A DNA stretch of 64,000 nt from a virus. A model generated the notes under the pieces. The model made no database searches. It was not told where the DNA came from and was given only the letters and a program-made list of their open reading frames with translations. Where the stretch lies: IMG/VR virus record IMGVR_UViG_3300017991_000001, positions 124,001 to 188,000 of that record. One strand, given 5' to 3'. The position numbers were made by a program, and so were the translations under genes. Every line of letters starts with the position of its first letter. The first letter of the stretch is position 1. Below are positions 1 through 64,000 of the stretch, one piece after another.

Positions 1-2
1 AC

Positions 3-533
3 CTGGCCAACGACCGTGTCGAGATCACCAAGCTGGGCTACGCAGGCGGCGGCGAGGAGGAGACCGAGTCCTTCACCACGGTGGTGGGCGACGGCTCCGA
101 GACGGTCTTCGACATCGACGCGGGCTTCAACACGGCCAACGCCAGGGTCTTCGTTTACGACACCATCAGCGGCTCCCAGATCACGGCCTACCAGTTCCAG
201 CTGCAGACGCCCACGACCACCAGCGTGCGGCTGACCTTCAACCCCGCGCCGGCCGCGGGGCAGATCCGGGTCTTCATCTTCAGCCCGAGCACGGCGGAGG
301 GCGAGACCTACGATTCCGGCGACATCGGCAACGGCGCCGACACTGAATTCGTGCTCGATTTGGGCTTCCCGGCGGCCCTGGCGGACATCTACGTTTTCGA
401 TGCGCTTGGCGGAGGACCGATCTTCGGATACTCCTTGCAGCGCGCCACGCCCACCCTGAACAGCATCACGGTGGGGTTTTCCCCTGCTCCGGCTTCGGGG
501 CAGATTCGGCTGTTCGCGTTTGAGCGGTCTTGA
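3..533 (+). CDS. C-terminal part of a fibre/adhesin-like protein with two tandem beta domains (5' partial)
   Basis: The reading frame is open from the left edge, so the gene begins outside the window; the visible part is 176 residues. It holds two copies of a domain of about 70 residues, each beginning with a G-[DN]G-[SA]-[ED]-T-x-F pattern and ending with F-x-PAPA-x-GQIR-[VL]-F. The downstream gene at 582 is a third copy. The domain is rich in alternating hydrophobic and polar residues, as in beta-sandwich modules of phage fibres. Position next to collagen-like and YadA-like fibre genes supports a role in the distal tail or in surface adhesion. No named family is recognised, and the function is inferred from context. 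Confidence 0.6.
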   Translation: MANDRVEITKLGYAGGGEEETESFTTVVGDGSETVFDIDAGFNTANARVFVYDTISGSQITAYQFQLQTPTTTSVRLTFNPAPAAGQIRVFIFSPSTAEGETYDSGDIGNGADTEFVLDLGFPAALADIYVFDALGGGPIFGYSLQRATPTLNSITVGFSPAPASGQIRLFAFERS

Positions 534-581
534 CCGTAAAGATGCGGGCGCCTATCATGAGGCCGGTACGGAGAAGGGCCC

Positions 582-833
582 ATGGCAAAATCTCAAGGTA
601 CGTTTGGGAACGGCGCCGACACGCAATTCGACGTCAACGCGGGCTTCAGCACCGCCGTCGTTTGCGTGCGGCTCTTCGACCTTAACCGGGACGGACTTGA
701 GATCCCGGCTTTCCAGCTGCAAAAGCAGACGCCCACGGCCAACAGTGTAAGGTTCATCTTGACCCCGGCACCGGCGTCAAACTCGATCCAGTACGTGATT
801 ACGGACGGTACGGAACCGCCAGATCCGGCGTGA
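582..833 (+). CDS. Single-domain paralogue of the preceding beta-repeat protein
   Basis: This 83-residue protein is one copy of the domain that occurs twice in the preceding gene: GNGADTQFDVNAGF near the start, an F-Q-L-Q-x-QTPTANSV stretch in the middle and TPAPASNSIQY near the end. The ATG at 582 is preceded by a GGAGAAGGG purine stretch. It ends with a short Pro/Asp tail. The separation of one domain from a tandem array suggests domain duplication followed by gene fission, or a separately assembled fibre subunit. No catalytic motif is visible. The role as a virion surface protein is inferred from neighbours. Confidence 0.6.
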   Translation: MAKSQGTFGNGADTQFDVNAGFSTAVVCVRLFDLNRDGLEIPAFQLQKQTPTANSVRFILTPAPASNSIQYVITDGTEPPDPA

Positions 834-844
834 GGAGGTAGGTG

Positions 845-1774
845 ATGGCTGACACTCCGATGTTCAACCCGATTGACATGCAAAACAATCGGATCAAGAA
901 CCTGCCCGCTCCCGTCGACGATGACGATCCGTTGCGCAAGGTCGACCAGTCTTCCGGCCCAACCGGGGTTACGGGGGCCACCGGCGCCTCGGGCGCGGCC
1001 GGTACGGACGGCGTGACAGGCGTGACGGGTGCCACCGGCGCGGCCGGTGTTACGGGCGTGACCGGGGTCTCGGGCGCGGCCGGTACGGACGGTGTCACGG
1101 GTGTGACCGGAGCCACAGGCTCCGCAGGGGCTCAGGGTGTGACCGGCGTGACTGGTGCTACAGGTTCCGCCGGGTCAGCGGGAGCGCAAGGCGTGACCGG
1201 CGTGACCGGTGCCACGGGCTCGGCGGGTGCTGCCGGCGCCACGGGTGTGACCGGTGCGCAAGGCGTGACCGGCGTGACCGGTGCGACCGGTCTTGGCGTG
1301 ACCGGCGTGACCGGGGCCACGGGCTCAGCGGGTTCCGTTGGCGCGACAGGCGCCACCGGGGCCACCGGTGCCACAGGACCGGCCATCAACGCCACGGAGT
1401 CCGCAATCGGTTCGGTTGAGCTGGCTACTGAGGCCGAAGCTAAGGCTGGTGCTACAGGCGCTGGTAGTGTGGGTCCGCTGGCCGTACGCCCCATTCATCT
1501 GATGGTATACCGCGACCCGAACTATGGTACGCTTATCGCCCGCGCAAACCTGACACCGCCGGCCTCAACTCCGTATGCCCGAGGCTCCTACGCTGTCGAA
1601 CTTCAGTCTGAGATCAACGCCGACGATCAGGTGGCCTATGGGGCCTATGATGTAGTGGTTGGCAGTCGGAATAAGAGTACCCTCGGCAGTTACGCCAACG
1701 TCGTTCATGGGCGAGCCAATTCCTGCGAGGGCGGTGACAACTTCGTTTTCGGCACGTCAAACAGCATCGGCTAG
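845..1774 (+). CDS. Collagen-like tail fibre protein
   Basis: 309 residues from ATG 845; a GTG at 842 is an alternative start, but the GAGGAGG at 832-838 is better spaced for 845. Residues about 4-38 form an N-terminal segment ([18 protein letters not shown]) of the type that starts phage fibres. About residues 38-180 are Gly-x-Thr/Gly-x-Ala triplets ([10 protein letters not shown]) predicted to form a collagen triple helix. A short globular stretch follows (about 185-250), then a C-terminal piece resembling YadA/hemagglutinin head repeats ([20 protein letters not shown]). The next gene continues that repeat type, so the two may build one fibre. Collagen-like phage proteins are known fibre stalks; receptor and sugar specificity are unknown. 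Confidence 0.8.
956..1381 (+). repeat. Collagen-like triplet repeat tract
   Basis: Short GC-rich near-repeats, roughly 'ggcgtgaccggtgccac' variants, encode about 140 residues of Gly-Val-Thr, Gly-Ala-Thr and Gly-Ser-Ala triplets. Glycine occupies every third position with few interruptions. Such tracts recombine and change length easily, so copy number should differ between related phages. Confidence 0.85.
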
Positions 1775-1799
1775 GTCGGGGTTCACTAGGAGATAGATC

Positions 1800-2951
1800 A
1801 TGGTCATCATTTTCGGTTCCGACATGAACACGATTACGGGACGGTCCAACCAAATCCCGGCGGCCGTGAATCGAAACGCAATCTTGAGCTGTTACAACGT
1901 GTACGCAGCCGGCTCGTACAACTTTCTGGCCAACGTATACGGCTATGTCAAGGTCTCCGGGTCCAACAACGTCATTGCCGCGAGCTACACGTCGAACTCG
2001 CTCTACGGCAACGGCAACGTGATCCTGGGCGGACAGCAGTGCTATCAGAGCACGGGCACCTACAGCCAGTACGGCTGCGTGCTGATTGGGGGATACCAAA
2101 ACCGGCTCTATGGCGCGGCAACCGGGCGCGGCTGCGTGGTCTTGGGCGGGTACAACAACAAGGTCCGCAATTACGACAACGCGATCGTCGGCGGCACCAA
2201 CGGCCTCATCAACGAGTCCGGCGCGACGGCCAACGCCGTGCTGGGCGGCGACTATGGCGAGATCAAGCAGGACGCTACGAACAGCGTGGTGCTGGGCGGC
2301 TACAAGAACAAGATCAACGCCTCCGGCGACAACAACGGCATCCTGGCCGGCTACCAGAACCAGACCTATTCCAGTGCGACGCAGTGCGCGGTGGTCGGGG
2401 GCAGCTACAACGTCGCACGCGGTGACGGCTCCGTGGTCCTGGGCGGACAGCAGAACACCGTCGGCGCATCCGGCGACCACTCGGCGATCATGGGTCAGTA
2501 CACGCACACCACGCGTACCGGCGAGGTTGCGCACAACAGTGTCGCCTTCAACGACGCTACCGGTGCCACGGTCTCCGACGACCGCGGCTACCACCGCATA
2601 ACCGGCAACCTGAAGACGGCGGACGCTACCGTAACATCGATCATCGACTTGACCCTGTCGGAGGCTACGGCTTACGCCTTCATGATCACGATCGTGGGCG
2701 TGGAGGACGGGGGCGGCAACCGGGCTTCCTACGTGCGACGTGCCACGGCCTACCGAGACGGCAGTGGTTCAGCCGCTTTGCAAGGCTCCGTTGAGACCAT
2801 CGGCACCGACGTGGAGTCCGACGCGGCCTGGGACGTGACCGTGGACGTGAATTCCAACGACCTCAGGATTCGTGCAACAGGCAAGGCGGCCACCGACATT
2901 AACTGGGTGGCGGTCGTGGAGTGGGCGGCGATTGGCGAGGTGGTCAACTAA
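1800..2951 (+). CDS. YadA/hemagglutinin-head-like beta-roll fibre protein
   Basis: 383 residues; ATG 1800 is preceded by TAGGAGAT. Residues about 1-235 are degenerate repeats of about 14 to 28 residues centred on hydrophobic-GG-x-x-N (for example VVLGGYKNKINASGDNNGIL and AVVGGSYNVARGDGSVVLGG). This is the pattern of trimeric autotransporter heads, which fold as a left-handed beta-roll. Residues about 240-383 are a separate domain with alternating strands and an end rich in Val/Asp/Trp, probably a trimerisation or tip domain. It follows the collagen-like gene, whose C-terminus carries the same repeat type. A fibre or tip role is inferred. Confidence 0.7.
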   Translation: MVIIFGSDMNTITGRSNQIPAAVNRNAILSCYNVYAAGSYNFLANVYGYVKVSGSNNVIAASYTSNSLYGNGNVILGGQQCYQSTGTYSQYGCVLIGGYQNRLYGAATGRGCVVLGGYNNKVRNYDNAIVGGTNGLINESGATANAVLGGDYGEIKQDATNSVVLGGYKNKINASGDNNGILAGYQNQTYSSATQCAVVGGSYNVARGDGSVVLGGQQNTVGASGDHSAIMGQYTHTTRTGEVAHNSVAFNDATGATVSDDRGYHRITGNLKTADATVTSIIDLTLSEATAYAFMITIVGVEDGGGNRASYVRRATAYRDGSGSAALQGSVETIGTDVESDAAWDVTVDVNSNDLRIRATGKAATDINWVAVVEWAAIGEVVN

Positions 2952-2970
2952 GTCGAAAGCGAGGATTCAA

Positions 2971-3486
2971 ATGCCTATCAGCAAGGAAGAGCGGCTGGCC
3001 AAGCGCAAAGCCAAGCGCGAGTCCCGGAAGAAGGACCGAGAGGCCAAACGCAAGGCACGCCTTGCCGCCAAGGGAGTGGCTGACACCAAGGACGACAGCC
3101 TGTGCACGCAGTGCGGCATCTGCTGCTACCTGTACCTGCCGGGTGAGAACGGGAGGCTTTTCTACACGCCTTTCCTGTGCGGCAATCTCAACCAGGTTAC
3201 GAAGCTCTGCGCCGTGTTCGATCAGCGCCTGAAGGTGTTCAAACCGTGCAACACCGCGGAGAGGGGTGTACGGCGCAAGGTCATGCCCGTTGGCTGCCCG
3301 TACACCGCCGGTGTCAAGGACTACGTCGGTCCCGCCCCGGACTACAACGCTTCACCCGCGGTGAAGGCGCGGGTGGACAAGATCCTGGCTGACGGCCCCA
3401 ACGAGCACGGCCAGTACGTCATCAACGGCGACGCGTACGTGTTGGACACGAACTGGACGCCGACAACCTGCGTTTATCCCACTTGA
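2971..3486 (+). CDS. Cys-rich CxxCGxCC protein, YkgJ-like metal-binding domain
   Basis: 171 residues from ATG 2971; the frame is open further upstream but overlaps the previous gene. Residues 5-35 are almost entirely Lys/Arg/Glu, a basic helix. It is followed by LCTQCGICC (Cys45, 48, 51, 52), then further cysteines in FLCGNL, KLCAVF, KPCNTA and VGCPYT. The CxxCxxCC start with distal cysteines resembles the YkgJ/UPF0153 zinc- or iron-chelating family. Substrate and role in a phage are unknown; YkgJ-type proteins have been suspected of handling metals or Fe-S clusters. It sits between fibre genes and the sulfotransferase, possibly part of an accessory pair. Confidence 0.6.
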   Translation: MPISKEERLAKRKAKRESRKKDREAKRKARLAAKGVADTKDDSLCTQCGICCYLYLPGENGRLFYTPFLCGNLNQVTKLCAVFDQRLKVFKPCNTAERGVRRKVMPVGCPYTAGVKDYVGPAPDYNASPAVKARVDKILADGPNEHGQYVINGDAYVLDTNWTPTTCVYPT

Positions 3487-3510
3487 GCTGTGACCAGGTC
3501 ATGGTATAGT
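3483..3510 (+). promoter_or_regulatory. Possible sigma70-type promoter upstream of the sulfotransferase
   Basis: TTGAGC at 3483-3488 and TATAGT at 3505-3510 are separated by 16 bases. This lies in the 65-base gap before ATG 3552, in a locally AT-rich stretch of an otherwise GC-rich genome. The match is moderate and the -35 box overlaps the preceding stop codon. Confidence 0.35.
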
Positions 3511-3551
3511 TCTTCGCCATAATCGAAAACTTCGATGGCGGAGAACAACCC

Positions 3552-4364
3552 ATGCCCACAATCCATTTTCTTGCCGGGCTGCCCCGCAGCGGCTCCACGC
3601 TGCTGATGAACATCCTGGCCCAGAACCCGGACATCCATCCCACGACCACGTCCCCGCTTCCCGAGGCGCTGGTGCGCGCCCGGAACAGCTGGCAGGATAT
3701 CGGGGCGTACAGTGCCAACCCGGACCACCGGGCACGGGACGGAGCGCTCAAGGGGTTGCTGCAGGGGTATTACGCCCACGTCGAGGAACCCGTGGTGATC
3801 GACAAGCACCGCGGGTGGCCGTCCCACATCGAACTGCTCGAACACCTGACGCAGTGCGACGTCAAGATCATTTGCACGGTGCGCTGCATCGTGGACATCC
3901 TTTCGTCGATGGAGAAGCTGTACCGCGCCAACAAGGCGGTGCGACGCCCCGAGGGTGAGGGCCAGGCAGCCGGGCAGTACCTGTCGGTGAAGGGGCGCGC
4001 CAACGTGTGGATGGGCGAAGTCGGGGTGATCGGCTCGGCTTACCTGAACATGCAGGACGCCTGTGCGCGCGGGTACCGGGACCGCCTCCACTTCGTGGAA
4101 TACGGCAACCTGACGAAGTTCCCCGACAAAACCCTCAAGAAGGTCTACAAGTTTCTGGGGATGGAACCCTACGACAGCCATGACTTCGTGAACGTGGAGC
4201 AGACCACGCAGGAGAACGACTACTTCCACGGTTTCGAGGACCTGCACACGATCCGACCCACCGTGGCCCACCAGCACAGCGACGCGACGGAGGTGCTGGG
4301 AGAGGAACTTGTGGCCCTGTACAGCAAGCCCGGCGCCCAGTTCTGGCGTGCTCCGGGCTTCTAA
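3552..4364 (+). CDS. PAPS-dependent sulfotransferase-family protein
   Basis: 270 residues, full length for a small sulfotransferase. The N-terminus has the 5'-phosphosulfate binding loop LAGLPRSGSTLLMNIL (residues 7-22), and a second candidate for the 3'-phosphate site is TVRCIVDILSSMEKLY near residue 115, corresponding to the R-x-P-x-D-x-x-x-S element. The family moves sulfate from PAPS to hydroxyl or amine groups on sugars, peptides or small molecules. An ATG with a weak purine stretch starts it, and possible promoters lie on both sides, so it may be expressed separately. In a phage it could modify host surface or fibre glycans; that is inference. Acceptor unknown. Confidence 0.75.
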   Translation: MPTIHFLAGLPRSGSTLLMNILAQNPDIHPTTTSPLPEALVRARNSWQDIGAYSANPDHRARDGALKGLLQGYYAHVEEPVVIDKHRGWPSHIELLEHLTQCDVKIICTVRCIVDILSSMEKLYRANKAVRRPEGEGQAAGQYLSVKGRANVWMGEVGVIGSAYLNMQDACARGYRDRLHFVEYGNLTKFPDKTLKKVYKFLGMEPYDSHDFVNVEQTTQENDYFHGFEDLHTIRPTVAHQHSDATEVLGEELVALYSKPGAQFWRAPGF

Positions 4365-4378
4365 CTCCAGGGACGATG

Positions 4379-4407
4379 TTTACATGTACCGGCAGTCTCG
4401 GTAGTAT
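4379..4407 (+). promoter_or_regulatory. Sigma70-type promoter candidate
   Basis: TTTACA (4379-4384) and TAGTAT (4402-4407) are separated by exactly 17 bases in the 73-base gap between the sulfotransferase and the next gene. The gap is AT-richer than its flanks. Transcription would start near 4413-4416, about 25 bases before GTG 4438. Confidence 0.45.
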
Positions 4408-4437
4408 ACGATTCGGATTCCGTGCCGAGGAACTGCC

Positions 4438-5199
4438 GTGGACGCGTTTGACGCCCGCATAAGACAACGTGCCCTTGAGAAGCGCGCAGCCATTCCCTCC
4501 AGACTGTATGAGATGGCCTCGTCCGGCGATCTGCCGAAGTCGCGTGTCGGTCTGGCGCTCGAAGAGGTGGCGTTGGATCGTACGCAAAAGGCCGTCGACG
4601 AGGGCGTCATCTCGCCCAACCAGGCACGTTCCTTTTACCGGATGCAAATGCTTTCGCTGGGGCGCCATCAGCCCGAACTTGAACAGGCCACCGAGGTACC
4701 CACCATGCGCCTGGGTGAGCAGGCCCCGGTGACGCCCGGTGAATTGGCATGGGCCGGCGGCATGTCCGTGGGTGTTCCCTGGCTGGGGTCTCGAATGCCC
4801 GGCGTGAGCAGCCTGTTCGGCGGCCCCATTAGCACAGGCGAAGCGGCGAAGTGGACAGTTTCTCCAAAGTTCATCGGTTTCTCGGTGCTGGGAGATGTAC
4901 TAGGTTCCGGTCTGGGAGCCTTCTCACAGCCCGGTTACCAGAAAGGCGAACAGGGATACATGTCGGCGGTGGGTTCGGCATTCAAGGAGCATATGCGCGG
5001 TGTCGGCCAGGCCAGTCGCGAGGCTCGTGATCGGTACGGCTTGTTCGGTGTGCCGCTCCAGGCGCTGCACGGTATCTGGAATCCGCTCGCCAGTACGGGC
5101 TACATGCTGAAGAACGTCAAGGACACCGTCTTCGACAAGGCGGGCAGCGCGGCGCTGCGCGCGCAGCACGCCGTGGAGAAAGCACTCAAGGAGGCCTAG
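4438..5199 (+). CDS. Unassigned protein, possibly membrane-associated
   Basis: 253 residues from GTG 4438, with GAGG about 8 bases upstream. The N-terminus is charged and helical (residues 1-75, RQRALEKRAAIPSRLYEMA). The middle (about 100-165) is Gly/hydrophobic: AWAGGMSVGVPWLG and FIGFSVLGDVLGSGLGAF, which may touch membrane. The C-terminal 80 residues are amphipathic and Ala/Lys rich. The N-terminal 'MDAF..RIRQRALEKRA' distantly recalls the tag seen on other proteins in this window, but the match is weak. No known domain. First gene after a promoter candidate, in a run of unassigned genes leading to the RNA polymerase. Confidence 0.7.
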   Translation: MDAFDARIRQRALEKRAAIPSRLYEMASSGDLPKSRVGLALEEVALDRTQKAVDEGVISPNQARSFYRMQMLSLGRHQPELEQATEVPTMRLGEQAPVTPGELAWAGGMSVGVPWLGSRMPGVSSLFGGPISTGEAAKWTVSPKFIGFSVLGDVLGSGLGAFSQPGYQKGEQGYMSAVGSAFKEHMRGVGQASREARDRYGLFGVPLQALHGIWNPLASTGYMLKNVKDTVFDKAGSAALRAQHAVEKALKEA

Positions 5200-5200
5200 G

Positions 5201-5812
5201 ATGCCGTTCAAAAGCGAGGCACAACGACGCAAGTTCTACGCCATGGCCGACCGGGGTGAGATCTCCGACGAGACCGTGGACGAATGGGAGTCGAAAACGA
5301 AGGACAAGGACCTTCCCGAACGGGTTGAAAAGAAGGACGAGAAGAAAGAGAAGAAGGCGGCCCTGGCCCGTATACTGAAGGTGGCCAACGTCATGCTCGA
5401 CACCCGGCACCAGGCGCGTAAGGAGCGCCTGCTGCCCGTCCTCATGCAGAAGACGGCCATCATGCGCACCGCGCTGAAAGCAGTCGGCCGGGCGGCGGCG
5501 AAGAAGAAGCCGATGGCGTTCGGGGAGAGTGCGGAGCAGTTGGGCCTGTCCGTTGGCGACATCCTGGGTATGCGCGGCAAGGGCGGCTACCTGACGCGCC
5601 GCGGAGCCAAGGCCGGTTTGCGTGAAGCCGGCGAGAAGGCCAAGGGCAAGAAACTGAAGAAGCTGTTGATGGAGGAACTGGCGCGACGCCGGCGCATGGT
5701 CGGCTACGGCGCGCTGGGCACCGGCGGCACGGGCGTCGGCTTGCTGGGCTACATGCTGGGCAGTTCCGGCGCGCCCTCGCAGCCTTACCCCGATTACTAT
5801 CCATCTATGTGA
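5201..5812 (+). CDS. Basic protein starting with the phage MPFKSEAQRRKF motif
   Basis: 203 residues, one base after the preceding stop. It begins MPFKSEAQRRKFYAMA, an N-terminal motif that recurs in small phage proteins of unknown function. Residues 25-60 are Lys/Asp/Glu rich (charged helix), 75-150 are basic, and a short hydrophobic stretch (GALGTGGTGVGLLGYMLG) lies about 15 residues from the C-terminus, which ends in a Pro/Tyr tail (SQPYPDYYPSM). It looks like a nucleic-acid-associated or virion protein with a C-terminal membrane-active segment. The function is unknown. Confidence 0.7.
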   Translation: MPFKSEAQRRKFYAMADRGEISDETVDEWESKTKDKDLPERVEKKDEKKEKKAALARILKVANVMLDTRHQARKERLLPVLMQKTAIMRTALKAVGRAAAKKKPMAFGESAEQLGLSVGDILGMRGKGGYLTRRGAKAGLREAGEKAKGKKLKKLLMEELARRRRMVGYGALGTGGTGVGLLGYMLGSSGAPSQPYPDYYPSM

Positions 5813-5819
5813 GGTAATC

Positions 5820-6218
5820 ATGGGCGACGAGACCAGGGAGAGGATCAACGCCTTCAAGGTCGGCTTTCTGAGAAAGCTGGCCGAGGAGGGCATCACGCCT
5901 GACGAGTTCCACGAGCACGTCAAGCAGGCCTTCGACCCCATGGCGGCGGCGGTCGCCGGGGCCGGGGGCGCTGCGGACGTCGGAACGAAGCTGGTGGGAG
6001 CGGGGGCCGACGTGGGCGGCGCGCTGCTGAAGAACCTGGCGTATGCCGGGGTGTTGGCGCCCATGGCGCTGGGCGGCACGGCCGGCGCGATCGAGGCCCG
6101 CTTGACCAGCCCGTCCGTGGAGGACGTGGAGGCCATGCGCCGCGCCGAACTGGCGGCCAAGTACGAGCAGATGGCCCGCGTGATCAGGCAAAGGCTTAGA
6201 GCCAAGAGAGGCGCTTGA
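5820..6218 (+). CDS. Small unassigned protein with Ala/Gly-rich hydrophobic centre
   Basis: 132 residues; ATG 5820 follows TGAGGTAATC. The N-terminal 35 residues are charged and helical, residues about 40-95 are Ala/Gly/Val rich with two possible short hydrophobic segments (MAAAVAGAGGAADVG and LAYAGVLAPMALGGTAGAI), and the C-terminus is a basic helix (ARVIRQRLRAKRGA). It overlaps or abuts the next gene, suggesting translational coupling. The glycine-rich hydrophobic design resembles several other small proteins in the window. No family is recognised. Confidence 0.65.
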   Translation: MGDETRERINAFKVGFLRKLAEEGITPDEFHEHVKQAFDPMAAAVAGAGGAADVGTKLVGAGADVGGALLKNLAYAGVLAPMALGGTAGAIEARLTSPSVEDVEAMRRAELAAKYEQMARVIRQRLRAKRGA

Positions 6219-6220
6219 GC

Positions 6221-6676
6221 ATGTCTGGCAACAATGGAAACGGGAGCAAGGCGCCCGAGGTCGAACCGGTAGGAGAGGTTTCGGACATCAGCGCCGAGGA
6301 GTCGCAACAGGCCGAGCGGCAAAAGCAGGAAGATCTGGACCCGCAGTTGGTGGACCCGTACGGCATGCACGGCAAGGAGTCCATCCTGCCGGGCTTCGAC
6401 GGCCTGCCTTTCCGGGGCCGCGTGCCGAACCTGAAGGAGACGGACCGGGTTCAGCCACAGGTCGCAGCGCAGGTCCACGTGCACGTGCTGGACCTGTCGA
6501 AGAGCGAGGACATGAAGCTGTACCGGAAGATCTGCCAGGTGGTCGGCAACGGTATGGGACAGATCTCCTTCGAGAAGCACGAGTACGACGAGGACATCAA
6601 GAACTGGCGCGTGTTCATCCGTTGGATGCTTAACTACGCGCACATGCCGTCCGAGTCCGGCAGCCTGTTCATGTGA
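6221..6676 (+). CDS. Unassigned structural-type protein
   Basis: 151 residues from ATG 6221, behind GAGAGG. The first 55 residues are acidic and low complexity (EVEPVGEVSDISAEESQQAE). The rest is a compact domain with QVHVHVLDLS, KLYRKICQVVGNGMGQISFEKHEY and a Trp-rich end (NWRVFIRWMLNYA). No catalytic motif is visible. It lies in a tight operon between two other unassigned genes, spaced by 2 and 8 bases, upstream of the RNA polymerase. Function unknown. Confidence 0.65.
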   Translation: MSGNNGNGSKAPEVEPVGEVSDISAEESQQAERQKQEDLDPQLVDPYGMHGKESILPGFDGLPFRGRVPNLKETDRVQPQVAAQVHVHVLDLSKSEDMKLYRKICQVVGNGMGQISFEKHEYDEDIKNWRVFIRWMLNYAHMPSESGSLFM

Positions 6677-6684
6677 GGTGAGCT

Positions 6685-7557
6685 ATGGGTGAATTCGCGA
6701 AACGGGCCGCCGAGGTCCTGGAGCCGTGGGAGCTGGAGCTGGAGCGCCAGCAGAAGAAGCTCTACAAGAAGATCCCGTCCTCCAAGGAAGAGGCCACCAC
6801 TTCGGCGATCAACCGCATCAACGAGCTGCGCCAGAAGAGCTACATGGCCGGCTACCTGATGAGGCATCTGCGTAGCGAGGAAGAGGAAACCAAGCGCCTG
6901 CTGCCGGAGGACTCGGTGGGCGTGCCCGGCAGGGAGATCTCCCTGGCGCTCCCTGAGAAGAAGGCTGGTGCGCTGGACGCGTTGACGCGCCCGCTGCGCG
7001 AGACGGCCGAAGACCTCAAGATGCACGCCTCCCAACGCATCGACGAGGAGAAGGAACGGCTCACACGCACCACGTCCGATCCCGGCACGCTGCCCTGGTA
7101 CTACCCCATGATGGCGCTGACCGCCCCCAACGCCTTCGCCGAGGGGTTCCGCAAGGCGGAGAAGGACATCGACGCCGAGGAGCTGGCCCGCATCAACGAG
7201 CGGCTCGTCAAAGCCAAGGCCGAGTTCGAGAAGGCGCTCGAGGAGGAGTACAGCCAGTCGGGCAGCTTGAAGGTCAGCAGCGCCCGGCCTCAAAGCGCCG
7301 GCGAGATGATCGACGGGCTGGCGCAGATGCATGTCAAGTGCGCCGAGGGTGAGCTCAACCAGATCCTGGGCACCTACCTGGCGCTGGCCGCGCTGCTGGG
7401 TCAGGGCGCGCACATGACGGCCAAGGAATGGGCCGAGAAGCGCGACCCGAAGAGACAGAAGCTGAAACTCGTGCGCGAGGCCGTGCGCCAGCGCATGCGT
7501 TCGTACATGCCACCCATCCGGGTGGAGGCCGGGGAACCTGGACTGGCCATAAGCTGA
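6685..7557 (+). CDS. Unassigned, largely alpha-helical protein
   Basis: 290 residues starting at ATG 6685 after GAGGTGAGC. Long charged segments with heptad-like spacing (residues about 10-75, 85-140 and 155-195) predict extended coiled coil. A Pro/Tyr/Met patch near residue 135 (TLPWYYPMMALTAPNAF) and a hydrophobic stretch near 235 (LGTYLALAALLGQGAHM) break the pattern. The C-terminus is basic. It ends 14 bases before the RNA polymerase start, so the two are probably cotranscribed. It could be a virion core or neck protein; nothing in the sequence decides this. Confidence 0.65.
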   Translation: MGEFAKRAAEVLEPWELELERQQKKLYKKIPSSKEEATTSAINRINELRQKSYMAGYLMRHLRSEEEETKRLLPEDSVGVPGREISLALPEKKAGALDALTRPLRETAEDLKMHASQRIDEEKERLTRTTSDPGTLPWYYPMMALTAPNAFAEGFRKAEKDIDAEELARINERLVKAKAEFEKALEEEYSQSGSLKVSSARPQSAGEMIDGLAQMHVKCAEGELNQILGTYLALAALLGQGAHMTAKEWAEKRDPKRQKLKLVREAVRQRMRSYMPPIRVEAGEPGLAIS

Positions 7558-7571
7558 CACGGGGTCCTCAC

Positions 7572-10500
7572 ATGCCTGAAGCCCTTCTCAATGACACGCT
7601 GAGCGCGCCGGTCAAACCAAAACCGGCCGTCACGCATCGCACGTTCGACGACGTGGACACCATGCGCGGCTCCATCTTCGACGGGGTGCTCGACGCCGTG
7701 GCCAAGAAGTACCCGGTCGAGAACACCCGCTATCGCATGGAAGTGGCTGATCTGGGCTACGGCAAGGACAAGCCTTACTCCCTGGAAGACCAGAAAAAAG
7801 CGATCATGACGGGCCAGACGATGACCCGTCAGCTGTCCGGCACCTGGCGCCTGGTCGATAAGGAGTCGGGCAAGGTCGTCGATTCAAAGAAGGCCGTGAT
7901 CGCACACGTGCCCTATGTCACGCCTCGGGGCACCTTCATCTACCGCGGCAACGAGTACACCATCTCCAACCAGATGCGCCTCAAGCCCGGGGTCTACTCC
8001 CGCGTCAAGGACAACGGCATGATCGAGGCCCACTTCAACGTGGCGCCCGGCACCGGCCCGTCCTTCCGCATGTACATGGAGCCGGACACCGGCATCTTCC
8101 GCCTGGCCGTGGGCCAGTCGACGCTGAAGATGTACCCGATCCTGAAGGCCATGGGCGTGCCCGACCGCGAGATCGAGCAGATCTGGGGAAAGGAGCTCCT
8201 GCAGAAGAACACCGAGGCGGCCGACCCGCGCGCCGTCTCCCGCGCCTTCGCCAAGCTGGTGGCGACCCGCGCGGACCAGCCGGGCATCGACGCCGACCGG
8301 GAAGGGCTGGCCAAAGTCGCCCAGTTCACCCAGGTGGACAACGACCTGGTCGTGGGGCCTTCGCGGGTCCACGGCAACGGCTTGTACACGCAGCAGCCCG
8401 TCCCGGCCGGCACGCGCGTCACGCCGGCCTACATCCGCATCGGCATGACCGGCGACACCGAGGCCGACTTCGTGCGTTCCGGGCCGGCGCTGTGGGTCAA
8501 TCACCAGCCCGACGACATGGCCAACACGGTCACGGCCGTAGCACCCGACGGGCGCATGGCCAACCTGATCGCCACCCGCGACATCGAGCCGTGGGAGGAG
8601 ATCACCTGCGACTACGCCAAGAACCACGACACGCTGACGGACTGGGTCAAGCAGCTGTACGACATGGACGAGATGGAGGCCGAGAGGTCGATCTCCAAGA
8701 TCGCCATGTCGAAGACGGCGGCCAAGATCCCGACCGTGGCCGTGGACCTGGACGGCACGCTGGCCGAGATGTACGAGTCCTTCGATCCCAAGAAGATCCC
8801 CGACCCCCGCCCCGGCGCGCGCAAGGCCATGAAGAAGTTCCAGGACAAGGGCTACCGGGTCCTGATCCACACCGTGCGGGGCGACGACCAGCTGACCAAG
8901 GACTGGTTGCACAAGCACGACATCCCCTACGACTACGTCAACGAGAACCCGGACCAGCCCGACACTGCATCCGACAAGCTGATCGCCGACGCCTACGTGG
9001 ACGACCGCGGCGTGCAGGGTGCGCAGGCCTGGCACAAGATCGAGCAACAGGTCTCCGCCAAGCTGGAGAAGGAAGCCAAGATCGGTTTCAAGGACCAGGA
9101 GATGCGGTGGACGAAGTTGTGGTTCCACGGCACCGTGCGGGCCCAGCGCCAGGGCAACGACGGCAAACCGTGGGTCTATGTCCAGGTCCACAAGGGGCTT
9201 ATGGACGCTGCTCGGGACAGCCTCGCCAATGAAGGCGTGGACATCGAGAAGAACCCCAACGACCCGCACATCACGCTTCTGCGCTCCAGCGAAGCCCAGG
9301 AGCTGATCGACCGGCACGGCGAGGAGCAGTGGAAGGGCGCGGCCAAGGACGGCAAGTCCATACGCTTCGCGCTCAGGCGCATGATGTCCCTGATCCCGGA
9401 CGGGTGGGACGGCGTGGACCGGGTCTGGTTCATCGAGGTGGAGAGCCCGGACTTGAAGAAGTACCGGCGCGATCTGGGTTTTCCCGAGCTGCCCATCGGC
9501 GACAACGGCAACGAGCACCGCTTCCACATCACCTTTGCCATCCACCGCTCCAAGAACGAGCCCAAGCGCGCGGCGTACCTGCTTTCCGGTGCCGGCATCG
9601 GAATCGTGGAGCGCGCCTTTGAGAAGGCCGCCGGGGCCACCGACCAGGGCATCGAGCTCAACCAGGTCTTCGACCGCATGGAGCTGGACCCTGACGTGAC
9701 CAAGTCCACGGTCGGTGAGGGCTTCAAGAACGCCGGCATCCCGACGCTGCTCAGGGTCAGCCAGAAGCTCCTGAACATTTCAAAGGGGATGGAGGACACC
9801 GACGACCGGGACTCGCTGGCCTACCAGAAGCTGTACGGTCCCGAGGACTTCTTCACCGAGCGCGTGAACCGCGACGCCGGCCAGACCGGCCGGAAGCTGT
9901 TGTGGCGCGCCACGCTGCGGGGCAACCTGAAACACGTGCCTACGGGGGCGCTTTCCGGGCAAATGTTCGGCGTGCTGCTGAGAAGCGGCATGGGGATGAG
10001 TCTCGAAGAGACCAACCCCATGGACATCATGGACCAGAACCTCCGCGTGATCCGCCTGGGCGAGGGCGGCATTCCGTCGCTGGACTCGGTGCCGGAGGAG
10101 AGCCGAAACGTCCAGCCCAGCCACTTCGCCTACCTGGACCCGATCAGAAGCCCGGAGAGCGAGAAGATCGGCGTGGACTCGCGCGTGTCCCATCGCGTGA
10201 TGAAGGGTTCCGACGGGCAGTTCCACGCGCCCATGTTCAACCCGAAGACAGGCAAGGAGGAGATGGTCTCCGCGGCAAAGGCGGCCGAGTCGGTGGTGGC
10301 CTTTCCGGGCGAGCTGAACAAGAAGCGCGGCAAGGTCAGGGCCATGGTCAAGTCCAGGCAGGTCCAGTACGTGGACCGCAAGGACGTGGACTACGAGGTC
10401 GAAGACCCCAACCAGATGTTCACGCTCAGCTCCAACCTGGTTCCCCTGGTGTCGGGCATCAAGGGCGGGCGCCTGCTGATGGGCGCCAAGTACTTCACCC

Positions 10501-13500
10501 AGGCGCTGCCCCTGCGCGAGCGGGAGGCCCCGCTGGTCCGCAACCTGGAGAGGAGCGGCAAGTCCTTTGACGAGCTGTACGGGGACCGGGTGGGTGCCAT
10601 ACGCGCGCAGGCTCCGGGTGTGGTGACCTCGATGAACAAGAACGGCATCAAGGTCAAGTACGCCGACGGGACCACCAAGGAGCATGAGCTGTATCGCAAC
10701 TTCCCCTTCAACCGGAAGAGCCTGACCGGGGATTGCGAGGTGCTGATCAAGCGTAACGGCGAACTCCTTGTTACGCGACTGGACGCCTACGAATTCGAGC
10801 AGGGGGACCTGACGCTGTCGATCGACCCTGAAACGAAGTTGTCCGCATGGATGGAGGTAACTGGCTATACGCGTCACGAGTGTGACAAGCGCCTGTACCG
10901 GGTCAAAACGGATTCAGGCAGAGCCTTCACAATAACTGAGGATCACAGCTTGATGGTGATGGGCCCTGAAGGCGATCTCGTCCCCGCTTACCCAAGCGCT
11001 TGCGTCGTTGGGCACACGCGCATACCCGTGGCGCTGCCTCGTTTTGAAGGGTGTCGCGGATTTTTCGGCGAGGACAAGCTGGGAACGTTGACCGGCCTGT
11101 ACCTGGCGGAAGGACATATTCCTCAGAACCAGCCCAATCTCATCATCATAGCGGTTGCGCCGGAAGAGCGGGCAGACGAGGTAATGCGGCTGTTTCGCGA
11201 ACTTGGCTGCAAACCTTTCAGGAACGGCGGTTCCGTGTGCGCTACCGATGCTGATTTGAGCAAGTTTCTCATAAAGAACTGCGGACACCTTTCGCACGGC
11301 AAGTTTATCGGCCGACAGCTGATGAATGCCAACATGTCGTTCAAACAGGCTCTGTTACAAGGCTATTTGGCCGGCGACGGCAACTTGTGGGCGGACAGAA
11401 ACGGCACTGTTCAGCTCACGGCAGTGACCGTATCCAAACGTCTTCGCGACGATCTGGTCGTTCTCGCGGGCACTTTGGGAGTCTTCACGACGCTTTTCGA
11501 CGTACCCCGTGACAACGAGGCATGGCGTGACGGCTACGGGCTGCGCTTCCCGAACAAGGAATTGAAGCGGACGCGGTGGATGTTCTACGAGGACCGTCAA
11601 CGCCTGCTCGACGCGTTGGTTAGGGAGAACACGCGCGCGTCCAAGTTTGACGTGGTTCCGGTGCCACGGGAAGCGCGTAAAGCCTTGTATGGCGAGTTGG
11701 AAACTGTGCCGCATTTCGTCTACAAAACGGTTAACAAGGGCTACGTGGCGAAACACAGAGTGCGTACGGGGTCTGGTGTTTTTGGAAAGTGGGGCGCCTC
11801 CGACGTGTCCTGGGACCGGATCAAGTCGATTACGGAGGTGCCCAGCGAGGAATATGTTTATGACCTGTCCGTGGCGGCATCCGAGGCTTTTGCGGTAAAC
11901 GGCGGCGTCGTTGTCCACAACACGTTCATCCACAACACCCCGACCGTTAAGATCGGGGACCGGGTCCGCAAGGGGCAGTTGCTGGCCACCAGCAACTACA
12001 CGGACGACCAGGGCGCGCTGGCGCTGGGCACCAACCTGCGCACCGCCTACGTGCCCTACAAGGGCCTCAACTTCGAGGACGCCATTGTCATCTCCGAGTC
12101 GGCGGCCAAGCGGCTCTCCAGCGAGCACATGTACCAGCACACGCTCGACAAGGAGGACGACACGGTCACGGGGCGCAAGCAGTTCGTCTCGATCTACCCG
12201 ACGACCTTCAACCGCAAGCAGCTAGGCGCGCTGGACGAGCGCGGCGTGGCCAAGGTGGGCACCACCATCAAGTACGGCGACCCCGTGGTGCTGTCCATGC
12301 GCAAGAACCAACCCTCGGCCGTGCATCGGGGCCGCAAGCCCATGTACACCGACACCTCCATCACCTGGGATCACGAGTCCCCGGGCATGGTGACCGGCGT
12401 GGACGAGACGGACGACGGCGGCTTCAACGTGACGGTGAAGGCCTACATGCCGGCACAGGAGGGGGACAAGCTGGCCGGCCGCTACGGCGACAAGGGCGTG
12501 ATCTCCAAGGTCGTGCCCGACGACCAGATGATGCACGACCGGGACGGCAAGCCCTACGAGATCCTGCTCAACCCGTTGGGCATCATCACGCGCGGCAACC
12601 CCTCCCAGGTGTACGAGACGCTGCTGGGCAAGGTGGCCCGCAAGCGGGGCAAGCCCATTAGTGTGCCGGGCTTCATGGACGAGAGCATGGTGGACTACGT
12701 GCGGAAGGAGCTCAGCCGGGAGCGGATGAAGTCGCATGAGGACCTCTACGACCCGACCACCAACCGCAAGGTGCCGGACATCCTGACCGGGGACCGCTTC
12801 ATCTTCAAGCTGCACCACACCGCCGAGTCCAAGGGCAAGGGCCGCGACGTGGGCGCCTACACCTCCGAGGGCATCCCGGCCAAGGGCGGCGAGTTGGGCT
12901 CAAAGCGGGTCAGCAACATGGAGCAGAACGCCCTGCTGTCCCATGGCGCGACCGGCGTGCTGCGCGACGCCCAGGTGGTCAGGGGCCAGCGCAACGACGA
13001 CTTCTGGCGGGCCTTCAGGATGGGCTACACGCCCCCCTCGCCGAGCGTGCCCATGGTCTACGACAAGTTCCTCAACCACCTGCGCGGCGCCGGCATCAAC
13101 GTCAAGAAGAACGGCGACCGGACGCAGCTGCTGGCCATGACCGACAAGGACGTGGACGAGATGACCAGCGGGGAGATCACCGAGGCCAAGACGGTGGACT
13201 CCGACACGCTCAAGGAGATCGACGGTGGGCTGTTCGATCGCGGGCTCACCGGAGGGCACGGGGGCAGCCGCTGGAGCCATATAAAACTGGCCGAACCCAT
13301 GCCCAATCCCGTGATGGAAGAGCCCATTCGTCGCATGTTGGGCCTGACCAAGGTCAAGTTCGAGGAGGTCCTGCAGGGCAAGGAGGACATCGGCGGCGAG
13401 ACGGGCACCAAGGCCATCGGGGCGGCGCTGAAGCGCATCAACCTGGACGAGGCCATCGACAACGCCAAGCTGATCATCAAGGACGGCGCGAAGTCCAAGC

Positions 13501-14504
13501 GGGACAACGCGGTCAAGACGCTGGGCTACTACGAGACGCTCAAGAAGGCCGGGATGAAGCCCAGCGACCTGATGCTCTCCAAGGTGCCGGTGCTGCCGCC
13601 GTCCATGCGCCCGATCACCCAGTACCGGTCCATGCAGCTCTCGGCCGACCCGAACTTCCTGTACCGGGACCTGATCAACGCCAACACGGACCTCAAGGAG
13701 ATCTCGTCCGAGCTGGGCCGCAGGCACGGCGGCAGGGCGCGGTTGCGCACCTACCACGCCTTCAAGGCCGTGACCGGCCTGGGCGACCCCGTGCAGGCCA
13801 AGACCCAGGAGAAGCGGGTCAAGGGTCTCCTGGCCCACGTCTTCGGCTCCAGCCCGAAGTTCGGGATGTTCCAGCGCCGGGTGCTGGGCAGCCCCGTGGA
13901 CGTGGTGGGCCGGGCGGCGATCACGCCCAACCCGAGCCTGAGCATGGACCAGGTGGGCATCCCCGAGGACAAGGTCTGGACGATCTACCGGCCCTTCGTG
14001 GTCCGGCGCCTGATCCGCCGCGGCATGCCGGCGATGGACGCGGCCAAGGCTGCGGCCAACCGCACGGAGGTGGCGGCCAACGCGCTGCAGGAGGAGATTT
14101 CCACGCGGCCCGTTCTGATCAACCGCGCGCCCACGCTGCACCGCTACGGGTTCATGGCGGCCTGGCCGGTGCTGACCAAGGGCAAGACCCTGCAGGTCTC
14201 CCCGACCACGGTGGGCGGCTTCAACGCGGACTTCGACGGCGACGCGATGAACTACCACGTGCCGGTGACCGACGAGGCCGTCGCTGACGCGGTGGACAAG
14301 ATGCTGCCCAGCAAGAACCTGAAGTCCGCGAGGTTCTTCAAGACCCATTACGTGCCCGTCAACGAGTTCCTGATGGGCCTGTACCTGGCCAGTACGGCCA
14401 AGAGCGACAAGCCGTTACGGGTGTTCCGGGACAAGAAGGACGTGCTGGCTGCCTACCAGCGCGGGGACATCGGCCTGGGAGACCGTGTTTCCATAAGGAG
14501 CTGA
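7572..14504 (+). CDS. Phage RNA polymerase: beta fused to N-terminal half of beta', with inserted enzyme domains and an intein
   Basis: 2310 residues from ATG 7572. Beta landmarks in order: GTFIYRGNEYTISNQ (about 117), DDRDSLAYQKLYGPE (about 740), LDPIRSPESEKIGV (about 855), NFEDAIVISES (after the intein), AGRYGDKGVISK (about 1632), and the clamp block GELGSKRVSNMEQNALLSHG (about 1775). Beta' landmarks follow: LFDRGLTGGHGG (about 1880), VPVLPPSMRP, VLINRAPTLHRYG and the catalytic Mg-binding NADFDGD at 2218-2224. It ends just after the dock/active-site region; the rest of beta' is the gene at 18262. SET-like, HAD-like and 2H-like domains occupy about residues 256-665. The usual N-terminal beta' zinc cysteines are not seen. 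Start upstream of 7572 would overlap the previous gene. Should transcribe phage genes together with the downstream half. Confidence 0.93.
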   Translation: MPEALLNDTLSAPVKPKPAVTHRTFDDVDTMRGSIFDGVLDAVAKKYPVENTRYRMEVADLGYGKDKPYSLEDQKKAIMTGQTMTRQLSGTWRLVDKESGKVVDSKKAVIAHVPYVTPRGTFIYRGNEYTISNQMRLKPGVYSRVKDNGMIEAHFNVAPGTGPSFRMYMEPDTGIFRLAVGQSTLKMYPILKAMGVPDREIEQIWGKELLQKNTEAADPRAVSRAFAKLVATRADQPGIDADREGLAKVAQFTQVDNDLVVGPSRVHGNGLYTQQPVPAGTRVTPAYIRIGMTGDTEADFVRSGPALWVNHQPDDMANTVTAVAPDGRMANLIATRDIEPWEEITCDYAKNHDTLTDWVKQLYDMDEMEAERSISKIAMSKTAAKIPTVAVDLDGTLAEMYESFDPKKIPDPRPGARKAMKKFQDKGYRVLIHTVRGDDQLTKDWLHKHDIPYDYVNENPDQPDTASDKLIADAYVDDRGVQGAQAWHKIEQQVSAKLEKEAKIGFKDQEMRWTKLWFHGTVRAQRQGNDGKPWVYVQVHKGLMDAARDSLANEGVDIEKNPNDPHITLLRSSEAQELIDRHGEEQWKGAAKDGKSIRFALRRMMSLIPDGWDGVDRVWFIEVESPDLKKYRRDLGFPELPIGDNGNEHRFHITFAIHRSKNEPKRAAYLLSGAGIGIVERAFEKAAGATDQGIELNQVFDRMELDPDVTKSTVGEGFKNAGIPTLLRVSQKLLNISKGMEDTDDRDSLAYQKLYGPEDFFTERVNRDAGQTGRKLLWRATLRGNLKHVPTGALSGQMFGVLLRSGMGMSLEETNPMDIMDQNLRVIRLGEGGIPSLDSVPEESRNVQPSHFAYLDPIRSPESEKIGVDSRVSHRVMKGSDGQFHAPMFNPKTGKEEMVSAAKAAESVVAFPGELNKKRGKVRAMVKSRQVQYVDRKDVDYEVEDPNQMFTLSSNLVPLVSGIKGGRLLMGAKYFTQALPLREREAPLVRNLERSGKSFDELYGDRVGAIRAQAPGVVTSMNKNGIKVKYADGTTKEHELYRNFPFNRKSLTGDCEVLIKRNGELLVTRLDAYEFEQGDLTLSIDPETKLSAWMEVTGYTRHECDKRLYRVKTDSGRAFTITEDHSLMVMGPEGDLVPAYPSACVVGHTRIPVALPRFEGCRGFFGEDKLGTLTGLYLAEGHIPQNQPNLIIIAVAPEERADEVMRLFRELGCKPFRNGGSVCATDADLSKFLIKNCGHLSHGKFIGRQLMNANMSFKQALLQGYLAGDGNLWADRNGTVQLTAVTVSKRLRDDLVVLAGTLGVFTTLFDVPRDNEAWRDGYGLRFPNKELKRTRWMFYEDRQRLLDALVRENTRASKFDVVPVPREARKALYGELETVPHFVYKTVNKGYVAKHRVRTGSGVFGKWGASDVSWDRIKSITEVPSEEYVYDLSVAASEAFAVNGGVVVHNTFIHNTPTVKIGDRVRKGQLLATSNYTDDQGALALGTNLRTAYVPYKGLNFEDAIVISESAAKRLSSEHMYQHTLDKEDDTVTGRKQFVSIYPTTFNRKQLGALDERGVAKVGTTIKYGDPVVLSMRKNQPSAVHRGRKPMYTDTSITWDHESPGMVTGVDETDDGGFNVTVKAYMPAQEGDKLAGRYGDKGVISKVVPDDQMMHDRDGKPYEILLNPLGIITRGNPSQVYETLLGKVARKRGKPISVPGFMDESMVDYVRKELSRERMKSHEDLYDPTTNRKVPDILTGDRFIFKLHHTAESKGKGRDVGAYTSEGIPAKGGELGSKRVSNMEQNALLSHGATGVLRDAQVVRGQRNDDFWRAFRMGYTPPSPSVPMVYDKFLNHLRGAGINVKKNGDRTQLLAMTDKDVDEMTSGEITEAKTVDSDTLKEIDGGLFDRGLTGGHGGSRWSHIKLAEPMPNPVMEEPIRRMLGLTKVKFEEVLQGKEDIGGETGTKAIGAALKRINLDEAIDNAKLIIKDGAKSKRDNAVKTLGYYETLKKAGMKPSDLMLSKVPVLPPSMRPITQYRSMQLSADPNFLYRDLINANTDLKEISSELGRRHGGRARLRTYHAFKAVTGLGDPVQAKTQEKRVKGLLAHVFGSSPKFGMFQRRVLGSPVDVVGRAAITPNPSLSMDQVGIPEDKVWTIYRPFVVRRLIRRGMPAMDAAKAAANRTEVAANALQEEISTRPVLINRAPTLHRYGFMAAWPVLTKGKTLQVSPTTVGGFNADFDGDAMNYHVPVTDEAVADAVDKMLPSKNLKSARFFKTHYVPVNEFLMGLYLASTAKSDKPLRVFRDKKDVLAAYQRGDIGLGDRVSIRS
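8337..8630 (+). other. SET-like domain inserted in RNA polymerase beta
   Basis: Residues about 256-352 carry SET signatures: VVGPSRVHGNGLYT at the start, a middle VNHQPDDMANTVTA corresponding to the NH..xxN motif, then LIATRDIEPWEEITCDYA, matching the conserved I-x-A-x-RDI-x-x-x-EEIT-x-DY end with the catalytic-type Tyr. SET domains usually transfer methyl groups from SAM to lysine. Whether it is active, and on what (polymerase, host protein), is unknown. Confidence 0.8.
8730..9020 (+). other. HAD-like hydrolase domain inserted in RNA polymerase beta
   Basis: Residues about 387-482. Motif I is VDLDGTL at 391-397 with the nucleophile and acid/base Asp pair (D392, D394). A Thr/Arg motif follows in VLIHTVRG, WLHKHDIPYDYVNENP matches phage HAD proteins, K-L-I-A-D supplies the lysine, and AYVDDRG (about 475-480) gives the motif IV acids. 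All catalytic positions appear intact, so it is probably an active phosphatase or nucleotidase. Confidence 0.85.
9100..9570 (+). other. 2H-phosphoesterase-like domain inserted in RNA polymerase beta
   Basis: Residues about 510-666 contain two H-x-T motifs, PHITLL (H566, T568) and FHITFAIH (H652, T654), about 86 residues apart. That pairing defines the 2H (LigT/cyclic phosphodiesterase) fold. Family members act on 2',5' or cyclic phosphodiester bonds in RNA ends or signalling nucleotides. The substrate here is unknown; an anti-defence or RNA-end role is speculation. Confidence 0.75.
10719..11921 (+). mobile_element. Intein with LAGLIDADG homing endonuclease in RNA polymerase beta
   Basis: 401 residues (protein positions 1050-1450). 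Block A begins at Ser1 in SLTGDCEVLI, block B is TITEDHSLMV, the two endonuclease motifs are LTGLYLAEGHI and LQGYLAGDGNL with both acidic residues, block F is EEYVYDLSVAASEAFAVNG and block G is VVVHN followed by Thr+1. Removing it joins FNRK to TFIHNTP, which lines up with the conserved beta sequence around NQNTCINQMP of bacterial polymerases. The insertion lies shortly upstream of the catalytic NFED. It looks fully functional for splicing and cutting; GC content is visibly lower than the flanking extein. Confidence 0.93.
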
Positions 14505-14529
14505 CAAACAACGTATCGGACCCTATAAT
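14501..14529 (+). promoter_or_regulatory. Strong sigma70-type promoter
   Basis: CTGACA (14501-14506), a 17-base spacer and TATAAT (14524-14529) give a near-consensus promoter in the gap after the beta-beta'N gene. The -35 box starts within the stop codon of the polymerase gene. It would drive the gene at 14560 and those after it, including the beta' C-terminal half at 18262, independently of the large upstream gene. Confidence 0.7.
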
Positions 14530-14559
14530 CCGCTGCGTTGATGCACAGGGAGAACTATC

Positions 14560-15186
14560 ATGTCCGCGTCCAAAGGTGTTGCCAAGAAGGTGCTGCCCAA
14601 GCCGAAAGGCAAGGAGGGGAAGATTCTCGTGACCACGCCCAAGCCCGACAAGGTTTCCGTACAGGCGGTCAAGACGTCCGCGCTGCGCCGAGCAGAGATC
14701 CTCAGCCTGATCACCAAGGAAGGTTTCGGCTTTGCCACGAAGGAGGGTAGCGCTGCCAAGGGGCTCGTGAACGCTGCCGGCAAGCTGCGCTCCGGGGCTC
14801 GAAAGGGCCTCAAGTCTTACGGCAAACTGGTCGGTAGCAAGACGAAGCCCGGAATTGCTACAGACAAGGAACGGAAGTTGTTCAACAAGGCCAAGAAGAA
14901 GGGCGTCAAGAGCAAGAAAGGCGCCAAGGCTCTCGATAAGTTCAAGCGCGAGGCTTCCAAGAAGACCGTGAAGCACTTGAACCGTTCGCAGAAATTCTTC
15001 GGAAAGCTGAAGGACGACAAAGGCAATCGCATTAAACTCAGCTCCGCTCAGCTGTTGGGCCACTTCCTGAAAAGGGCGCTGACCAAGCAGGGTTCGGAGC
15101 AGATCATCAAGCAGGCTTCGGACCGCGAACGGGCGGCCCGTGTGCTTTCAGCCGTCCACAAGGCGGCACGCAGCTATGGACGCTAA
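14560..15186 (+). CDS. Lys-rich basic protein
   Basis: 208 residues, ATG 14560 behind AGGGAGAA. Lysine and arginine make up a large fraction, with clusters such as KKVLPKPKGKEGK, NKAKKKGVKSKKGAK and KREASKKTVKHLN. Few hydrophobic stretches and no catalytic motif. The composition suggests nucleic-acid binding, for example a virion DNA-condensing or polymerase-accessory protein. It is the first gene behind the promoter at 14501 and starts the set lying between the two halves of beta'. The last 11 bases overlap the next gene. Confidence 0.7.
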   Translation: MSASKGVAKKVLPKPKGKEGKILVTTPKPDKVSVQAVKTSALRRAEILSLITKEGFGFATKEGSAAKGLVNAAGKLRSGARKGLKSYGKLVGSKTKPGIATDKERKLFNKAKKKGVKSKKGAKALDKFKREASKKTVKHLNRSQKFFGKLKDDKGNRIKLSSAQLLGHFLKRALTKQGSEQIIKQASDRERAARVLSAVHKAARSYGR

Positions 15187-15388
15187 GGCGTACCTCATCA
15201 AGCAGGCGCTGGGGATGAGTGGCCTCCAGATGCAGATGGAGATGCCCTTTTCACCACCCCGGCCCGTGGCGCACATGGACACGCTGGAGGACCGCCGTAC
15301 CCGGGAAAAGATGCTGGCGGACCTGCCGCCATCCAGACGTGAGGGGATCTTAAGGGCCATACAGGCCAGAATGAGGGCCAGACGATGA
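15176..15388 (+). CDS. Small tagged protein (MDAKAYLIKQA N-terminus)
   Basis: 70 residues from ATG 15176, overlapping the previous gene. It begins MDAKAYLIKQALGMSG, the clearest example of the N-terminal tag found on eight proteins here. The remainder is Met/Gln/Pro rich (LQMQMEMPFSPPRP), then a charged helix ending in RRREG..RARR-type basic residues. It is too short for an enzyme. It may be a packaged peptide or adaptor. It overlaps the next gene by 4 bases (ATGA), so it is translationally coupled. Confidence 0.65.
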   Translation: MDAKAYLIKQALGMSGLQMQMEMPFSPPRPVAHMDTLEDRRTREKMLADLPPSRREGILRAIQARMRARR

Positions 15389-16167
15389 ACAGACTCAACC
15401 CGCAACTGATCAAGCTGGCACGCGGCGCGATCCGCAAGGCGGAGAAGACGGCTGCCAAGAAGGAAGCCTTCGTGCCCATGTCACCCGCCGGTGCGGCTCC
15501 CGCACCTCCGGGTGCGCCCATGCCGCCTCCACCGGCAGGCGCGCCAGCGGCCCCCATGCCGCCCGATCCCATGATGGCCGGCGCCATGCCGGCTGACCCC
15601 ATGGCTGCAGGTGGGGCACCGCCGGCTGAAGGCGCGCCCATGGACCCGGCGGCTGCCGGTGCCGGCGGCGAGACCATGACGGTTGCGCTGCCCGACCTGA
15701 TCCAACTCTTCACCATGATCGCCCAGCAGGGCGGCGCAGGCGGAGCGCCCGCTCCCGCGCCCGCCGAAGGCGGCGGTGGCGAAGGCGGCGCCGAGCCCGA
15801 GAAGAAGCCCAGCGCGGCGGCGGGCAAGGACGCCAAGATCGACATGATCCTGTCCAAGCTGGACCAGCTGATCGGGGCGCTGGGCATGGCCGACATGATG
15901 GCGCCCGCCGAGGGCGGGGCAGCCATGCCTCCCGCAGAGACGGGGATGGAAGGCGAAAACGCCCTGGCTCCCGCCGAAGGCGGCATGGCTCCCGAAGCAC
16001 CCATCCCGGCGATCGATGCCGGCGGCGCGGCACCGCCCCCGCCCACGGGTGGCATGATGGTGGCTGCCGCGGAGGGCGAGAAGAAGGCATCCGGCAACGG
16101 CAACGTATCCAGGGCGAAGATGCTCAGCCGCATTTGCAGCAACCTGAGGAGTGGCCAGCGACGCTGA
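15385..16167 (+). CDS. Ala/Pro/Gly/Met-rich low-complexity protein
   Basis: 260 residues. The N-terminus MNRLNPQLIKLARGAIRKAEKTAAKKEA is a basic amphipathic helix, loosely similar to the tag (QLIKLA against YLIKQA). Residues 30-100 and 165-230 are Ala/Pro/Gly/Met repeats (PPAGAPAAPMPP, APAEGGMAPEA). Between them MTVALPDLIQLFTMIAQQGG and KIDMILSKLDQLIGALG are short amphipathic helices. A disordered linker protein with two binding helices is likely. It lies between the two halves of the beta' subunit. The role is unknown. Confidence 0.65.
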   Translation: MNRLNPQLIKLARGAIRKAEKTAAKKEAFVPMSPAGAAPAPPGAPMPPPPAGAPAAPMPPDPMMAGAMPADPMAAGGAPPAEGAPMDPAAAGAGGETMTVALPDLIQLFTMIAQQGGAGGAPAPAPAEGGGGEGGAEPEKKPSAAAGKDAKIDMILSKLDQLIGALGMADMMAPAEGGAAMPPAETGMEGENALAPAEGGMAPEAPIPAIDAGGAAPPPPTGGMMVAAAEGEKKASGNGNVSRAKMLSRICSNLRSGQRR

Positions 16168-16415
16168 TGAACGTGCGTGTGCAGGGCGAGGGCTTCGAGC
16201 CCGTGCAGGTTTTGGACAATGTCCAGTCCGTGGTCATTCTGGACGACCACGGGCAGCCGGTCATCGCCGTGCAGCGCACGAAGGAGAATCAGATCCTTTC
16301 CATCAAAGCCGGGGACCCCCATTTCGACAAGACCTTGGAGGCGATGGGCATCGGGCTGAACGCCCGGGTGGTCAGTGGGCATTTTCCGAAAGGGGTACCA
16401 AGTGATCCGTCCTGA
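16167..16415 (+). CDS. Small beta-rich unassigned protein
   Basis: 82 residues; ATG 16167 overlaps the previous stop as ATGA. An upstream in-frame start (16134) would lie inside the previous gene. The protein has alternating strands (VQVLDNVQSVVILDDHGQPVIAVQ) and ends VVSGHFPKGVPSDPS. It could be a small beta-barrel or head/tail accessory. Its 3' end overlaps the next gene by 14 bases. No family recognised. Confidence 0.6.
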   Translation: MNVRVQGEGFEPVQVLDNVQSVVILDDHGQPVIAVQRTKENQILSIKAGDPHFDKTLEAMGIGLNARVVSGHFPKGVPSDPS

Positions 16416-18252
16416 TTATGTCCCTCCCCTCCTGCCCGGCGTGGGGCCCCTGTCTTTTGAGAAGGCGGCGGTTGCCCCCTTGGTGGCGGCTGCCCTGCCC
16501 ACGGTCGGTAGAGTGGCGGGAGGGTGGCTTTTGCGGCGAGGGGGAGCAGCACTGCTTCGGCGGTTGGGGCAGCGAGTTATCCCTGCGCTGCGCAGGTTTT
16601 TTGGAAGAGGTACTTCAGCGGCACGTTCCGCTCTGCGTGCTGACATTACCCCCAGGAAAGCTTTTGAACGCATACCAGCACAAGTAAAGTTGCCGAAGCG
16701 TGATCCCATCACAGGCAAGAAAGCACCTCGTCACATGCGTGGTTGGCAGGATCGCTCCATGATTACAGAAGGTGTGGCACCTGGAACGCGTCCGCCTGCG
16801 GCGCCTGCCGCAGCGTCAGGGAAGCCGGGATTGGCTACACGTTTCGTTGACTGGGCCACGGGCCGCAAAAATGTGGACCCTTCCACGGGCAAAACACCTG
16901 GCGTGATGGGTCAGGCCATGAACGTGGGGGGCAAGGTATTGAACACCGCGCTCTACGGGAGCATAGGGGCTGACCTTTTGGGTTCACTGGGTTCGTTGTG
17001 GAAAGGCGGTTCGCCACCTGTAGCGTCCGGGTCTGCGGGACATCAAATGTGGAACTATCCCAAGACGGCCGAGCGTAGAGCTGCCTTCGAGGAGGGTGTG
17101 GACCGGTTTTGCAAGGAAGCCGACTTCGACGACGAGGACAAGCAAGCATTATACACGTTGATCGAAACAGCCGCTGAGTTGGAAAAGCGGGGCGTGGACA
17201 CTTGGGAGCTCCTTAAAAAGCCGGTTGTGGACCCTTTGGGCACGTGGATAGGCGTGGGGCATACTCTGCTGTCCGGGCTGGGAGGAATAGGTTCGGATAA
17301 GGGTATCTTAGGAGCAATGGAACACACGGGCAAGAAGTATATGAGAAGTGGACCAAATCCGTTCGAGAAAGGAATTTCAAGTATCTTTTGGGGCGACCCT
17401 GGCGCACGTGCTGAAAGTGCTGCCAAGAAAAATCAAACCCCCGAGCAGCGGGAACAGGCTTCTCGCAGGGATCAGGTTCGCGGCTTGAGCGAAGAGATCA
17501 TGAAGGACGAGGGGCTACGCGAAGACATTGAGAGGCGAGGGTTCAGGGAACTAAGGCGCTGGGCCAAATCCAGGAACGTGCCGTTGGGCGTGGCACGCGA
17601 CGCGCTGAAGGGTACGACTTCGGTGCATCCTCAACTCGCTGGTGCGCTAAAACAACCTACGAAGCCCGGTGTTACGCCCGGTTCACGGCTCATTGGTGTA
17701 CGAAGCGGAGCTAGGCAAACACAAGGTGGCTCCGTCCCACTCAGGCTGGGTCCAATGCCTGCGGCGAGGCCTCCGGCTTCAAATACACCTGGAGCGGCGC
17801 CCGCACCAACCGAACCCGCCACGGCGCCGGCGGCAAGTACATCCCCTTCTGCCGCCGAGGCGGCTTCATCGTTCAAGAACCAGGTGAACGCCCGGAACCC
17901 CGGCGCGAAGTGGCTCAACCTGAGCAAGGGCGAAGGTGCGATCCTGCCCGTGGATCAGTCGGCCGGCCCGAACCTGCAGCGCAGGGCCCAGACAAACGCC
18001 TTCTTCAACATGCAGCCGCAGCAGGGCAACGTGACCATGGCCCAGCGTGGCGGCACGGGCGTGGAGACGCTCACCCCGCGTACGCAGTCAAGCAACATGC
18101 CCTTCGCGGAGGGTACGGGTTCGCCGTCCACGGGCATGACCGACTTCAGCGACTGGATGAAGACCACCTACGGCGACACCAGTAAGATGACCGACCCCAG
18201 CAACATGATCTCTACGGGTGTGGACATGAAGACGCCCAAGCCGAACGTTTAG
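16402..18252 (+). CDS. Large unassigned, partly disordered protein
   Basis: 616 residues from GTG 16402 (AAGGGG upstream); GTG 16375 is an alternative start that would add nine residues. Residues about 15-60 are hydrophobic and basic (APLVAAALPTVGRVAGGWLLRRGGAALLRRLG), a possible membrane-interacting segment. Residues about 215-330 are a helical region (DEDKQALYTLIETAAELEKRG), then a charged region, then a long Pro/Ala/Ser/Thr stretch (about 425-510) and a Gln/Asn/Thr-rich tail. Base composition is lower in GC than its neighbours in places. It sits just before the beta' C-terminal gene. It resembles virion or injected proteins in design; function unknown. Confidence 0.65.
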   Translation: MIRPDYVPPLLPGVGPLSFEKAAVAPLVAAALPTVGRVAGGWLLRRGGAALLRRLGQRVIPALRRFFGRGTSAARSALRADITPRKAFERIPAQVKLPKRDPITGKKAPRHMRGWQDRSMITEGVAPGTRPPAAPAAASGKPGLATRFVDWATGRKNVDPSTGKTPGVMGQAMNVGGKVLNTALYGSIGADLLGSLGSLWKGGSPPVASGSAGHQMWNYPKTAERRAAFEEGVDRFCKEADFDDEDKQALYTLIETAAELEKRGVDTWELLKKPVVDPLGTWIGVGHTLLSGLGGIGSDKGILGAMEHTGKKYMRSGPNPFEKGISSIFWGDPGARAESAAKKNQTPEQREQASRRDQVRGLSEEIMKDEGLREDIERRGFRELRRWAKSRNVPLGVARDALKGTTSVHPQLAGALKQPTKPGVTPGSRLIGVRSGARQTQGGSVPLRLGPMPAARPPASNTPGAAPAPTEPATAPAASTSPSAAEAASSFKNQVNARNPGAKWLNLSKGEGAILPVDQSAGPNLQRRAQTNAFFNMQPQQGNVTMAQRGGTGVETLTPRTQSSNMPFAEGTGSPSTGMTDFSDWMKTTYGDTSKMTDPSNMISTGVDMKTPKPNV

Positions 18253-18261
18253 GGGTTGTGA

Positions 18262-20100
18262 ATGGAAACGACGGTTGGACAGCTCCTGCTGAACGAGGCC
18301 TTGCCCGAGGACATGCGCGACTACCGCCGTGTCATCGACAAGAAGTCCCTCGCGCCGCTGTTCACCGAACTGGCCGAGAAGCACCCCGACCACTACGCCG
18401 AGATCAACCAGCGCCTCCACACCCTGGCCGCCGACGCGGTGACGGGGCACGGCGGCGTGACCAGCCTCACGCTCGACTCGCTGCGCACGCCGCTGGGCAT
18501 CGAGCGCGCCCGCAAGGAACTGCAAAAGAAGATCGACAAGGTGCTGGACGGACCCGGCACCCAGGAACAGAAGAATGAAAGAATCGTGGGACTGATCTCC
18601 GACGCGCTGGAGCCCGTCACGCAGGAGAATTACAAAGAGAACCTGGCGGCCGACAACCCGCTGGCCGTGCAGGTTTCCTCCGGCAGCCGGGGCAACCCCG
18701 CCGGCCTGCGCTCCCTGACAGCAGGGGATCTGCTTTTCACGGACCACAAGGACCGCCCGATCCCGGTGCCGGTCCTTACGTCTTTCTCGGAAGGGTTGGA
18801 CCCCGTGCAGTACTGGGCCGGCGCGTACACGGCCCGCAAGGGCACCATCGCCACCAAGTTTGCCACCCCCAAGTCGGGGTTCCTGGGCAAGCAGCTCGCG
18901 GCGGCCTCCCACCGCCTGGTGGTCACCGAAAAGGATTGCGGCACGCCCAACGGCCTCGTGGTGGACGCTCACGACCCGGACAACGAGGGGGCCGTGCTGG
19001 CTTCGGACGCTGGCGCGTTCAAACGCGGCGAGGTGCTGGACCCCAATAACATGCGCAAGCTGAAGGACCAGATCGTGGTGCGTTCGCCCATGACCTGCCA
19101 GGCGGAGAACGGCATCTGCCAGCAGTGCGCCGGGGTGCGCGAGCGAGGCGGCTTCCCGCCTATCGGCGACAACGTCGGGATGGCCGCCGCACACGCCATC
19201 TCCGAACCCATCGGGCAGGGTCAGCTGAACGTCAAACACGGCGGCGGGAAGCTGAAAAAGCGCGACGAGGCCAAGACGGGCATCGACCTGATCAACCAAC
19301 TCGTGCAGGTTCCCAAGACTTTTGCCGGGGCTGCTGCGATATCAACCGTTGACGGTCGAGTCGAGCGGGTGGAGAATGCTCCACAAGGCGGCCAGTACAT
19401 TCGGATTGCGGGTACCGAACATTGGGTGCCGGCAGGCGAGGACCTGGTTGTCAAGCGTGGGGACAAGGTGGAGGCCGGGGACGTCCTTTCCAGCGGCATC
19501 CCGAACCCGGCCGAGATCACGCGCTTCAAGGGGATCGGGGAGGGCCGGCGGTACTTCATGGAGATGTTCCGCAAGACGCTGGAGGAGAACCGCTTCAAGG
19601 CGCACCGGCGCAACGTGGAACTGCTCTCCAGGGGCCTGATCAACCACGTCAGGGTGACGGATCTGGACGGACCGGCGGACACCCTGCCCGACGACGTGGC
19701 CGAGTACGACGACATCGTGCGCGGATATCAGGCCCGTTATGGCTCCAAAACGGTTGCCCCGAAGCGTGCCCTTGGGTTATACCTGGAACGTCCCGCACTG
19801 CACTATTCGATCGGGACGCGCGTCACGCCCCGCGTGGCCAAGAGTTTGCAGGACCACGGCGTAGAAAATGTGCTGGCCCATGCCGACGAACCAAGCTTCG
19901 TACCGGAGATGACACGGGCGATGGAAACCCTCTCACACTCCAGCGACTGGATGGTGCGATTGGGCGGTTTCCATTTGAAAAAGTCCTTAATGGGGGCGTT
20001 GCACCGTGGACGAGAGTCCAAGGAGCACGGCACCTCATTCATCCCTCCACTCGCGAAGGGCGTCGAGTTCGGCAAGCCAAAAGGCGACGTCGGATACTGA
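18262..20100 (+). CDS. RNA polymerase beta' subunit, C-terminal half
   Basis: 612 residues. It starts TTVGQLLLNEALPEDMRD, equal to the TTxGRxLLxxxLP block that follows the beta' position where the upstream fusion gene ends. The bridge-helix region shows SSGSRGNPAGLRSL and YTARKGTIATKFATPKSGFL. The structural zinc site is complete: Cys226 (DCGT), Cys279, Cys286 and Cys289 with the spacing of E. coli 814/888/895/898. The trigger loop EPIGQGQLNVKH (315-326) keeps Leu, Asn and His in the Pol II-like arrangement. The C-terminus is short and diverged. It must assemble with the beta-beta'N protein to make an active enzyme. Confidence 0.92.
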   Translation: METTVGQLLLNEALPEDMRDYRRVIDKKSLAPLFTELAEKHPDHYAEINQRLHTLAADAVTGHGGVTSLTLDSLRTPLGIERARKELQKKIDKVLDGPGTQEQKNERIVGLISDALEPVTQENYKENLAADNPLAVQVSSGSRGNPAGLRSLTAGDLLFTDHKDRPIPVPVLTSFSEGLDPVQYWAGAYTARKGTIATKFATPKSGFLGKQLAAASHRLVVTEKDCGTPNGLVVDAHDPDNEGAVLASDAGAFKRGEVLDPNNMRKLKDQIVVRSPMTCQAENGICQQCAGVRERGGFPPIGDNVGMAAAHAISEPIGQGQLNVKHGGGKLKKRDEAKTGIDLINQLVQVPKTFAGAAAISTVDGRVERVENAPQGGQYIRIAGTEHWVPAGEDLVVKRGDKVEAGDVLSSGIPNPAEITRFKGIGEGRRYFMEMFRKTLEENRFKAHRRNVELLSRGLINHVRVTDLDGPADTLPDDVAEYDDIVRGYQARYGSKTVAPKRALGLYLERPALHYSIGTRVTPRVAKSLQDHGVENVLAHADEPSFVPEMTRAMETLSHSSDWMVRLGGFHLKKSLMGALHRGRESKEHGTSFIPPLAKGVEFGKPKGDVGY

Positions 20101-20110
20101 GGAGCAAGCG

Positions 20111-20602
20111 ATGTCGAGTGTCGAAGAGTTGACGAAGGAAGCCTCCGAGATGGGGCGCGCGAGCGCTGTGTCCCGTCTGGGTTACGCCGTGGGGTGCATC
20201 GAGGCGGCGATGCCCGATGACGCCTGCGTCGAGAAGGTGGCCCAGGTGATACGCGTGCCCAAGACCATGATCAAGGTGGCGATCGTGCTGAAGCGTGCCA
20301 GCCCGCTGCTCAAGGCATTGGGCGTCGGGGCCGCGCTGGCCGGCGGTTTGCCCATCCTGACGGGTCTGGGTCGCGGAGCGTCGCGTGGGCTGGAAAAGGC
20401 CGTCAGCCGCATTGGCGGGCCGTACTCCGACCTCCTGGGCGGCTCGTCCATGGGTGAGATCGGGGGCATGGCGCCCGACGAGATGAAGCGCGTCAACAAG
20501 CTCATCATGCGACAGGCCCTGCGGAACTACCAGATGCAGGGCATGCTGGAAAACCTGAGGTTCGCGAACACCCGTCCCCGAGGCGGCCTCTTCGGAGCGT
20601 AA
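20111..20602 (+). CDS. Unassigned small protein
   Basis: 163 residues from ATG 20111 behind GAGGAGC; the open frame upstream belongs to the polymerase overlap. The N-terminus (SSVEELTKEASEMGRASA) is helical and contains a KEA step like other proteins here. A hydrophobic segment follows (about 60-95: LLKALGVGAALAGGLPILTGLGRG), then Gly/Ser and a helical C-terminus ending PRGGLFGA. One potential membrane-associated hairpin. Position directly after beta' and before a large structural-type gene does not fix a function. Confidence 0.65.
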   Translation: MSSVEELTKEASEMGRASAVSRLGYAVGCIEAAMPDDACVEKVAQVIRVPKTMIKVAIVLKRASPLLKALGVGAALAGGLPILTGLGRGASRGLEKAVSRIGGPYSDLLGGSSMGEIGGMAPDEMKRVNKLIMRQALRNYQMQGMLENLRFANTRPRGGLFGA

Positions 20603-20632
20603 CAACCCGCATAGATCAAGGAGCGCAGACGG

Positions 20633-23224
20633 ATGCCGGCGCCAAACGCATCAGAAAGCAACTTGGAGCGCACCTTTGCGGACGTGGCGTACGCCCGACT
20701 GCGCGACAAGGCTCCCTCCATGCTGGACTACCTGATCGGGTTCCAGCTCGTCGACAAGAACGAAGAGGAGACCCACGCGGTGGGGATCTTCGGGTTCAAG
20801 GTGGGATCAGAGTGGGTCTATGCCCCCGTGTTCTTCATCAACGGGGAGCTGAAGGGCCACGAGCTGATGTACATCAAGAGCCAGGACGCGTTCGTGCCGA
20901 TGACCGAGGAGTGGGTCAACTACATCCTCAACCGCAGGCCGTCCGTGCTGGGCGAGCCGGAGGAGCGGGAGCGCAACGAAATACCGCTGCGCCAGCCCGA
21001 CTTCGACGTGTTCGCCCGGAGTCCGTACATCGGCTCCAAGTTCGCGGCGCACACCCGGCCCAGCTTCAATCAGATCGTGGAGCGGATGGACCCGAACCTG
21101 CACGGGTTCATGCCCGTCTTCCACCCCGAGAACTGGCCCAACGGGAAGAAGTACGCGTCGCTGGGCACGCGCTTCACCGTGCCCGGAGCGCTCAAGGCGC
21201 TGGGCAAGCGGGCGATGCTCAACCTCGTGGCCTCTATGAAGGAGGACGAGAAGTTCGCCAACGCCGTATTGGGGTTCTACGACCTGAAGAATGACATCGC
21301 CGGCTTTGAGAAAGCGGCCAAGGCGGACAAGGACTCCGTCAACTACCAGGAGGACGCGGCCTTCTCGAAGTGTAGCGCCTGCAACAACTACACGGAGGGC
21401 GGCGGCTGCACCCAGGTCTCCGGTGACATCTCACCCAACGCGACCTGTTCCCTGTGGTCCGCCGCGACAGCCAAGCCGGTGGAACCCATCGAGCCGATCA
21501 AGGCCGGCTCCACCGACGCGGACAAAGGCCCGCATACGGAATCGACCGGCAAGGGCAAGAAGCCCAAGAACACCATCCCCGTGGACAAGCCCGTCACGCA
21601 GGAGGAGCAGGACGAGCACGGCCGCGAGGAGGACCTCCTCAACGACCTGCAGCCCGCCATGCCCCTCAAGGGCGCGGCCCTGGTGATCACGCAGGAGGAG
21701 GCCACGCAGTACGACCCCTACCTGACCGACACCGACCGCGAGGCGCTGATGCGGGAACGCTATCTGATCAAGGACGCCCGGCACGACGACGCGACCTCGC
21801 AGGTCTACTCTACCCAGGTCAACACGTCCGTGCAGGGACCGCGCGATCCGGGCCTGTACGACGTCTACAACCGCGACGGCGGCACGCGGAAGATGCTGAT
21901 CATCACCGCGCCGAAGCTCTTCTCGGCGTACGGTCGCCGGGACAAGAACGGCATGTGCGTGGTCGTGGACCTGGACCAGAAGGCCTACGGCAACTATTTC
22001 CCCGTCGACATCCTGACCCGCCAGCAGTATGGCTCCAGCGCCATGAAGAACCTGCTCAACAGTGGCACCGACCCGAAGAACATGAAGCCCGGGCAGACCG
22101 CCGTGCTTGTGGGCCCGGGGTGCAAAGGCACGTGCGTTTTCCAGGTGGACAACAAGCGCACCAACGGCGACGGGCAGGTGGAGTTCGACGTGTGGGGGCG
22201 GGACCACGACATGTCCTCCAACTCGCTGGTCAAGCGGCGCGACACCAACATCTCGGACGACGATTTCTCCGATTCGGTGCGCAGTCTGGTGATCACGGAC
22301 AAGGACGTGCCGGACATGCAGCAGGTCGGCGAGGCCCTGTACGTGCCGAAGGGGTTCAAGGCCATCGTGATCCGGGAGTCGGACAAGCTCAGGGACACCG
22401 TCTGTTGCCCCCCGCCGAAGTCCGCGCCGAAGTCCACGCTGGACCTGGGCAACATCAACGACTTCTGGCAGCAGCTGTGGAAGGCCGCCGGCGAGAAGAA
22501 GGGCCGGTACCGCCGCATGCGCATCCTGACCGACGGCATCACCTTCAAGACCGATCTCAACGGGACGCAGGGTCCGCCCCTGTCCAAGGTGGCCACCCTG
22601 AAGACCCTGGTCATGACCTACGGCCTGAACCAGAAGGATGCGGAACTGCTGGTCAAGCAGGCGCAGCCGCGCAAGGCTTGCAACTACATCGTAAAGCTGG
22701 CGCAAGGATACGGTGACGCGCCCGCGCCCGCCTACTTCCCGGAACCGGCTATGGGCAACGAAGGCGGCATCCCGGCCCCGATCCAGTACCCCCAGCACAA
22801 CCTGGAGAACCTGGGCCAGATCGATCCGTTCAACCGGGAGATGTACCGCGAGCACAACTACATCGACGAGGGCGCCAAGCGCTTCGCGGAGAACGCCTCC
22901 CAGCAGGGCCAGAAGGAGGTGCTCGACACCGCGGTGATCTCGGGCCTGGTGAAGACCATGGACTCGGACGCCGTCGTGGACAGCTACATCGGCGACCTGC
23001 TGTTGGGGCTGGACCGTATCGGGCGCATCCTGTTCATGTTCTACTGGCACAACGAGGCCTTCAAGGAGCGCTACGGCCAGCAGGACATGCCGGAGATGGA
23101 AGACAACCTTCGCAACGTCTTCAAGAACCTGGGCGAGCTGGCCCTGTTCCTGAAGCAGAAGACGATCGAGCCGGACGAAGCCGACAGTGGGGAGGCGGAA
23201 CTGACAAACGTCCTGGCATCATGA
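20633..23224 (+). CDS. Large unassigned structural-type protein with four-Cys (HiPIP-like) motif
   Basis: 863 residues. Residues 1-235 are a well-folded domain (YLIGFQLVDKNEEETHAVGI, VYAPVFFINGELKGHELMYI). Then Cys247, 250, 259 and 272 occur as KCSACNNYTEGGGCTQVSG...ISPNATCSLW, resembling a shortened high-potential iron-sulfur motif. A charged linker (about 285-345) leads to a beta-rich domain (about 370-640) and a helical C-terminal part (about 750-850) with LDRIGRILFMFYWHNEAF. Such cluster motifs occur in some phage head proteins. Its size and place before the head module suggest a virion protein; a portal or core role cannot be shown from sequence. Confidence 0.65.
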   Translation: MPAPNASESNLERTFADVAYARLRDKAPSMLDYLIGFQLVDKNEEETHAVGIFGFKVGSEWVYAPVFFINGELKGHELMYIKSQDAFVPMTEEWVNYILNRRPSVLGEPEERERNEIPLRQPDFDVFARSPYIGSKFAAHTRPSFNQIVERMDPNLHGFMPVFHPENWPNGKKYASLGTRFTVPGALKALGKRAMLNLVASMKEDEKFANAVLGFYDLKNDIAGFEKAAKADKDSVNYQEDAAFSKCSACNNYTEGGGCTQVSGDISPNATCSLWSAATAKPVEPIEPIKAGSTDADKGPHTESTGKGKKPKNTIPVDKPVTQEEQDEHGREEDLLNDLQPAMPLKGAALVITQEEATQYDPYLTDTDREALMRERYLIKDARHDDATSQVYSTQVNTSVQGPRDPGLYDVYNRDGGTRKMLIITAPKLFSAYGRRDKNGMCVVVDLDQKAYGNYFPVDILTRQQYGSSAMKNLLNSGTDPKNMKPGQTAVLVGPGCKGTCVFQVDNKRTNGDGQVEFDVWGRDHDMSSNSLVKRRDTNISDDDFSDSVRSLVITDKDVPDMQQVGEALYVPKGFKAIVIRESDKLRDTVCCPPPKSAPKSTLDLGNINDFWQQLWKAAGEKKGRYRRMRILTDGITFKTDLNGTQGPPLSKVATLKTLVMTYGLNQKDAELLVKQAQPRKACNYIVKLAQGYGDAPAPAYFPEPAMGNEGGIPAPIQYPQHNLENLGQIDPFNREMYREHNYIDEGAKRFAENASQQGQKEVLDTAVISGLVKTMDSDAVVDSYIGDLLLGLDRIGRILFMFYWHNEAFKERYGQQDMPEMEDNLRNVFKNLGELALFLKQKTIEPDEADSGEAELTNVLAS

Positions 23225-23225
23225 T

Positions 23226-24062
23226 ATGCAAAAAGCAGACCTTCAACTCCTCGAAGCCGCTCCTGACAAGGAGTGGCAGATGGTACAGGACGCGGTTACG
23301 AAGCGCCTCGAGCCGGGTCGCAGCCCCGAGCTGTCCCTGCGCCGGCGCTCCTACCGTTTCCTGCGCCGTTGGGTGAAGGCCTCCATCTGCGAAGCCGACA
23401 AGCTCAAGCGCGAATACCCCGACATCTACGTGGCCTACTGCCTGTACCTGAACCCGGCCAGCGTGCGCTGGATCATCGAGGCGGGGCTGCTGACCGACGT
23501 GTCGTACGAGGACATGGCCGAGTACGTGGGCAAGTCGGTCGACGTGCTCAAGACCTACGAGAAGCTCTTCTTCAACGTGCGCCACCGGCTGGACTCCAAG
23601 GGCGAGATCATGAACATGGTTCTGCTCCCCACGGTGGCCTCCGGCCTGGACGGCCGCGACTTCGACTTCCTCTACAAGACGCTGGCCTACTGCGCCGGCT
23701 GGAAGGCCCTGCAGGCGTTCATCGAGGTGGGCGAGATGGACGCCAACACCGAGGACTGGCTGCAGTCCTCGTTCCGTTCGCGCCTGAAGAAGCTGGGCTG
23801 GATTGCCGTGCACCGCGTCGAGGTCAACCAGTTCACGGCCATCGAGATCATCGACCGGTGCCTGGAACTGGTGCGTTTGGAGAAGGAGCACGGCACCGGA
23901 GCCGCCCAGGATCAGGCCTCCCAGCTGATGAAAGACTTGCTGGAGGGATCTTCGCTGACTATCATCTCTTCCAAGGCGAAGTTGTCGGCGAATGAACCGC
24001 GTGCACTGTTTGCCAAGGCCGGAACGTACGAGGGGCCTTTCGCGCTCCCACAGGAGACCTGA
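23226..24062 (+). CDS. HTH-containing protein, possible packaging or regulatory role
   Basis: 278 residues, starting two bases after the preceding stop. Residues about 85-115 (LTDVSYEDMAEYVGKSVDVLKTYEKLFFNVRHRL) look like a helix-turn-helix with a wing of the type in small terminases and sigma-like factors. The rest is alpha-helical and charged. The gene lies upstream of the protease and capsid genes, the usual place for packaging genes, so a small terminase is one possibility; a structural helical protein is another. No large terminase is next to it, which weakens that reading. Confidence 0.55.
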   Translation: MQKADLQLLEAAPDKEWQMVQDAVTKRLEPGRSPELSLRRRSYRFLRRWVKASICEADKLKREYPDIYVAYCLYLNPASVRWIIEAGLLTDVSYEDMAEYVGKSVDVLKTYEKLFFNVRHRLDSKGEIMNMVLLPTVASGLDGRDFDFLYKTLAYCAGWKALQAFIEVGEMDANTEDWLQSSFRSRLKKLGWIAVHRVEVNQFTAIEIIDRCLELVRLEKEHGTGAAQDQASQLMKDLLEGSSLTIISSKAKLSANEPRALFAKAGTYEGPFALPQET

Positions 24063-24063
24063 G

Positions 24064-25452
24064 ATGGAAAAGCTCAGCAAGGAAAATGAACAGAAGGTCA
24101 TCGCCGCCATCGAGAGCGCGATCAAGCTGGCCAACGCCGGCTCCACGCCCAACGAGGCGCTGCGCAAGGTGGCCGAGGACAACAGCTTCACGCCGCCGCT
24201 GGTGCGCCGCATGGTCGAGGCCTTCAACGTTTCCAAGACGCTGGCGCACATGAAGCACGCTTCCGGCGAGGACCGCGTGAACTCCTTCCCGCTGGCCGAC
24301 GCCGGCGAGATCCTCAAGGAGATGTACCCGGAGAACCCGGTCGCGCCCGCCGACGAGAAGGCTGCCGAGTTCGAGCCGTCCTTCTACCGGTACCCCGAGC
24401 GTCACAACTACATGAAAGAGGCGGCCACGGAAGTCACGCTGCCGCCCCTGGTCGACAAGAAGGCCGAGGCGTACGGGCCCGACCCGGTCGTGGTGGCGCG
24501 CACGCGTGCGGACAGGTTGCAGGGGCTGAGCAAAAGGGCCGACAACAGGCGCTCGGTGTACCGCCAGAAGATCTGGGAGCTGAACAGTCTGGTGAAGGAG
24601 GGGGGCGCCTATTTCAGGCAGCTCTACCACACCCCGTTTGCCGAGGTCGAACGCAACATGGTCGGCGAGTACGGGGCCATGGGCAAGACGCTCATGGACA
24701 TGATCTACAAGGAGGGCCGGCTCAAGGAATCGCGCTACGCCGAGGACGCGCCCGTGCGGCAGTGGCTGTTCGACTCCAAGGCCGAACCTTACACCCACCT
24801 GACCATGGCGCTGAAGGTCGCGTCCGACTCCGTGAAGCTGGTGAAGGAGGCAGCACGGGCCCAGCTCGAGCACGAGAAGTTCGCACGGGAGTGCGGCTAT
24901 CCGCTGCCCGTCGACGACGAGGAGGAGGGTGAGGTCAAGGAGGCGCTTCTTGATGAAGTGCTGCACGAGCACCACACCCCCTTCGAGGAGAACGCGCTCG
25001 CGCCGGCCTCGGAGGTGGCCGAGGACCCTTTTGAGAAAGACGCCGTCCTTCCGGGTCTGCCGGAGACGGCTTTGGCTTCCGGCGCCATGAGCATCCTGGG
25101 CCTGAAGGAGACGGACGAGAAGGACAGGCAGCAGGCGCTCAGCGAGGCGCTGGACCCCGTGCATGAGTCGAAGCTCAGGTCCATCTCCACGCAGGCCATG
25201 CTGTCCGACTTCATGTCCAACGACCCGATCATCAGCTCCTACTCGCAGGACGACGTCGTGAACGCCTACAACCAGCTGGCGCAGCTGGCACCGTCCGTGT
25301 CGCAGCAGCCCGCGGTGGCGCGCGGCATGCTACGGCGGCTGCTGCAGTCCGAGAGCATCGTGGAACCGCACGAGGCCGGACAGCTGACGGACGTGGAGAC
25401 GAAGCTGAGGAAGGGCACACCGGGTATCGCGGAAGTCCCTCCACGCGTTTGA
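24064..25452 (+). CDS. Helical unassigned protein, probably head-associated
   Basis: 462 residues from ATG 24064, just after the preceding TGA with GGAGAC upstream; the frame extends upstream but overlaps the previous gene. Most of the protein is charged helix with KEA, KKA and SKRA steps (KEAATEV, KKAEAYG, LSKRADNRR). The C-terminal part has two mixed segments (LSDFMSNDPIISSYSQDDVVNAYNQLAQLAPSVS) that look like a folded helical domain. It lies in an operon running to the protease. No enzyme motif seen. Structural or core role inferred. Confidence 0.6.
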   Translation: MEKLSKENEQKVIAAIESAIKLANAGSTPNEALRKVAEDNSFTPPLVRRMVEAFNVSKTLAHMKHASGEDRVNSFPLADAGEILKEMYPENPVAPADEKAAEFEPSFYRYPERHNYMKEAATEVTLPPLVDKKAEAYGPDPVVVARTRADRLQGLSKRADNRRSVYRQKIWELNSLVKEGGAYFRQLYHTPFAEVERNMVGEYGAMGKTLMDMIYKEGRLKESRYAEDAPVRQWLFDSKAEPYTHLTMALKVASDSVKLVKEAARAQLEHEKFARECGYPLPVDDEEEGEVKEALLDEVLHEHHTPFEENALAPASEVAEDPFEKDAVLPGLPETALASGAMSILGLKETDEKDRQQALSEALDPVHESKLRSISTQAMLSDFMSNDPIISSYSQDDVVNAYNQLAQLAPSVSQQPAVARGMLRRLLQSESIVEPHEAGQLTDVETKLRKGTPGIAEVPPRV

Positions 25453-25464
25453 TCGGAGCCTGAC

Positions 25465-26616
25465 ATGGAGCTGTCCCAAGAACTCGCCGTGACCTGTGTG
25501 GCCGTCAAGGAGGCTTCCGAGAAGGAGGCCATGCCTGGCGTGCCCGCCGCGCTGCCCATGAGCAATGCCCTGGCAGCCCCCGCCAAGAGCATGGCCGGCC
25601 AGGCAACGCAGATGGCCAACCAGCGCGTGGCGCAGGGGCAGGCCACCGAGCGTCAGCAGATCAACGATAAGGAACAACAGGGGCAAGTCCAGACGGCCAG
25701 CCCCATGACCAAGAACATTGCCCCCATCCGTCCCGCGAACATCGGCCAGCCCCTCATACGGCAGGGGTATCAGCCACCCGTGGTGCGCAATACCTGGTCA
25801 CCGCCGGTGCCCGTCAAGGCGGCAGCCGACCCCGACCTGACCCAGCTGCGCGCGAAGTTCGAGTCCATGGAAGCCAGGGAACGCCTGCTGCGTCGGCACG
25901 CGCAGAAGTGGGAGGAGTTGTCGGCTGCACGCGCGGCGCGCGAGGAGCCCAGCGCCGTGTCCACGGCGTTACAGCGCATGGCTCCGGTACCGCACACGAT
26001 GGGCGAGGCGGCCGTGCGTGCTCCGCTGGCGGCCCTTTCCGGGTACGGCGGATATAGAATGGGCGCCAAGTTGGAGCCGGCCGACGTGGAGGAACTGCAG
26101 CGCGTGCTGGGCGCTTCCCGCGCCAAGGGCGAGGGGCTGCGCCCGATCGAGCGCAACCTGTCCGACCTGGTCGGTGAGCAACGGGCAAAGAGACTGGCCA
26201 AGGCGTTGCGCCAGGCGGACCCGACCGTGACCGCGCAAGCGCTCAGGGAGGCGGACATCACCGCGCCTGGTGAAGACGTCGCCAAGCTGCGTAAGCGTAT
26301 GGGGAAGGCGGTGAAAGGTTCCAAGGGCAAGGCGTTGCGCGGCCTAGCCGGGCGCGCCCGCATCAAGTCCGAGATTTCCAACTTGTTTCGCCAGGGGCAG
26401 AGCCAGCCGCTTGTACCCAAGATGAGACCCTGGCGCATCGGCGGGGCGCTGGGCGGCCTGGCGCTGGGCGGACTGCTGTCCGGCATCCCGTACGCGGCAC
26501 ACGCTCTGTACCGCAAGGGCGAGGGCGGCGAGGCGGCCTACCGCGCCGCGCAGCGGGCGAAGGAACTTACCGAGGAGGCTGAGCGCGTCTCCGCTGAAAG
26601 GGAGGCGCTGCTGTGA
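25465..26616 (+). CDS. Helical protein with C-terminal membrane segment
   Basis: 383 residues. The N-terminal 110 residues are Ala/Gln/Pro rich and probably disordered. Residues about 120-300 are charged helices with Arg/Lys/Glu. A single strong hydrophobic segment, IGGALGGLALGGLLSGIPYAAH, lies about residues 325-350, followed by a charged C-terminal helix. The last 4 bases overlap the protease start (GTGA). One membrane segment next to a helical body is the design of an injected or virion membrane protein. Function unknown. Confidence 0.6.
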   Translation: MELSQELAVTCVAVKEASEKEAMPGVPAALPMSNALAAPAKSMAGQATQMANQRVAQGQATERQQINDKEQQGQVQTASPMTKNIAPIRPANIGQPLIRQGYQPPVVRNTWSPPVPVKAAADPDLTQLRAKFESMEARERLLRRHAQKWEELSAARAAREEPSAVSTALQRMAPVPHTMGEAAVRAPLAALSGYGGYRMGAKLEPADVEELQRVLGASRAKGEGLRPIERNLSDLVGEQRAKRLAKALRQADPTVTAQALREADITAPGEDVAKLRKRMGKAVKGSKGKALRGLAGRARIKSEISNLFRQGQSQPLVPKMRPWRIGGALGGLALGGLLSGIPYAAHALYRKGEGGEAAYRAAQRAKELTEEAERVSAEREALL

Positions 26617-28073
26617 TCAAGGTTATCCGTTCCGACAGCTACGACTTCGACATGCCCGCCGCGTCGCTGGTGCAGGTGTGGTCGCGCGGCATTGACCGCC
26701 ACTGGATCACCAAGCGCGCGGCGGTGCTCAACGACGTCGTGCGGGGCATTCAGCCCGAGAAGGGCTTCCAGTACATCCACCTGATCACCATGGGGGCGCA
26801 GGAGGCATACGGCCCCAACCGCAACGGGGACGGCTTCAACGAGAAGCGGGGCACCTTCGAGCTCCCGTACCCCAAGGACGGCGTGCCCGTCTACCACATG
26901 AGCGGTGGCCTGACCGAGCGGCACAACACCTTCACCAAGAACGCCCACGTCTTCGAGCACCACAAGAACAAGGACCCCAAGAAGGCCATCGGTTCGGTTC
27001 ACGCGGACGCCTACAACCCCGAGATGAAGCGGGGCGAGCTGATCGCGAAGGTGCCCGAGAACGACAACTGGCTGCCCCATCTGGAGAAGCTGGCCAACGG
27101 GGAAGATATTCCCTTCAGCATGGCGTGCAAAGTCCCCTATGACGTGTGCACGATCTGCGGGAACAAGGCCAAGTCCCGGGCGGAATACTGCAAGCACGCC
27201 TCCGACCACCTGACCGAGATCCTGAAGGAAGGCCACCAGTCCTTCGTGATCAACGACCAACCCAACTTCTTCGACATCTCGCGCGTCTTCCGGCCGGCCG
27301 ACCGCATCGCCTGGTCGCTCAGGAAAGTGGCCTCGGCGGGGGTCGTTTCGATCAAGTCGGGAGCCCAGTTGGCCGAGGAAGAGGGGCTGATGTTACCGGA
27401 GCGCTTCTGGGACGCGGACAGCCCCGATGCCTCGGCCAAGATCGCCGCCGCGAAGAAGCTGGCCGAGATTGAGAAACTAGTTGACGGATCGGCAAGGTCT
27501 GTGGACAATGCCGCCCGTTTGAAGGGGTTGGCTTGCGGGTGTCCATCCGAAAACCTTCCCCATGAAGCCATGGAGATCCTTCAGAAAGCGCAGCTCGGAC
27601 AGGCGCTACACGGACTGGCGGACGCCAAGATTTGCCTTTCCCTGGAGGACTTCATCAAGCTGGTATCGGGGTCAGAAGCGTGCGACTCCGCAGCCGGCGA
27701 CATCCCTGCCGCAATGGGGGTGCTGCCTGGTGTGTTCAGCCGACTCCTCCGTAATGGGGGAATTGAGGACTGCGCGACGGACTCGGCGTACGACCCGTCC
27801 CGCTCGGCGATACCCAGGTGCATCCGGGAGGCTTTAGCTCCACTGGCAGACGGACACTCGATGTCGGCCGGTCCAGCTACGCGGCGCATGCAAATCACCA
27901 TCATTCGCGCGACGCCCAAACCTTCCAAAGCACCCGTGAAACTCGCTTCCACCTCAAAGTCTGCTGAGCGCTTGGCCAGGGAGTACGCCAAGTACCAGCT
28001 TTCGTTCGTTGCAGCAGCGGGAAGGGACGACGAACTGGTTCACGGGCTGACGGTCCTGCGCAACCACACTTGA
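26613..28073 (+). CDS. Probable prohead maturation protease
   Basis: 486 residues from GTG 26613 (GGAGG upstream). The N-terminal 200 residues resemble phage prohead proteases of the T4 gp21 type: YGPNRNGDGFNEK aligns with the N-R-N-x-x-x-Y region, AHVFEHHKN (H112/H116/H117) with the catalytic His region, a strand pair IGSVHADAYNPEMKRGELIAKV, then DIPFSMACKV with Ser169 as candidate nucleophile. A Cys/His cluster (CTICGNKAKSRAEYCKH) follows directly and may bind zinc. The C-terminal 280 residues have no recognised domain and change in codon style. It precedes the scaffold-like and capsid genes, as such proteases do. Confidence 0.6.
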   Translation: MIKVIRSDSYDFDMPAASLVQVWSRGIDRHWITKRAAVLNDVVRGIQPEKGFQYIHLITMGAQEAYGPNRNGDGFNEKRGTFELPYPKDGVPVYHMSGGLTERHNTFTKNAHVFEHHKNKDPKKAIGSVHADAYNPEMKRGELIAKVPENDNWLPHLEKLANGEDIPFSMACKVPYDVCTICGNKAKSRAEYCKHASDHLTEILKEGHQSFVINDQPNFFDISRVFRPADRIAWSLRKVASAGVVSIKSGAQLAEEEGLMLPERFWDADSPDASAKIAAAKKLAEIEKLVDGSARSVDNAARLKGLACGCPSENLPHEAMEILQKAQLGQALHGLADAKICLSLEDFIKLVSGSEACDSAAGDIPAAMGVLPGVFSRLLRNGGIEDCATDSAYDPSRSAIPRCIREALAPLADGHSMSAGPATRRMQITIIRATPKPSKAPVKLASTSKSAERLAREYAKYQLSFVAAAGRDDELVHGLTVLRNHT

Positions 28074-28122
28074 AGACGCGGGACGTTTTTACAGTCATCA
28101 CAGTCCTCTAGGAGGCAGACGG

Positions 28123-29394
28123 ATGAGCAATCAGAGTCTCATGGCCATGATGGACACGCTCCTCAAGCAGGCCAATGACGTGGAAAAGGAAGCGCTTTCC
28201 GACGTCTCGGGCCCCGAACCGACGACCCATCCGGTCATGTCGGCCGACGATGGCACGCAGGCTGCCACCGAGGGGGCGAGAAGTTCCGAGAACGAAAGCG
28301 ACGCTCGCGAGGAACACGGCGACCTGGCCGTCACCGGACAGGAGGACGCCGAGAGTGCCGAGGCCGGTGAGAAGGACGAAGCCGACAGTATCGGCACCGA
28401 GACATCAGATTCGGACGAGATGCGAGGGAACGTGGAGCAGCCCAAGGCCACGAAGGACGCCCCGCCGGACAGCGGCCCGGGCGACCACACCTTCTCCGAG
28501 AAGTACTCCGCCGCGGCCATCGTGGATTCGGGCAACAAGCTGCTCGCCGCGCTGGGCAACCTCACCGGACAGCACAAGCAGGCCGATGAGAAGAAGGAAG
28601 GCGAGGAGAAGAAGGACAAGAAGAAGGATGAGAAGGGCGAAGCGTGTGACGACGGAGAGAACTGCGACAAGAGCGCTTCCGAACAGGAAAAGCGCGCCGC
28701 GGCCGAGAAGTATCAGGAGGACGCGGAAGCAGGGTACGTCGCCGCCCAAATGATCGCCGAGCAGCTGATGAGCAAGCAGGCTGAGGAGGAAGAGCTCGTC
28801 AAGCTGGCGGAGAACATCATCAAGACCGCGCACGCTGACGCGGATCTCCTCTGCGAATTCCTGGACAGCCACGAGAAGGGTGTCAAGGGCCTGGAGGCCG
28901 TCAAGAAGGCGTCTCTCAAGAAGAAGGCGCAGCCTCCCATGGGCGCGCTGCCTGCCATGGGTGGCGGCGGTGAGCTTGGCCCCGAAGCCGGCGGCATGAT
29001 CCCCCCGGAAGCACTGGCGGCGGGCGCTCCCCCCGAGGAGCTTCCTCCCGAAGCGGGCATGGAAGGCGCGCCCGGTGACGAAGAGGCGGCGATCGACGCC
29101 CTGGCCGATGCACTGGCCGAAGCGGGCGTGACCCCGGAAGAGCTGGCTGAAACCATCGCCGAGGCGGGTGGTGAAGGCGAAGTCGCACCCGAAGGCCTCG
29201 AAGAGGGCATGGAGGAAGAGGCCCCCGCAGAGGTGCCCGGAGAGGTCGTTGAAGACGCAGCCGAAGGGGCTGCCGAGGGTGCTGCTGAAGGCGCCACCGA
29301 GGGAACCGAAGAGGCGGAGGAGGAGGCGCCCAAGGCTGCCTCTATGAGCAAGCAGAGCATCAAGGAGGCTTTGCTGAACATCGCACGGGGCTAA
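28123..29394 (+). CDS. Acidic scaffold-like protein
   Basis: 423 residues; ATG 28123 follows TAGGAGGCAG. It starts MSNQSLMAMMDTLLKQANDVEKEA, an amphipathic helix. Residues 30-125 are acidic and disordered, about 145-185 a Lys/Glu stretch, about 185-255 a coiled coil, and about 265-405 Gly/Pro/Glu/Ala low complexity (EGAAEGAAEGATEGTEEAEE). It ends SKQSIKEALLNIARG, a conserved-looking terminal helix. Acidic, helical composition and position between protease and major capsid gene fit a scaffolding or core protein; this is inferred from order and composition. Confidence 0.6.
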   Translation: MSNQSLMAMMDTLLKQANDVEKEALSDVSGPEPTTHPVMSADDGTQAATEGARSSENESDAREEHGDLAVTGQEDAESAEAGEKDEADSIGTETSDSDEMRGNVEQPKATKDAPPDSGPGDHTFSEKYSAAAIVDSGNKLLAALGNLTGQHKQADEKKEGEEKKDKKKDEKGEACDDGENCDKSASEQEKRAAAEKYQEDAEAGYVAAQMIAEQLMSKQAEEEELVKLAENIIKTAHADADLLCEFLDSHEKGVKGLEAVKKASLKKKAQPPMGALPAMGGGGELGPEAGGMIPPEALAAGAPPEELPPEAGMEGAPGDEEAAIDALADALAEAGVTPEELAETIAEAGGEGEVAPEGLEEGMEEEAPAEVPGEVVEDAAEGAAEGAAEGATEGTEEAEEEAPKAASMSKQSIKEALLNIARG

Positions 29395-29443
29395 ACAAGC
29401 CGATTGTCGTTCGCGAGTCTGCAAGGATCAAGGAGATAGGACA

Positions 29444-29827
29444 ATGGCGAAGGTCGAAGTCGATACCAAGGTCCTCGAAGCTGTGGTGGACTATGTCGAG
29501 CAGGCGACCGGCTACGCTCAGAAGCAGGCGGAGATTGAAAAAGCCGTCGCGGAGCGGGGCCCCGAGGTTGTCGATGCGCTCATCAAGGCAGGGTTCGTCA
29601 CCGAGGACAAACGCGAGTCGGCCATCCGAGCAACCAGTGACCCGAGGAAGGTGCTCGAGTCGCTGGAGAAGACGGCGAAGCTCAAGGCCGGACGCAAGAG
29701 CGCGTCAGCGCCGGAACCGTTGGGTACCGGTGAAGACGTCAAGGAAGCTGGCGTGCAAAGGCCGGGGGACACGTCTCCCGCGATGGCCGCCGCCAACGAC
29801 AGGTTCATGCGCGCAATAGGCTTCTGA
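29444..29827 (+). CDS. Small helical head-region protein
   Basis: 127 residues, ATG 29444 behind AAGGAGATAGG. The first 85 residues are mixed charged helices (VLEAVVDYVEQATGYAQKQAEIEKAV, ALIKAGFVTEDKRESAI); the last 40 are Pro/Gly/Ser rich with an F-M-R-A-I-G-F end. It lies between the scaffold-like gene and the decoration-like gene. It could be a second scaffold or an assembly chaperone. No family recognised. Confidence 0.6.
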   Translation: MAKVEVDTKVLEAVVDYVEQATGYAQKQAEIEKAVAERGPEVVDALIKAGFVTEDKRESAIRATSDPRKVLESLEKTAKLKAGRKSASAPEPLGTGEDVKEAGVQRPGDTSPAMAAANDRFMRAIGF

Positions 29828-29895
29828 GAGAGGTCCGCGCTCAAACGGCGTTAGAGACAGTGACAGGAAACCTCAGGATTTAGGAGGAGACCAAG

Positions 29896-30402
29896 ATGCC
29901 GGGCACCAACGTTCCTGGACAGATGTACGACCACGAGCTCAATCCCGTAAAAGGGTGGCCGAGCCCGTACGCGGTCGACAAGATCGCCGAGATCGCTTCA
30001 GGCGTCGAGGGTATCCTCGGCGGCATGGTGATCTCACTGGATGCCAACGGAAAGTTCATTCGGGGCGCCGACGGCTCGGCCATGCCGTGCTTCGCGTTTC
30101 CGAACGCGTCGGACTTCGATGTGCTGTCCGATCGCGGGAACATTTCCGGCGGAAACATGATGGGCCTCGTGGCCGTTGGCGCCTACGAACTCGAGAGTAC
30201 CGAGTACATGGGCTCCGGCTTCGCGGTCAACACGCCGCTGACCGCGCACAACGTTGCCGGTGACGATCAGGGCAAACTCAAGGTTACGACCTTGGGCAGC
30301 TCCGACCTCATCGTTGGCGTCTGCAACCGCGGCCCGACGGCGAACGAGTACAACAAGGAGATGGTCCGCTTCTGGCCTGTCTATCTGCCCAAGCGTGCGT
30401 AA
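29896..30402 (+). CDS. Capsid decoration-like or small head protein
   Basis: 168 residues, ATG 29896 behind a good TAGGAGGAGACC site, suggesting high expression. The sequence is beta-rich with glycine turns: IASGVEGILGGMVISLDANGKFIRG, NMMGLVAVGAYELESTEY and LGSSDLIVGVCNRGPTA. The G-x-V-[IV]-S-L/G-K-F pattern resembles small head decoration proteins. It sits immediately before the tagged gene and the major capsid gene. The identification is based on fold type and position. Confidence 0.5.
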   Translation: MPGTNVPGQMYDHELNPVKGWPSPYAVDKIAEIASGVEGILGGMVISLDANGKFIRGADGSAMPCFAFPNASDFDVLSDRGNISGGNMMGLVAVGAYELESTEYMGSGFAVNTPLTAHNVAGDDQGKLKVTTLGSSDLIVGVCNRGPTANEYNKEMVRFWPVYLPKRA

Positions 30403-30440
30403 GCGCTTCACCCTGAACATCCGTTTGGAGGTGAGGGCTG

Positions 30441-30821
30441 ATGGACAAAAAGTGTGCAGCGTACCTGATCAAGGAGGCGACCCGGCCATACGCCCGGGGT
30501 AGCTCCGGGGGTCGAGTCATCCCCGTGCCAGGTATGCAGGAGGCCGTCGCTGCAGCCACCCGGCAGGGTATCGGCAGGAAGACGCCCCCTGCGGGCGGCG
30601 GAGGAGGAGGTGGCGGCTTTCTGGCCCCCTTCCGCCGGATGGGTTGGCGGCGGGGCTTGCGAGCGGCCGGCATCGGAGGCGGTATCGGTGCCCTCCTTTG
30701 GGGCTTGGGCCATCTGTGGGCGAACAAGAATCGCCCCAGCGTGTCCGAGAACGTCACGCAAAACCTCAACGCGAGGATGCGTGGAGCTGGAGAAGAAGGC
30801 ATTTACATGAAACCTCAGTAA
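30441..30821 (+). CDS. Small tagged membrane-type protein
   Basis: 126 residues from ATG 30441 (GGAGGTGAGGG upstream). Begins MDKKCAAYLIKEATRP, the N-terminal tag with a two-residue insertion. A poly-Gly run follows (eight or nine Gly near residue 55), then a basic patch and one hydrophobic glycine-zipper segment (LRAAGIGGGIGALLWGLGHLWA). The C-terminus is polar. It lies between decoration-like and major capsid genes, consistent with a head component. Membrane insertion is predicted only from composition. Confidence 0.65.
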   Translation: MDKKCAAYLIKEATRPYARGSSGGRVIPVPGMQEAVAAATRQGIGRKTPPAGGGGGGGGFLAPFRRMGWRRGLRAAGIGGGIGALLWGLGHLWANKNRPSVSENVTQNLNARMRGAGEEGIYMKPQ

Positions 30822-30887
30822 TTGGTGCGGGCAGCTGCCAAGAGCGCATCCCGCGAGACGTAAGGCCAATTGATAAGGAGACAGGCC

Positions 30888-31835
30888 GTGGCTAACCCAA
30901 CTGCGAGCGAGCCGACCTCTCGGATGGTCAACGATGCATTCATCGATCAGTTGGCCAGCGGGAACGACCGGATCGTGAAGGAAGCCCAGGACGCGATCAA
31001 CGATTACGTCCGGGTAAGGATGCGTGAAGATGGCTTCTGGCGGAGAATCCTCCCGCCGGTGACCATCACCAACGACGAGCTGGATCGGCAGGTGGACACC
31101 GACAAGCCCGTCAAGGTGGTCGACAAGGAACCTGAGAGCCCTGCGGCGATCAGCGTGCCTTTTGCCTCGCTGCCCATGAACCGGTACATCCGCGGGCCCC
31201 GGTTCCGCGTGATGTTCGACCGCATCCTGACGCCCAAGTTCACGAAGGACGTGGACGAGCTCAGGACCTACGACATGGACATCCGGCAGATCCTGTCGGA
31301 CAACTCCATCAAGGACATGCTGGCCGAAGAAGACGGCAAGGCGATTGCCACCGTCAACTTCCTGCTCCTCGGCGTCAACACGCCCCTGGCCGAGACGGGC
31401 GTCGCGCAGTGGGTTGCCATCTCCGGTGGCGTCACCCGCGACAACCTGGCTGAAGCCATGAAGGTGCTCCCCCGCACCCCGAACCACCTGAACGTGGCCA
31501 CGGTGTTGGTCAACAACGTCACCATCTGGGACGTTGTCAAGTTCGGGCGCGACGAGGTCGGTGGTGACCTGTCCCAGGACCTGTTCGAGAACGGGTTCGC
31601 GGAGCGGGAGCTGCTCGGCCGGCGCTGGATCGTCACGATCAAGCGGGACCTGGTGCCTGACAGCACCATCTTCCTGTTTGCCGCGCCGAAGTTCCTCGGC
31701 AAGTTCTTCGTGCTCGAGGACACGACGATGTACATTGATCGCCGTGCCTTCATGCTCGAGTTCTTCGCGTACGAGAGCATTGGCTCCTCGATCGCGAACG
31801 TGGCCGGCATCGGGCGTGTCGACTTCGAGCCCTAA
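30888..31835 (+). CDS. Probable major capsid protein
   Basis: 315 residues from GTG 30888; TAAGGAG lies 7 bases upstream. The order of features fits an HK97-fold capsid protein: an N-arm (residues 1-45), an E-loop-like segment with RRILPPVTITNDELD and VPFASLPMNRYIRG, and a P/A domain ending FFVLEDTTMYIDRRAFMLEFFAYESIGSSIANV. Length and position after protease and scaffold agree. If the protease acts on it, cleavage would fall in the N-arm. An intrinsic hairpin follows the stop at 31880. Other possibilities (an inner head protein) are less likely given order and composition. Confidence 0.7.
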   Translation: MANPTASEPTSRMVNDAFIDQLASGNDRIVKEAQDAINDYVRVRMREDGFWRRILPPVTITNDELDRQVDTDKPVKVVDKEPESPAAISVPFASLPMNRYIRGPRFRVMFDRILTPKFTKDVDELRTYDMDIRQILSDNSIKDMLAEEDGKAIATVNFLLLGVNTPLAETGVAQWVAISGGVTRDNLAEAMKVLPRTPNHLNVATVLVNNVTIWDVVKFGRDEVGGDLSQDLFENGFAERELLGRRWIVTIKRDLVPDSTIFLFAAPKFLGKFFVLEDTTMYIDRRAFMLEFFAYESIGSSIANVAGIGRVDFEP

Positions 31836-31879
31836 GCTCGCGCCGTAGGTCTGTGTGTAGCAGGCTTGCACCCTAACCC

Positions 31880-31903
31880 GGGCGGTCGGTGATCCGGCCG
31901 CCC
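31880..31903 (+). terminator. Strong hairpin without U-tract after the capsid gene
   Basis: GGGCGGTCGG, loop TGAT and CCGGCCGCCC form a 10-bp stem with one G-U pair, 45 bases after the major capsid stop codon. No T-run follows, so it is more likely an RNA-stabilising or processing hairpin that keeps capsid mRNA abundant than a rho-independent terminator. Confidence 0.5.
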
Positions 31904-31934
31904 CTATGCAAAACGAGCACTCGAGGAGAGTCCG

Positions 31935-32267
31935 ATGAGTCAGGAAATGACCCAGGAGGACGCGGCGCTGTTCGAGAACGTGTACGCGCCCGCCTTCGCC
32001 CAGAAGATGGCCTCCAACGGCCGCCCGCTCCACGACGACGAGTCGATGGAGCACGCGCTGGAGCTGACGGCGCGGGTGAAGCAGGAGGTGCAGTCTTCCG
32101 ACGCCAACTCGATCAAGGAAGCCAACCTGGCTTTCCGCAAGGCGACCGGCGCGGACGAGCGCGATGCCGAAGAGGCTCGCGAGACCAGCACCAAGGAGGC
32201 TGCCCGCAAGCTGGCGGCCGACCCCGGCTTCAGGCAGATGCTGGAAGCGGCGCGCAGCGCCCAGTAG
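31935..32267 (+). CDS. Small helical head-region protein
   Basis: 110 residues, ATG 31935 behind CGAGGAGAG. Charged helices without hydrophobic segments: DESMEHALELTARVKQEVQSS, KEANLAFRKATGADERDAEE and a terminal DPGFRQMLEAARSAQ. It resembles the 127-residue protein upstream of the capsid gene in style but not clearly in sequence. Small helical proteins after the capsid gene are often head completion or assembly factors. Function not assignable. Confidence 0.6.
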   Translation: MSQEMTQEDAALFENVYAPAFAQKMASNGRPLHDDESMEHALELTARVKQEVQSSDANSIKEANLAFRKATGADERDAEEARETSTKEAARKLAADPGFRQMLEAARSAQ

Positions 32268-32302
32268 GGATCGTTATCCTTCACACGCGGTGAGGTAATC
32301 CC

Positions 32303-32767
32303 ATGCCGGGTAAGCGTGGAATCGGTGAGGCGGACTTCGTAACGCCCCGCCAGGTATACCGGGAGGATGTCGATGCCGTCGACAGTGGCGGCGTCACGGA
32401 CACGGACATCCCCATCCTGGACAGCCGCGAGCTGGCGACTCAGCGACAGGGGTTGGGTCAGGGCGACGTGGCGCAGTACGGGCGCAACGCGCAGTTGAAC
32501 CTGGCTTGCATCCCTGAAGGTTTTTCCAGCGTCACGATGCAGTTGTGGCTCTGGGCCGACGTGGAGGAGCCGCTCGAACCGGGTACCTCTTCCTCTTCGT
32601 ACGGCGTGCTGCCGACCACGGAGGAGTGGGTACAGGTCGAGGAAAAGACGATCACGGGACCGGAGTTGTGGGTTGTCAAAGACGTTCCTCCGGGGCAATA
32701 TAAGGTTATCGTCACGGCCAAGACAGGCAGTGGCCATCTTCAGATCCGCGAGCAACACGCAGCGTAA
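32303..32767 (+). CDS. Beta-rich small head or surface protein
   Basis: 154 residues, ATG 32303 behind GTGAGGTAATC. N-terminal 55 residues are polar with a QRQGLGQGDVAQYGRN stretch. The rest is beta-sandwich-like (LNLACIPEGFSSVTMQLWLWADVEE, GQYKVIVTAKTGSGHLQI) with a short SSSS linker in the centre. The design suits an Ig-like capsid decoration protein. It forms a small operon with the next gene, separated by 14 bases. Confidence 0.55.
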   Translation: MPGKRGIGEADFVTPRQVYREDVDAVDSGGVTDTDIPILDSRELATQRQGLGQGDVAQYGRNAQLNLACIPEGFSSVTMQLWLWADVEEPLEPGTSSSSYGVLPTTEEWVQVEEKTITGPELWVVKDVPPGQYKVIVTAKTGSGHLQIREQHAA

Positions 32768-32781
32768 GGAGTGAGGAGAAC

Positions 32782-33027
32782 ATGAGAACGACCATCACTA
32801 ACACTTCGGGCGCGGAAAAGACCTTCGGGTGGATTCCTCCGCACGGGCACACCTTGGCGAACGGAGCATCCGTCGTCATTGAGGGCGACCTGCGCACGAT
32901 CCTGGGAGGCGGCCGTGGTCGATACTCCAGGGGTCAGGAGCTTGCGGGCCTCAACGACGCGGTCACCCGCGGCCAAGTGACGGAAGAGGAGACCGTCGGT
33001 CCGTCCAGCTCTTCGAGCAGCGCCTAA
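32782..33027 (+). CDS. Small protein with poly-Ser tail
   Basis: 81 residues, ATG 32782 behind GTGAGGAG. Begins MRTTITNTSGAEKTFGWIPPHGHTLANGASVVIEGDL, a short beta fold typical of phage surface modules, then a charged part and a SSSSSSA tail. It ends just before two GC-rich hairpins, the second a strong terminator, so it is the last gene of the capsid transcription unit. A capsid accessory role is inferred. Confidence 0.6.
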   Translation: MRTTITNTSGAEKTFGWIPPHGHTLANGASVVIEGDLRTILGGGRGRYSRGQELAGLNDAVTRGQVTEEETVGPSSSSSSA

Positions 33028-33044
33028 CCGCCGCCCGGCGGCGG
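33028..33044 (+). terminator. GC-rich hairpin directly after the stop
   Basis: CCGCCGCC and GGCGGCGG style arms form a perfect, nearly loopless palindrome right behind the TAA at 33025, followed by only three T. It shares the ACCGCCGCCCGG string with the terminator at 33070, as if one arose from the other. Probably part of a double terminator. Confidence 0.45.
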
Positions 33045-33069
33045 TTTGCCGCGATACGGCGAATGAACC

Positions 33070-33106
33070 GCCGCCCGGCTATGTGTACATGGCCGGGCGG
33101 CTTTTT
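33070..33106 (+). terminator. Rho-independent terminator
   Basis: GCCGCCCGGC (33070-33079) pairs with GCCGGGCGGC (33092-33101) around a 12-base loop, followed by TTTTT. The 10-bp GC stem with an immediate T-run is a textbook intrinsic terminator. It separates the capsid unit from the connector/tail unit starting at 33128. Confidence 0.85.
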
Positions 33107-33127
33107 CATTAGGAGAGGGACGCACAG

Positions 33128-34051
33128 ATGGCATTCGCGAACGAATGCATTGACGCTCAGGGGGTCTGCCCCAACCGCATCCCGTTCCTGGTGACCGGGC
33201 AGTGCGCCGTGGAGTCGCTGTACATCACCATCAAGGACATCAACAGCGGCGAGCCCATCGACCTGACTCAGTACGGGATCTTCTCCTCGTCGGACCCGAG
33301 CAGCTCATCGTCCTCGTCTTCCTCCAGCTTCTTCAGCAGCAGCTCCTCCTCGGGGGGCGACGACCCGGAGGACGGAGTCGAGTTCGTGGCCAAGGAGCTG
33401 CCTAAAACGCCCACGTACCTCTTCAAGAAGTACGGCGTCGTGGAGAGCGAGGAGGACGCGCGGAACGGTCGGGTGCGCCTGGACGTGACGGCCGAGGACA
33501 CGGCCCGCGCGGGGATCTGGTCCGCGATGGCCGGCGTCTGGTACAACGGCTACATACGCAAGCTGATGCCGTTCTACTACGAGGTCCAGCCCAACCTGCT
33601 GGCCGACTACTGGAACGGCCCCCTGACGACCTACCAGCTGCGCCTGTACCTGCGGGACAAGTGCGCTGAAGACAACTTCCTGCTCGACGACACGGAGTTC
33701 AAGCAGGAAGAGCTGCACGCGATGATGATCAAGGTGATCGACGAGTGGAACGAGGAGCCGCCGCCCGGCTTCGAGTCCAACCCGGTCGACTTCCCCTACC
33801 GTCACAACTGGGCCGAGGCGGTCATAGGCGAGCTGTTCACCATGGCGGCCTACCAGCTGCGCCGGAACAAGCTGGACTACACCGCCGGCGGGGTGCAGGT
33901 GGACGACGAGGCCCGCTGGGAGATGTACCTGGCCCGCGCGAAGGAACTCAAGTCGGAGTGGAAGGCGTTCATCATCCGCAAGAAGATCGAGCTGAACATT
34001 GAGGGTGGTTTCCAGAGCCTGGGAGGGTATCGGCACACGATACCGCGATAG
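33128..34051 (+). CDS. Head-tail connector candidate with poly-Ser insert
   Basis: 307 residues, ATG 33128 behind TAGGAGAGGG. Residues 1-55 are a beta domain (PFLVTGQCAVESLYITIKDI) followed by a Ser-only run of about 20 residues with two Phe. Residues 80-140 continue the beta domain (DVTAEDTARAGIWSAMAGVW). From about 160 the chain is helical (TYQLRLYLRDKCAEDNFLLDD, WAEAVIGELFTMAAYQLRRN, KELKSEWKAFIIRKKIEL), as in gp6-like adaptors. It is the first gene after the capsid terminator, the usual site of connector genes. Assigned by order and helical content only. Confidence 0.5.
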   Translation: MAFANECIDAQGVCPNRIPFLVTGQCAVESLYITIKDINSGEPIDLTQYGIFSSSDPSSSSSSSSSSFFSSSSSSGGDDPEDGVEFVAKELPKTPTYLFKKYGVVESEEDARNGRVRLDVTAEDTARAGIWSAMAGVWYNGYIRKLMPFYYEVQPNLLADYWNGPLTTYQLRLYLRDKCAEDNFLLDDTEFKQEELHAMMIKVIDEWNEEPPPGFESNPVDFPYRHNWAEAVIGELFTMAAYQLRRNKLDYTAGGVQVDDEARWEMYLARAKELKSEWKAFIIRKKIELNIEGGFQSLGGYRHTIPR

Positions 34052-34053
34052 TC

Positions 34054-34656
34054 ATGGAAAAAGAAGCCGTCGGGCCCGTTGCCGGGGCCCTTGGAAAGGC
34101 CTGGGGCATCGGTAAGGTTCTGCTGGGTTTCGGGGACAAGATGCCGAAGTGGTTGTGGCCCCTCTTCGGCATCGCCGCGGCGTCACCCGTCGTGGGCTAC
34201 GCCCTTGAGAGCCGGCGCGAGAAGTCCAAGCGCACCGACGAGATCAGGCGCCGCATGAACGTGATGCGGCAGCTGCCGGGCGGGGAGGCGCTCCCGATGA
34301 ACTTCGGGGAGACGCAGCCCCTGCAGGCCAAGCGAACGTCGGAGGAGGGGTACCTGCCCTTCCCGCTGCCCCCGAAGCAGGAGTCCATCCTGTCCAAGTT
34401 CGGGGAGGCGCGGGTCGTCGTGGCACGTTCGCTGGGACGGCCCGAGATCAAGGAGTCGGGGCTCAACGAGCTGGGGATCATGTTGCAGCAGGCCAAGAAC
34501 AGGGCCAAGCAGAAGAGCCCGGCGAGCACGCTGAACGAGGGCGTGGACACCGAGCCGAAGGGCGAGAAGCCCGAAGAGAAGCGCGAGCAGCAGGGTGAGG
34601 CTAGGCCTGCAGCCGACTACGCCAGCGTGGGCGGCGGCATGGCGCACGGAGTGTGA
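34054..34656 (+). CDS. Small membrane-type protein, unassigned
   Basis: 200 residues, ATG 34054 three bases after the previous stop. Begins MEKEAVGPVAGALGKAWG, then one hydrophobic segment (residues about 33-52: WLWPLFGIAAASPVVGYAL) and a long charged C-terminal region rich in Lys/Glu/Pro (EPKGEKPEEKREQQGE). A single-pass design with a cytosol-facing disordered tail. It directly precedes the low-GC tagged gene. No family recognised. Confidence 0.65.
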   Translation: MEKEAVGPVAGALGKAWGIGKVLLGFGDKMPKWLWPLFGIAAASPVVGYALESRREKSKRTDEIRRRMNVMRQLPGGEALPMNFGETQPLQAKRTSEEGYLPFPLPPKQESILSKFGEARVVVARSLGRPEIKESGLNELGIMLQQAKNRAKQKSPASTLNEGVDTEPKGEKPEEKREQQGEARPAADYASVGGGMAHGV

Positions 34657-34657
34657 G

Positions 34658-35794
34658 ATGAATCACCGGGCTTACTTGTTTAAGGAAGCAGCCAAGTGGT
34701 CTCGCCGCTTGATGGGTATGCTACGTTCTGCGACCCCCAAGAGGCGTAAACGCTTACTTAATCAATTCTACGAAGGTCATCTTCCTGAAAAGGGAATGGT
34801 GAGTCGGTATGGCTTAGAGGACGATCTAAGGGAGATGCAAACGTATAGTAGAGCACTGGAAAGGGCCGAGGATGCTTCAGAAGCGATGTCAGGATTGAAA
34901 CAGCGTATGATAGAAAGAAAGATCCCTGTTCCGAAAACTGCCCCCACTCCAAAGGGCTTTCGTGACTATGGGTATGGTATGTCAGGTGCACGCACCATCG
35001 CTTCCGACCTGACAGAAGTGTTCCCTAAAGCAAAGAGATCAAAGATAAAAGGCATTGTGAAAAGAAGTCCGGCCGCTTTGTACAAATACCTGGCAAGTCA
35101 AGTTAGCGCTTATCCAATGAGTCCTGAAAGACGGTGGGGTGCCAATAGTCTACTGGAAAAGTGGCTTGTGTCGGGCAAAGGGAAAGCATTCAAACCACGT
35201 CCACCGCATAAGTATATGAAGACGCATAAGACAAAAGGGGGCAAAGTTGTCACGGAGGAATATAAGAAAAAGCAACCCGAGTATCAGCCCGAAGCACACG
35301 TCTGGAGAGGCTATGGTTCGGACCGTCCTCTGCTTGCTCGTACAAGCGATGTTTTTGTTTCACCACACCCGCAAGTGGCAACAAGTTTTGGTGACCTCGT
35401 GGCCCGCATCCCTTTATCCCGATACGGCAACGTAAAGTATAGCCCGGACGTGGGGCTGAAATTTGAAGGTGCTGTTTCCTCTGGGTATAAGTGGCGTAAG
35501 AAGCGCCTTGCAAAGATCAAAAAAAGAATGTTGAAGGGGAAAGGATACAAGAAGTTCATCTACCCCGGAATGAACGCTCCCCTTCGAGATTATGAAACCG
35601 TTTTACCGACAGTGGGACCAAAGGACATCGGGGAGCTGTACAGCAGCCATGACTACAAACTGCACCCGCTTCGTTTGAAACTGCCGAAAAGGATGCAGAC
35701 TGCAGGCAAGCGGACAGTACCGGCTACTGGCGAGAATCTGCTTTCACATCCCGTTACGAAGTCATTGTCTGAATTTGTAACACCAATCATGTAG
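34658..35794 (+). CDS. Tagged low-GC protein with ADP-ribosyltransferase-like features
   Basis: 378 residues from ATG 34658 (TGAG overlap with upstream stop). The tag MNHRAYLFKEAAKWS opens the protein. Residues 15-190 are basic and helical. The C-terminal domain has AHVWRGYGSDRPLL (Arg217) and then DVFVSPHPQVATSFGDLVARIPL (Ser235), the R...S-x-P-x-x-A-x-x-(F/Y)G order of ADP-ribosyltransferase-fold toxins. A Glu-x-Glu catalytic pair is not evident; a candidate acid lies near DYETVLP. The gene is visibly AT-richer than both neighbours and uses different codons (tta, aga, ata), implying recent acquisition. It could be a virion-delivered host-modifying enzyme; activity is uncertain. Confidence 0.55.
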   Translation: MNHRAYLFKEAAKWSRRLMGMLRSATPKRRKRLLNQFYEGHLPEKGMVSRYGLEDDLREMQTYSRALERAEDASEAMSGLKQRMIERKIPVPKTAPTPKGFRDYGYGMSGARTIASDLTEVFPKAKRSKIKGIVKRSPAALYKYLASQVSAYPMSPERRWGANSLLEKWLVSGKGKAFKPRPPHKYMKTHKTKGGKVVTEEYKKKQPEYQPEAHVWRGYGSDRPLLARTSDVFVSPHPQVATSFGDLVARIPLSRYGNVKYSPDVGLKFEGAVSSGYKWRKKRLAKIKKRMLKGKGYKKFIYPGMNAPLRDYETVLPTVGPKDIGELYSSHDYKLHPLRLKLPKRMQTAGKRTVPATGENLLSHPVTKSLSEFVTPIM

Positions 35795-35803
35795 AGGAAA
35801 AAC

Positions 35804-36781
35804 ATGACAGACGTGCCGGTCCTACAGGGTTACGACATCTCGGCCATCGACTGCGATGTGTTCGAGCGTATCCAGATCCAGACCAACCCTCTGGGCGGCA
35901 ACGTCATTGCGTGGGGCCTGCAGCAGGGCTTCAATCAACCCGGTCCCTATCACTTCTACGTGGACTTCGGCCGCTCCGGCACCAACGAGTGGGAGGTCCT
36001 CAACCAGACCCCCGTCGTGGACGACTGCTTCTTCGTGGACCCCTGCCAGCGCCACTGGGACACGCTGGTCGACTACTTCTACAGGGTTCGCCTGGTGCTG
36101 CCCAGCGTCAAGGACGACGCCGGCAACTGTGTAGCCTACGTCTCCCAGCCCCAGCAGGCCAACGGGCTGTGGAACAAGAAGGACTGGCTGAAGGCGCGCT
36201 ACATCATCCGCCAGGAACTGAAGTTGCAGGACAAGGCCACCACCCAGACGTCGAAGGGTGTGCTGCTCAAGCGCCGGCGCTACGGCGAGCAGTCGGTGAC
36301 GACCACCACCTGGGACGTCGGCGAGATCCAGCACACCGGTTCCACGGTGGATTACGGGACCGGCATCGTGGGCGGGTACTTCCGGGCCATCGATTACCGG
36401 ATCACCTTTGACACGCCCTGGCGGCGCGAGTTCGGGCGCGACAACCCCACCAAGGGCACCACGCACGAGATCAAGCGCTCCGGGCGGGCCATCGCCTACC
36501 CCTACGTTGAACACGACGATGTGTTCCATCGGCTGGACAGCGGAGAGCGCTTTGTCATCAAGGCGGTGGAGACCGTCGCCGAGATCGGCAACATCCCGAT
36601 CATCGTGAAGCTCGAGTTGAGCCTTGCCCCAACGACCGCTGAGATTTATAAGATACCCCTTTCAGGGGGTTCCTCGTCCGCCGCGCCTGAGTCGTCGGAC
36701 AGTTCGGAGTCAAGCCCAAGCGGCGTCGAACCCGAGAGCTGCGGCCCCACGGCCCGCATCGATGACGCCGGAGAGTGGTAA
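35804..36781 (+). CDS. Connector/neck-region structural protein
   Basis: 325 residues, ATG 35804 behind GAGGAAAAAC. Mixed alpha/beta sequence with aromatic-rich strands (GPYHFYVDFGRSGTNEWEVL, DTLVDYFYRVRLVLP) and helical pieces. The C-terminal 45 residues are a Ser/Pro/Glu tail, another serine-rich linker of the kind found in several genes here. It lies between capsid and sheath genes, where neck and completion proteins are encoded. No specific family recognised. Confidence 0.55.
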   Translation: MTDVPVLQGYDISAIDCDVFERIQIQTNPLGGNVIAWGLQQGFNQPGPYHFYVDFGRSGTNEWEVLNQTPVVDDCFFVDPCQRHWDTLVDYFYRVRLVLPSVKDDAGNCVAYVSQPQQANGLWNKKDWLKARYIIRQELKLQDKATTQTSKGVLLKRRRYGEQSVTTTTWDVGEIQHTGSTVDYGTGIVGGYFRAIDYRITFDTPWRREFGRDNPTKGTTHEIKRSGRAIAYPYVEHDDVFHRLDSGERFVIKAVETVAEIGNIPIIVKLELSLAPTTAEIYKIPLSGGSSSAAPESSDSSESSPSGVEPESCGPTARIDDAGEW

Positions 36782-36794
36782 AAGGAGACACACA

Positions 36795-37040
36795 ATGGCC
36801 GGTAAGGAAGAGCAAGTCAAAGAGGCGGAAGCCAACATCCAGGAGCGCCTGCAGGCGTTCGACTACGGGATGGAACTCTTCTTCAAGGAAGCGGGCATCG
36901 AGAAAGCCGCGGTTGCGCAGGCCGTCGGTCTCGAAGAGCAGGACCTTGCCCCGAAGTCGGCACGATGGCTGAAGGAACAGATGGAGGCGGCGAACAAGGA
37001 AGCAGAGAGCAAAGACGCCGCCCCGACAAAGGAGGAGTAG
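36795..37040 (+). CDS. Small acidic helical protein
   Basis: 81 residues, ATG 36795 behind AAAGGAGAC. Almost entirely charged helix: KEEQVKEAEANIQERLQAFDYGMELFFKEAGIEKAAV, ending Lys/Glu/Pro. FFKEAGIEKAAV resembles the KEA-containing steps in other proteins of the window. A chaperone or small scaffold-like factor is possible. The gene is followed by 75 bases before the next start. Confidence 0.6.
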   Translation: MAGKEEQVKEAEANIQERLQAFDYGMELFFKEAGIEKAAVAQAVGLEEQDLAPKSARWLKEQMEAANKEAESKDAAPTKEE

Positions 37041-37115
37041 GCCCGTTCGGTCGGGTCTCTCCGCTACTGCGCAGGATAGGCCTGACCTGGGAGCCCGACC
37101 ACGAGGAGATCCTCG

Positions 37116-37862
37116 ATGGCAGTCGACTGTGGAAACGATTCCGGGACGCCCGCACCAGGCGGGACACCGATTACAAAGGTCGGACTCGATGAGAAGTCGA
37201 GTCTCTGCACGACCGGTTTCCACCCGAATATCATCACGGGGTTCATCACGCGGGCTTTGCGGGACCACTTCTCGGACCCTGACAACCTGGAGTTCGGCGG
37301 GCGCAATGAGTTTCGCATCGTCGACGGCCAGCGGCTCATGGTCGAGGAGTTGCAGAATTACGTATGGACGGCGGGGCCGGACACGGAGCTCCTGATCGAT
37401 CCATCGTGGAAGTACAACCGGCAGAACATCCAGAAGCGGCCGGGCCTGCTCGTGCACCGAAACAAGTTCTCGCGCAGCAGCCCGATCGTGATGGGGGACG
37501 GCCAGACGGTCGGCCCCAAACGGGATCAAGCCGGTAACATTCAGCGGGTGCGGGGGAGATACCAGACCTGCGCCATTGCGGGGAGCCACACGGTCTTCTG
37601 TATCGGTGGCGCCGGAGCAGAAGCAGAGTTGCTGGGTGCGGAAGTGTTCAACCACTTCCTCATGTTCGGGCAGCTGTTCCGCGAGGAGTGGAAGATGCAC
37701 GAGTTCAGTGCAAATTCCGTGGAACCGGTTGCCTATCTTGAGGAATTCGACGATCATTACGTGGTGCCGGTCGTGCTGTCGTACGCCTACATGCCCACGT
37801 GGCGCGTCGAACGGGAAGCACCCTGGCTTAAAACACTCGCGATTGACATTCAATCGGAATAA
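37116..37862 (+). CDS. Tail terminator/completion-like protein candidate
   Basis: 248 residues, ATG 37116 behind GAGGAGATCC. Features in order: FHPNIITGFITRALRDHFSD near 35, a Tyr/Trp-rich centre, GRYQTCAIAGSHTVFCIGGAGAEAELLGAEVFNHFLMFG (about 150-190), then a beta end with YVVPVVLSYAYMPTWRVERE and PWLKTLAI. The sequence order of helix, strand-turn with 'HTVFCIGG' and terminal strands, and its place immediately upstream of the sheath, resemble tail terminator proteins. This is inferred from context and is not certain. Confidence 0.45.
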   Translation: MAVDCGNDSGTPAPGGTPITKVGLDEKSSLCTTGFHPNIITGFITRALRDHFSDPDNLEFGGRNEFRIVDGQRLMVEELQNYVWTAGPDTELLIDPSWKYNRQNIQKRPGLLVHRNKFSRSSPIVMGDGQTVGPKRDQAGNIQRVRGRYQTCAIAGSHTVFCIGGAGAEAELLGAEVFNHFLMFGQLFREEWKMHEFSANSVEPVAYLEEFDDHYVVPVVLSYAYMPTWRVEREAPWLKTLAIDIQSE

Positions 37863-37874
37863 GGAGACGCTCAC

Positions 37875-40682
37875 ATGCCGTCGTACGTGCTCCCCCAGGT
37901 ACTGGTCTTTCAAGAGTTTGAAGCCCAGCCCGCGCAGATCGCGCAGCCGCAACACGCGTGCATTGTGGGTCCCCACTACAGCCTCCACCGTTACACCGAG
38001 GAGCGCTCCGAGATCTACGTGGGCACCTATGATCCGCTCAACGAGGAATGCTTTGCCTGGCCCAACCGGCCGGCGGGCGGCGAGGTGGACCCGGACTACA
38101 CGCGGGTCTACATGGAGAACGCCCTCCTCCAGTACTTCAACGACCCCGCGGGCGACAGCTCGCTGGTCAACCACGTCGCCCCCGGCAAGAACCGCATCCG
38201 GGCCGACTCCAAGATCTTCCAGACGGCCAACGGCTACGCCCGCAGCACCGACTTCCTCCGGGACGTCCAGGTGGGCGACGTGGCCAAGGTCCTGGCCAGC
38301 TCCTGTGGCGAGCCGGTCAGCCTGGTCGCCAACATTGTCGGCCTGGTCGCCGACGTGCTGGCCGCCGTGGTCGATTCGGCCGAGGTCGATATCGACAACC
38401 AGGCCGCCACCGTGGCCTCCACCGCCGACGCGCAAACGGCCGGCGCCATCAACAACGTGGGCGTCGACTCGGTCGACGGCTCCAGTTACGACGGCCTGCC
38501 GGACGGCGAGCCTTCCGAGACCTACACCATTGAAGTCATTGCCGGCTCCACCGGAGGGGACGCCACCTCGGCCCTTCTTCGGGTGACCTCGGCATCCGGG
38601 CTCGACAACGTGGCCGAGGTCACTCCGGCCGCATTCGCATCTCCGACCTCCATTGGCACCCGGGGCCTGACGGTAACCTTCGTCAACAACACCGGCAGTT
38701 CTTCGAGCGGCCCCGGCGGCCCGGTCGACCCCGACGACTTCCTGATCGGGCAGACCTGGGAGGTCGAGGTTTCGCAGACCTTCACGCCGGCCACGCCGGC
38801 TTCGGGCGGCACGTACGGCGGCGCGGCGGACACGACCTACATCGTGGAAGTCACCCGCGGCGGGCTGTTCTCGAGCTCCACCAAGCCCCAGATCACGGTC
38901 ACCACGACCACGGGCATCGACATCTCCGGCCCGACGGAAGTGCCCGCCTCCGCCACCGCGGTGGTGGTCGGCACCCAAGGCGTGACCATCGCCTTCACGG
39001 GCGCGGGCCTGAACAAGGGCGACCGCTACACGATCGCCGTGGAAGCGGCCAAGGACGGGCCGGTCCGCACGCTGGTGCTGGACCGCAACCTGCCCGATGC
39101 CCTGCGGGGTGTCTGTGACGCGGGCACGTCCTCCTCGTCCAGCGGCGCGCCGCCGGACCTGGACCTGACGCTCTACGTCAAGAAGGACATCGAGGTGACC
39201 GAGGAACGCCTCGGCTCGCCGCCCCTGGTCAACTGGGAGCAGAGCGATACGGAGATCTGCCTGAAGTCCGGCATCACCGCCTTCGACAGCGACTTCCAGT
39301 CCGGCGGAAGCCTGGTGGCGCTGCCCGTCATGGACGGCGACATCTACATCAACTACCGGGCGATGCTCTCCACCCGCTGCAGCACGGTGGGTTCGATCAG
39401 CGACGTCTCGGAGGTTTCCGGGGCGCTGGGTTCGGTCAGCCCGGACAACCCGCTGGCCTTCGGCGTCTACAAGGCGCTGGAGAACAACAACGGCGAGGAC
39501 GTGAAGTACCTGGCCGTGTGTGACGACAGCGGCAACGTGGACGCCACGCTGGAGCCGTGGCTGGACGCGCTGGAGATTCTGGTGGGCCGGGACGATGTCT
39601 ACAGCCTGGTCCCCCTGACCCAGTACAAGCCCGTCTGCGACGCCTTCCTGGCGCACTGCTCGGCGCAGTCCACGCCGGAGAACGGCCGCTGGCGGATCAC
39701 GTGGCTCAACCTGGCCGCCGAGGAGACCATCGGCGTCTACACGACCAGCGCGGTGGGCGGCGGTCCCGTCCTGGCCACGATCACGGACGACCCCGACACC
39801 TCCGGCACGCAGTACACGCTGGTGGAAGCGGTCGGCGAGCAGTTCGTGACCAACGGGGTGCGGGCCGGCGACACGGTCCGGGCGCTGTACACCTCCGACG
39901 GGTTCGGCAACTACACCTACACCGAGTTCGTGGTGGACGCCGTGCTCAACGAGGAGTCGATTCGTTTGGTCACGGGACCGGACGCGGCGGTCAACACGCC
40001 CTCCAAGATCGAGATCTGGAGGACGCTCAGCAAGGACGAGCTGGCCACCGAGATGGCCACCAAGCCGGGCCTGTTCAGCAGCCGGCGCGCCTACCTGGTG
40101 TGGCCGGACACGCTCGGCAACGCCGGCGTCACTTTCGAGGGGTTCTACCTGTGTTCGGCTCTGGCGGGGCTGCGCTCCGGCGTGCTCCCGCACCAGGGCC
40201 TGACCAACGTGGAGATCAACGGGTTCGACGACCTGTCCCGCACGGTCGACTTCTTCAGCGCCAACCAGCTGAACACGATGGCGGCCAGCGGGTACTGGAT
40301 CGTGACGCAGGACCCGAGCGACGGTTCGGTCTTCACCCGTCACCAGCTCTCGACGGGCGACCAGGACGAGCTGAACGAGAAGGAACAGAACATCACCACC
40401 AACCTGGACAACATCTCGGTGAACTTCCTGATCCGCATGAAGCAGTTCATCGGACGCGGGAACGTGACGCCCACGATGCTGGCCATCCTGCGCGGTGAGA
40501 TTCTGGGACTGATCGAGCAGTTCAAGAACACGATCATCAACGACCAGTTAGGACCTCAGATCCTGAACGCTGAGATCCTGGAACTCAGGCCGGACGATGT
40601 GCTGGGAGACCGGATCATCGCCCGCATCGACGTTGAGCTGCCGTACCCGCTCAACAACCTGGAGCTGCACCTGGTCGCTTAA
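37875..40682 (+). CDS. Tail sheath protein
   Basis: 935 residues, larger than typical sheaths (about 400-700). The C-terminal domain is recognisable: NFLIRMKQFIGRGNVTPTML followed by a segment ending with ILELRPDDVLGDRIIARIDV and PYPLNNLELHLVA. The N-terminal core starts MPSYVLPQVLVFQEF, the strand that laces sheath subunits together. Residues about 90-420 are an insertion rich in Thr/Ala/Ser with beta repeats and two Ser-rich linkers (TGSSSSGPGG, GTSSSSSGAPP), probably surface-exposed decoration domains. The contractile sheath is followed by a tube gene, separated only by one tagged gene. Confidence 0.85.
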   Translation: MPSYVLPQVLVFQEFEAQPAQIAQPQHACIVGPHYSLHRYTEERSEIYVGTYDPLNEECFAWPNRPAGGEVDPDYTRVYMENALLQYFNDPAGDSSLVNHVAPGKNRIRADSKIFQTANGYARSTDFLRDVQVGDVAKVLASSCGEPVSLVANIVGLVADVLAAVVDSAEVDIDNQAATVASTADAQTAGAINNVGVDSVDGSSYDGLPDGEPSETYTIEVIAGSTGGDATSALLRVTSASGLDNVAEVTPAAFASPTSIGTRGLTVTFVNNTGSSSSGPGGPVDPDDFLIGQTWEVEVSQTFTPATPASGGTYGGAADTTYIVEVTRGGLFSSSTKPQITVTTTTGIDISGPTEVPASATAVVVGTQGVTIAFTGAGLNKGDRYTIAVEAAKDGPVRTLVLDRNLPDALRGVCDAGTSSSSSGAPPDLDLTLYVKKDIEVTEERLGSPPLVNWEQSDTEICLKSGITAFDSDFQSGGSLVALPVMDGDIYINYRAMLSTRCSTVGSISDVSEVSGALGSVSPDNPLAFGVYKALENNNGEDVKYLAVCDDSGNVDATLEPWLDALEILVGRDDVYSLVPLTQYKPVCDAFLAHCSAQSTPENGRWRITWLNLAAEETIGVYTTSAVGGGPVLATITDDPDTSGTQYTLVEAVGEQFVTNGVRAGDTVRALYTSDGFGNYTYTEFVVDAVLNEESIRLVTGPDAAVNTPSKIEIWRTLSKDELATEMATKPGLFSSRRAYLVWPDTLGNAGVTFEGFYLCSALAGLRSGVLPHQGLTNVEINGFDDLSRTVDFFSANQLNTMAASGYWIVTQDPSDGSVFTRHQLSTGDQDELNEKEQNITTNLDNISVNFLIRMKQFIGRGNVTPTMLAILRGEILGLIEQFKNTIINDQLGPQILNAEILELRPDDVLGDRIIARIDVELPYPLNNLELHLVA

Positions 40683-40690
40683 GGAGAGCG

Positions 40691-41392
40691 ATGGATTACA
40701 GGGGATACCTGATCAAGCAGGCGGCAGCGGGGCTTGTTGGCGAACAGGCCCCCGCGCCCGCTTCATGGTTTCTCAACCCCGTGAACAAGGGGGATCGGGT
40801 ACGCAAGTTCCTGAAGAACAGGAAGATCCAAAAGAGTCTCCAGAAGGAGGCGATGGGGCTGCGGCGGGCGCAACGTTTGGCGCGCCTGATGCGCAGCGGA
40901 AAGTTCAGCAAGCGCCGGGAGGTGTTCAAGCAGAAGCACGGGATTGAGACGCGGCATCCCTACGAGACAGCGCTGCATGACGTCAGGCGCAGGCTGCTGC
41001 GCCGGCAGCCGGAGAAGGCTTTTGGGGTGTTGACGGACCCGGACGTGCGGGACACGCTAAAGTATGTGGCGCGCAAGGGGCGCAACCCGCTGGAACACCT
41101 GGAGCGCATGGGCGCCACGTCGAAGGCGGAACTGTTGGGGTTGGGGTTCCCGCCTGGCGTGCGACCGCCTGTCGGGTTGGGCGTGTTCGACCCGCTGCAC
41201 AAGATCAAGGGTCGGTACCGGGGCGGCCAGGCAGCCAGCCGACCCATGGGTGCCTTGCCTGGCAGCCGGGTGATCGGGGCGCGGGAGAGTGCGCTGCCCG
41301 CGATACAGTTCGCCAAGGTCAAGGCCAAGGTGAAGGCGCCCGGCGGCAAATGGAAGAAGCGCAAGATGCGGATCGAGGACATGCCTGCATAA
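40691..41392 (+). CDS. Tagged, strongly basic protein
   Basis: 233 residues, ATG 40691 behind AAGGAG. Begins MDYRGYLIKQAAAGLV, matching the tag. The rest is Arg/Lys rich (KFLKNRKIQKSLQKE, RRAQRLARLMRSGKFSKRRE, KVKAKVKAPGGKWKKRKM) with a Leu/Gly patch in the middle. It interrupts the usual sheath-tube gene pair, suggesting a later insertion. A nucleic-acid-binding, virion-carried protein is plausible. No catalytic motif recognised. Confidence 0.65.
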   Translation: MDYRGYLIKQAAAGLVGEQAPAPASWFLNPVNKGDRVRKFLKNRKIQKSLQKEAMGLRRAQRLARLMRSGKFSKRREVFKQKHGIETRHPYETALHDVRRRLLRRQPEKAFGVLTDPDVRDTLKYVARKGRNPLEHLERMGATSKAELLGLGFPPGVRPPVGLGVFDPLHKIKGRYRGGQAASRPMGALPGSRVIGARESALPAIQFAKVKAKVKAPGGKWKKRKMRIEDMPA

Positions 41393-41407
41393 TCGGGAGG
41401 ATGAGCG

Positions 41408-41857
41408 ATGGCTCGTGACGTTTTCAATCGGGAAGTTGACCTGGGGACTCCGCTGGCGGCGGACGCCACGCGACTGCTGGTCACGGGCCTGACCGAAGAG
41501 GACATGCTCGCCCAGAACGTGCGGATCGAGTACCGCCAGAACGTGAACCGCCTCTGGGAGGTGGGGTCCTCGAAGCAGTTCTTCATCGCCGGCCGCACGG
41601 AAGGCACCATTGCCGTTGGCCGCATCATCGGGGGCAAGGGCGTCTCCGGTGAGTTCATTCGCCAGTACGGCGACGTCTGTAACATGCCGGGCAATCACAT
41701 CACGTTGCTGCTGGACTCGGGGTGCACGGACAACCAGACGCTGGGCAAGATCACGGCGTCCGGTGTCGTGGTTCAGTCCGTGGCCTACGCCGTCAACAGC
41801 CAGGAGATGGTGATCAACGAAGACATCGGCATGTTGTTCGCGCGCCTCGAGTTCTGA
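41408..41857 (+). CDS. Tail tube protein
   Basis: 149 residues, ATG 41408 behind GGGAGGATG. Small beta-rich protein following the sheath gene: VRIEYRQNVNRLWEVGSSKQF, FIAGRTEGTIAVGRIIGGKG and a C-terminal QEMVINEDIGMLFARLEF. Length and order match tail tube proteins of contractile phages. The protein at 47197 appears to share the tube fold. Confidence rests on order and size as well as sequence pattern. Confidence 0.75.
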   Translation: MARDVFNREVDLGTPLAADATRLLVTGLTEEDMLAQNVRIEYRQNVNRLWEVGSSKQFFIAGRTEGTIAVGRIIGGKGVSGEFIRQYGDVCNMPGNHITLLLDSGCTDNQTLGKITASGVVVQSVAYAVNSQEMVINEDIGMLFARLEF

Positions 41858-41872
41858 GGCGCCTTAGGCGCC
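41858..41872 (+). terminator. Small palindromic hairpin after tube gene
   Basis: GGCGCC-TTA-GGCGCC directly behind the stop codon at 41855-41857, followed by another GC stem (GCCGC..GCGGC) and no T-run. Probably an RNA-end or attenuator structure rather than a full terminator. Confidence 0.35.
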
Positions 41873-41906
41873 GCTGCGGCGTCATTGAGTAGCAGAGGTG
41901 TATTCC

Positions 41907-44519
41907 GTGGCCTTCGATTTCAGGTCTGAAGACACGTTGTCTGCGCGCCTGCGTCGCAGGGACACGGGCACACGCTCGGACCCCACTTTCCAAGTTGGAC
42001 TGATCAAAGACACTTACGCGCATACGGGTTGCTACCTGGTGGGGTTGCCTGCCGGGCGAACCATCGTTGCCACCGAAGCTTTGCCGATGTTTTCGGGCAT
42101 ACCCATGGGTGCCCGACCCGTGGGTATGTACATGCCGGGTGCTCGTGTAGTCGTCGCGCAATTCCCCCAAGTTGAATACGGTTTGATACTGGGCACGTCG
42201 CTAAAACAGGTCTCCGACGCCCGAGTCGTATTGCCTGACAGCATCGGCCGCCCGCGTCTGGATGTAGGCGTGAAGAGCGACAACATGCATTACGGTCCGT
42301 TGCAGGACTACGACACGCCCGGCAACTTTAGCGTTGGCCGTCCCCTCGACACGCTGCCCGGCGACTGGGGAAGCATCAACGACATGGGCGTGGGCGTGCT
42401 CGTCGGCCGGATGATGGCCCTCCTGCGCGCCTCCGACCTGGCCAAGATCGAGGCCTTCTGGGGCGACGACCTGCTCAGAATCTTCGGCTACAACATGGAG
42501 ATCAGCACCGCCGCCACCGAAGAGCAGCGGGTCAACGACGAGGGCGAGTACAACGAGATCCTCTTCAAGACGCCGTATCCGTGGGAAGGGTTGGGCAGCC
42601 GGGGCGGCCCCGGCGGCACCAGCACCACCGACGACGCCCCGGCGAAGAAGGGTTCGGTCAAGGCCACCGTGGAGCCCGAGGAGGACGACCAGCACATCCT
42701 GCCGCGCTTCACCCGGCTGACGGGCTACCTGGGCGACATGGAGCGGGAGTGGATCTCCGCTCCGCCGTCCGAGCTGGAACTGGAGACCTTCAAGGGCCTG
42801 ACGCGGCACACGGGTCTGTACGAGCAGGTCAAGAGCATCGACGGGTCCTACGCCCTGCGCTCGGCCCGCGAGATCATGCTCGAGAAGACCATCCTCATCC
42901 CGGTGCCCAAGCAGATGACCTCGTCCGAGGACCCGACGGGGGACAATAGGGAGAACTACTCCGCGTCGGGCCTGTTCAACGGCACCCACGAGAAGAAACC
43001 CTACTTCTGGGGCGAGGACAAGGCCGGCATACGCAGCGCGCAGATGCTGGACTACCATACCTGGTTCTTCAACCGCTACACGCCCGTGGGCCTCAACAAG
43101 CACGAGCTGGACTGGTACTACCCAGAAGAGTCCGGCGGCGCCCTTGGCGACGGCACGCTCTACACGGGCGGCTACAACAACGGCCACGAGTTCCTCATGG
43201 AGCTGCCGCAGATCGCGGACATCACCATCGACCACCGCTCCGGGAACATCCAGAAGTACTACCGCTCGCGCAGCGCGTTCCACATGCATGACGACGGCTC
43301 GCTGACCATCGAGGACGGCTACGGTTCCCAGATCGTCATGGCGGGCGGCTCGATCTCCCTGAAGGCCTTCAACGACGTCTTCCTGCAGCCGGGCCGAAGC
43401 ATGGTCTGCTGGGCGCCGTACGACGCGATCGTGCGGGCCGGCAACTGCGCCGACGTCTCCGCGGCGCTGGGGGACGTGCGCCTCAAGGCCGAGCGCAACC
43501 TGCAGATCCTGGGCGGCAACTCCAAGTCCGACGGCGGCGTGCTGATCGAGAGCCGCTCGACGGGTCCGCAGACGGCCTCCGACTTCGGCGAGAAGACCGG
43601 TGCCCGGGTGACCAGCCACGGCATCACGATCAAGAGCGCCGCCTCCCCGGTCTACGTCGTCGGCAGCGAGGTCTACGTGGGCCGCTACGCCGAGGGCGCC
43701 GGCTCCGTCATCATCGACGGCGGGGACCAGGGCCGTGTGCTGACACGCGGCGCGCAGATCCTGACACGCTCCACCGACGTCATCTCCCAGACGGTCGTGG
43801 CTCCGGGCGACGGCCCCGAGGAGGAGATGTTCGCGCTCAACCTGAACGGGGCGCTCCTCTCCACCAACATCGACATCGGCGGCTCGATCCGCACGTCGCC
43901 TTCGGGCACCGGCAAGACCGGGGACGCGGTCATCGGCGGACAGATCCTCTGCCATGGCCTGGGTGTCTTCGGGGACAACGTGCTGACCAACGGCCAGATG
44001 GCCCAGCGCGAGGGCTCCAACTTCGTGGCCAGCATCGAGCGCGACATCGACCTGGGCACCGAGCCCAGCGAGATCGCCGCCAAGCTCAACCGGCAGGTGG
44101 AGGCCGTGCGTGAAGTGATCGACGAGCTGAACGACGAAGCCGTGGAGGAGGCGGAAACGTCCCCCGGCAACAAGGAGTTCCAGGACAGCATCGGGGCCTC
44201 CATGCGGGCGACGGAGGAGGACCTGAAGCTGGGCGACTCGTTCATCATCTACGAGTCCCGTTGGCAGCAGGTCATGCGCGCCAACGGCAACGCCTCGACG
44301 TGGAACGAACCCGTCGTGGAGGCGCCCAGCGGGGAGCCCACGCGGCCTCACCCGGGCGAGGCGGCCTGGGAGGAGGGCGATCATTACGCCACGGTCGACC
44401 CGCTCAACCTGAGCCTGTCCGAGAACAAGACGCTGGAGCGCGAGAACATGCAGAACGAGGGGGCCGAGCCCGAACTGGCCACCCTCGCCGAGGGGTATCT
44501 GATCAACACGCAGACATGA
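41907..44519 (+). CDS. Baseplate spike-like protein with beta-helix
   Basis: 870 residues from GTG 41907; GTG 41898 is an alternative, but AGAGGTG at 41894-41900 spaces better for 41907. The N-terminal 130 residues resemble an OB-like domain (FQVGLIKDTYAHTGCYLVGL, ARVVVAQFPQVEYGLILGTS). From about 440 the sequence becomes repeated short strands (DGSLTIEDGYGSQIVMAGGS, SISLKAFNDVFLQPG, VSAALGDVRLKAERNLQILG), as in triple-stranded beta-helix spikes. The C-terminus is helical and acidic. Position after sheath and tube fits a gp5/VgrG-like central spike. No lysozyme domain is apparent. Confidence 0.6.
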   Translation: MAFDFRSEDTLSARLRRRDTGTRSDPTFQVGLIKDTYAHTGCYLVGLPAGRTIVATEALPMFSGIPMGARPVGMYMPGARVVVAQFPQVEYGLILGTSLKQVSDARVVLPDSIGRPRLDVGVKSDNMHYGPLQDYDTPGNFSVGRPLDTLPGDWGSINDMGVGVLVGRMMALLRASDLAKIEAFWGDDLLRIFGYNMEISTAATEEQRVNDEGEYNEILFKTPYPWEGLGSRGGPGGTSTTDDAPAKKGSVKATVEPEEDDQHILPRFTRLTGYLGDMEREWISAPPSELELETFKGLTRHTGLYEQVKSIDGSYALRSAREIMLEKTILIPVPKQMTSSEDPTGDNRENYSASGLFNGTHEKKPYFWGEDKAGIRSAQMLDYHTWFFNRYTPVGLNKHELDWYYPEESGGALGDGTLYTGGYNNGHEFLMELPQIADITIDHRSGNIQKYYRSRSAFHMHDDGSLTIEDGYGSQIVMAGGSISLKAFNDVFLQPGRSMVCWAPYDAIVRAGNCADVSAALGDVRLKAERNLQILGGNSKSDGGVLIESRSTGPQTASDFGEKTGARVTSHGITIKSAASPVYVVGSEVYVGRYAEGAGSVIIDGGDQGRVLTRGAQILTRSTDVISQTVVAPGDGPEEEMFALNLNGALLSTNIDIGGSIRTSPSGTGKTGDAVIGGQILCHGLGVFGDNVLTNGQMAQREGSNFVASIERDIDLGTEPSEIAAKLNRQVEAVREVIDELNDEAVEEAETSPGNKEFQDSIGASMRATEEDLKLGDSFIIYESRWQQVMRANGNASTWNEPVVEAPSGEPTRPHPGEAAWEEGDHYATVDPLNLSLSENKTLERENMQNEGAEPELATLAEGYLINTQT

Positions 44520-44527
44520 GGTGAACC

Positions 44528-45199
44528 ATGCCGGACGGATTCGCGATCAAGGAACCGCCCAAGCAGCCGCTTGAGCAGATGAAGAAGGGCGCCGGACCGC
44601 CCTCGCAGAAGAGGGTGATCTCCGAAGAGAACACGGTGGACAGCATCCCCTTCCCGGAGACAAAGCTGGATGAGAATTCGATGCCGGCACCGGAATCCAA
44701 CGAGCCGGACAAGGAGCCGGGGCCGCCGCTGCCGAAGGACGTGCCGGACGAACGCGACAAGAAGAACTTCATGCGCGTGGTCTTCGCCAACAAGCGGTAT
44801 GAGCGGACCTACAAGCTCTTCGGTGGCGGGATGACGATCACGTTCGAGGACCGGTCCACGCTCGAGACGGAGCTGATGTACGCGCTGCTGGACAAGAAGA
44901 GCATCCCCACCGAGGAGGAGTTCGCCACGGAGCTGGAGCGTCTCCAGCTGGCGCTGCAGTTCAGGAAGCTGGACGTCAAGGGCGAGCAGCAGCCGGTGAA
45001 GATGGGCCCGCTGCCGACGGAGGAGACGGAGACGGCGCAGGAGGAGGAGCTCACGAAGCGGCTGGAGCGGATCATGAAGTTGCCGCGGCCGGTCTACCAC
45101 GCGTTGATGGAGGCCAACCGCCGCTTCGAGGACCACGTGCGGTACCTGACCGACCAGGCCCTGCACGCGGATTTTTGGAAAGCCGGTGGGGGCGCCTGA
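44528..45199 (+). CDS. Tail assembly chaperone-like protein (first of an overlapping pair)
   Basis: 223 residues, ATG 44528 behind TGAGGTGAACC. Residues 1-80 are Pro/Glu/Lys rich and disordered. Then NFMRVVFANKRYERTYKLFGGGMTITFEDRSTLETEL, helices with Gln/Leu, and IMKLPRPVYHALMEANRRFEDHV before the end. It precedes a frame -1 gene that overlaps its last 25 bases. This pairing and the location between spike and tape-measure position fit tail assembly chaperones (lambda G/GT-type). No ribosomal slippery heptamer of the standard form was found. Confidence 0.45.
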   Translation: MPDGFAIKEPPKQPLEQMKKGAGPPSQKRVISEENTVDSIPFPETKLDENSMPAPESNEPDKEPGPPLPKDVPDERDKKNFMRVVFANKRYERTYKLFGGGMTITFEDRSTLETELMYALLDKKSIPTEEEFATELERLQLALQFRKLDVKGEQQPVKMGPLPTEETETAQEEELTKRLERIMKLPRPVYHALMEANRRFEDHVRYLTDQALHADFWKAGGGA

Positions 45200-45669
45200 T
45201 CGTACACGCTTTCCGCACCGGCGCGCTCGACTTCTCGCAGTACAGCCAGGGGGATGCCTATTGGGAGCTGAGGGAGGAGCTGGTTCTCGAAGACATCCAC
45301 ATGGCGTTCGACGCGAAGGTTTCGGAGCTGTCGCTGCTGTGGCACTCCTGCGCCGGTCAGCCCACGGGTTGGGAGGAGGACGAGGAGCGTGCGAACTATC
45401 ACTTCAAGGAAGCGGATAAGACGTGGAAGGATGTGGGCAGGTGTCTGCTGCCTTGGTATGATCTCTTCAAGAAGCGGGAGTTGTCGGCACAGCAGTTGTG
45501 GGAGGTGTTCAAGGAGCAGGAGAAGGACCCGGCATACGCGGCCTATCTGAAGAGTGAACGGCAGCGGTTGCGGACGATGGCGCGTCGTGCCGTGGAGGGC
45601 GTGGAGGCGGAGAAGGACGCCGTCGCCGCGCTGCGTGAGCTTCGGAGGCGGTTCAGGGAGAAGCGTTGA
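45175..45669 (+). CDS. Second member of overlapping chaperone-like pair
   Basis: 164 residues if begun at TTG 45175, inside the end of the preceding gene and in its -1 frame. No clear ribosome binding site precedes TTG 45175, and the first internal ATG is 45301, so the product may be made by frameshifting from the upstream gene. The sequence is Trp- and Glu-rich helices (WEEDEERANYHFKEADKTWKDVG, ELSAQQLWEVFKEQEKDPAYAAYL) with a basic C-terminus. It overlaps the next gene at TTGATG. Assigned on arrangement. Confidence 0.5.
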   Translation: MESRWGRLIVHAFRTGALDFSQYSQGDAYWELREELVLEDIHMAFDAKVSELSLLWHSCAGQPTGWEEDEERANYHFKEADKTWKDVGRCLLPWYDLFKKRELSAQQLWEVFKEQEKDPAYAAYLKSERQRLRTMARRAVEGVEAEKDAVAALRELRRRFREKR

Positions 45670-47195
45670 TGCCCGACTTCGTATCCAAGCGCAAGGAGGA
45701 CCGCAAGCGGCTCGTGAAGAGCCCCGGGCGTAAGCCTCTGTCCATCTCCCCGGTTGCGACGCCCCGAACCAAACAGTCAAAGCGAGGACCGCTGGCCACG
45801 CTGCGCAAGCTGGCCCGCGACTTCCGCAGCGGGATAAGTGCTCTACAGAGAATGGCTTATGAGAAAGCCGCGGTGTCCGGCAAGCAACGGCCGGCCGAGA
45901 AATCGTCAACCGTGGAACATAGGAAGTTCATAACCAGAGAACACGTAAAGGATTACACCCCGTCTGCAATGTCTGCCGCAGGACGGGAGCGCCTCTACCG
46001 GGCAAACGAGGCCTCGCGCCAGGCGCCTCGTCCGGTCACGCTGCCCGAGCAGCACACGTCCCGGTCGCCTCGTCCGGTCACGCTGCCCGAGCGGAACACG
46101 GTCAAATCGTCAAAAAAGACAGAGGGTCGTCGCACTGAGGTCGTACGTGAGCGTACGCAGCGCCTGCGTGACGATCGCAAGCCTGAACATCCGATAAGAC
46201 CACCCGCCATTTCACGCTCGTACAGGGCGTTTAAGCGGCCTTTACAGCGGCCTTCCGGTGCACGTGGAGAGGGCGCACGGCAGGGCGTCTTCGCATACGG
46301 ACGGCAGGGGATTGTGACCTCGGCCGACCGGGAGGCCGCTCAACAAGTGCACGAGCCCTACACGGGCGCGTTCCACCAACTGCCGGCAGCGGCCCGCGTG
46401 GCTCAGGTCATCCGGGCCGACGCGCTGATCAGAAGCGGAGAGGGAAAAGAGCACCCGACCATCCGCGCGCTGGCCCAGGCCGCGCGTGAGGGGCGCAAGC
46501 GCTACGTCGCGGACGCCGATCCGGTTCACTTGCAGCAGGCATTCAACGAGGCGTTCGGCGGGGCCACACGAGCCGAACAAGTTCTTAGCACACCTGTGAT
46601 TCACAACATGGTCGAACGACACCGTTTTGCGGTAGAATCAGTACAGCGTCGCCTTGAAACCATATCGCGGCGCGAAGCACCCGGCAGGGTGCCGAACACG
46701 GGCTCCGGGACAGTTTCTGTGCGGCGGGGGCGCGGTTCAGGTGTACGTCGGTCGGCCTCCCCCCCACGATTGGCGTCACCTTCCGCGTCCTCGCTCCATC
46801 ATACACCAGGCGGGGATGAAAGAACACACGTGCACGAACTTCGTGCACAACTCTCACACAACGACTTCGGACACCTTCCCTCCGCGGCCGACCAGGCCGA
46901 GCGGGAGGAACGCCTAAGGTCAACATCTCCATCCATATATGCGAGCAAGCAGGTTCGGACAGCGGAAACCAAGAAGTCCGACCGGCGCGTGACGCCGCCG
47001 CAGATGCCGCAGTCAGAGAGCGGCAGGCCGTCGATGCCGGCACCCACGCGGGTCTCGAAAGCGCCCGCCTCGGCGAACCAGCAGCGCAGTCAGGACGCCA
47101 AGCCAAAGCAGAACAAGTTCACGGGCGAGTTGCGCATGGTCTCTTCCACCGGCAAGGACATCGGCCGGGCGGAAGTCGAGATGAAGGGAGGTTGA
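45669..47195 (+). CDS. Arg/Lys/Ser-rich protein at the tape-measure position
   Basis: 508 residues from ATG 45669. It is basic and largely disordered in its first 190 residues (SKRKEDRKRLVKSPGRKP, RPVTLPEQHTSRSPRPVTLP with an exact RPVTLPE repeat). Then a helical region (VHEPYTGAFHQLPAAARVAQVI, AFNEAFGGATRAEQV). A Ser/Arg/Pro stretch follows, and the C-terminus is FTGELRMVSSTGKDIGRAEVEM. It occupies the slot where tape-measure genes sit, but lacks the long hydrophobic helical body. It may be a short or diverged tape measure or an unrelated tail protein. Confidence 0.5.
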   Translation: MPDFVSKRKEDRKRLVKSPGRKPLSISPVATPRTKQSKRGPLATLRKLARDFRSGISALQRMAYEKAAVSGKQRPAEKSSTVEHRKFITREHVKDYTPSAMSAAGRERLYRANEASRQAPRPVTLPEQHTSRSPRPVTLPERNTVKSSKKTEGRRTEVVRERTQRLRDDRKPEHPIRPPAISRSYRAFKRPLQRPSGARGEGARQGVFAYGRQGIVTSADREAAQQVHEPYTGAFHQLPAAARVAQVIRADALIRSGEGKEHPTIRALAQAAREGRKRYVADADPVHLQQAFNEAFGGATRAEQVLSTPVIHNMVERHRFAVESVQRRLETISRREAPGRVPNTGSGTVSVRRGRGSGVRRSASPPRLASPSASSLHHTPGGDERTHVHELRAQLSHNDFGHLPSAADQAEREERLRSTSPSIYASKQVRTAETKKSDRRVTPPQMPQSESGRPSMPAPTRVSKAPASANQQRSQDAKPKQNKFTGELRMVSSTGKDIGRAEVEMKGG

Positions 47196-47196
47196 G

Positions 47197-47649
47197 GTGG
47201 CCGACATCTTCAACTCCCGACCGGGCGTGGTGCAGGTGATCGAGGCCGAGCAGGCCATCCCGGCGCGCCTCCGCATAGGCGGCTTCGACCCCAAGGCGGT
47301 ACTGGTCAGCGGCGTCGACTACACCCAGCGCACGAACCAGCAGTTCCAGTACTCGCTGGACCGCAACGTGTACATCTACGTGTTCGGCGACCTGATGGGC
47401 ACGCTGATGGTCAGCGGGTTGGCCTTCCCCGAAACCTGCGCGGGCGAGGACGGGATCGTCGAGATCCTGGAGTTCTACCGGCAGGGGCGGGCGGCCATCA
47501 ACCCGGCCACGGTCAACGTGGCCATCGGTAACGAGCTGATCGTGGGCTTCATGACGGAGGTCAGGCTGCGGGCCATGACCGGCGGGTACGACGCCGTCGC
47601 ACCCACGGAGGAGTTTCACATCGGAATCAACGCGCTGCCGAGGGAATGA
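47197..47649 (+). CDS. Tube-fold baseplate protein candidate
   Basis: 150 residues from GTG 47197 (GGAGGTTGAG upstream). Beta-rich with Y-I-Y-V-FGDLMGTLMVSGLAF, EDGIVEILEFYRQGRAAINP and a final FHIGINALPRE. The FGD-x-x-G-x-L-x-VSG pattern resembles tube-type domains and is similar in outline to the tail tube at 41408. It may be a tube initiator or distal tail protein. Next to hub-type genes. Confidence 0.4.
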   Translation: MADIFNSRPGVVQVIEAEQAIPARLRIGGFDPKAVLVSGVDYTQRTNQQFQYSLDRNVYIYVFGDLMGTLMVSGLAFPETCAGEDGIVEILEFYRQGRAAINPATVNVAIGNELIVGFMTEVRLRAMTGGYDAVAPTEEFHIGINALPRE

Positions 47650-48434
47650 TGATCAACCACGCCAGAACCCTCCTGCTGAACCGCAGCGGTGCGTCGCGCC
47701 CCCCGGCGGACTTCTTTCTCGAGGAGTACGTCTCGCCCGACTTCGCCCGGTTGGAGCTGCCGGACTACCTGCAGACGCTGCATCACGCGCTGGTGGGCGA
47801 GAACGCGGACGACGCCTGGGCCAACTTCAGGATGCGGCAGTACACCACGCTCCTGCACGCGACCGAGTTCGCCTCTTATGTGCTGGATCTGGACAGCCGC
47901 GTAACCTACCTGCGTGAGAACTCCACCCTGGACGACATCGAGACGCGTACGGCGGTGCCGCTGAACGGCCTGGCCGGCACAGCCTATATTTTGGGCACGC
48001 TGGAGCCTTCATCCGGGCAACCGCGCCTGCTATATGAGTGGACCGTGGAGATGGTCATGCCCCTGCTGGCCCGCTCCAAGGACCTGCGCACGGGCACCAT
48101 CCAGGACACGGTGATCACCGTGGCCGACAGCCTGAGCAGCGCTATCGCGCTGGCCGGGCAACAGGACCTGAACGTCAAGGTGGAGGACCCCGTGCAGAAC
48201 GCGGCCTGGAAGGTGTCGGTCTTCGCGGAGCCGCCGAGCGACCTGAGCGCGCTGATGGACACCCTCAAGCAGACGGGCGGCGCCACACTGGGCCGGCTGT
48301 TCGCGGGGGCGAGCCCGTACGACACGTTCAAGGAGCTGTGGGAGCGGCACCCCTTTCTGTCCTATCAACTCAGCGGCCTCCTGTTGGCCTTCATCTACCG
48401 CGCGGAGGGCGCGAGGGTTGGCGATACGGCTTGA
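47646..48434 (+). CDS. Baseplate-region protein, unassigned
   Basis: 262 residues; two adjacent ATG codons at 47646 and 47649 overlap the preceding TGA. The first 130 residues contain aromatic strands (ADFFLEEYVSPDFARLELPDYL, TLLHATEFASYVLDLDSRVTYLRE). The rest is amphipathic helices with Leu/Ser/Ala (LARSKDLRTGTIQDTVITVADSL). Its end overlaps the next gene. Tight coupling to hub-like and baseplate genes makes a baseplate component likely. Confidence 0.5.
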   Translation: MMINHARTLLLNRSGASRPPADFFLEEYVSPDFARLELPDYLQTLHHALVGENADDAWANFRMRQYTTLLHATEFASYVLDLDSRVTYLRENSTLDDIETRTAVPLNGLAGTAYILGTLEPSSGQPRLLYEWTVEMVMPLLARSKDLRTGTIQDTVITVADSLSSAIALAGQQDLNVKVEDPVQNAAWKVSVFAEPPSDLSALMDTLKQTGGATLGRLFAGASPYDTFKELWERHPFLSYQLSGLLLAFIYRAEGARVGDTA

Positions 48435-50070
48435 AAACTTCTACCGCGTCGATGTGCAGGTGCGGGCCGAGATCGGCGGGCAATCCGTGCCCGTGAACAG
48501 CGTCTCCGTGCGCTACTCGATCGACCGTATACCGGAAGCCGCTATTACCATACCAGTGGGCCGCTCAGCGCGCGGGGACGCCGTACACGTGGGTGCGGGT
48601 GTTTTCGGCACGCTGCCTCCCTTTACGTCCATGCGTATCTACGCGCTTGCTGAGGCGACGCCCGCCGGTCGCGACGCTCCGCGAAAAGGAGGATTGCCGC
48701 AAGGGGAGTTCCTTCTGTTCGATGGGTACGTGTCCGCGCCGTCCATGCATCTCGATGTTTCAGGCGGCATGGGCAGTGCCACGCTCCGTGTACAAGGTTT
48801 TGGAAGGCTGGGCGGCTTGGCTGGAGCAACCACGCTGGGCGTGGGCGTGACCTTGAACAAGCCTCCGGGCGGTACGGACGTGTTTATGAGTAGTTTTGGT
48901 CAGAACGAGAAGAACAACCACCTGACGATTACTGACCAGCTCATGAAGAAGGGGTATTACAGAGACATCGGTGAAGCCGTTTTGGAACTGTTTGACGACG
49001 CGCTGAACGTGACCAGCGTTTGGGCCCACGATCAGCCGGGTTCGGCCAACGCTGGAGCTGCCGCGGACCGTGCCCACGCGAGTCTGGTGTCGGGCGCCAG
49101 CTTCGACCTGCTCAAGCGCGCGTCTCAGGTCAATCAGCAGGCGTTCGGACGCATGGTGGCGGAAACATTAGCGAATGTTTTCTGGGGCGTGTGGTCGGGC
49201 GTCGACAAAGCTGGAAACTTCTCGCCCAGCGCGGGCGGCGATTTGTGGGAAGTGATGCAGAAGCTCCAAGGCGTTTTCTACTTCCACGTCGTACCCACGG
49301 CGGCCACGGATTACATGGCGCCGATTACCCCCAACCTTGGCGGCGACCCGAACAACCTCTTCCCGGCCGGTGAATATTCCATCATAGGCGGGGGTGAGGA
49401 TTTCTTTGAAGGAGGGGGCGCCCGTTACATGTACGCCTATATCACACAGGTGGGTTTGGCGGCGTCGAGTTTCCAATCCTCTCCGTGGAATGACGGTTCG
49501 TCGGTAACCGGGCGCGTAGGGTACGCGAACTTGTCGTTGGGCGATGAAGACTTCGTGTTGGACGGTGGGCGCATCTTCATGTGCGGTTCACCGCCGTGGC
49601 TCATACCTGCCGGTTCACAAGCCAAGGACACACTGAATCCGTTCAAGGGCATCAGCGACGCGGCAGGTTCCGGCGGTTGGTTTAGCAGTGGCAAGCGGGC
49701 GTCGGAAATCGCCATGTTCGGTTCAACGCTGGGTGACCGTGTCGCCAGAACCATCCTGCATGAGCTGGTCTTTGAGCACCGTAAGCTTGCCGTTGCCGGC
49801 CGCCTGCGCACGGACGTGGCACCCGGCAACATCGTACGAGTTACGCTGCCCGCGGAAGGGTTCATCGGTCAACCCGGTGACAACCTGTATGGGATGGCAA
49901 GCGATGTTATCCTGAGGATTATGACTCAGGAAGGCGGCAGTTTGGCGCGAACGGAGGTGGGCATTTCGCACCTGCGCACCGAAAGCGAGCACGAACGCCT
50001 CACGTTGGACGAACACCCCGTATACGGGGAGACTTGGTCGGGCGTGCCGTTAGTCGTGGAGGAGAGCTGA
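48418..50070 (+). CDS. Baseplate hub-like protein
   Basis: 550 residues from TTG 48418 with GAGGGCGAGG just upstream, overlapping the previous stop. N-terminal SVSVRYSIDRIPEAAITIPVG matches the beta-barrel start of hub proteins of the gp27/gpD type (VNRIPxAxIxI). GRLGGLAGATTLGVGVTLNK, a helical insert (about 190-270) and a late Arg/Gly/Val strand domain (AGRLRTDVAPGNIVRVTLPAEGF) follow. Base composition dips in several places. Next gene is a sigma-like protein. Assigned by order and N-terminal pattern. Confidence 0.5.
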   Translation: MAIRLENFYRVDVQVRAEIGGQSVPVNSVSVRYSIDRIPEAAITIPVGRSARGDAVHVGAGVFGTLPPFTSMRIYALAEATPAGRDAPRKGGLPQGEFLLFDGYVSAPSMHLDVSGGMGSATLRVQGFGRLGGLAGATTLGVGVTLNKPPGGTDVFMSSFGQNEKNNHLTITDQLMKKGYYRDIGEAVLELFDDALNVTSVWAHDQPGSANAGAAADRAHASLVSGASFDLLKRASQVNQQAFGRMVAETLANVFWGVWSGVDKAGNFSPSAGGDLWEVMQKLQGVFYFHVVPTAATDYMAPITPNLGGDPNNLFPAGEYSIIGGGEDFFEGGGARYMYAYITQVGLAASSFQSSPWNDGSSVTGRVGYANLSLGDEDFVLDGGRIFMCGSPPWLIPAGSQAKDTLNPFKGISDAAGSGGWFSSGKRASEIAMFGSTLGDRVARTILHELVFEHRKLAVAGRLRTDVAPGNIVRVTLPAEGFIGQPGDNLYGMASDVILRIMTQEGGSLARTEVGISHLRTESEHERLTLDEHPVYGETWSGVPLVVEES

Positions 50071-50768
50071 TGGACAAGGAATATGAGATCTGGAAGGGCA
50101 AGCCCAGCGACGCGAACTTCGACGCGGTGCTGAAGAAGGCCGACCCCGTCATCAACTCGGCGCTGCAGTCTTACGCTGGCGGGGACAAAGGGCTGCATTC
50201 CAGGGCGAAACTGCTGGCCGCGCGGGCGATCAAGAGCTACGACGCGACCAAGGGGACCAAGCTGCGCACCCACCTGATGACCCAGCTGCAGCCGCTCTCC
50301 CGTACGCACCGCGAGCGCACCCAGGTCGTGCGCGTGCCCGAGCGCGTCACCGCGGACCTCTACAAGATGAGGCAGGAGGAACAGCGCTTCAAGGATCAGT
50401 TCGGCCGCTCGGCCTCCGACAGCGAGCTGTCCTCGGCGACGGGCCTCTCCCGCAAGCGGCTCATGCATGTGCGCAAGTTCGCCCGGGGAGAGATGGCCGA
50501 GTCGGGCCTGGTGGGGGACGAGGGCGAGATCCTGTACCCCGGCGTGTCCAAGCCGGACCCCGAGCAGGTGCTGATCGAGTACGTCCACCACGACCTGGAC
50601 CCGATCGACCAGACCATCCTGGAGCATCGCTCCGGCCTGTACGGGAAGCCCGTTTTGAGCAACAATGATATCGCGGCGCGGTTAAGATTATCGCCGGGCG
50701 CCGTATCGCAGCGGGCGGCGAAGATCGCCAAGCGGATCAGCGAGTTGCGTGACCAGGGGGTCGCCTGA
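50070..50768 (+). CDS. Sigma70-family-like protein
   Basis: 232 residues from ATG 50070 (ATGA overlap). Region 2-like: DPVINSAL...RAKLLAARAIKSYDATKGTKLRTHLM. Region 3-like: VRVPERVTADLYKMRQEEQRFKDQFGRSASDSELSSATGLSRKRL. Region 4 HTH: DPIDQTILEHRSGLYGKPVLSNNDIAARLRLSPGAVSQRAAKIAKR, the clearest part. The -10-melting aromatic residues of region 2 are not obvious. It could direct the phage RNA polymerase to late promoters. Its place inside the baseplate operon, GTG/ATGA-coupled to structural genes, is odd for a transcription factor and allows a virion-associated role. Confidence 0.7.
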   Translation: MDKEYEIWKGKPSDANFDAVLKKADPVINSALQSYAGGDKGLHSRAKLLAARAIKSYDATKGTKLRTHLMTQLQPLSRTHRERTQVVRVPERVTADLYKMRQEEQRFKDQFGRSASDSELSSATGLSRKRLMHVRKFARGEMAESGLVGDEGEILYPGVSKPDPEQVLIEYVHHDLDPIDQTILEHRSGLYGKPVLSNNDIAARLRLSPGAVSQRAAKIAKRISELRDQGVA

Positions 50769-51205
50769 TGGCCATCGACAACCAGTTCGAGGACCTCGTC
50801 AACGCCCTGATCAGCGCGCAGAGCGCGGTGTCCGACGGCACGCGGGACGGCGGCCAGCGCAGGTGGATGGACTACCTGGAGATCAAGGAGGCCGGCCAGT
50901 TCGATCTCGATGCCATCGCGGAGATCTTCTCACGGGCCGGCTTGAACGACACCTTCAGCAAGCTGATGGGCACGGACGGGGCGCGCGTGAAGGAGTTCCA
51001 CGCGTCCAAGCTGTCCAACGACTTCATGGCCGGGATGGAGCGCGACCACGTGGCCCGCGTGCGCTCACGCGTCGCCACGATCATGCACGGCGCCTCCCGG
51101 TCCCGGGCGAACGGCAAGTCCACGGGCCCGCTGCGGCGCAACACCATTGACTTCATCACCCGCGTGGTGGACGAGGATGACGCCACGGCCAGGGCGGAGA
51201 GCTGA
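50768..51205 (+). CDS. Small unassigned baseplate-operon protein
   Basis: 145 residues, ATG 50768 overlapping the previous stop. Mixed helices (NQFEDLVNALISAQSAV, FDLDAIAEIFSRAGLNDTF, FHASKLSNDFMAGMERDHVAR) with basic patches. No motif recognised. Located between the sigma-like gene and the gp25-like gene, so it is cotranscribed with both. May be structural. Confidence 0.55.
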   Translation: MAIDNQFEDLVNALISAQSAVSDGTRDGGQRRWMDYLEIKEAGQFDLDAIAEIFSRAGLNDTFSKLMGTDGARVKEFHASKLSNDFMAGMERDHVARVRSRVATIMHGASRSRANGKSTGPLRRNTIDFITRVVDEDDATARAES

Positions 51206-51207
51206 GC

Positions 51208-51678
51208 ATGGCCAGCACGAACTACACGGGACGGACGGTGGACCTGTTCATCTTCCAGGGGGCGCTGCCCGCCGGGGAGCAGCTGATCGAGACGGGCTTC
51301 GGCACTGCGGGCGAGGTCATCACCGGCATCCAGAAACTCGTGCAGTCGTTCACGACACTGTTCCTGACACGCATCGGCACCGTGAAGTACAACGCCTCGC
51401 TGGGCTCGGGTTTCATCGCGGCCATCCAACGCGGGCGCATCCGCGACGAGTCGGGCGCGCGCACGGAGTTCGCGCTGGCCGCCGAGGACGTGCGCAAGAT
51501 TCTGGCCGAAGATGCGGAGGCCAACAACCCGCCGGACGACGAGACGTATGCGGGCGCGGACCTGGAGAGTCTTGAATTAAACAGGGCTGAATCGTTGCTC
51601 GTGTTGAAGGTTCGCGTAAACTCCGTAGCGGGCGAGAGTCGTGAAGTTTTCCTCCCCGTGCCCCTGGCGATCAGGTAA
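51208..51678 (+). CDS. gp25-like baseplate wedge protein
   Basis: 156 residues, ATG 51208. Carries the compact fold of baseplate wedge initiator proteins: VDLFIFQG, ITGIQKLVQSFTTLFLTRIGTVKYNASLGSGFI, then helices and the strand end LLVLKVRVNSVAGESREVFLPVPLAI. The Q-x-x-x-x-L-T-x-x-G-x-x-x-x-x-x-x-x-G pattern is typical. It is directly upstream of the small membrane protein and the J-like gene. Forms the inner wedge. Confidence 0.65.
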   Translation: MASTNYTGRTVDLFIFQGALPAGEQLIETGFGTAGEVITGIQKLVQSFTTLFLTRIGTVKYNASLGSGFIAAIQRGRIRDESGARTEFALAAEDVRKILAEDAEANNPPDDETYAGADLESLELNRAESLLVLKVRVNSVAGESREVFLPVPLAIR

Positions 51679-51747
51679 AACGATCGCGCGGGCGCGTTAC
51701 CATCTCCTAAGGCCGGCTTCATAGCCCCCGGCCGGAAAGGAGACACG

Positions 51748-52017
51748 ATGGGAGAGAAAGAAAAGGACCCCTTGTGGTACAGGGTGTTCCTGAAACTGGC
51801 CATACTCGCGGCCATCGCGGCGTTCCTGTACGGTTTCGTGGACGGATGGGTGTCCGCACGGGCCGAACGGCGTGAGAAGGTCATGGAGAGGATCAGGGAG
51901 GAGAACGAGCTGCGGCGCATGGAGTCCGAGCTGATGCGTCCACGCATGGGGCAGCTTCCACCCCCGCCTCCGCCCGCGTCCCCTCCGCCCGACAAGAAGG
52001 ATCAGTGGATCTTCTAG
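51748..52017 (+). CDS. Small single-pass membrane protein with Pro-rich tail
   Basis: 89 residues, ATG 51748 behind AAAGGAGACACG. N-terminal basic and then one clear transmembrane segment (residues about 11-32: YRVFLKLAILAAIAAFLYGFVDGWV, shorter core LAILAAIAAFLYGF). A charged coiled coil (RREKVMERIREENELRRMESELM) and a Pro-rich C-terminus (PPPPPPASPPP) follow. The layout could suit a spanin-type or lysis-accessory protein, but neighbours are baseplate genes. A terminator follows it. Confidence 0.55.
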   Translation: MGEKEKDPLWYRVFLKLAILAAIAAFLYGFVDGWVSARAERREKVMERIREENELRRMESELMRPRMGQLPPPPPPASPPPDKKDQWIF

Positions 52018-52040
52018 GCCCGAGAGGGCTGGGCCCGGAA

Positions 52041-52060
52041 GGGCGCCCCCGGGCGCTTTT
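52041..52060 (+). terminator. Rho-independent terminator
   Basis: A GC stem (GCGCCC / GGGCGC, tight loop) immediately followed by TTTT, 24 bases after the stop of the small membrane protein. Separates that unit from the J-like gene at 52082. Confidence 0.6.
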
Positions 52061-52081
52061 CCATAGCTATCAGGCAGAGCC

Positions 52082-53731
52082 ATGTCCAGCGACTTGACAA
52101 TCAACGACCTCGATTCGGACGACGTCCAACAGGCGGAAGGCTTCCTGGTGGACTTCCTGGCCACGGAGTACCCGAGCCTGGACCTGACGGCCGGCAAGGT
52201 TCTGCGTGATCTTCTGATCCGCCCGAACGCGATCTTCCACTCGCTCAACCAGGAGGACATCGACCGGCTGCGCAGGTCCATGAGCCTAAAAGCCATCGAG
52301 GAGGACCCCACCCTGGCCGACGACGACATCGTCGACGGGGTGCTCTCCAACTACCGCGTGGAGCGCGGCGAGGGCACCAAGGCCGAGGGGCAGGTCACCA
52401 TCATCGTCGCCACGTTCACGACGACCACCGTCAGCGTGGGCACGGTCTTCACGGCCAACGGCGTCAACTTCGTCACCACCCAGACCTACAGCGGCGTGAC
52501 GACGGCCGACGCCGTGGTCTCGGACCAGCAGAAGGAGATCCAGCCCAGGAGCGACGGCACGTACGGTTTCACGATCCCCGTGGAGGCCGAGGAGGTGGGC
52601 GCCGTGGAGGTGCGGCGCAGCACGCGCTTCGCCGTGGTGCCCGAACCGGCGGGCCTGGTGGACGCCGTCGCGGCGGAGGACTTCTCGGGCGGCTCGGACA
52701 CCGAGACCAACTCGGAGCTGATCGAGCGGTTCAAACTGGGGATCTCCCCGTCCACGTTCGCCGGCCGCGTGCACATCCAGTCGCTGCTGCGGGAGGAGGT
52801 CCCGAACCTGCAGGCCAGTTCCATCACCGGCTTCGGCGACCCCGAGATGCTGCGGGACCGCCACAACATCTTCGCCGTGTCGCAGGGCGGCAAGGCCGAC
52901 ATCTGGGCCCGGACGGGCACGCTGCCCACCACCCGCACGCTGACCAAGACGGCCACCCTGATCGACGCGGACAGCAAGACGTGGCAGGTTTCGATCCTGC
53001 GGGACGACGCGCCGGGCTTCTACACCGTGCCGTTCATCCTCCCGGAAGGGGCCGGCACGGACGAGAACACCTTTGAGATCACCGCGGAGACGCGGGGGAT
53101 GGACCTGACCGCCGAGACGGGGGCGTTCGTGCCGGACGTGGACGACCTCGTCGAGGGCGGCTACTCGCGGTACCAGACGGCGGTGCTGCAGTTCGTCGAC
53201 CCGGACACGGACACCTCGGGCCTGACCGAGCACGAGTCCACCCAGACGGTCCAGGTGGGCGTGCTGGCGTTGCCCGACATCGACACGCTGCAGGCCCTGT
53301 CCAACGACCGGGACCGCCGCAACCCGCAGGCCGACTACCTGGTCAAGGCGCCGGTGCCGGCCTTCGTGGCGATCACGCTGACGGTCCAGTACAAGACCGA
53401 CACCGAGGCGCCGGACGCCGACGCGATCAAGGAGTCGATCGCCGGCCGGGTCAACGACCTGGGCTTCGAGGTGGGCAAGCTGCCCTCCAGCATGGTCTAC
53501 GACGCCGTACACAATGCCACTTCCGAGCTGGACGCGCTGGTGGTCGCGCCCATCGACATGTTCTGCCAGATCCGCAGGCCCGACGGGACCGTCGTCTCCA
53601 TCCGCGACGGGAACGAGATCAGGATTCCCGACGAGCCGGAGCTGGGCGTGACCTCCCGCACGACGATGTTCTACGTGGACGTGAGCGACATTGACGTGAC
53701 CGTCGAACCGCTGCCGGTGCTGCCGGCGTGA
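52082..53731 (+). CDS. Baseplate J/gp6-like protein
   Basis: 549 residues, ATG 52082. N-terminal SDLTINDLDSDDVQQAEGFLVDFLATEYPSLDLTAGKVLRDLLIRP with later EDDADFLxxx-type helices matches the N-terminus of baseplate J-like proteins. The central part has several beta stretches (GTVFTANGVNFVTTQTYSG, AVEVRRSTRFAVVPEPAGL). The end has QADYLVKAPVPAFVAITLTV and VNDLGFEVGKLPSSMVYDAV, typical of J-like C-terminal domains. A wedge ring component following gp25 in the usual order. Confidence 0.7.
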   Translation: MSSDLTINDLDSDDVQQAEGFLVDFLATEYPSLDLTAGKVLRDLLIRPNAIFHSLNQEDIDRLRRSMSLKAIEEDPTLADDDIVDGVLSNYRVERGEGTKAEGQVTIIVATFTTTTVSVGTVFTANGVNFVTTQTYSGVTTADAVVSDQQKEIQPRSDGTYGFTIPVEAEEVGAVEVRRSTRFAVVPEPAGLVDAVAAEDFSGGSDTETNSELIERFKLGISPSTFAGRVHIQSLLREEVPNLQASSITGFGDPEMLRDRHNIFAVSQGGKADIWARTGTLPTTRTLTKTATLIDADSKTWQVSILRDDAPGFYTVPFILPEGAGTDENTFEITAETRGMDLTAETGAFVPDVDDLVEGGYSRYQTAVLQFVDPDTDTSGLTEHESTQTVQVGVLALPDIDTLQALSNDRDRRNPQADYLVKAPVPAFVAITLTVQYKTDTEAPDADAIKESIAGRVNDLGFEVGKLPSSMVYDAVHNATSELDALVVAPIDMFCQIRRPDGTVVSIRDGNEIRIPDEPELGVTSRTTMFYVDVSDIDVTVEPLPVLPA

Positions 53732-53738
53732 GGATGCC

Positions 53739-54548
53739 ATGAACGCGAAAGCTTATCTCATCAAGCAGGCCGTCGAACCCATCGAGCTCCTCATGGGCGG
53801 CGGCACGTTGGGAGGTGGCTACCTGGCCGGCGAGTTGGCCGACGCGGGCGCGAACACGATGCTGAGCGACGTGGTGGCCCGTCAGATCGAGCGGTCCGCC
53901 GGCAAGATGTCGCCCAAGGAGCGGCGTGCCATACAAAAGGGCATTGGCGGGGTGAAGAAGGTACCCGTGCATGTCGTGGGCCCGAAAAAGCTTCACCACG
54001 GCAGCGAATACTTCGCGGCCGTGCCCGGCAAAAAGGGTATCGGCGAGGTGGTGATAACGAAACGCACGCCCGACTTCGTGTTGGCCCACGAGTTGGGGCA
54101 CGCGAAGGTAAAGCCTACGTTCTTCAGCAAACGGATGTCGCGGTTGGAAGGATTATCCGAACGCCACGGCAAGATGTTGGGCGGCGGGGCCGGCGCGCTG
54201 TGGGCGGCACTCAGTGCCGACCCGGAAGAGAGCGCGCTGCGCACGGGCGTGGAAAGCGGCCTCAAGGGCGCGCTGACCGGCGTGGCGTCGCACGCGCCCA
54301 TCCTCGCACACGAGGGGGCCGCATCGTTCCATGGCCTGCGCGGCATGGCTCGCGCGGGTGTGCCGTGGCGCAGCATGGCCCGTTCGGTACCCGGACTGGC
54401 CGCCCTGTTCGGCACGTACCTGGCTTCGGCCGCCCTACCTTCGGCGGGTGTCGCGGCCGGCGCGGGCCTGATCGCGCGCGAGGTCAAGAAGCGGCAGCTC
54501 AAGAGGGAGCTGCGCAAGGCTCGGCGGGAGGGCAAGCTTGGACGCTAA
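53739..54548 (+). CDS. Tagged membrane protein with HELGH metalloprotease motif (paralogue A)
   Basis: 269 residues, ATG 53739. Starts MNAKAYLIKQAVEPIELL (tag), followed by a Gly-rich hydrophobic stretch (MGGGTLGGGYLAGELADAGA). At residues 109-122, TPDFVLAHELGHAK holds the zinc motif HELGH (H117, E118, H121). A downstream third ligand is not certain. The C-terminal half has hydrophobic segments (GGGAGALWAALSA, TGVASHAPILAHEG, LAALFGTYLASAALPSAGVAAGAGLIA) and a basic tail. The protein at 55173 is a clear paralogue. A protease delivered into the host or acting in virion assembly is possible; activity not proven. Confidence 0.7.
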   Translation: MNAKAYLIKQAVEPIELLMGGGTLGGGYLAGELADAGANTMLSDVVARQIERSAGKMSPKERRAIQKGIGGVKKVPVHVVGPKKLHHGSEYFAAVPGKKGIGEVVITKRTPDFVLAHELGHAKVKPTFFSKRMSRLEGLSERHGKMLGGGAGALWAALSADPEESALRTGVESGLKGALTGVASHAPILAHEGAASFHGLRGMARAGVPWRSMARSVPGLAALFGTYLASAALPSAGVAAGAGLIAREVKKRQLKRELRKARREGKLGR

Positions 54549-55170
54549 AGCCTACCTGATCAAGCAGGCCACGACGGTCGGTCGCCTGGCACGCATCGCC
54601 AAGCGGCATGGCATACCACTGGTCGGCGACTGGCGCTACGCGGCCAAGCTGCTGGGTCGGCAGGCCACGCCCAAGGGCAAGGCGCATTACCGGCGCGCGG
54701 CCGGCCTGATCGAGCCGGGCGAACGAAAGATCCTGCGCCGCCTACAGGCGAAGACCAAGGACCCCTTGGCAGAGCTCGGCGTGCAGCGCCTGCCGGGGGA
54801 GCGCCGGCTCGGGGTCATGGGAGATCGTACCGGCTTGGAGGTGACTGAGGGTGCCGTGCGTACGGTTCATACACACCCGGAAGCAGTGGAAAAGGTATTG
54901 GGGGTGGACCTTCCGCCTTTCAGGAGGAACCGGCTGGGGCAGGTGTTCCCCTCGAGCGGGCTGGACTACCGTTACAAGAAGTTCATGCCCAAGACGATTA
55001 GGGAAGCCATAGCGGACCTAAAGAAGGGACCCTACTTCTTCAAGCACGACCTGGGTGATCTGGAAGATAACTTAGGACTGACCCACGCCATCCTGGACCC
55101 GAGCACGGGCGTGCAGTCGGTGATAAAAGGTGGTCGGGGTAAGCTGAGAAGGCTGTTCTTCAAGGAGTGA
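54538..55170 (+). CDS. Tagged protein with JAMM/MPN-like motif
   Basis: 210 residues beginning at TTG 54538, overlapping the end of the previous gene. Begins MDAKAYLIKQATTVGRLARIA (tag plus basic helix). TEGAVRTVHTHPEAVEKVL (H111, H113) and VFPSSGLDYRYK (S139 to D143) give the H-x-H-P...S-x-x-D pattern of JAMM/MPN metalloproteases; an upstream Glu is available. The flanking genes encode HELGH paralogues, so three protease-like proteins sit in a row. Substrate unknown. It could be an accessory protease or an effector. Confidence 0.6.
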   Translation: MDAKAYLIKQATTVGRLARIAKRHGIPLVGDWRYAAKLLGRQATPKGKAHYRRAAGLIEPGERKILRRLQAKTKDPLAELGVQRLPGERRLGVMGDRTGLEVTEGAVRTVHTHPEAVEKVLGVDLPPFRRNRLGQVFPSSGLDYRYKKFMPKTIREAIADLKKGPYFFKHDLGDLEDNLGLTHAILDPSTGVQSVIKGGRGKLRRLFFKE

Positions 55171-55172
55171 TG

Positions 55173-55937
55173 ATGAACCCGCGCGCGTACCTCTTGAAGA
55201 GGGCCAAGGACCTGGACGCGGATCTGTCCACGGCGGGCCAGCTCATGACCGGAAACGTGCTGGGTGGCATAGGGGGAGGCTTGGCTGCCGCCGGTTCAAC
55301 AGGTCTCCTGGCAAAGGTGCTCATGCCGGGGCTGGGCAGCCTGGCCGGGCCCGTTTCTTCATCGGAGCGCAAGCAGCTTCAAAAGGCCATGGGCGTCAAG
55401 AAGGTGCCCGTGAAGACGCTCAACCCTTTCAAGATGCCCGTGGAAGGGGAGCACTTCGACCCACAAGCAGGCAAGCGTGGAAAGGTGGTGATCTCCAAAC
55501 GTTCGCCGGATTACATCCTGGCGCACGAGCTGGGCCACGCGCAGGACCCCGCCTGGACCAGCCCGAGGATGATGAGGGTTTACGACATCGCAAGGGATGT
55601 AGGAATTCCATTGGGCAGTCTGGCCGGTTCCATCTGGGCCGCGCACGGCGCGGACCCGGAGGATAGCGTAGCCCGCACGGCAGTCGAGAGCGCGTTGAAA
55701 GGTGCCGCAGGTGGAACGGTCGGGTTCTCGCCCGTACTCGCCAGAGAGACGGTGGCATCCTTGCGGGGTTTCCAGGGGATGTACAACGCGGGCATGCCTT
55801 GGCATAGGATACTCCGGTCAGCGCCCGGTTTGGCAGTGGGCATCCTCACATACATAGCCACGGGGGCGCTACCCGCTGCCGGCGCGGCAGTGGGTACGGG
55901 CCTTGCCGCCAGAGAGCTGAAGAAAGAGGAAGACTAG
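55173..55937 (+). CDS. Tagged membrane protein with HELGH motif (paralogue B)
   Basis: 254 residues; ATG 55173 is chosen over 55170 because AAGGAG lies 5 bases before it. Begins MNPRAYLLKRAKDLDAD (tag), then a Gly/Ala-rich hydrophobic part (LGGIGGGLAAAGSTGLLAKVL). The zinc motif is SPDYILAHELGHAQD (H118, E119, H122). The layout, including the hydrophobic C-terminal segments (LAGSIWAAHGADPED, GLAVGILTYIATGALPAAG), matches paralogue A at 53739 in order and wording (KRSPDY/KRTPDF, ILAHELGHA/VLAHELGHA). The two arose by duplication with the JAMM-like gene between them. Confidence 0.7.
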   Translation: MNPRAYLLKRAKDLDADLSTAGQLMTGNVLGGIGGGLAAAGSTGLLAKVLMPGLGSLAGPVSSSERKQLQKAMGVKKVPVKTLNPFKMPVEGEHFDPQAGKRGKVVISKRSPDYILAHELGHAQDPAWTSPRMMRVYDIARDVGIPLGSLAGSIWAAHGADPEDSVARTAVESALKGAAGGTVGFSPVLARETVASLRGFQGMYNAGMPWHRILRSAPGLAVGILTYIATGALPAAGAAVGTGLAARELKKEED

Positions 55938-57562
55938 TGTCTGAGCTGCCGGGATACCCGGAGAACGACCTCAACAACGGACGTGACCTGCTGGTCATGC
56001 TGGGCAGCTTCTGGTCCGAGCTGTTCGGTGACCGGGACATCCTGCAAACCCACCTGCAATCCTCCGCCCACGAGCAGGCCCAGACGCACCTGAACTATCT
56101 CGAGGCCGTGGCCAACGTTTCCCGCTTCACCATCCCGGTCTTCCACCGCGAGGACTGGCACCTGCTGACCTTCAAGCAGAGCGAGGCCAACGCGACGGCG
56201 AGCACGTACCGGGAAGGCGACCTGGTCTACGGGGAGCAGCCCGGCACGGTGGCGGGACGCGACGCCGGCTTCGTGCAGACCTACGGCGGCACGGACCGCC
56301 CGGACCAGACGCGGGTGGTGCTGCCCGAGACCCTGGTCGACGCGCCCGTGACCCTCCAGAACCTGGTCATCGACCCCAGCCGCGTGTTGCTCAAGGACCT
56401 GGACTACGACATCGAGGAGCGCTACGGGAGCCGCGTGATGCGCTTCCGCGCCGACCCCTTCACGGACGACCTGATCCCGCGGCGCGACGTGGTGGATGAC
56501 GACGGCAACGTGGTGGACGTGGAGATCGCCCTGTGGATCTACGTCGGCGAGTTCGACCTGGAGTACGTCTACACCCAGTTCGGGTACGCCATCGGTCTGC
56601 AGCTGCCGTCCACCGAGTTCTACAAGCAGCTCCTCAACGCCATCTGGGACTCGCACGTGCTGGGCTTCTCAAGGGCCGGTATGGAGAGCTTCCTGTCCGC
56701 CGTGTCGGGCGCGCCGATCATACTGGGCGCGCGGGAGACGGTGGAGGTGATCCGCGACGAGGGTGACTCGACCCTGGTCGTGACCGATGCCAACGTTTAT
56801 CGCGTGCCGGCTGGTGGCAACGTACTGTTGTCGGTGGGAACCACCTACCTGGCCGGTACGACGGTATCGGACATCTTCCAGATCAGGGAGCTGTCGGGTC
56901 ACAGCCCGAGCTACGACCTGCTACCGGCCATGGCGTTCAGCAAGAGCCTGCTCAGCGGGCAGTTCATCTCCGAGCTGTTCATGGAGGACAAGCTCGCCGA
57001 GCTGTCGTACGAGGGGCTCGACGAGGACGGCAAGGCCATCGTGACCTTCGAGGTGTCCGGCTTCCCCAGCGACGTGGAAGCGTTCTGGGATGCGGTGCAC
57101 GAGCGCGGCAAGGCGGATGGGCAGACGCTGGCCAACCTGCTAGACACGCGGGAGAATCCGGTGGGCGAGCCCGGCGAGAGTGACCTGCCGTCCACGGTGA
57201 ACCCGCTGGAGTTCATGCTGGATAACCTGTTGAAGAACAACCTCTTCCTGCTGCGCGTGAAGCCCGGGGCGTTCGATCCCGACGCTCCCGGCTTGAGCCT
57301 GTTCAGCCGGCTGCGCGAGATCATGCCGCCGCACACGACGTATATCGTGTTCATTGAGGTGACACCTGACGCGGAGAGCGTTGACTTATCTCAGGCTGGC
57401 GGAGAAGATGAACCTGGTGCGGAGGTTAGCGCCGGTATGTTCCACGGGTCAGGGCTGCTGCTGGACGAGCTGTACGAGGGTACATCGGCTCCCGCAGGCG
57501 ACGTGTTGACATACGATGAGGCGGTCGTGGCCGCGCGCCACGTTTCGTTCACCTGTCAATGA
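55937..57562 (+). CDS. Baseplate wedge-type structural protein
   Basis: 541 residues from GTG 55937 (TAGTG overlap). No tag. N-terminal helices (ENDLNNGRDLLVMLGSFWSELFGDRDILQTHL), then beta segments and repeated strand pairs (PVTLQNLVIDPSRVLLKDLDYDIEERYG). Later FEVSGFPSDVEAFWDAVHERGKADGQ and a C-terminal region with Glu/Gly/Asp. It lies between the tagged-protease block and a tagged membrane gene, but reads as a baseplate protein by its size and strand pattern. The name (gpI-like or gp53-like) is not certain. Confidence 0.5.
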   Translation: MSELPGYPENDLNNGRDLLVMLGSFWSELFGDRDILQTHLQSSAHEQAQTHLNYLEAVANVSRFTIPVFHREDWHLLTFKQSEANATASTYREGDLVYGEQPGTVAGRDAGFVQTYGGTDRPDQTRVVLPETLVDAPVTLQNLVIDPSRVLLKDLDYDIEERYGSRVMRFRADPFTDDLIPRRDVVDDDGNVVDVEIALWIYVGEFDLEYVYTQFGYAIGLQLPSTEFYKQLLNAIWDSHVLGFSRAGMESFLSAVSGAPIILGARETVEVIRDEGDSTLVVTDANVYRVPAGGNVLLSVGTTYLAGTTVSDIFQIRELSGHSPSYDLLPAMAFSKSLLSGQFISELFMEDKLAELSYEGLDEDGKAIVTFEVSGFPSDVEAFWDAVHERGKADGQTLANLLDTRENPVGEPGESDLPSTVNPLEFMLDNLLKNNLFLLRVKPGAFDPDAPGLSLFSRLREIMPPHTTYIVFIEVTPDAESVDLSQAGGEDEPGAEVSAGMFHGSGLLLDELYEGTSAPAGDVLTYDEAVVAARHVSFTCQ

Positions 57563-57569
57563 GGTGGCC

Positions 57570-57938
57570 ATGAATCATCGGGCTTTCCTGCTTAAAGAGG
57601 CTGTGCAGAAGCGGTCCTACAGTCTGCTTCTGGGCCCTGTCGGCGGTGGTGCCGTGGGGGGCACCATGGCCGCACGGAACATCGATCCCGAGCACAAGGA
57701 ACGCATCAAGAAGATCCTGTACGGCGTGATGTACGGCACCGGCGGCGGCCTGATAGGAGGGGTGGGCGGACAGCTGGCCGGCGGCGCGGTGGGCGGTTTC
57801 GGTGGCAAGCACATCGGCAGGTTGGGGGGTATGGGGAGAGTCGGCGGAGCGGCCGGCATGACCCTCGGGGCGCTGCTGGGGGCCTTCGGAGGCATGGCTG
57901 CGGGCGGGCGCCTGGGCGGCATTAAAGCATCGGAATAG
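57570..57938 (+). CDS. Tagged small glycine-zipper membrane protein
   Basis: 122 residues, ATG 57570 behind TGAGGTGGCC. Begins MNHRAFLLKEAVQKRS (tag), then mostly Gly and small hydrophobics: LLLGPVGGGAVGGTMAAR, GVMYGTGGGLIGGVGGQLAGGAVGGFGG and GGAAGMTLGALLGAFGGMAAGG. Three glycine-zipper hairpins suggest insertion into the host envelope or packing as a pore. The next gene starts 5 bases after its stop. Confidence 0.65.
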   Translation: MNHRAFLLKEAVQKRSYSLLLGPVGGGAVGGTMAARNIDPEHKERIKKILYGVMYGTGGGLIGGVGGQLAGGAVGGFGGKHIGRLGGMGRVGGAAGMTLGALLGAFGGMAAGGRLGGIKASE

Positions 57939-57942
57939 CGTC

Positions 57943-58548
57943 ATGAATGATCTGAAAAAGATGATGGAGACGTACGAGCCGGGGCGGAAGATGTGGGGCG
58001 ACATCAGGATCTTCCTGTTCGACCCCGTCACGAAACGGATCAAGCGCCTGATCCGCAGGCGCAACCTGATCCTGTACAGCGGCGCGGACGTCCTGGCGCT
58101 GATGGCTTCGGGCGCGCCCGGCTTCCACGTCGCCACGATGTACATGGAGTACGAGAACCTGGCCGACCCCGGCGACACGCCGTCGATCCCGTCGTACGAC
58201 CGCACGGGCGGCATCGCCTACTACAACGGCCTGTCCGCCTCCCCGAACAAGGACTTCCTGCGCATTCCGATCACGGTGTCCCCGAGCCTGTCCTCGTCCG
58301 ACGATGCCATCTACGACGGCAACGTGGTGACCTTCTTCGCCGTCTCGGAAGGCTTGGCAGGCTTCCACGGCAAACCGTTCGGGCCCTCATCGAACTCGGC
58401 GGTATACGGTGCGGGCCTGGTGGCCTCGCCCGACCCCAGCGATCAGACGCAGGACCGGGTGTTCGCCCGGACGTACACGGGCATCGGCAAGATCCTGAAG
58501 GAAACGGGTTTCGAGATCGGAATCACGTGGCAGTTGCGTTTCAATTGA
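57943..58548 (+). CDS. Tail fibre/baseplate-associated protein
   Basis: 201 residues, ATG 57943. Begins with a charged helix, then IRIFLFDPVTKRIKRLIRRRNLILYSGADVLALMASGA, with strong strands and a Gly/Ala junction, then a beta-rich body (FHVATMYMEYENLADP, GIAYYNGLSASPNKDFLRIPITVSPSLSSSD) ending in GFEIGITWQLRFN. The 'NLILYSGADVLALMASG' region resembles phage fibre-connector proteins that begin with a strand pair and an Asn-Leu turn. It precedes the main fibre gene and is likely a connector. Confidence 0.5.
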   Translation: MNDLKKMMETYEPGRKMWGDIRIFLFDPVTKRIKRLIRRRNLILYSGADVLALMASGAPGFHVATMYMEYENLADPGDTPSIPSYDRTGGIAYYNGLSASPNKDFLRIPITVSPSLSSSDDAIYDGNVVTFFAVSEGLAGFHGKPFGPSSNSAVYGAGLVASPDPSDQTQDRVFARTYTGIGKILKETGFEIGITWQLRFN

Positions 58549-58558
58549 GGTGGCGCCC

Positions 58559-60430
58559 ATGGCATCCCCCGTCACACCCTGGATAAGCCGGGTCAATCCC
58601 ATCCGCGATGGGGAAGAGGTACGCCAGCAGGTCGCGAACCGGTACCCGCACGAGCTGAAGGATCGCACCCAGCACCTCAAGGACCTGCTGGACGCGATGA
58701 GTGCCGGACAGGCGCTGTTCCTGCGCGACGTGGCGCTCGACAGCGCCGTCGAGGTGGGGCACTACGTCTACTGGGACGCCTCCGCGCTGGAGTACAAGCG
58801 GGCCGTGGCGGCCCTGGTCTACGACGCTTCGGTGGGCGGTCTGGTCGTGGCGGACTCCAGCTACGCGGTCGGCATCGTGGTCTACAAGGCCGGCGCCACG
58901 CGCGGCGACATCCTGCAGACGGGCTTCCTCAACGGCGACTTCGACTTCACCAACACGATCGGCTCGGCGGGCGACACGGCGGCGGAGGCGGGCGCCTACT
59001 ACCTGTCCGGGACCACGCCGGGCATGGCGGTCAAACAGAAGCCGCCCGTCGGCATCTACCTCATGTTCCTGCGCGGCGACGGCGGCGCGCACGTGGCCCC
59101 GGCCCCCAGAGAGGTGCTGGAGGATCACATCCACTACGTGATGGATCTACACGCCCAACCGGCCGGCACGCTGGAATGCACCGAACCACACAACGAATAC
59201 GAATTCCTTACCGTTGACGACACGATGCCAGGCTGGCTGCCGGCCGACCATTCATCGTTCAACGGCGCGGCCCCCTCGGGTGCCGTGCTGGGCTACAACC
59301 TGGCCATGCACACGGAGCTGGAGCGCGTGTGGCCCCCGTTCCCCATGGACAGCGTCTTCGTGGAGCGCGACGGCGTGGGCGAGCACCCCAACCGCTACAT
59401 CGTCGACGCCACGACGCTGTGGTGGACGGAGAAGTGCTACGGCAAGGCCCCGTGGTCGCCGGAGATCCTGGACTGCGGTTCGCCCGCCTCGTCATCGTCA
59501 TCGTCTTCCTCGAGCAGCAGCAGCAGCGAGGCCGGACCCGTGGCGCGCGAGTGTGAGAGCGGCGGCGTGCTTGAGCAGATGGGCTTCGTCAAGGGCGACC
59601 CCTTCGAGCGGCGCTTGCGCCTGTACTTCACCAAGATGCTGGCGAAGACCTCCAACACGGTGGTGACCAGCCTGAGGGCGGCCGAGGGCAGCCCGATCAC
59701 CGTGCAGGGCTGTGACGGGGAGGAAGCCGGCACCGGGGACCTGGAAGTCGACATCGACCTGGCGCTGGGCCTGACCGAAGGGGAGGGCGGCTACCAGGCG
59801 ATCAAGGACATCGACGGGCTGACGTTCAAGCGCGGCCCCGTCATCGAGGCGATCAAGGCCGGCACCAACGTTGAAATCAACGCGGTGTCGGGCGAGAGCG
59901 CCATGGACACGAACGGGTACGTGTACGGCAAGGCCGTGATCAACGCCGTACTGCCCGGTTCCGACCAGCAGGAAGGCAGCATCGTGCTGGTCTCGCTGGA
60001 CAAGGCGCGCGAGGACGTGGTCGATGACATCTTCGTGCTGTCGCTGCCGGCCGGGATCAACTCCTCCTTCCGCGGCAAGATCGACGTGCCCCGCGACGGG
60101 ATCGTGGCCAACCCGCAGATGGAGCTGTGGTTCTGGCTGCTGGCCAACTCGGCCGGCGAGCTGCCCGAGCTGCCGCTTTCGTACCGCCGCCTGCCCCGCC
60201 CGGACGGGTGTACGTCCCTGGCGTGGCCGGAGGCCGACACGGCGCTGGCGAACCTGAACCCGGGCTGCGGCACCCTGACCGCCAAGCGCTACGTGGAGGT
60301 GACCGGCGCGGCCTTCTCCATCGCCGAGGGCGACCAGGTGAACTTCGAGTTGGGACGGCTCTCTACGGACACGTACGCGGGCAAGGTGAGCATCGCCCGC
60401 ATGGGCTTTCGGATAACAGCAGGCAGCTAG
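58559..60430 (+). CDS. Fibre or baseplate protein with long poly-Ser linker
   Basis: 623 residues, ATG 58559 with TGAGGTGG about 8 bases upstream. N-terminal helical attachment region (VTPWISRVNPIRDGEEVRQQ, HELKDRTQHLKDLLDAM) and repeated strand domains. A run of about 13 consecutive serines divides two beta-rich halves (around residue 315-330). The C-terminal part has YEVKRGP-like strands and ends with FRITAGS. The linker is the longest of the serine runs in this window. A fibre or wedge role is inferred from neighbours; no enzyme motif. Confidence 0.55.
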   Translation: MASPVTPWISRVNPIRDGEEVRQQVANRYPHELKDRTQHLKDLLDAMSAGQALFLRDVALDSAVEVGHYVYWDASALEYKRAVAALVYDASVGGLVVADSSYAVGIVVYKAGATRGDILQTGFLNGDFDFTNTIGSAGDTAAEAGAYYLSGTTPGMAVKQKPPVGIYLMFLRGDGGAHVAPAPREVLEDHIHYVMDLHAQPAGTLECTEPHNEYEFLTVDDTMPGWLPADHSSFNGAAPSGAVLGYNLAMHTELERVWPPFPMDSVFVERDGVGEHPNRYIVDATTLWWTEKCYGKAPWSPEILDCGSPASSSSSSSSSSSSSEAGPVARECESGGVLEQMGFVKGDPFERRLRLYFTKMLAKTSNTVVTSLRAAEGSPITVQGCDGEEAGTGDLEVDIDLALGLTEGEGGYQAIKDIDGLTFKRGPVIEAIKAGTNVEINAVSGESAMDTNGYVYGKAVINAVLPGSDQQEGSIVLVSLDKAREDVVDDIFVLSLPAGINSSFRGKIDVPRDGIVANPQMELWFWLLANSAGELPELPLSYRRLPRPDGCTSLAWPEADTALANLNPGCGTLTAKRYVEVTGAAFSIAEGDQVNFELGRLSTDTYAGKVSIARMGFRITAGS

Positions 60431-60439
60431 GGATGAGAC

Positions 60440-61369
60440 ATGCCTCCAGTAGGCCCGGTTTGGAACGCGGACTGGCTGAACGCGAACAGCCAGCGGCACT
60501 ACCCGATCTCGGAGAGTGCCACCCTTAAGGACTTGACGGGCAGCTTCGAGTTGCCCAAGGACTTCCTTGTCGACCTGCTTCTGCCCGTACATTCCGATGC
60601 CGGCATCGATCCGACCCTCTTTCACGTGCACAGCGTCGGCATCTTCGGTACCGGCATCTCGCTGACGCTGGGCTACAACGGCACGGCAATCGGCAGCATC
60701 TCTACAGATTCATCGACGTTCACCGGCAACCAGAGCTTCATCTTCGAGGGGACGGGCGCCTTCTTCGACACGGTCGGGAAGGTGATCCTGGGTTCCCTGG
60801 ACAACATCCTGAACTTTGCCGGCTCCTATGAGTTCGACGTCGCGGGGGCCCGTCTCGAACCACATGCCATCGTCCCGGACCTTCGCGGCGTATCTGCTCT
60901 GTACCTCAAGAACGGGGACGACACGATTGGTCCCCTGACCGGCGACATCGTCTTCCAGGCCGGCCGCAACTTCCTCATGAACTACGTGAACGGCCCGGCG
61001 GGAGAGCCGGACCGGCTCCTGATGAACGCCATCTCGGGTGAGGGGCTGACCGAGGACTGTGACTGCGGGGAGGCCGCGTCGCGCCCCTGCATCGAGACCA
61101 TCAACGGGATCAGCCCGGACGAGGACGGCGACTACACGCTTCTGGGTGACGAGTGTCTGGAGCTGGAAGCCATCGCCAACGGGCTCCAGCTAACGGACAA
61201 GTGTGCCAATCCCTGCTGCGGATGTCCTGAACTGGAGGTGGTGGAGACCCACATGCAGTCCCTGACGGAAGCCATCTACCGGCTCGAGCAGCAGGCGTCG
61301 AAGCTGGAAACGGCGATCATCACCATGGAGAACGTGATCCTTGCCTCCAAAACGGAACTTCAGGAATGA
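60440..61369 (+). CDS. Fibre-family protein 1 with shared N-terminal anchor
   Basis: 309 residues, ATG 60440. Starts WNADWLNANSQRHYPISESATLKD and then DFLVDLLLPV, the [W/F]-x-x-x-x-A-N-x-x-R-x-YP...(hydrophobic)VD pattern shared with the next two genes. A beta-rich domain follows (HSVGIFGTGISLTLGYNGTA). The motif ETINGISPDEDGDYTL is followed by CANPCCGCPELEVVETH and a coiled coil to the end. The shared pieces mark a fibre family with a common attachment and trimerisation design. Sugar or receptor unknown. Confidence 0.6.
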   Translation: MPPVGPVWNADWLNANSQRHYPISESATLKDLTGSFELPKDFLVDLLLPVHSDAGIDPTLFHVHSVGIFGTGISLTLGYNGTAIGSISTDSSTFTGNQSFIFEGTGAFFDTVGKVILGSLDNILNFAGSYEFDVAGARLEPHAIVPDLRGVSALYLKNGDDTIGPLTGDIVFQAGRNFLMNYVNGPAGEPDRLLMNAISGEGLTEDCDCGEAASRPCIETINGISPDEDGDYTLLGDECLELEAIANGLQLTDKCANPCCGCPELEVVETHMQSLTEAIYRLEQQASKLETAIITMENVILASKTELQE

Positions 61370-62790
61370 CGCAGCCCGTCTTCGAGTTCTACAGTGCCAA
61401 CGAGTTCCGCGAGTACCCCTTCGACACGCGGCGTGATGACGGTCTGCACGAGCTTTTCGTGGACGCTTACGTGATGCATACGGCGCACCGGGATAACGCC
61501 GGACGCCTGCGCATGGTGAGTTTCAATACGACCGGGGACCTGGAGCTGCGCTTCGAGGACGGCACGTTGCTGGGCACTCTCACAAGTGCAGACGGGTTTA
61601 TTTCCAGCTCTTTTGGCCGCTATACCTTGTACGAATGGCGAAAATCAGTTACGTATGGGGCCGGGTTCACGTCAGAGGATCTTATCGCCCGCCTAGTGAC
61701 AGTCACCGAGAAGTTGAGCAGCTTCTCTTTTCCAATCTCACCGTCAGACGCCTACCTCCTCGCCTCCAGGGTGAACCCACGTCCGTTGAACGTGATCTCC
61801 ACGGCTTTGGCGTTCCCAGGTTTGGCTTGTTGTCTGGGCGGCCCCAATCGCAATGCTTTGCAGATGGAATCAGGCTATAACCTTGAGCTTTCCACGCAAG
61901 CACCAGAAAGCGAAGTCGGCCTGGCCCTGGCCGAGACGCCGGAAGTGAGGGCACCGGAAGAAGTGTCCGTGTCGGCGTTGGCTGGCGCGGGCGCGGGCAC
62001 CTTCCCCTTGTGCGAGGACCCCTCCGAGTTCGTGCGCTCGCTCAACGGTGTCCAGCCCAACGACGAGAAGGACTTCCGCCTCGGACTGGTGGACTGCACC
62101 TGGGAGGAGACGCGGCTGGTGGGCGGCACCTCCTCGCCGGTCAATCCCAACACCGATTACCTGGGCTCGATCATCGATGCCACGGAGAAGATCATCCTGC
62201 AGCTGCACCAGGCCTGTCGGGCCTGCTGCGACTGCCCGGACTACGGCCGCGCCTACGACATCATCTATACGACCTGGTCGCGCGCGAAGACCGTGAACAA
62301 CCGTCTCATCGAGGTGCTTGGAGACTACGAGCGCATCCTGAACGAGTACAAGGAGATCAAGGCGGACCGCGAGACCGACCTGCAGGTGAAACTGCGCCTC
62401 ATCGCGACGCCCGACTACCAGGTGGCCATCGCCGTGCAGATCGGGAACAACTCCCACACGGACCTGAACCCGATGACGCTGACGGTCGACGCGAACAACG
62501 TTGCGTCGCCGACCATCTATCCCGTGTACACCGAGGGTAGCGGCTTCGTGGAGATGGAAGGTACCCACAACGCACAGAGAGACCCAGCCGGAACGCCGGG
62601 CGGTCCCTTCACGCTCGAGATGCCGGCGCTGGCGCCCGGCAAGTACGCCATCTTTCGGATGGCGGTGCGGTACACCGGCAACCTGCGCTACCAGAAGTAC
62701 TCGGAGGTTTCGGCAAGGGTGGTGAACGACGAGTTTGACGAGCTGGCGGAGCGGCGCATCCTGCTTCGTGGGCCCCTGGTGAAAGAATAA
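61366..62790 (+). CDS. Fibre-family protein 2 with shared N-terminal anchor
   Basis: 474 residues; ATG 61366 overlaps the previous stop. FEFYSANEFREYPFDTRRDDGLHELFVDAYV is the anchor motif. Residues about 40-215 are beta and Pro/Ala rich, then RSLNGVQPNDEKDFRL matches INGISPDEDGDYTL of the previous protein and CRACCDCPDY is the counterpart of its Cys cluster. The C-terminal 190 residues include a helical region (KTVNNRLIEVLGDYERILNEY) and a beta domain (YQVAIAVQIGNNSHTDLNP) ending with strands. Overlaps the next gene by one base. Confidence 0.6.
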   Translation: MTQPVFEFYSANEFREYPFDTRRDDGLHELFVDAYVMHTAHRDNAGRLRMVSFNTTGDLELRFEDGTLLGTLTSADGFISSSFGRYTLYEWRKSVTYGAGFTSEDLIARLVTVTEKLSSFSFPISPSDAYLLASRVNPRPLNVISTALAFPGLACCLGGPNRNALQMESGYNLELSTQAPESEVGLALAETPEVRAPEEVSVSALAGAGAGTFPLCEDPSEFVRSLNGVQPNDEKDFRLGLVDCTWEETRLVGGTSSPVNPNTDYLGSIIDATEKIILQLHQACRACCDCPDYGRAYDIIYTTWSRAKTVNNRLIEVLGDYERILNEYKEIKADRETDLQVKLRLIATPDYQVAIAVQIGNNSHTDLNPMTLTVDANNVASPTIYPVYTEGSGFVEMEGTHNAQRDPAGTPGGPFTLEMPALAPGKYAIFRMAVRYTGNLRYQKYSEVSARVVNDEFDELAERRILLRGPLVKE

Positions 62791-64000
62791 TGCTTGTCTT
62801 TTCGGAATGGCTGAACGCGAATGAGGTCCGCCGCTACCCCCTCCATGACAGTGCGAGCGGGGAGCTGCAGGACAATATCCTCGTGGACGCCCGGCTTTGG
62901 GTGCCCAAGAGCGCGGGGCGCGTGGTCTACGTCTCTTCCGTGGGCATCACCAGCGGGCTGGTCACCCTGACCTTCCTGGCCGCGGCGGACTCCCCTTTCC
63001 TGGACGGCACCGGCACGCCGGTCTCCTTCACGCCGCTGGCGGTCGTGCGCGCCTCGCGGCCCGTGACCAGGTTCGTGAACATGGCCGTCGAGGCGCTCTA
63101 CCCCGGCGTGGGTGGGTGGATCGCGCTCGGGGAAGGCGCCGTCGAGATCGAGAGCCTGAACGCCCGCTTTACCGGCCCGGCCGAGACCCAGCTCAACGAG
63201 CGCTGCGTGAACGTCTACGACGACGCGGCCGTGTCCAGCGTGGGCAAGGAAAACGTTGCCGAGGGGCTGACGGGCCTGATCACGCTCCGCGGCGAAGCCG
63301 GTGTGCTGAAGACGTTCAAGGCCACCCGTACGGTCGAAGGGGTGGACCGCGAGGTAGCCGTAGTGGCCATGGACCTGGGCGACAACAAGGTGTCCAGGCT
63401 GCAGGACTTCTCCGGCGTGTGTGGCGGCCGGCCGCAAGCCAACACCTGCAGGAAGCGCGTGGTCGAGCGGATCAACACGGTCACCCCGGACGACGACGGC
63501 AACATCGACCTGGTCTTCGAGGGGGACATGACGGTCGGGGACGTGCAGCGGGGGCTCATCGTGGACTTCCCCGTGGGACTGGACGACGTGTGCCCCGAGT
63601 CGATCTCCAACGAGATCCCGTTCCCCGTACCGGGCGGCCCGCCGAGCCCGACGCCGCCCGAGCCGCCGCCGGAACCGTCCGGGTCTTCGGGCCAGTCCGA
63701 CTCATCCGAGGGGCTTCCTTCGGGCTATTGCGAGGACTTCGAGGACGGCGTGGCCGAGGAGCTGGACAACTTCGTGGGCAGCTTCACAATCGAGGACGTA
63801 CCCGGGCGCACCAAGCGTTACGTCAGCGCCGCCGATGACACCGGTCAGCAGCTTGCCACCAACTACCTGCGGCAGTTCAACACGGAAGAGGGTGAGACTT
63901 ATACGGTCGTAAGCATCATTCGTCCGCGCAGCGTGGATGGCAAGAGTTTCCTGATCGCGGGCTTCAAGAACGACAACCTGTTCACGTTCGCTGGCATTAC
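62790..64000 (+). CDS. Fibre-family protein 3 with shared N-terminal anchor (3' partial)
   Basis: At least 403 residues; no stop is seen before the window ends. ATG 62790 is coupled to the previous stop (TAATG). VFSEWLNANEVRRYPLHDSASG is the anchor motif, with ILVDARLWVPKSAG after it. ERINTVTPDDDGNIDLVFEGD matches the mid-protein motif of its neighbours. A Pro/Ser/Gly linker (about 285-310) leads to CEDFEDGVAEELDNFVGSF, the start of a LamG- or concanavalin-like carbohydrate-binding domain. Probably the receptor-binding fibre of the set; the C-terminus is outside the window. Confidence 0.6.
   Translation, partial: MLVFSEWLNANEVRRYPLHDSASGELQDNILVDARLWVPKSAGRVVYVSSVGITSGLVTLTFLAAADSPFLDGTGTPVSFTPLAVVRASRPVTRFVNMAVEALYPGVGGWIALGEGAVEIESLNARFTGPAETQLNERCVNVYDDAAVSSVGKENVAEGLTGLITLRGEAGVLKTFKATRTVEGVDREVAVVAMDLGDNKVSRLQDFSGVCGGRPQANTCRKRVVERINTVTPDDDGNIDLVFEGDMTVGDVQRGLIVDFPVGLDDVCPESISNEIPFPVPGGPPSPTPPEPPPEPSGSSGQSDSSEGLPSGYCEDFEDGVAEELDNFVGSFTIEDVPGRTKRYVSAADDTGQQLATNYLRQFNTEEGETYTVVSIIRPRSVDGKSFLIAGFKNDNLFTFAGI

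What the first reader, a model, noticed from the sequence alone, without database searches (positions are those of the whole stretch)
7572..14504. A beta-beta'N fused phage RNA polymerase with three enzyme domains built into beta
One 2310-residue chain carries beta and the catalytic NADFDGD-containing half of beta'. A block of about 400 residues in the N-terminal third is not polymerase: it reads as SET-like, HAD-like and 2H-phosphoesterase-like domains in tandem, each with its key motifs intact. Natural beta-beta' fusions are known in Helicobacter and Wolbachia, and phage multisubunit polymerases with split subunits are known in phiKZ-like phages, but I do not know of a polymerase with these three inserted enzymes. 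Methylation, dephosphorylation and phosphodiester hydrolysis in cis could alter the polymerase, its transcripts or host defence signals.
Basis: partly seen in the sequence, partly recalled or inferred. Interest (0 to 1): 0.95.

Follow-up and report, generated by a model that had tools for sequence, protein, structure and literature searches.

The report
Enzyme cassette inside phage RNA polymerase
A large uncultured phage carries an RNA polymerase whose beta part has swallowed three small enzymes that sister phages keep as separate neighbouring genes, showing that one spot in the polymerase serves as a swappable slot for extra enzymes.

Summary
One 2310-residue ORF encodes beta plus the catalytic half of beta'. 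About 440 residues in the N-terminal third are absent from Arash, D69 and nearly all IMG/VR relatives. They contain SET, HAD and 2H phosphoesterase domains, each above Pfam's cut-off when scanned alone, with catalytic motifs intact. The beta-beta'N fusion is ordinary for this phage group. The new finding is an insertion hotspot: in one RNAP clade the same site holds SET-HAD-2H (window), HAD-2H, SET-2H, unknown domain-2H, Cys-rich domain-2H, or a short Cys-rich stub. Compact-RNAP relatives carry the same families as separate or differently fused genes about 7-25 kb upstream, often adjacent, including one 2H-SET protein and one 2H-GNAT-Cys-HAD protein. This looks like a 2H/HAD/SET accessory module moved into the polymerase. 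Best guess: RNA-end or nucleotide-signal phosphate clean-up by 2H+HAD, plus protein methylation by SET, delivered with or held at the polymerase. Action specifically in cis is not supported. Activities and virion packaging are untested; structure prediction of the insert failed. Precedents are HD-fused AR9 vRNAP and N4-like polyvalent vRNAP, hence a new variant.

The parts
7572..14504 (+). ORF of the beta-beta'N RNA polymerase precursor, 2310 aa (about 1914 aa after intein removal)
7572..8303 (+). beta N-terminal region up to the insertion site (aa 1-244, boundary approximate)
   Evidence: model pLDDT about 80-95 over most of it
8304..9641 (+). inserted cassette at the beta hotspot (about aa 245-690, boundaries approximate)
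   Evidence: absent from Arash, D69 and compact relatives
8319..8675 (+). SET domain (aa 250-368); GNG, NH and EEITCDY motifs
   Evidence: PF00856 29.7 bits; invariant SET residues across six relatives
8718..9062 (+). HAD phosphatase domain (aa 383-497); DLDGT, T, K and DD motifs
   Evidence: PF24694 29.8 bits; BT0820 HAD 4.8e-13; PDB 2obb 7.9e-8; phrog_1238 3.6e-24
9075..9590 (+). 2H phosphoesterase domain (aa 502-673); PHIT and FHIT motifs at aa 564-570 and 651-656
   Evidence: PF22547 33.3 bits; both His and the second Thr invariant in 15 relatives
10734..11921 (+). intein with LAGLIDADG homing endonuclease (aa 1055-1450; Cys1, C-terminal His-Asn, +1 Thr)
   Evidence: PF14890 8.7e-15, PF14528 1.1e-8; TIGR01445, TIGR01443
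11922..13106 (+). beta C-terminal part with Rpb2 domain 6 (about aa 1451-1845)
13119..14504 (+). beta' N-terminal part, catalytic NADFDGD at 14223-14243
18262..20100 (+). beta' C-terminal subunit, 612 aa
   Evidence: PF04998 1.6e-18; rpoC 7.7e-60

Best explanation
Shown: one site in the beta lobe region of this phage RNAP clade accepts whole enzyme domains. 2H is the commonest occupant and SET, HAD and other domains are swapped beside it; the window has the largest set, SET-HAD-2H. The same families occur in compact-RNAP relatives as an accessory gene module upstream of the polymerase. Inferred: the module entered the polymerase ORF once in the ancestor of this clade and was then reshuffled and sometimes lost. 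Inferred mechanism: 2H opens 2',3'-cyclic (or similar) phosphodiesters on RNA ends or nucleotides left by host defence nucleases or signalling; HAD removes the freed terminal phosphate; SET methylates a lysine on a host or phage protein. Being part of RNAP fixes stoichiometry and location, and, if this RNAP is packaged, delivers the enzymes with it at infection.
For: Hotspot variants at one site: window SET-HAD-2H, L007 HAD-2H, L101 SET-2H, L010 unknown-2H, L009 and L103 Cys-2H-helical, L008 short stub. Insert-bearing RNAPs group together, SH-aLRT 90-93. Separate 2H gene in 23 of 31 genomes without an embedded 2H versus 0 of 5 with one, same strand, 6.7-24.8 kb upstream, mostly 8.4-9.2. G014 has a 2H-SET protein next to a HAD protein; G047 has 2H-GNAT-Cys-HAD in one protein; G040 and G031 have HAD next to 2H; G016, G025 and G042 have SET next to 2H. 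The HAD is 59% identical to the separate G014 one and related to the phage D69 polynucleotide kinase-phosphatase. One separate 2H protein also carries a P-loop kinase. Catalytic residues are conserved while the rest diverges.
Against: No activity, substrate or packaging was tested. Published analysis of polyvalent 2H domains found they do not associate with RNA ligases and favoured RNase or 2'-5' oligoadenylate roles (PMC5512222). The presence/absence contrast between embedded and separate 2H is confounded by phylogeny: it is essentially one evolutionary transition. Neither 2H form was detected in L008's or L190's genome, so the function is dispensable. Some 2H copies have lost both His. The hotspot maps near the main channel, not the RNA exit, by alignment only.
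Confidence: 0.5

Rival explanations
1. Polyvalent cargo: the RNAP is packaged in the virion and carries the enzymes in as counter-defence effectors; 2H destroys cyclic oligonucleotide or similar alarm signals, and RNA repair is not involved.
For: N4-like virion RNAPs carry peptidase, ART, lysozyme and other domains, and 2H is a known polyvalent-protein domain (PMC5512222). A relative fuses the same HAD to the polyvalent InPase domain. The RNAP gene lies near tail-fibre-like and baseplate genes and follows the portal gene in Arash.
Against: No packaging data. No PADLOC model hits these domains. Pfam assigns the 2H to the SAK family, not to a family described for signal degradation.
Confidence: 0.25
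2. In-cis modification as first proposed: SET methylates the polymerase or sigma-like partners, and HAD and 2H process nascent transcripts at the elongation complex.
For: Physical fusion to RNAP; SET, HAD and 2H motifs intact.
Against: Relatives keep the same domains as separate proteins. The insertion site aligns with the beta lobe/SI1 region, far from the RNA exit channel by general knowledge of RNAP structure.
Confidence: 0.12
3. Mainly structural decoration: the site tolerates any compact domain, as lineage-specific inserts do in cellular beta, and enzyme activity is incidental.
For: Cellular beta has its SI1 insert in the same region; L008 has only a short stub; the L059/L062-64 group has a 2H-like domain without catalytic His near the site.
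Against: Both His and the second Thr of 2H, HAD motifs and SET motifs stay conserved while overall identity falls to 19-60%.
Confidence: 0.1
4. Assembly chimera or misread diverged beta lobe.
For: Structure prediction of the insert alone was poor (pLDDT 42).
Against: A contig of another record is 99.995% identical; frame open throughout; graded variants of the same insert in other phages.
Confidence: 0.02

Closest known systems
mReC phages: deep-branching multi-subunit RNAP of Caudovirales (PMC7481178)
   Same: Large uncultured tailed-phage contigs encoding beta and beta' RNAP close to bacterial type with NADFDG; drawn from IMG/VR
   Different: That paper's text, as searched, does not describe the beta-beta'N fusion, the hotspot, inserted enzymes or inteins
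AR9/PBS1 virion RNAP with fused HD phosphohydrolase (PMC7598289)
   Same: An enzyme domain joined to a phage multi-subunit RNAP beta part
   Different: One terminal HD domain on a split beta fragment; here SET, HAD and 2H lie inside an unsplit beta and are swapped between relatives
N4-like polyvalent virion RNAP (PMC5512222)
   Same: RNAP chain carrying several unrelated enzyme domains with varying architectures
   Different: Single-subunit T7-type RNAP, domains appended; here a two-barrel RNAP with internal insertion
2H and Swiss-army-knife HAD RNA-repair enzymes of jumbo phages (PMC7824862)
   Same: 2H-SAK family and a small HAD related to the polynucleotide kinase phosphatase domain
   Different: Normally separate proteins; here embedded in RNAP
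Salmonella phage Arash and Vibrio phage D69 RNAP
   Same: Same beta-beta'N plus beta'C arrangement, about 32% identity
   Different: No insert and no intein

Membership tests
Two-barrel multi-subunit RNAP | beta' DxDGD catalytic motif and beta Rpb2 domain 6 | tested here: met
   NADFDGD at aa 2218-2224; PF00562 4e-48, PF00623 6e-24
Two-barrel multi-subunit RNAP | beta' C-terminal part present | tested here: met
   window 18262-20100, PF04998 and rpoC
phiKZ/AR9-type split RNAP | beta split into two or more polypeptides | tested here: not met
   beta is one chain, fused to beta'N
mReC phages | RNAP places in the mReC clade; shared capsid and terminase families | not tested
   mReC sequences were not included in the trees; capsid and terminase not searched
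SET methyltransferase | GxG, NH(S)xxxN and E-x-x-x-(D)Y motifs, Pfam SET | tested here: met
   29.7 bits over 22.4; invariant G15, G17, N56, H57, N62, E85, Y90 of A13
SET methyltransferase | SET fold | tested here: inconclusive
   model confidence too low there
HAD phosphatase | DxDGT, Thr, Lys and DD motifs | tested here: met
   DLDGT, T434, K469, D477 D478; shared with relatives
2H phosphoesterase | two HxT/S motifs | tested here: met
   PHIT and FHIT; invariant His in 15 relatives
2H phosphoesterase | 2H fold | tested here: inconclusive
   2H part pLDDT about 45-92; PDB ranks 2, 3 and 5 are 2H-type enzymes but E about 0.3 or worse
Intein | Cys1, C-terminal His-Asn, +1 Cys/Ser/Thr, splicing domain, LAGLIDADG | tested here: met
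Polyvalent protein | several unrelated enzyme domains in one chain | tested here: met
   RNAP plus SET, HAD, 2H
Polyvalent protein | packaged and transferred with DNA | not testable with these tools
   no proteomics
RNA-repair (SAK) system | healing enzymes with an RNA ligase in the same genome | tested here: inconclusive
   A LigD_N 3'-phosphoesterase plus ATP-ligase gene 7.8 kb upstream scores weakly for both RNA and DNA ligase

The most novel reading that the evidence does not exclude
The beta lobe of a phage RNAP works as a cassette slot: a virion-borne polymerase that carries interchangeable counter-defence enzymes into the host, loaded from a neighbouring effector gene module.
Probability: 0.3. 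Interest if true: 0.88.

Novelty: new variant of a known kind. Interest (0 to 1): 0.72.

Why it matters
Cellular RNAPs have lineage-specific inserts in beta, usually thought structural or regulatory. Here the comparable region accepts whole enzymes that sister phages keep as separate genes, so the origin and cost of RNAP inserts become testable by comparison. The separate-versus-fused contrast also links SET, HAD and 2H functionally and points to an unstudied phage accessory module.

Tried and rejected
Foldseek of the insert gave no significant PDB match; two giant-virus proteins of unknown function matched in BFVD at E 3e-5 and 7.5e-4. Profile search of 2H against PDB gave nothing. PADLOC gave nothing. 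Searching IMG/VR with the SET or HAD alone found only known loci. Rejected: chimera, diverged beta lobe, and the idea that the beta-beta'N fusion is itself unusual.

Full report
What is there. Window 7572-14504 (+) is one open frame of 2310 codons in a 211,084-base IMG/VR virus record. Profile searches find beta and beta' along it, with NADFDGD at aa 2218-2224; the remaining half of beta' is the 612-aa gene at 18262-20100. A contig of another record is 99.995% identical over 20.6 kb.

Residues 1055-1450 are an intein with a LAGLIDADG endonuclease (PF14890 8.7e-15, PF14528 1.1e-8; TIGR01445 and TIGR01443). It starts with Cys and ends His-Asn before Thr. L008 and L042 have an insertion of about 400 aa at the same site, and L010, L020, L030 and L101 have inserts of intein size at other beta sites; L101 and L103 show intein-like sequence. 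The mature chain is about 1914 aa.

The inserted block. Arash (1525 aa) and D69 (1527 aa) have the same beta-beta'N fusion but lack the block and the intein. Among the IMG/VR and genome relatives with both flanks readable, members of one RNAP clade carry inserts of 89-450 aa at this site; nearly all others differ by 0 +/- 9 residues. Two distant genome loci (L158, L161, 27-30% identity) show 130-140 extra residues here, as cellular beta with its own insert would. The L059/L062-64 group has a 183-aa insertion placed about 30 aa further on.

Domain identity. Scanned alone, the three domains pass Pfam's curated cut-offs: SET 29.7 bits (cut-off 22.4), LNS2-type HAD 29.8 (27.7), 2H-SAK 33.3 (27); in the full-length scan they fall just below. 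Genome scans pass for SET and 2H. HAD also matches BT0820-type HADs (4.8e-13), PDB 2obb (7.9e-8) and phage polynucleotide kinase families. The canonical motifs are present, and the residues conserved across relatives include the catalytic ones: both 2H His plus the second Thr in 15 sequences at 19-56% identity; GxG, NH, N, E and Y of SET in six sequences; DLDGT, Thr, Lys and Asp of HAD in RNAP-embedded and separate copies. Fold confirmation failed: pLDDT 42 for the insert alone, good beta core with partial 2H in the longer model, and no significant PDB match for the insert.

A swappable slot. At the same site: window SET-HAD-2H; L007 HAD-2H; L101 SET-2H; L010 unknown alpha/beta-2H; L009 and L103 Cys-rich-2H-helical; L008 short Cys-rich stub. 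RNAP core trees place the insert-bearing enzymes together (SH-aLRT 90 and 93), with compact L190 nested inside in the second tree; the L059 group moves between trees, so its place is unsure. Its 2H-like domain has lost both catalytic His. Alignment to E. coli beta places the hotspot between about residues 222 and 400, in the region of the SI1 insert and the adjoining lobe; exact placement is uncertain and any closeness to the gate loop rests on general knowledge.

The same domains outside the polymerase. In compact-RNAP relatives 2H is a separate gene on the same strand, 6.7-24.8 kb upstream, mostly 8.4-9.2 kb: 23 of 31 genomes without an embedded 2H, against 0 of 5 with one (Fisher p 0.003). 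A further 14 mostly more distant genomes gave 3; with them p is 0.02. This contrast follows the phylogeny and is about one transition, so the p value overstates it. G014 has a 2H-SET protein beside a HAD protein that also carries the unknown domain of the L010 cassette. G047 has 2H-GNAT-Cys-HAD in one 625-aa protein. G031 and G040 have HAD within about 2.5 kb of 2H; G016, G025 and G042 have SET next to a 2H gene, degenerate where it was read, in G016 and G025. Exceptions: SET in G008 without 2H, and in G028 far from 2H. The window HAD is 59% identical to the G014 HAD. One separate 2H protein contains a P-loop kinase.

Function. 2H enzymes act on 2',3'-cyclic, 2'-5' or related phosphodiesters, and small HADs of the polynucleotide-kinase type remove terminal phosphates; both are described as RNA-repair parts in jumbo phages (PMC7824862). 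Their repeated pairing supports joint action. Against a simple repair role, polyvalent 2H domains were reported not to associate with RNA ligases (PMC5512222). The window genome has a LigD_N 3'-phosphoesterase fused to an ATP ligase 7.8 kb upstream, fused further to SNF2 in L007's genome, and a tmRNA. SET substrates are unknown. Because the enzymes also exist apart, the polymerase is best seen as carrier or anchor, not necessarily as substrate. Packaging is unproven; tail-fibre-like and baseplate genes lie in the same window and the portal gene precedes RNAP in Arash.

Novelty. HD-fused AR9 vRNAP (PMC7598289) and N4-like polyvalent vRNAP (PMC5512222) show enzyme domains attached to phage RNAPs. 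Internal insertion of SET, HAD and 2H into a two-barrel beta, the swapping at one site, and the matching upstream gene module were not found in the papers searched. That library holds open-licence papers only.

Noticed in passing
window 10734-11921; L008, L042, L010, L101, L103, L020, L030: Inteins or intein-size inserts at several different sites in phage beta-beta' genes; the window site is shared with L008 and the distant L042, which suggests horizontal movement.
   Followed up: partly
G000 122271-123815 (L107:877-2421), just upstream of the window: LigD_N 3'-phosphoesterase fused to an ATP-dependent ligase; in L007's genome the same unit is fused to a SNF2 helicase in one 1217-aa protein.
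   Followed up: partly
G000, L091:4426-4790: Phage-encoded tmRNA (Rfam RF00023, 93.6 bits).
   Followed up: partly
G000, L087:15106-15180: tRNA with CUA anticodon (ARAGORN calls it tRNA-Pyl); TAG ends 6 of 33 checked ORFs, so amber suppression is possible but reassignment is not evident.
   Followed up: partly
window 20633-23224 (about 21275-21457): 863-aa protein downstream of beta'C holds a Cys-rich domain similar to the one in the L009 RNAP cassette (33% over 61 aa, 9e-8).
   Followed up: partly
window 3552-4364: Sulfotransferase gene (PF13469, 9.4e-17) in the phage genome.
   Followed up: no
window 842-1774: Collagen-like tail fibre protein (many PHROG tail fibre hits).
   Followed up: no
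L059, L062-L064 RNAP; L126, L127: 2H-like domains that lost both catalytic His, in RNAP and as separate genes.
   Followed up: partly

Follow-up and report, generated by a model that had tools for sequence, protein, structure and literature searches.

A phage RNA polymerase with fused β–β′N and separate β′C, probably derived from a single chain by one break in β′

According to the accessible sections of two papers (PMC7598289; PMC7824862), split viral RNA polymerases (RNAPs) have been proposed to originate by import from cyanobacteria, by intron-driven breakage or as pre-LUCA relics, and the second paper argues for a primordial origin of split phage subunits. The non-virion RNAPs of the phiKZ/AR9 type resemble the locus described here in that β′ is cut in the interval after the double-psi barrel DPBB-A. 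In those enzymes, however, β is also cut and the N-half of β′ (β′N; gp55 in phiKZ, PMC7618050) is not fused to β, the C-half (β′C) starts earlier (about 65 residues in PALS_2, with profile position 45 at residue 113), and each phage has two RNAPs. The available part of PMC7598289 states a common split site after the DPBB for phiKZ-type and cyanobacterial β′. Cyanobacterial and plastid rpoC1/rpoC2 are cut in the same linker region as the present locus, but after the TTxGxxLL block, whereas the cut lies before that block here; residue 12 of 8syi_Z aligns with query residue 22, and γ (8h3v_E) extends 67 residues beyond the aligned phage end.

Metagenomic phages of the mReC type share with this locus bacterial-like β and β′ homologues with the NADxDGD motif; the accessible text (PMC7481178) speaks of β and β′ subunits, and neither a single chain nor a shared split is described there. 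The single-chain double-barrel RNAPs of crAss-like phages and YonO also carry both barrels in one chain, but they are very remote in sequence according to the portion of the literature available, whereas β and β′ of this locus align directly with their bacterial counterparts. In Salmonella phage Arash, gp206 and gp216 agree with the locus in the β–β′N fusion, the separate β′C, the break point, a portal gene upstream and a gp218 homologue downstream. Arash differs in that nine other genes, several of them on the opposite strand, separate the halves, in that it has neither an intein nor a SET/HAD/2H insert, and in that its virion contains a sigma factor (gp10), whereas none was found with PF04542 in the virus record studied here. 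The available sections of the Arash paper (PMC10585845) list gp206 (3516 spectra), gp216 (1210 spectra) and gp218 as virion proteins, and division of the published counts gives 2.31 and 2.00 spectra per residue for gp206 and gp216, respectively. Because these values are similar, they fit a virion polymerase, with the Arash particle holding similar amounts of both halves, and they speak against a functional separation of the halves in time in Arash; the authors of that paper name carry-over as an alternative. The words split, fused and fusion are absent from its main text, and a search by title and abstract, mostly within freely accessible papers, recognised no published single-chain phage β–β′ of this kind and no description of this split. 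The enzyme is of a known kind, and its architecture, a β–β′N fusion with a separate β′C, is newly varied.

The window, that is, the whole stretch of 64,000 nucleotides analysed, comprises bases 124,001–188,000 of a 211,084-base virus record, in which β′C has one match (the record may be incomplete). The RNAP locus lies within a dense plus-strand gene block, some of whose members are related to known virion genes (Table 1). The upstream RNAP gene had been predicted to be β′; it does hold the β′ N-half, but β is fused to it, with Rpb2 domain 6 (PF00562) followed by Rpb1 domains 1 and 2 (PF00623, PF04997) in one frame. Its start codon is likely the ATG at 7572; counted from the start at 7428, the chain without the intein has 1957 residues. 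The intein flanks agree with the intein-free sequence of a relative, L002 (NFPFNRKTFLHNTP). The HAD-like stretch is matched also by phrog_1238 and phrog_415, and in β of L002 the HAD and 2H parts, judged by eye, appear to be kept and the SET part not.

Table 1. Features of the RNAP locus (positions in the window)
Feature	Position	Strand	Basis or remark
β fused to β′ N-half	7428..14504	+	2358 aa as read; Pfam domains, profile mapping
SET-, HAD- and 2H-phosphoesterase-like stretches in β	8490..9548	+	PF00856, PF24694, PF22547, all slightly below curated cut-offs
Intein, 401 aa, in β	10719..11921	+	Domain match; flanks NFPFNRK and TFIHNTP
NADFDGD, β′ catalytic motif (DPBB-A)	14223..14243	+	Sequence, alignment
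Predicted sigma-70-like promoter, CTGACA-17-TATAAT	14501..14529	+	11/12 consensus; -35 overlaps the stop codon of the upstream gene
Lys-rich protein, 208 aa	14560..15186	+	ORF; no homologue among the relatives' loci compared
70-aa peptide, N-terminal tag MDAKAYLIKQA	15176..15388	+	Homologue in L016, same place
Pro/Ala/Met/Gly-rich protein, 260 aa	15385..16167	+	Homologues in L002, L016, L017, same place
β-rich protein, 82 aa	16167..16415	+	Homologues in L002, L016, L017, same place; aligned ones in L018, L026, L029
616-aa protein	16402..18252	+	Weak L002 homologue (3e-6), with the tag at its start
β′ C-half, 612 aa	18262..20100	+	PF04998; bridge helix, four zinc cysteines, trigger loop
Trigger-loop signature LNVKH	19225..19239	+	Alignment; MRTFH or LRTFH in bacterial outgroups
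Homologue of Arash structural protein gp218, 863 aa	20633..23224	+	Profile search; downstream in both architectures

As originally predicted, β′ is broken between this gene, which ends in GDRVSIRS directly before its stop codon, and the gene at 18262, which begins (METTVGQLLLNEALPED) at the TTxGxxLL block; the block had been given as TTxGRxLLxxxLP, and Q stands at the place of the R. Compared with solved structures, the N-part of β′ ends at a position equivalent to residue 551 of E. coli β′ or 563 of C. difficile β′, and the C-part begins at residue 578 of the latter, so that about 14 C. difficile residues between them have no counterpart.

The same joint was followed in 65 loci (L numbers) that were obtained from IMG/VR by a search with four aligned C-halves and mapped with three profiles. 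In 22 of them, β, β′N and β′C form one ORF, which has about 2030–2250 residues where a large insertion is absent. The halves are separate ORFs in 37 others, with the end of the first and the start of the second at the same positions of the alignment; at the junction, VVTLKGRKT-TIGKEIIRGMLP in the single-chain L020 is aligned with DRVSIRS, stop, and METTVGQLLLNEALP in the window. A lone C-half with no N-half in view is present in four loci (L019, L041, L044 and L059), and L077 is of a different type with continuous β′. In the remaining locus, L053, the chain is continuous except for a single in-frame TGA (9965–9967) placed precisely at the joint, and this locus is possibly a natural intermediate. 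Recoding of this stop codon is not supported, as TGA ends neighbouring ORFs too. Because one family thus presents single-chain, split and in-frame-stop states at one homologous joint with conserved neighbours, the direction of change becomes testable. The isolates Arash and D181 are of the split type, and no isolate with single-chain β–β′ was among the best 12 of 59 and the best 12 of 75 matches to two queries. In four loci (L036, L045, L057 and L069), β′N is separate from β as well. In Vibrio phage D181 (L005), what looks like a break of β is due to a group I intron (7110–7390; RF00028, 1.5e-26) with a homing endonuclease, and the parts are annotated as separate hypothetical genes. Large insertions, probably inteins, are found near NADFDGD in β′N of L027, L034, L054, L068 and L075 and inside β′C of L026, L034, L068 and L073, and the zinc-binding cysteines of β′C are replaced in L018.

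The alignment for the main tree has 60 rows and 1347 columns, and its outgroup consists of three bacterial rpoB/rpoC pairs; near-duplicates (L025, L031, L076 and L078), a locus of the window's own virus (L001) and rows filled to less than 50% (L006, L015, L019, L041, L042, L044, L059 and L077) were left out. The 36 split rows all fall into one clade (SH-aLRT 98), around which the single-chain rows are placed. The large trees were quick searches with SH-aLRT values only; long branches converge at the root, and the composition of two outgroup rows is odd. When the four basal long-branch single-chain rows are removed, the split clade persists (SH-aLRT 97) and the root fork opens, so that polarity then rests on the continuity of β′ in the outgroup. 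In a 221-column tree with more phages (without L001, L025, L029, L031, L064, L068, L074, L076 and L078, and with fuller copies used in place of L006 and L015), the split clade is weakly broken by L040 inside it (87/85); one split clade is not rejected by these data (p 0.655; PALS2v, JDFnp4, L044, L058 and L075 were also omitted from the AU tests on these columns).

Because β′ of the bacterial outgroup is continuous, the split is most simply read as derived in this family, whatever the root, and one break is the shortest account. Together with the single-chain relatives and the single clade of split rows, this agrees with the original view that β′ was formerly continuous. The reverse history, in which the split was ancestral and the single chain arose by later fusion of β′C onto β–β′N, is rather unlikely. 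It would accord with the argument for primordial split phage RNAPs in the accessible part of PMC7824862 and with the root fork that opens once the four long rows are removed; however, it conflicts with the continuous β′ of bacteria and with the bacterial trigger-loop state that the single-chain rows share. In addition, a tree that keeps the 21 single-chain and in-frame-stop rows together, to the exclusion of bacteria, is rejected (p 2.3e-5), and L053, with its stop at the joint, falls inside the single-chain group. The evidence from this family therefore points in the direction opposite to the primordial split argued in the available text of PMC7824862.

The trigger loop provides a second character, which agrees with the split clade. 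At the compared site, which presumably corresponds to M932–H936 of E. coli, [KR]H is present in all 42 readable split rows (43 examined), none of which has a basic second residue. In contrast, [FW]H is found in 21/22 single-chain rows, in the one in-frame-stop row and in all three bacteria, and the second residue is basic in 19/22 single-chain rows and 3/3 bacteria. Two single-chain loci, L050 and L058, have LSGWH, half way toward the split state, and L068 is interrupted at this site. LRxKH occurs in L077 and in phages Ab1-TPeters, EP_H11 and Va2, and since β′ of Va2 is continuous, KH alone is not bound to the split. The change serves as a second marker and carries a biochemical prediction. 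All seven sampled C-halves of phiKZ-group non-virion RNAPs also have LSxKH, and this signature and the shared cut site may reflect either convergence or common descent. In the 221-column tree, with the trigger-loop columns left out, the phiKZ group stands apart from the split clade, and a common clade is not rejected (AU p 0.163). It is conceivable, if doubtful, that phiKZ-type non-virion RNAPs descend from this split clade; a single fission of a single-chain virion β–β′, together with a change from MRxFH to LSxKH, would then make split RNAPs derived, and neither early multi-subunit relics nor cyanobacterial imports.

The genes at the joint differ greatly among relatives. The gap between the halves is between 7 bp (L036) and 9.6 kb (L042) long, and other subclades have different genes there, often on the opposite strand. 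The flanks are shared by both forms: of the 22 single-chain loci, 10 have a portal homologue upstream of β and 11 have a homologue of Arash gp218 downstream of β′C, and the corresponding numbers of split loci are 21 (including Arash and D181) and 36 (including the window, Arash and D181). These neighbours were found with iterated profiles in loci that end at most 10–12 kb from the match, so that misses do not mean absences. Because the portal gene lies upstream and the structural gene downstream in both forms, these comparisons argue that the C-half kept its place and that genes moved into the joint, as the original prediction had supposed; the portal about 10.5 kb upstream of β in the window's own phage (L008) indicates that other genes came in there too. 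The five genes of the window, however, did not make the break, contrary to what had been proposed, since the cargo varies while 37 of the 65 loci share the break. A recent mobile insertion of the cassette 14501–18252 into an intact β′ of this phage is accordingly scarcely credible. The cassette does have its own promoter, and GC3 of its genes is lower than that of the RNAP genes (0.64–0.80 versus 0.83–0.89), but the break is common to relatives of less than 30% identity that carry other cargo, and it is the same in L002 (65% identity); moreover, L002, L016 and L017 already have homologues of cassette parts in place. The gene-order comparison, with a shared split, unrelated spacing and partly opposite-strand genes, therefore contradicts the original prediction on this point.

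The origin of this RNAP is probably a β–β′N–β′C enzyme made as one polypeptide, which would have been cut once, in the ancestor of the window's clade, in the linker past the β′ double-psi barrel and immediately ahead of the TTxGxxLL block. This would have given a core of two chains, β–β′N with both catalytic barrels and β′C with the bridge helix and the trigger loop, and the halves would reassemble without a covalent link. The cut may have left β′C at the head of, or within, the downstream structural operon, and the joint may then have become a site of gene accumulation and turnover. By analogy with Arash, virions may carry the enzyme and inject it for use in early transcription. The split is real and well delimited; the uncut single-chain relatives illustrate a possible route to split viral polymerases, and the origin of such enzymes is testable in this family.

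Joining of the halves after transcription or translation, by an intron spanning the block or by a split intein, is very improbable in place of such non-covalent reassembly. The family is rich in inteins and introns, as seen in β of the window and of D181, but each end has its own stop or start, and the break is constant among split rows while the gap varies freely. A search of 14000–18700 for introns and other RNA families gave no Rfam match (E up to 0.1), and no intein signature was seen by eye at either end.

The five genes predicted between the halves are all present. They overlap or touch in an operon-like manner, and the last one stops 9 bp short of β′C; β′C is therefore probably the sixth gene of an operon that would run from the promoter at 14501. 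This promoter, originally described as a near-consensus -35/-10 pair, is real by statistics, being the sole match of at least 11/12 in 204,000 of the 211,084 bases (0.1 expected under a first-order Markov model). The original suggestion that separate promoters could make the two halves at different times found no support. The homologous leader of L002 has GTGACA-16-TATAAT (11/12), and a promoter like that of the window was not found in the leaders of L016 and L017. A single-sequence search of the relatives' loci detected homologues of the five genes in L002, L016 and L017 only; the relative of the 82-aa protein in L018, L026 and L029 was recognised by position and alignment. That protein is predicted to be mostly β (mean pLDDT 77), as expected from the first description, and its model gave no significant fold match (best E 0.26). 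Pfam and PHROG families were not found for the five proteins.

The tag found on the 70-aa peptide and on the L002 homologue of the 616-aa protein belongs to an MNAKAYLIKQA-like leader on eight otherwise unrelated genes of the window (15176, 30441, 34658, 40691, 53739, 54538, 55173 and 57570), seven of which fit the core pattern strictly and one (40691) loosely. In 273,923 ORF residues, the core pattern was counted 8 times, compared with 0.1 in shuffled sequences, and the seven other tagged proteins gave no Pfam or PHROG match. Internal proteins of phage T4 carry a capsid-targeting leader that is alike in form, and the AYLIKQA-type tag is a candidate virion- or capsid-targeting leader.

The leaders that follow β′N in L018 (3940–4021), L026 (7281–7353) and L029 (8969–9052) share an ATTGTG block, with a GCTGGTAAGATATCA-like block about 20 bases past it. 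This leader motif is possibly a phage promoter, different from that of the window.
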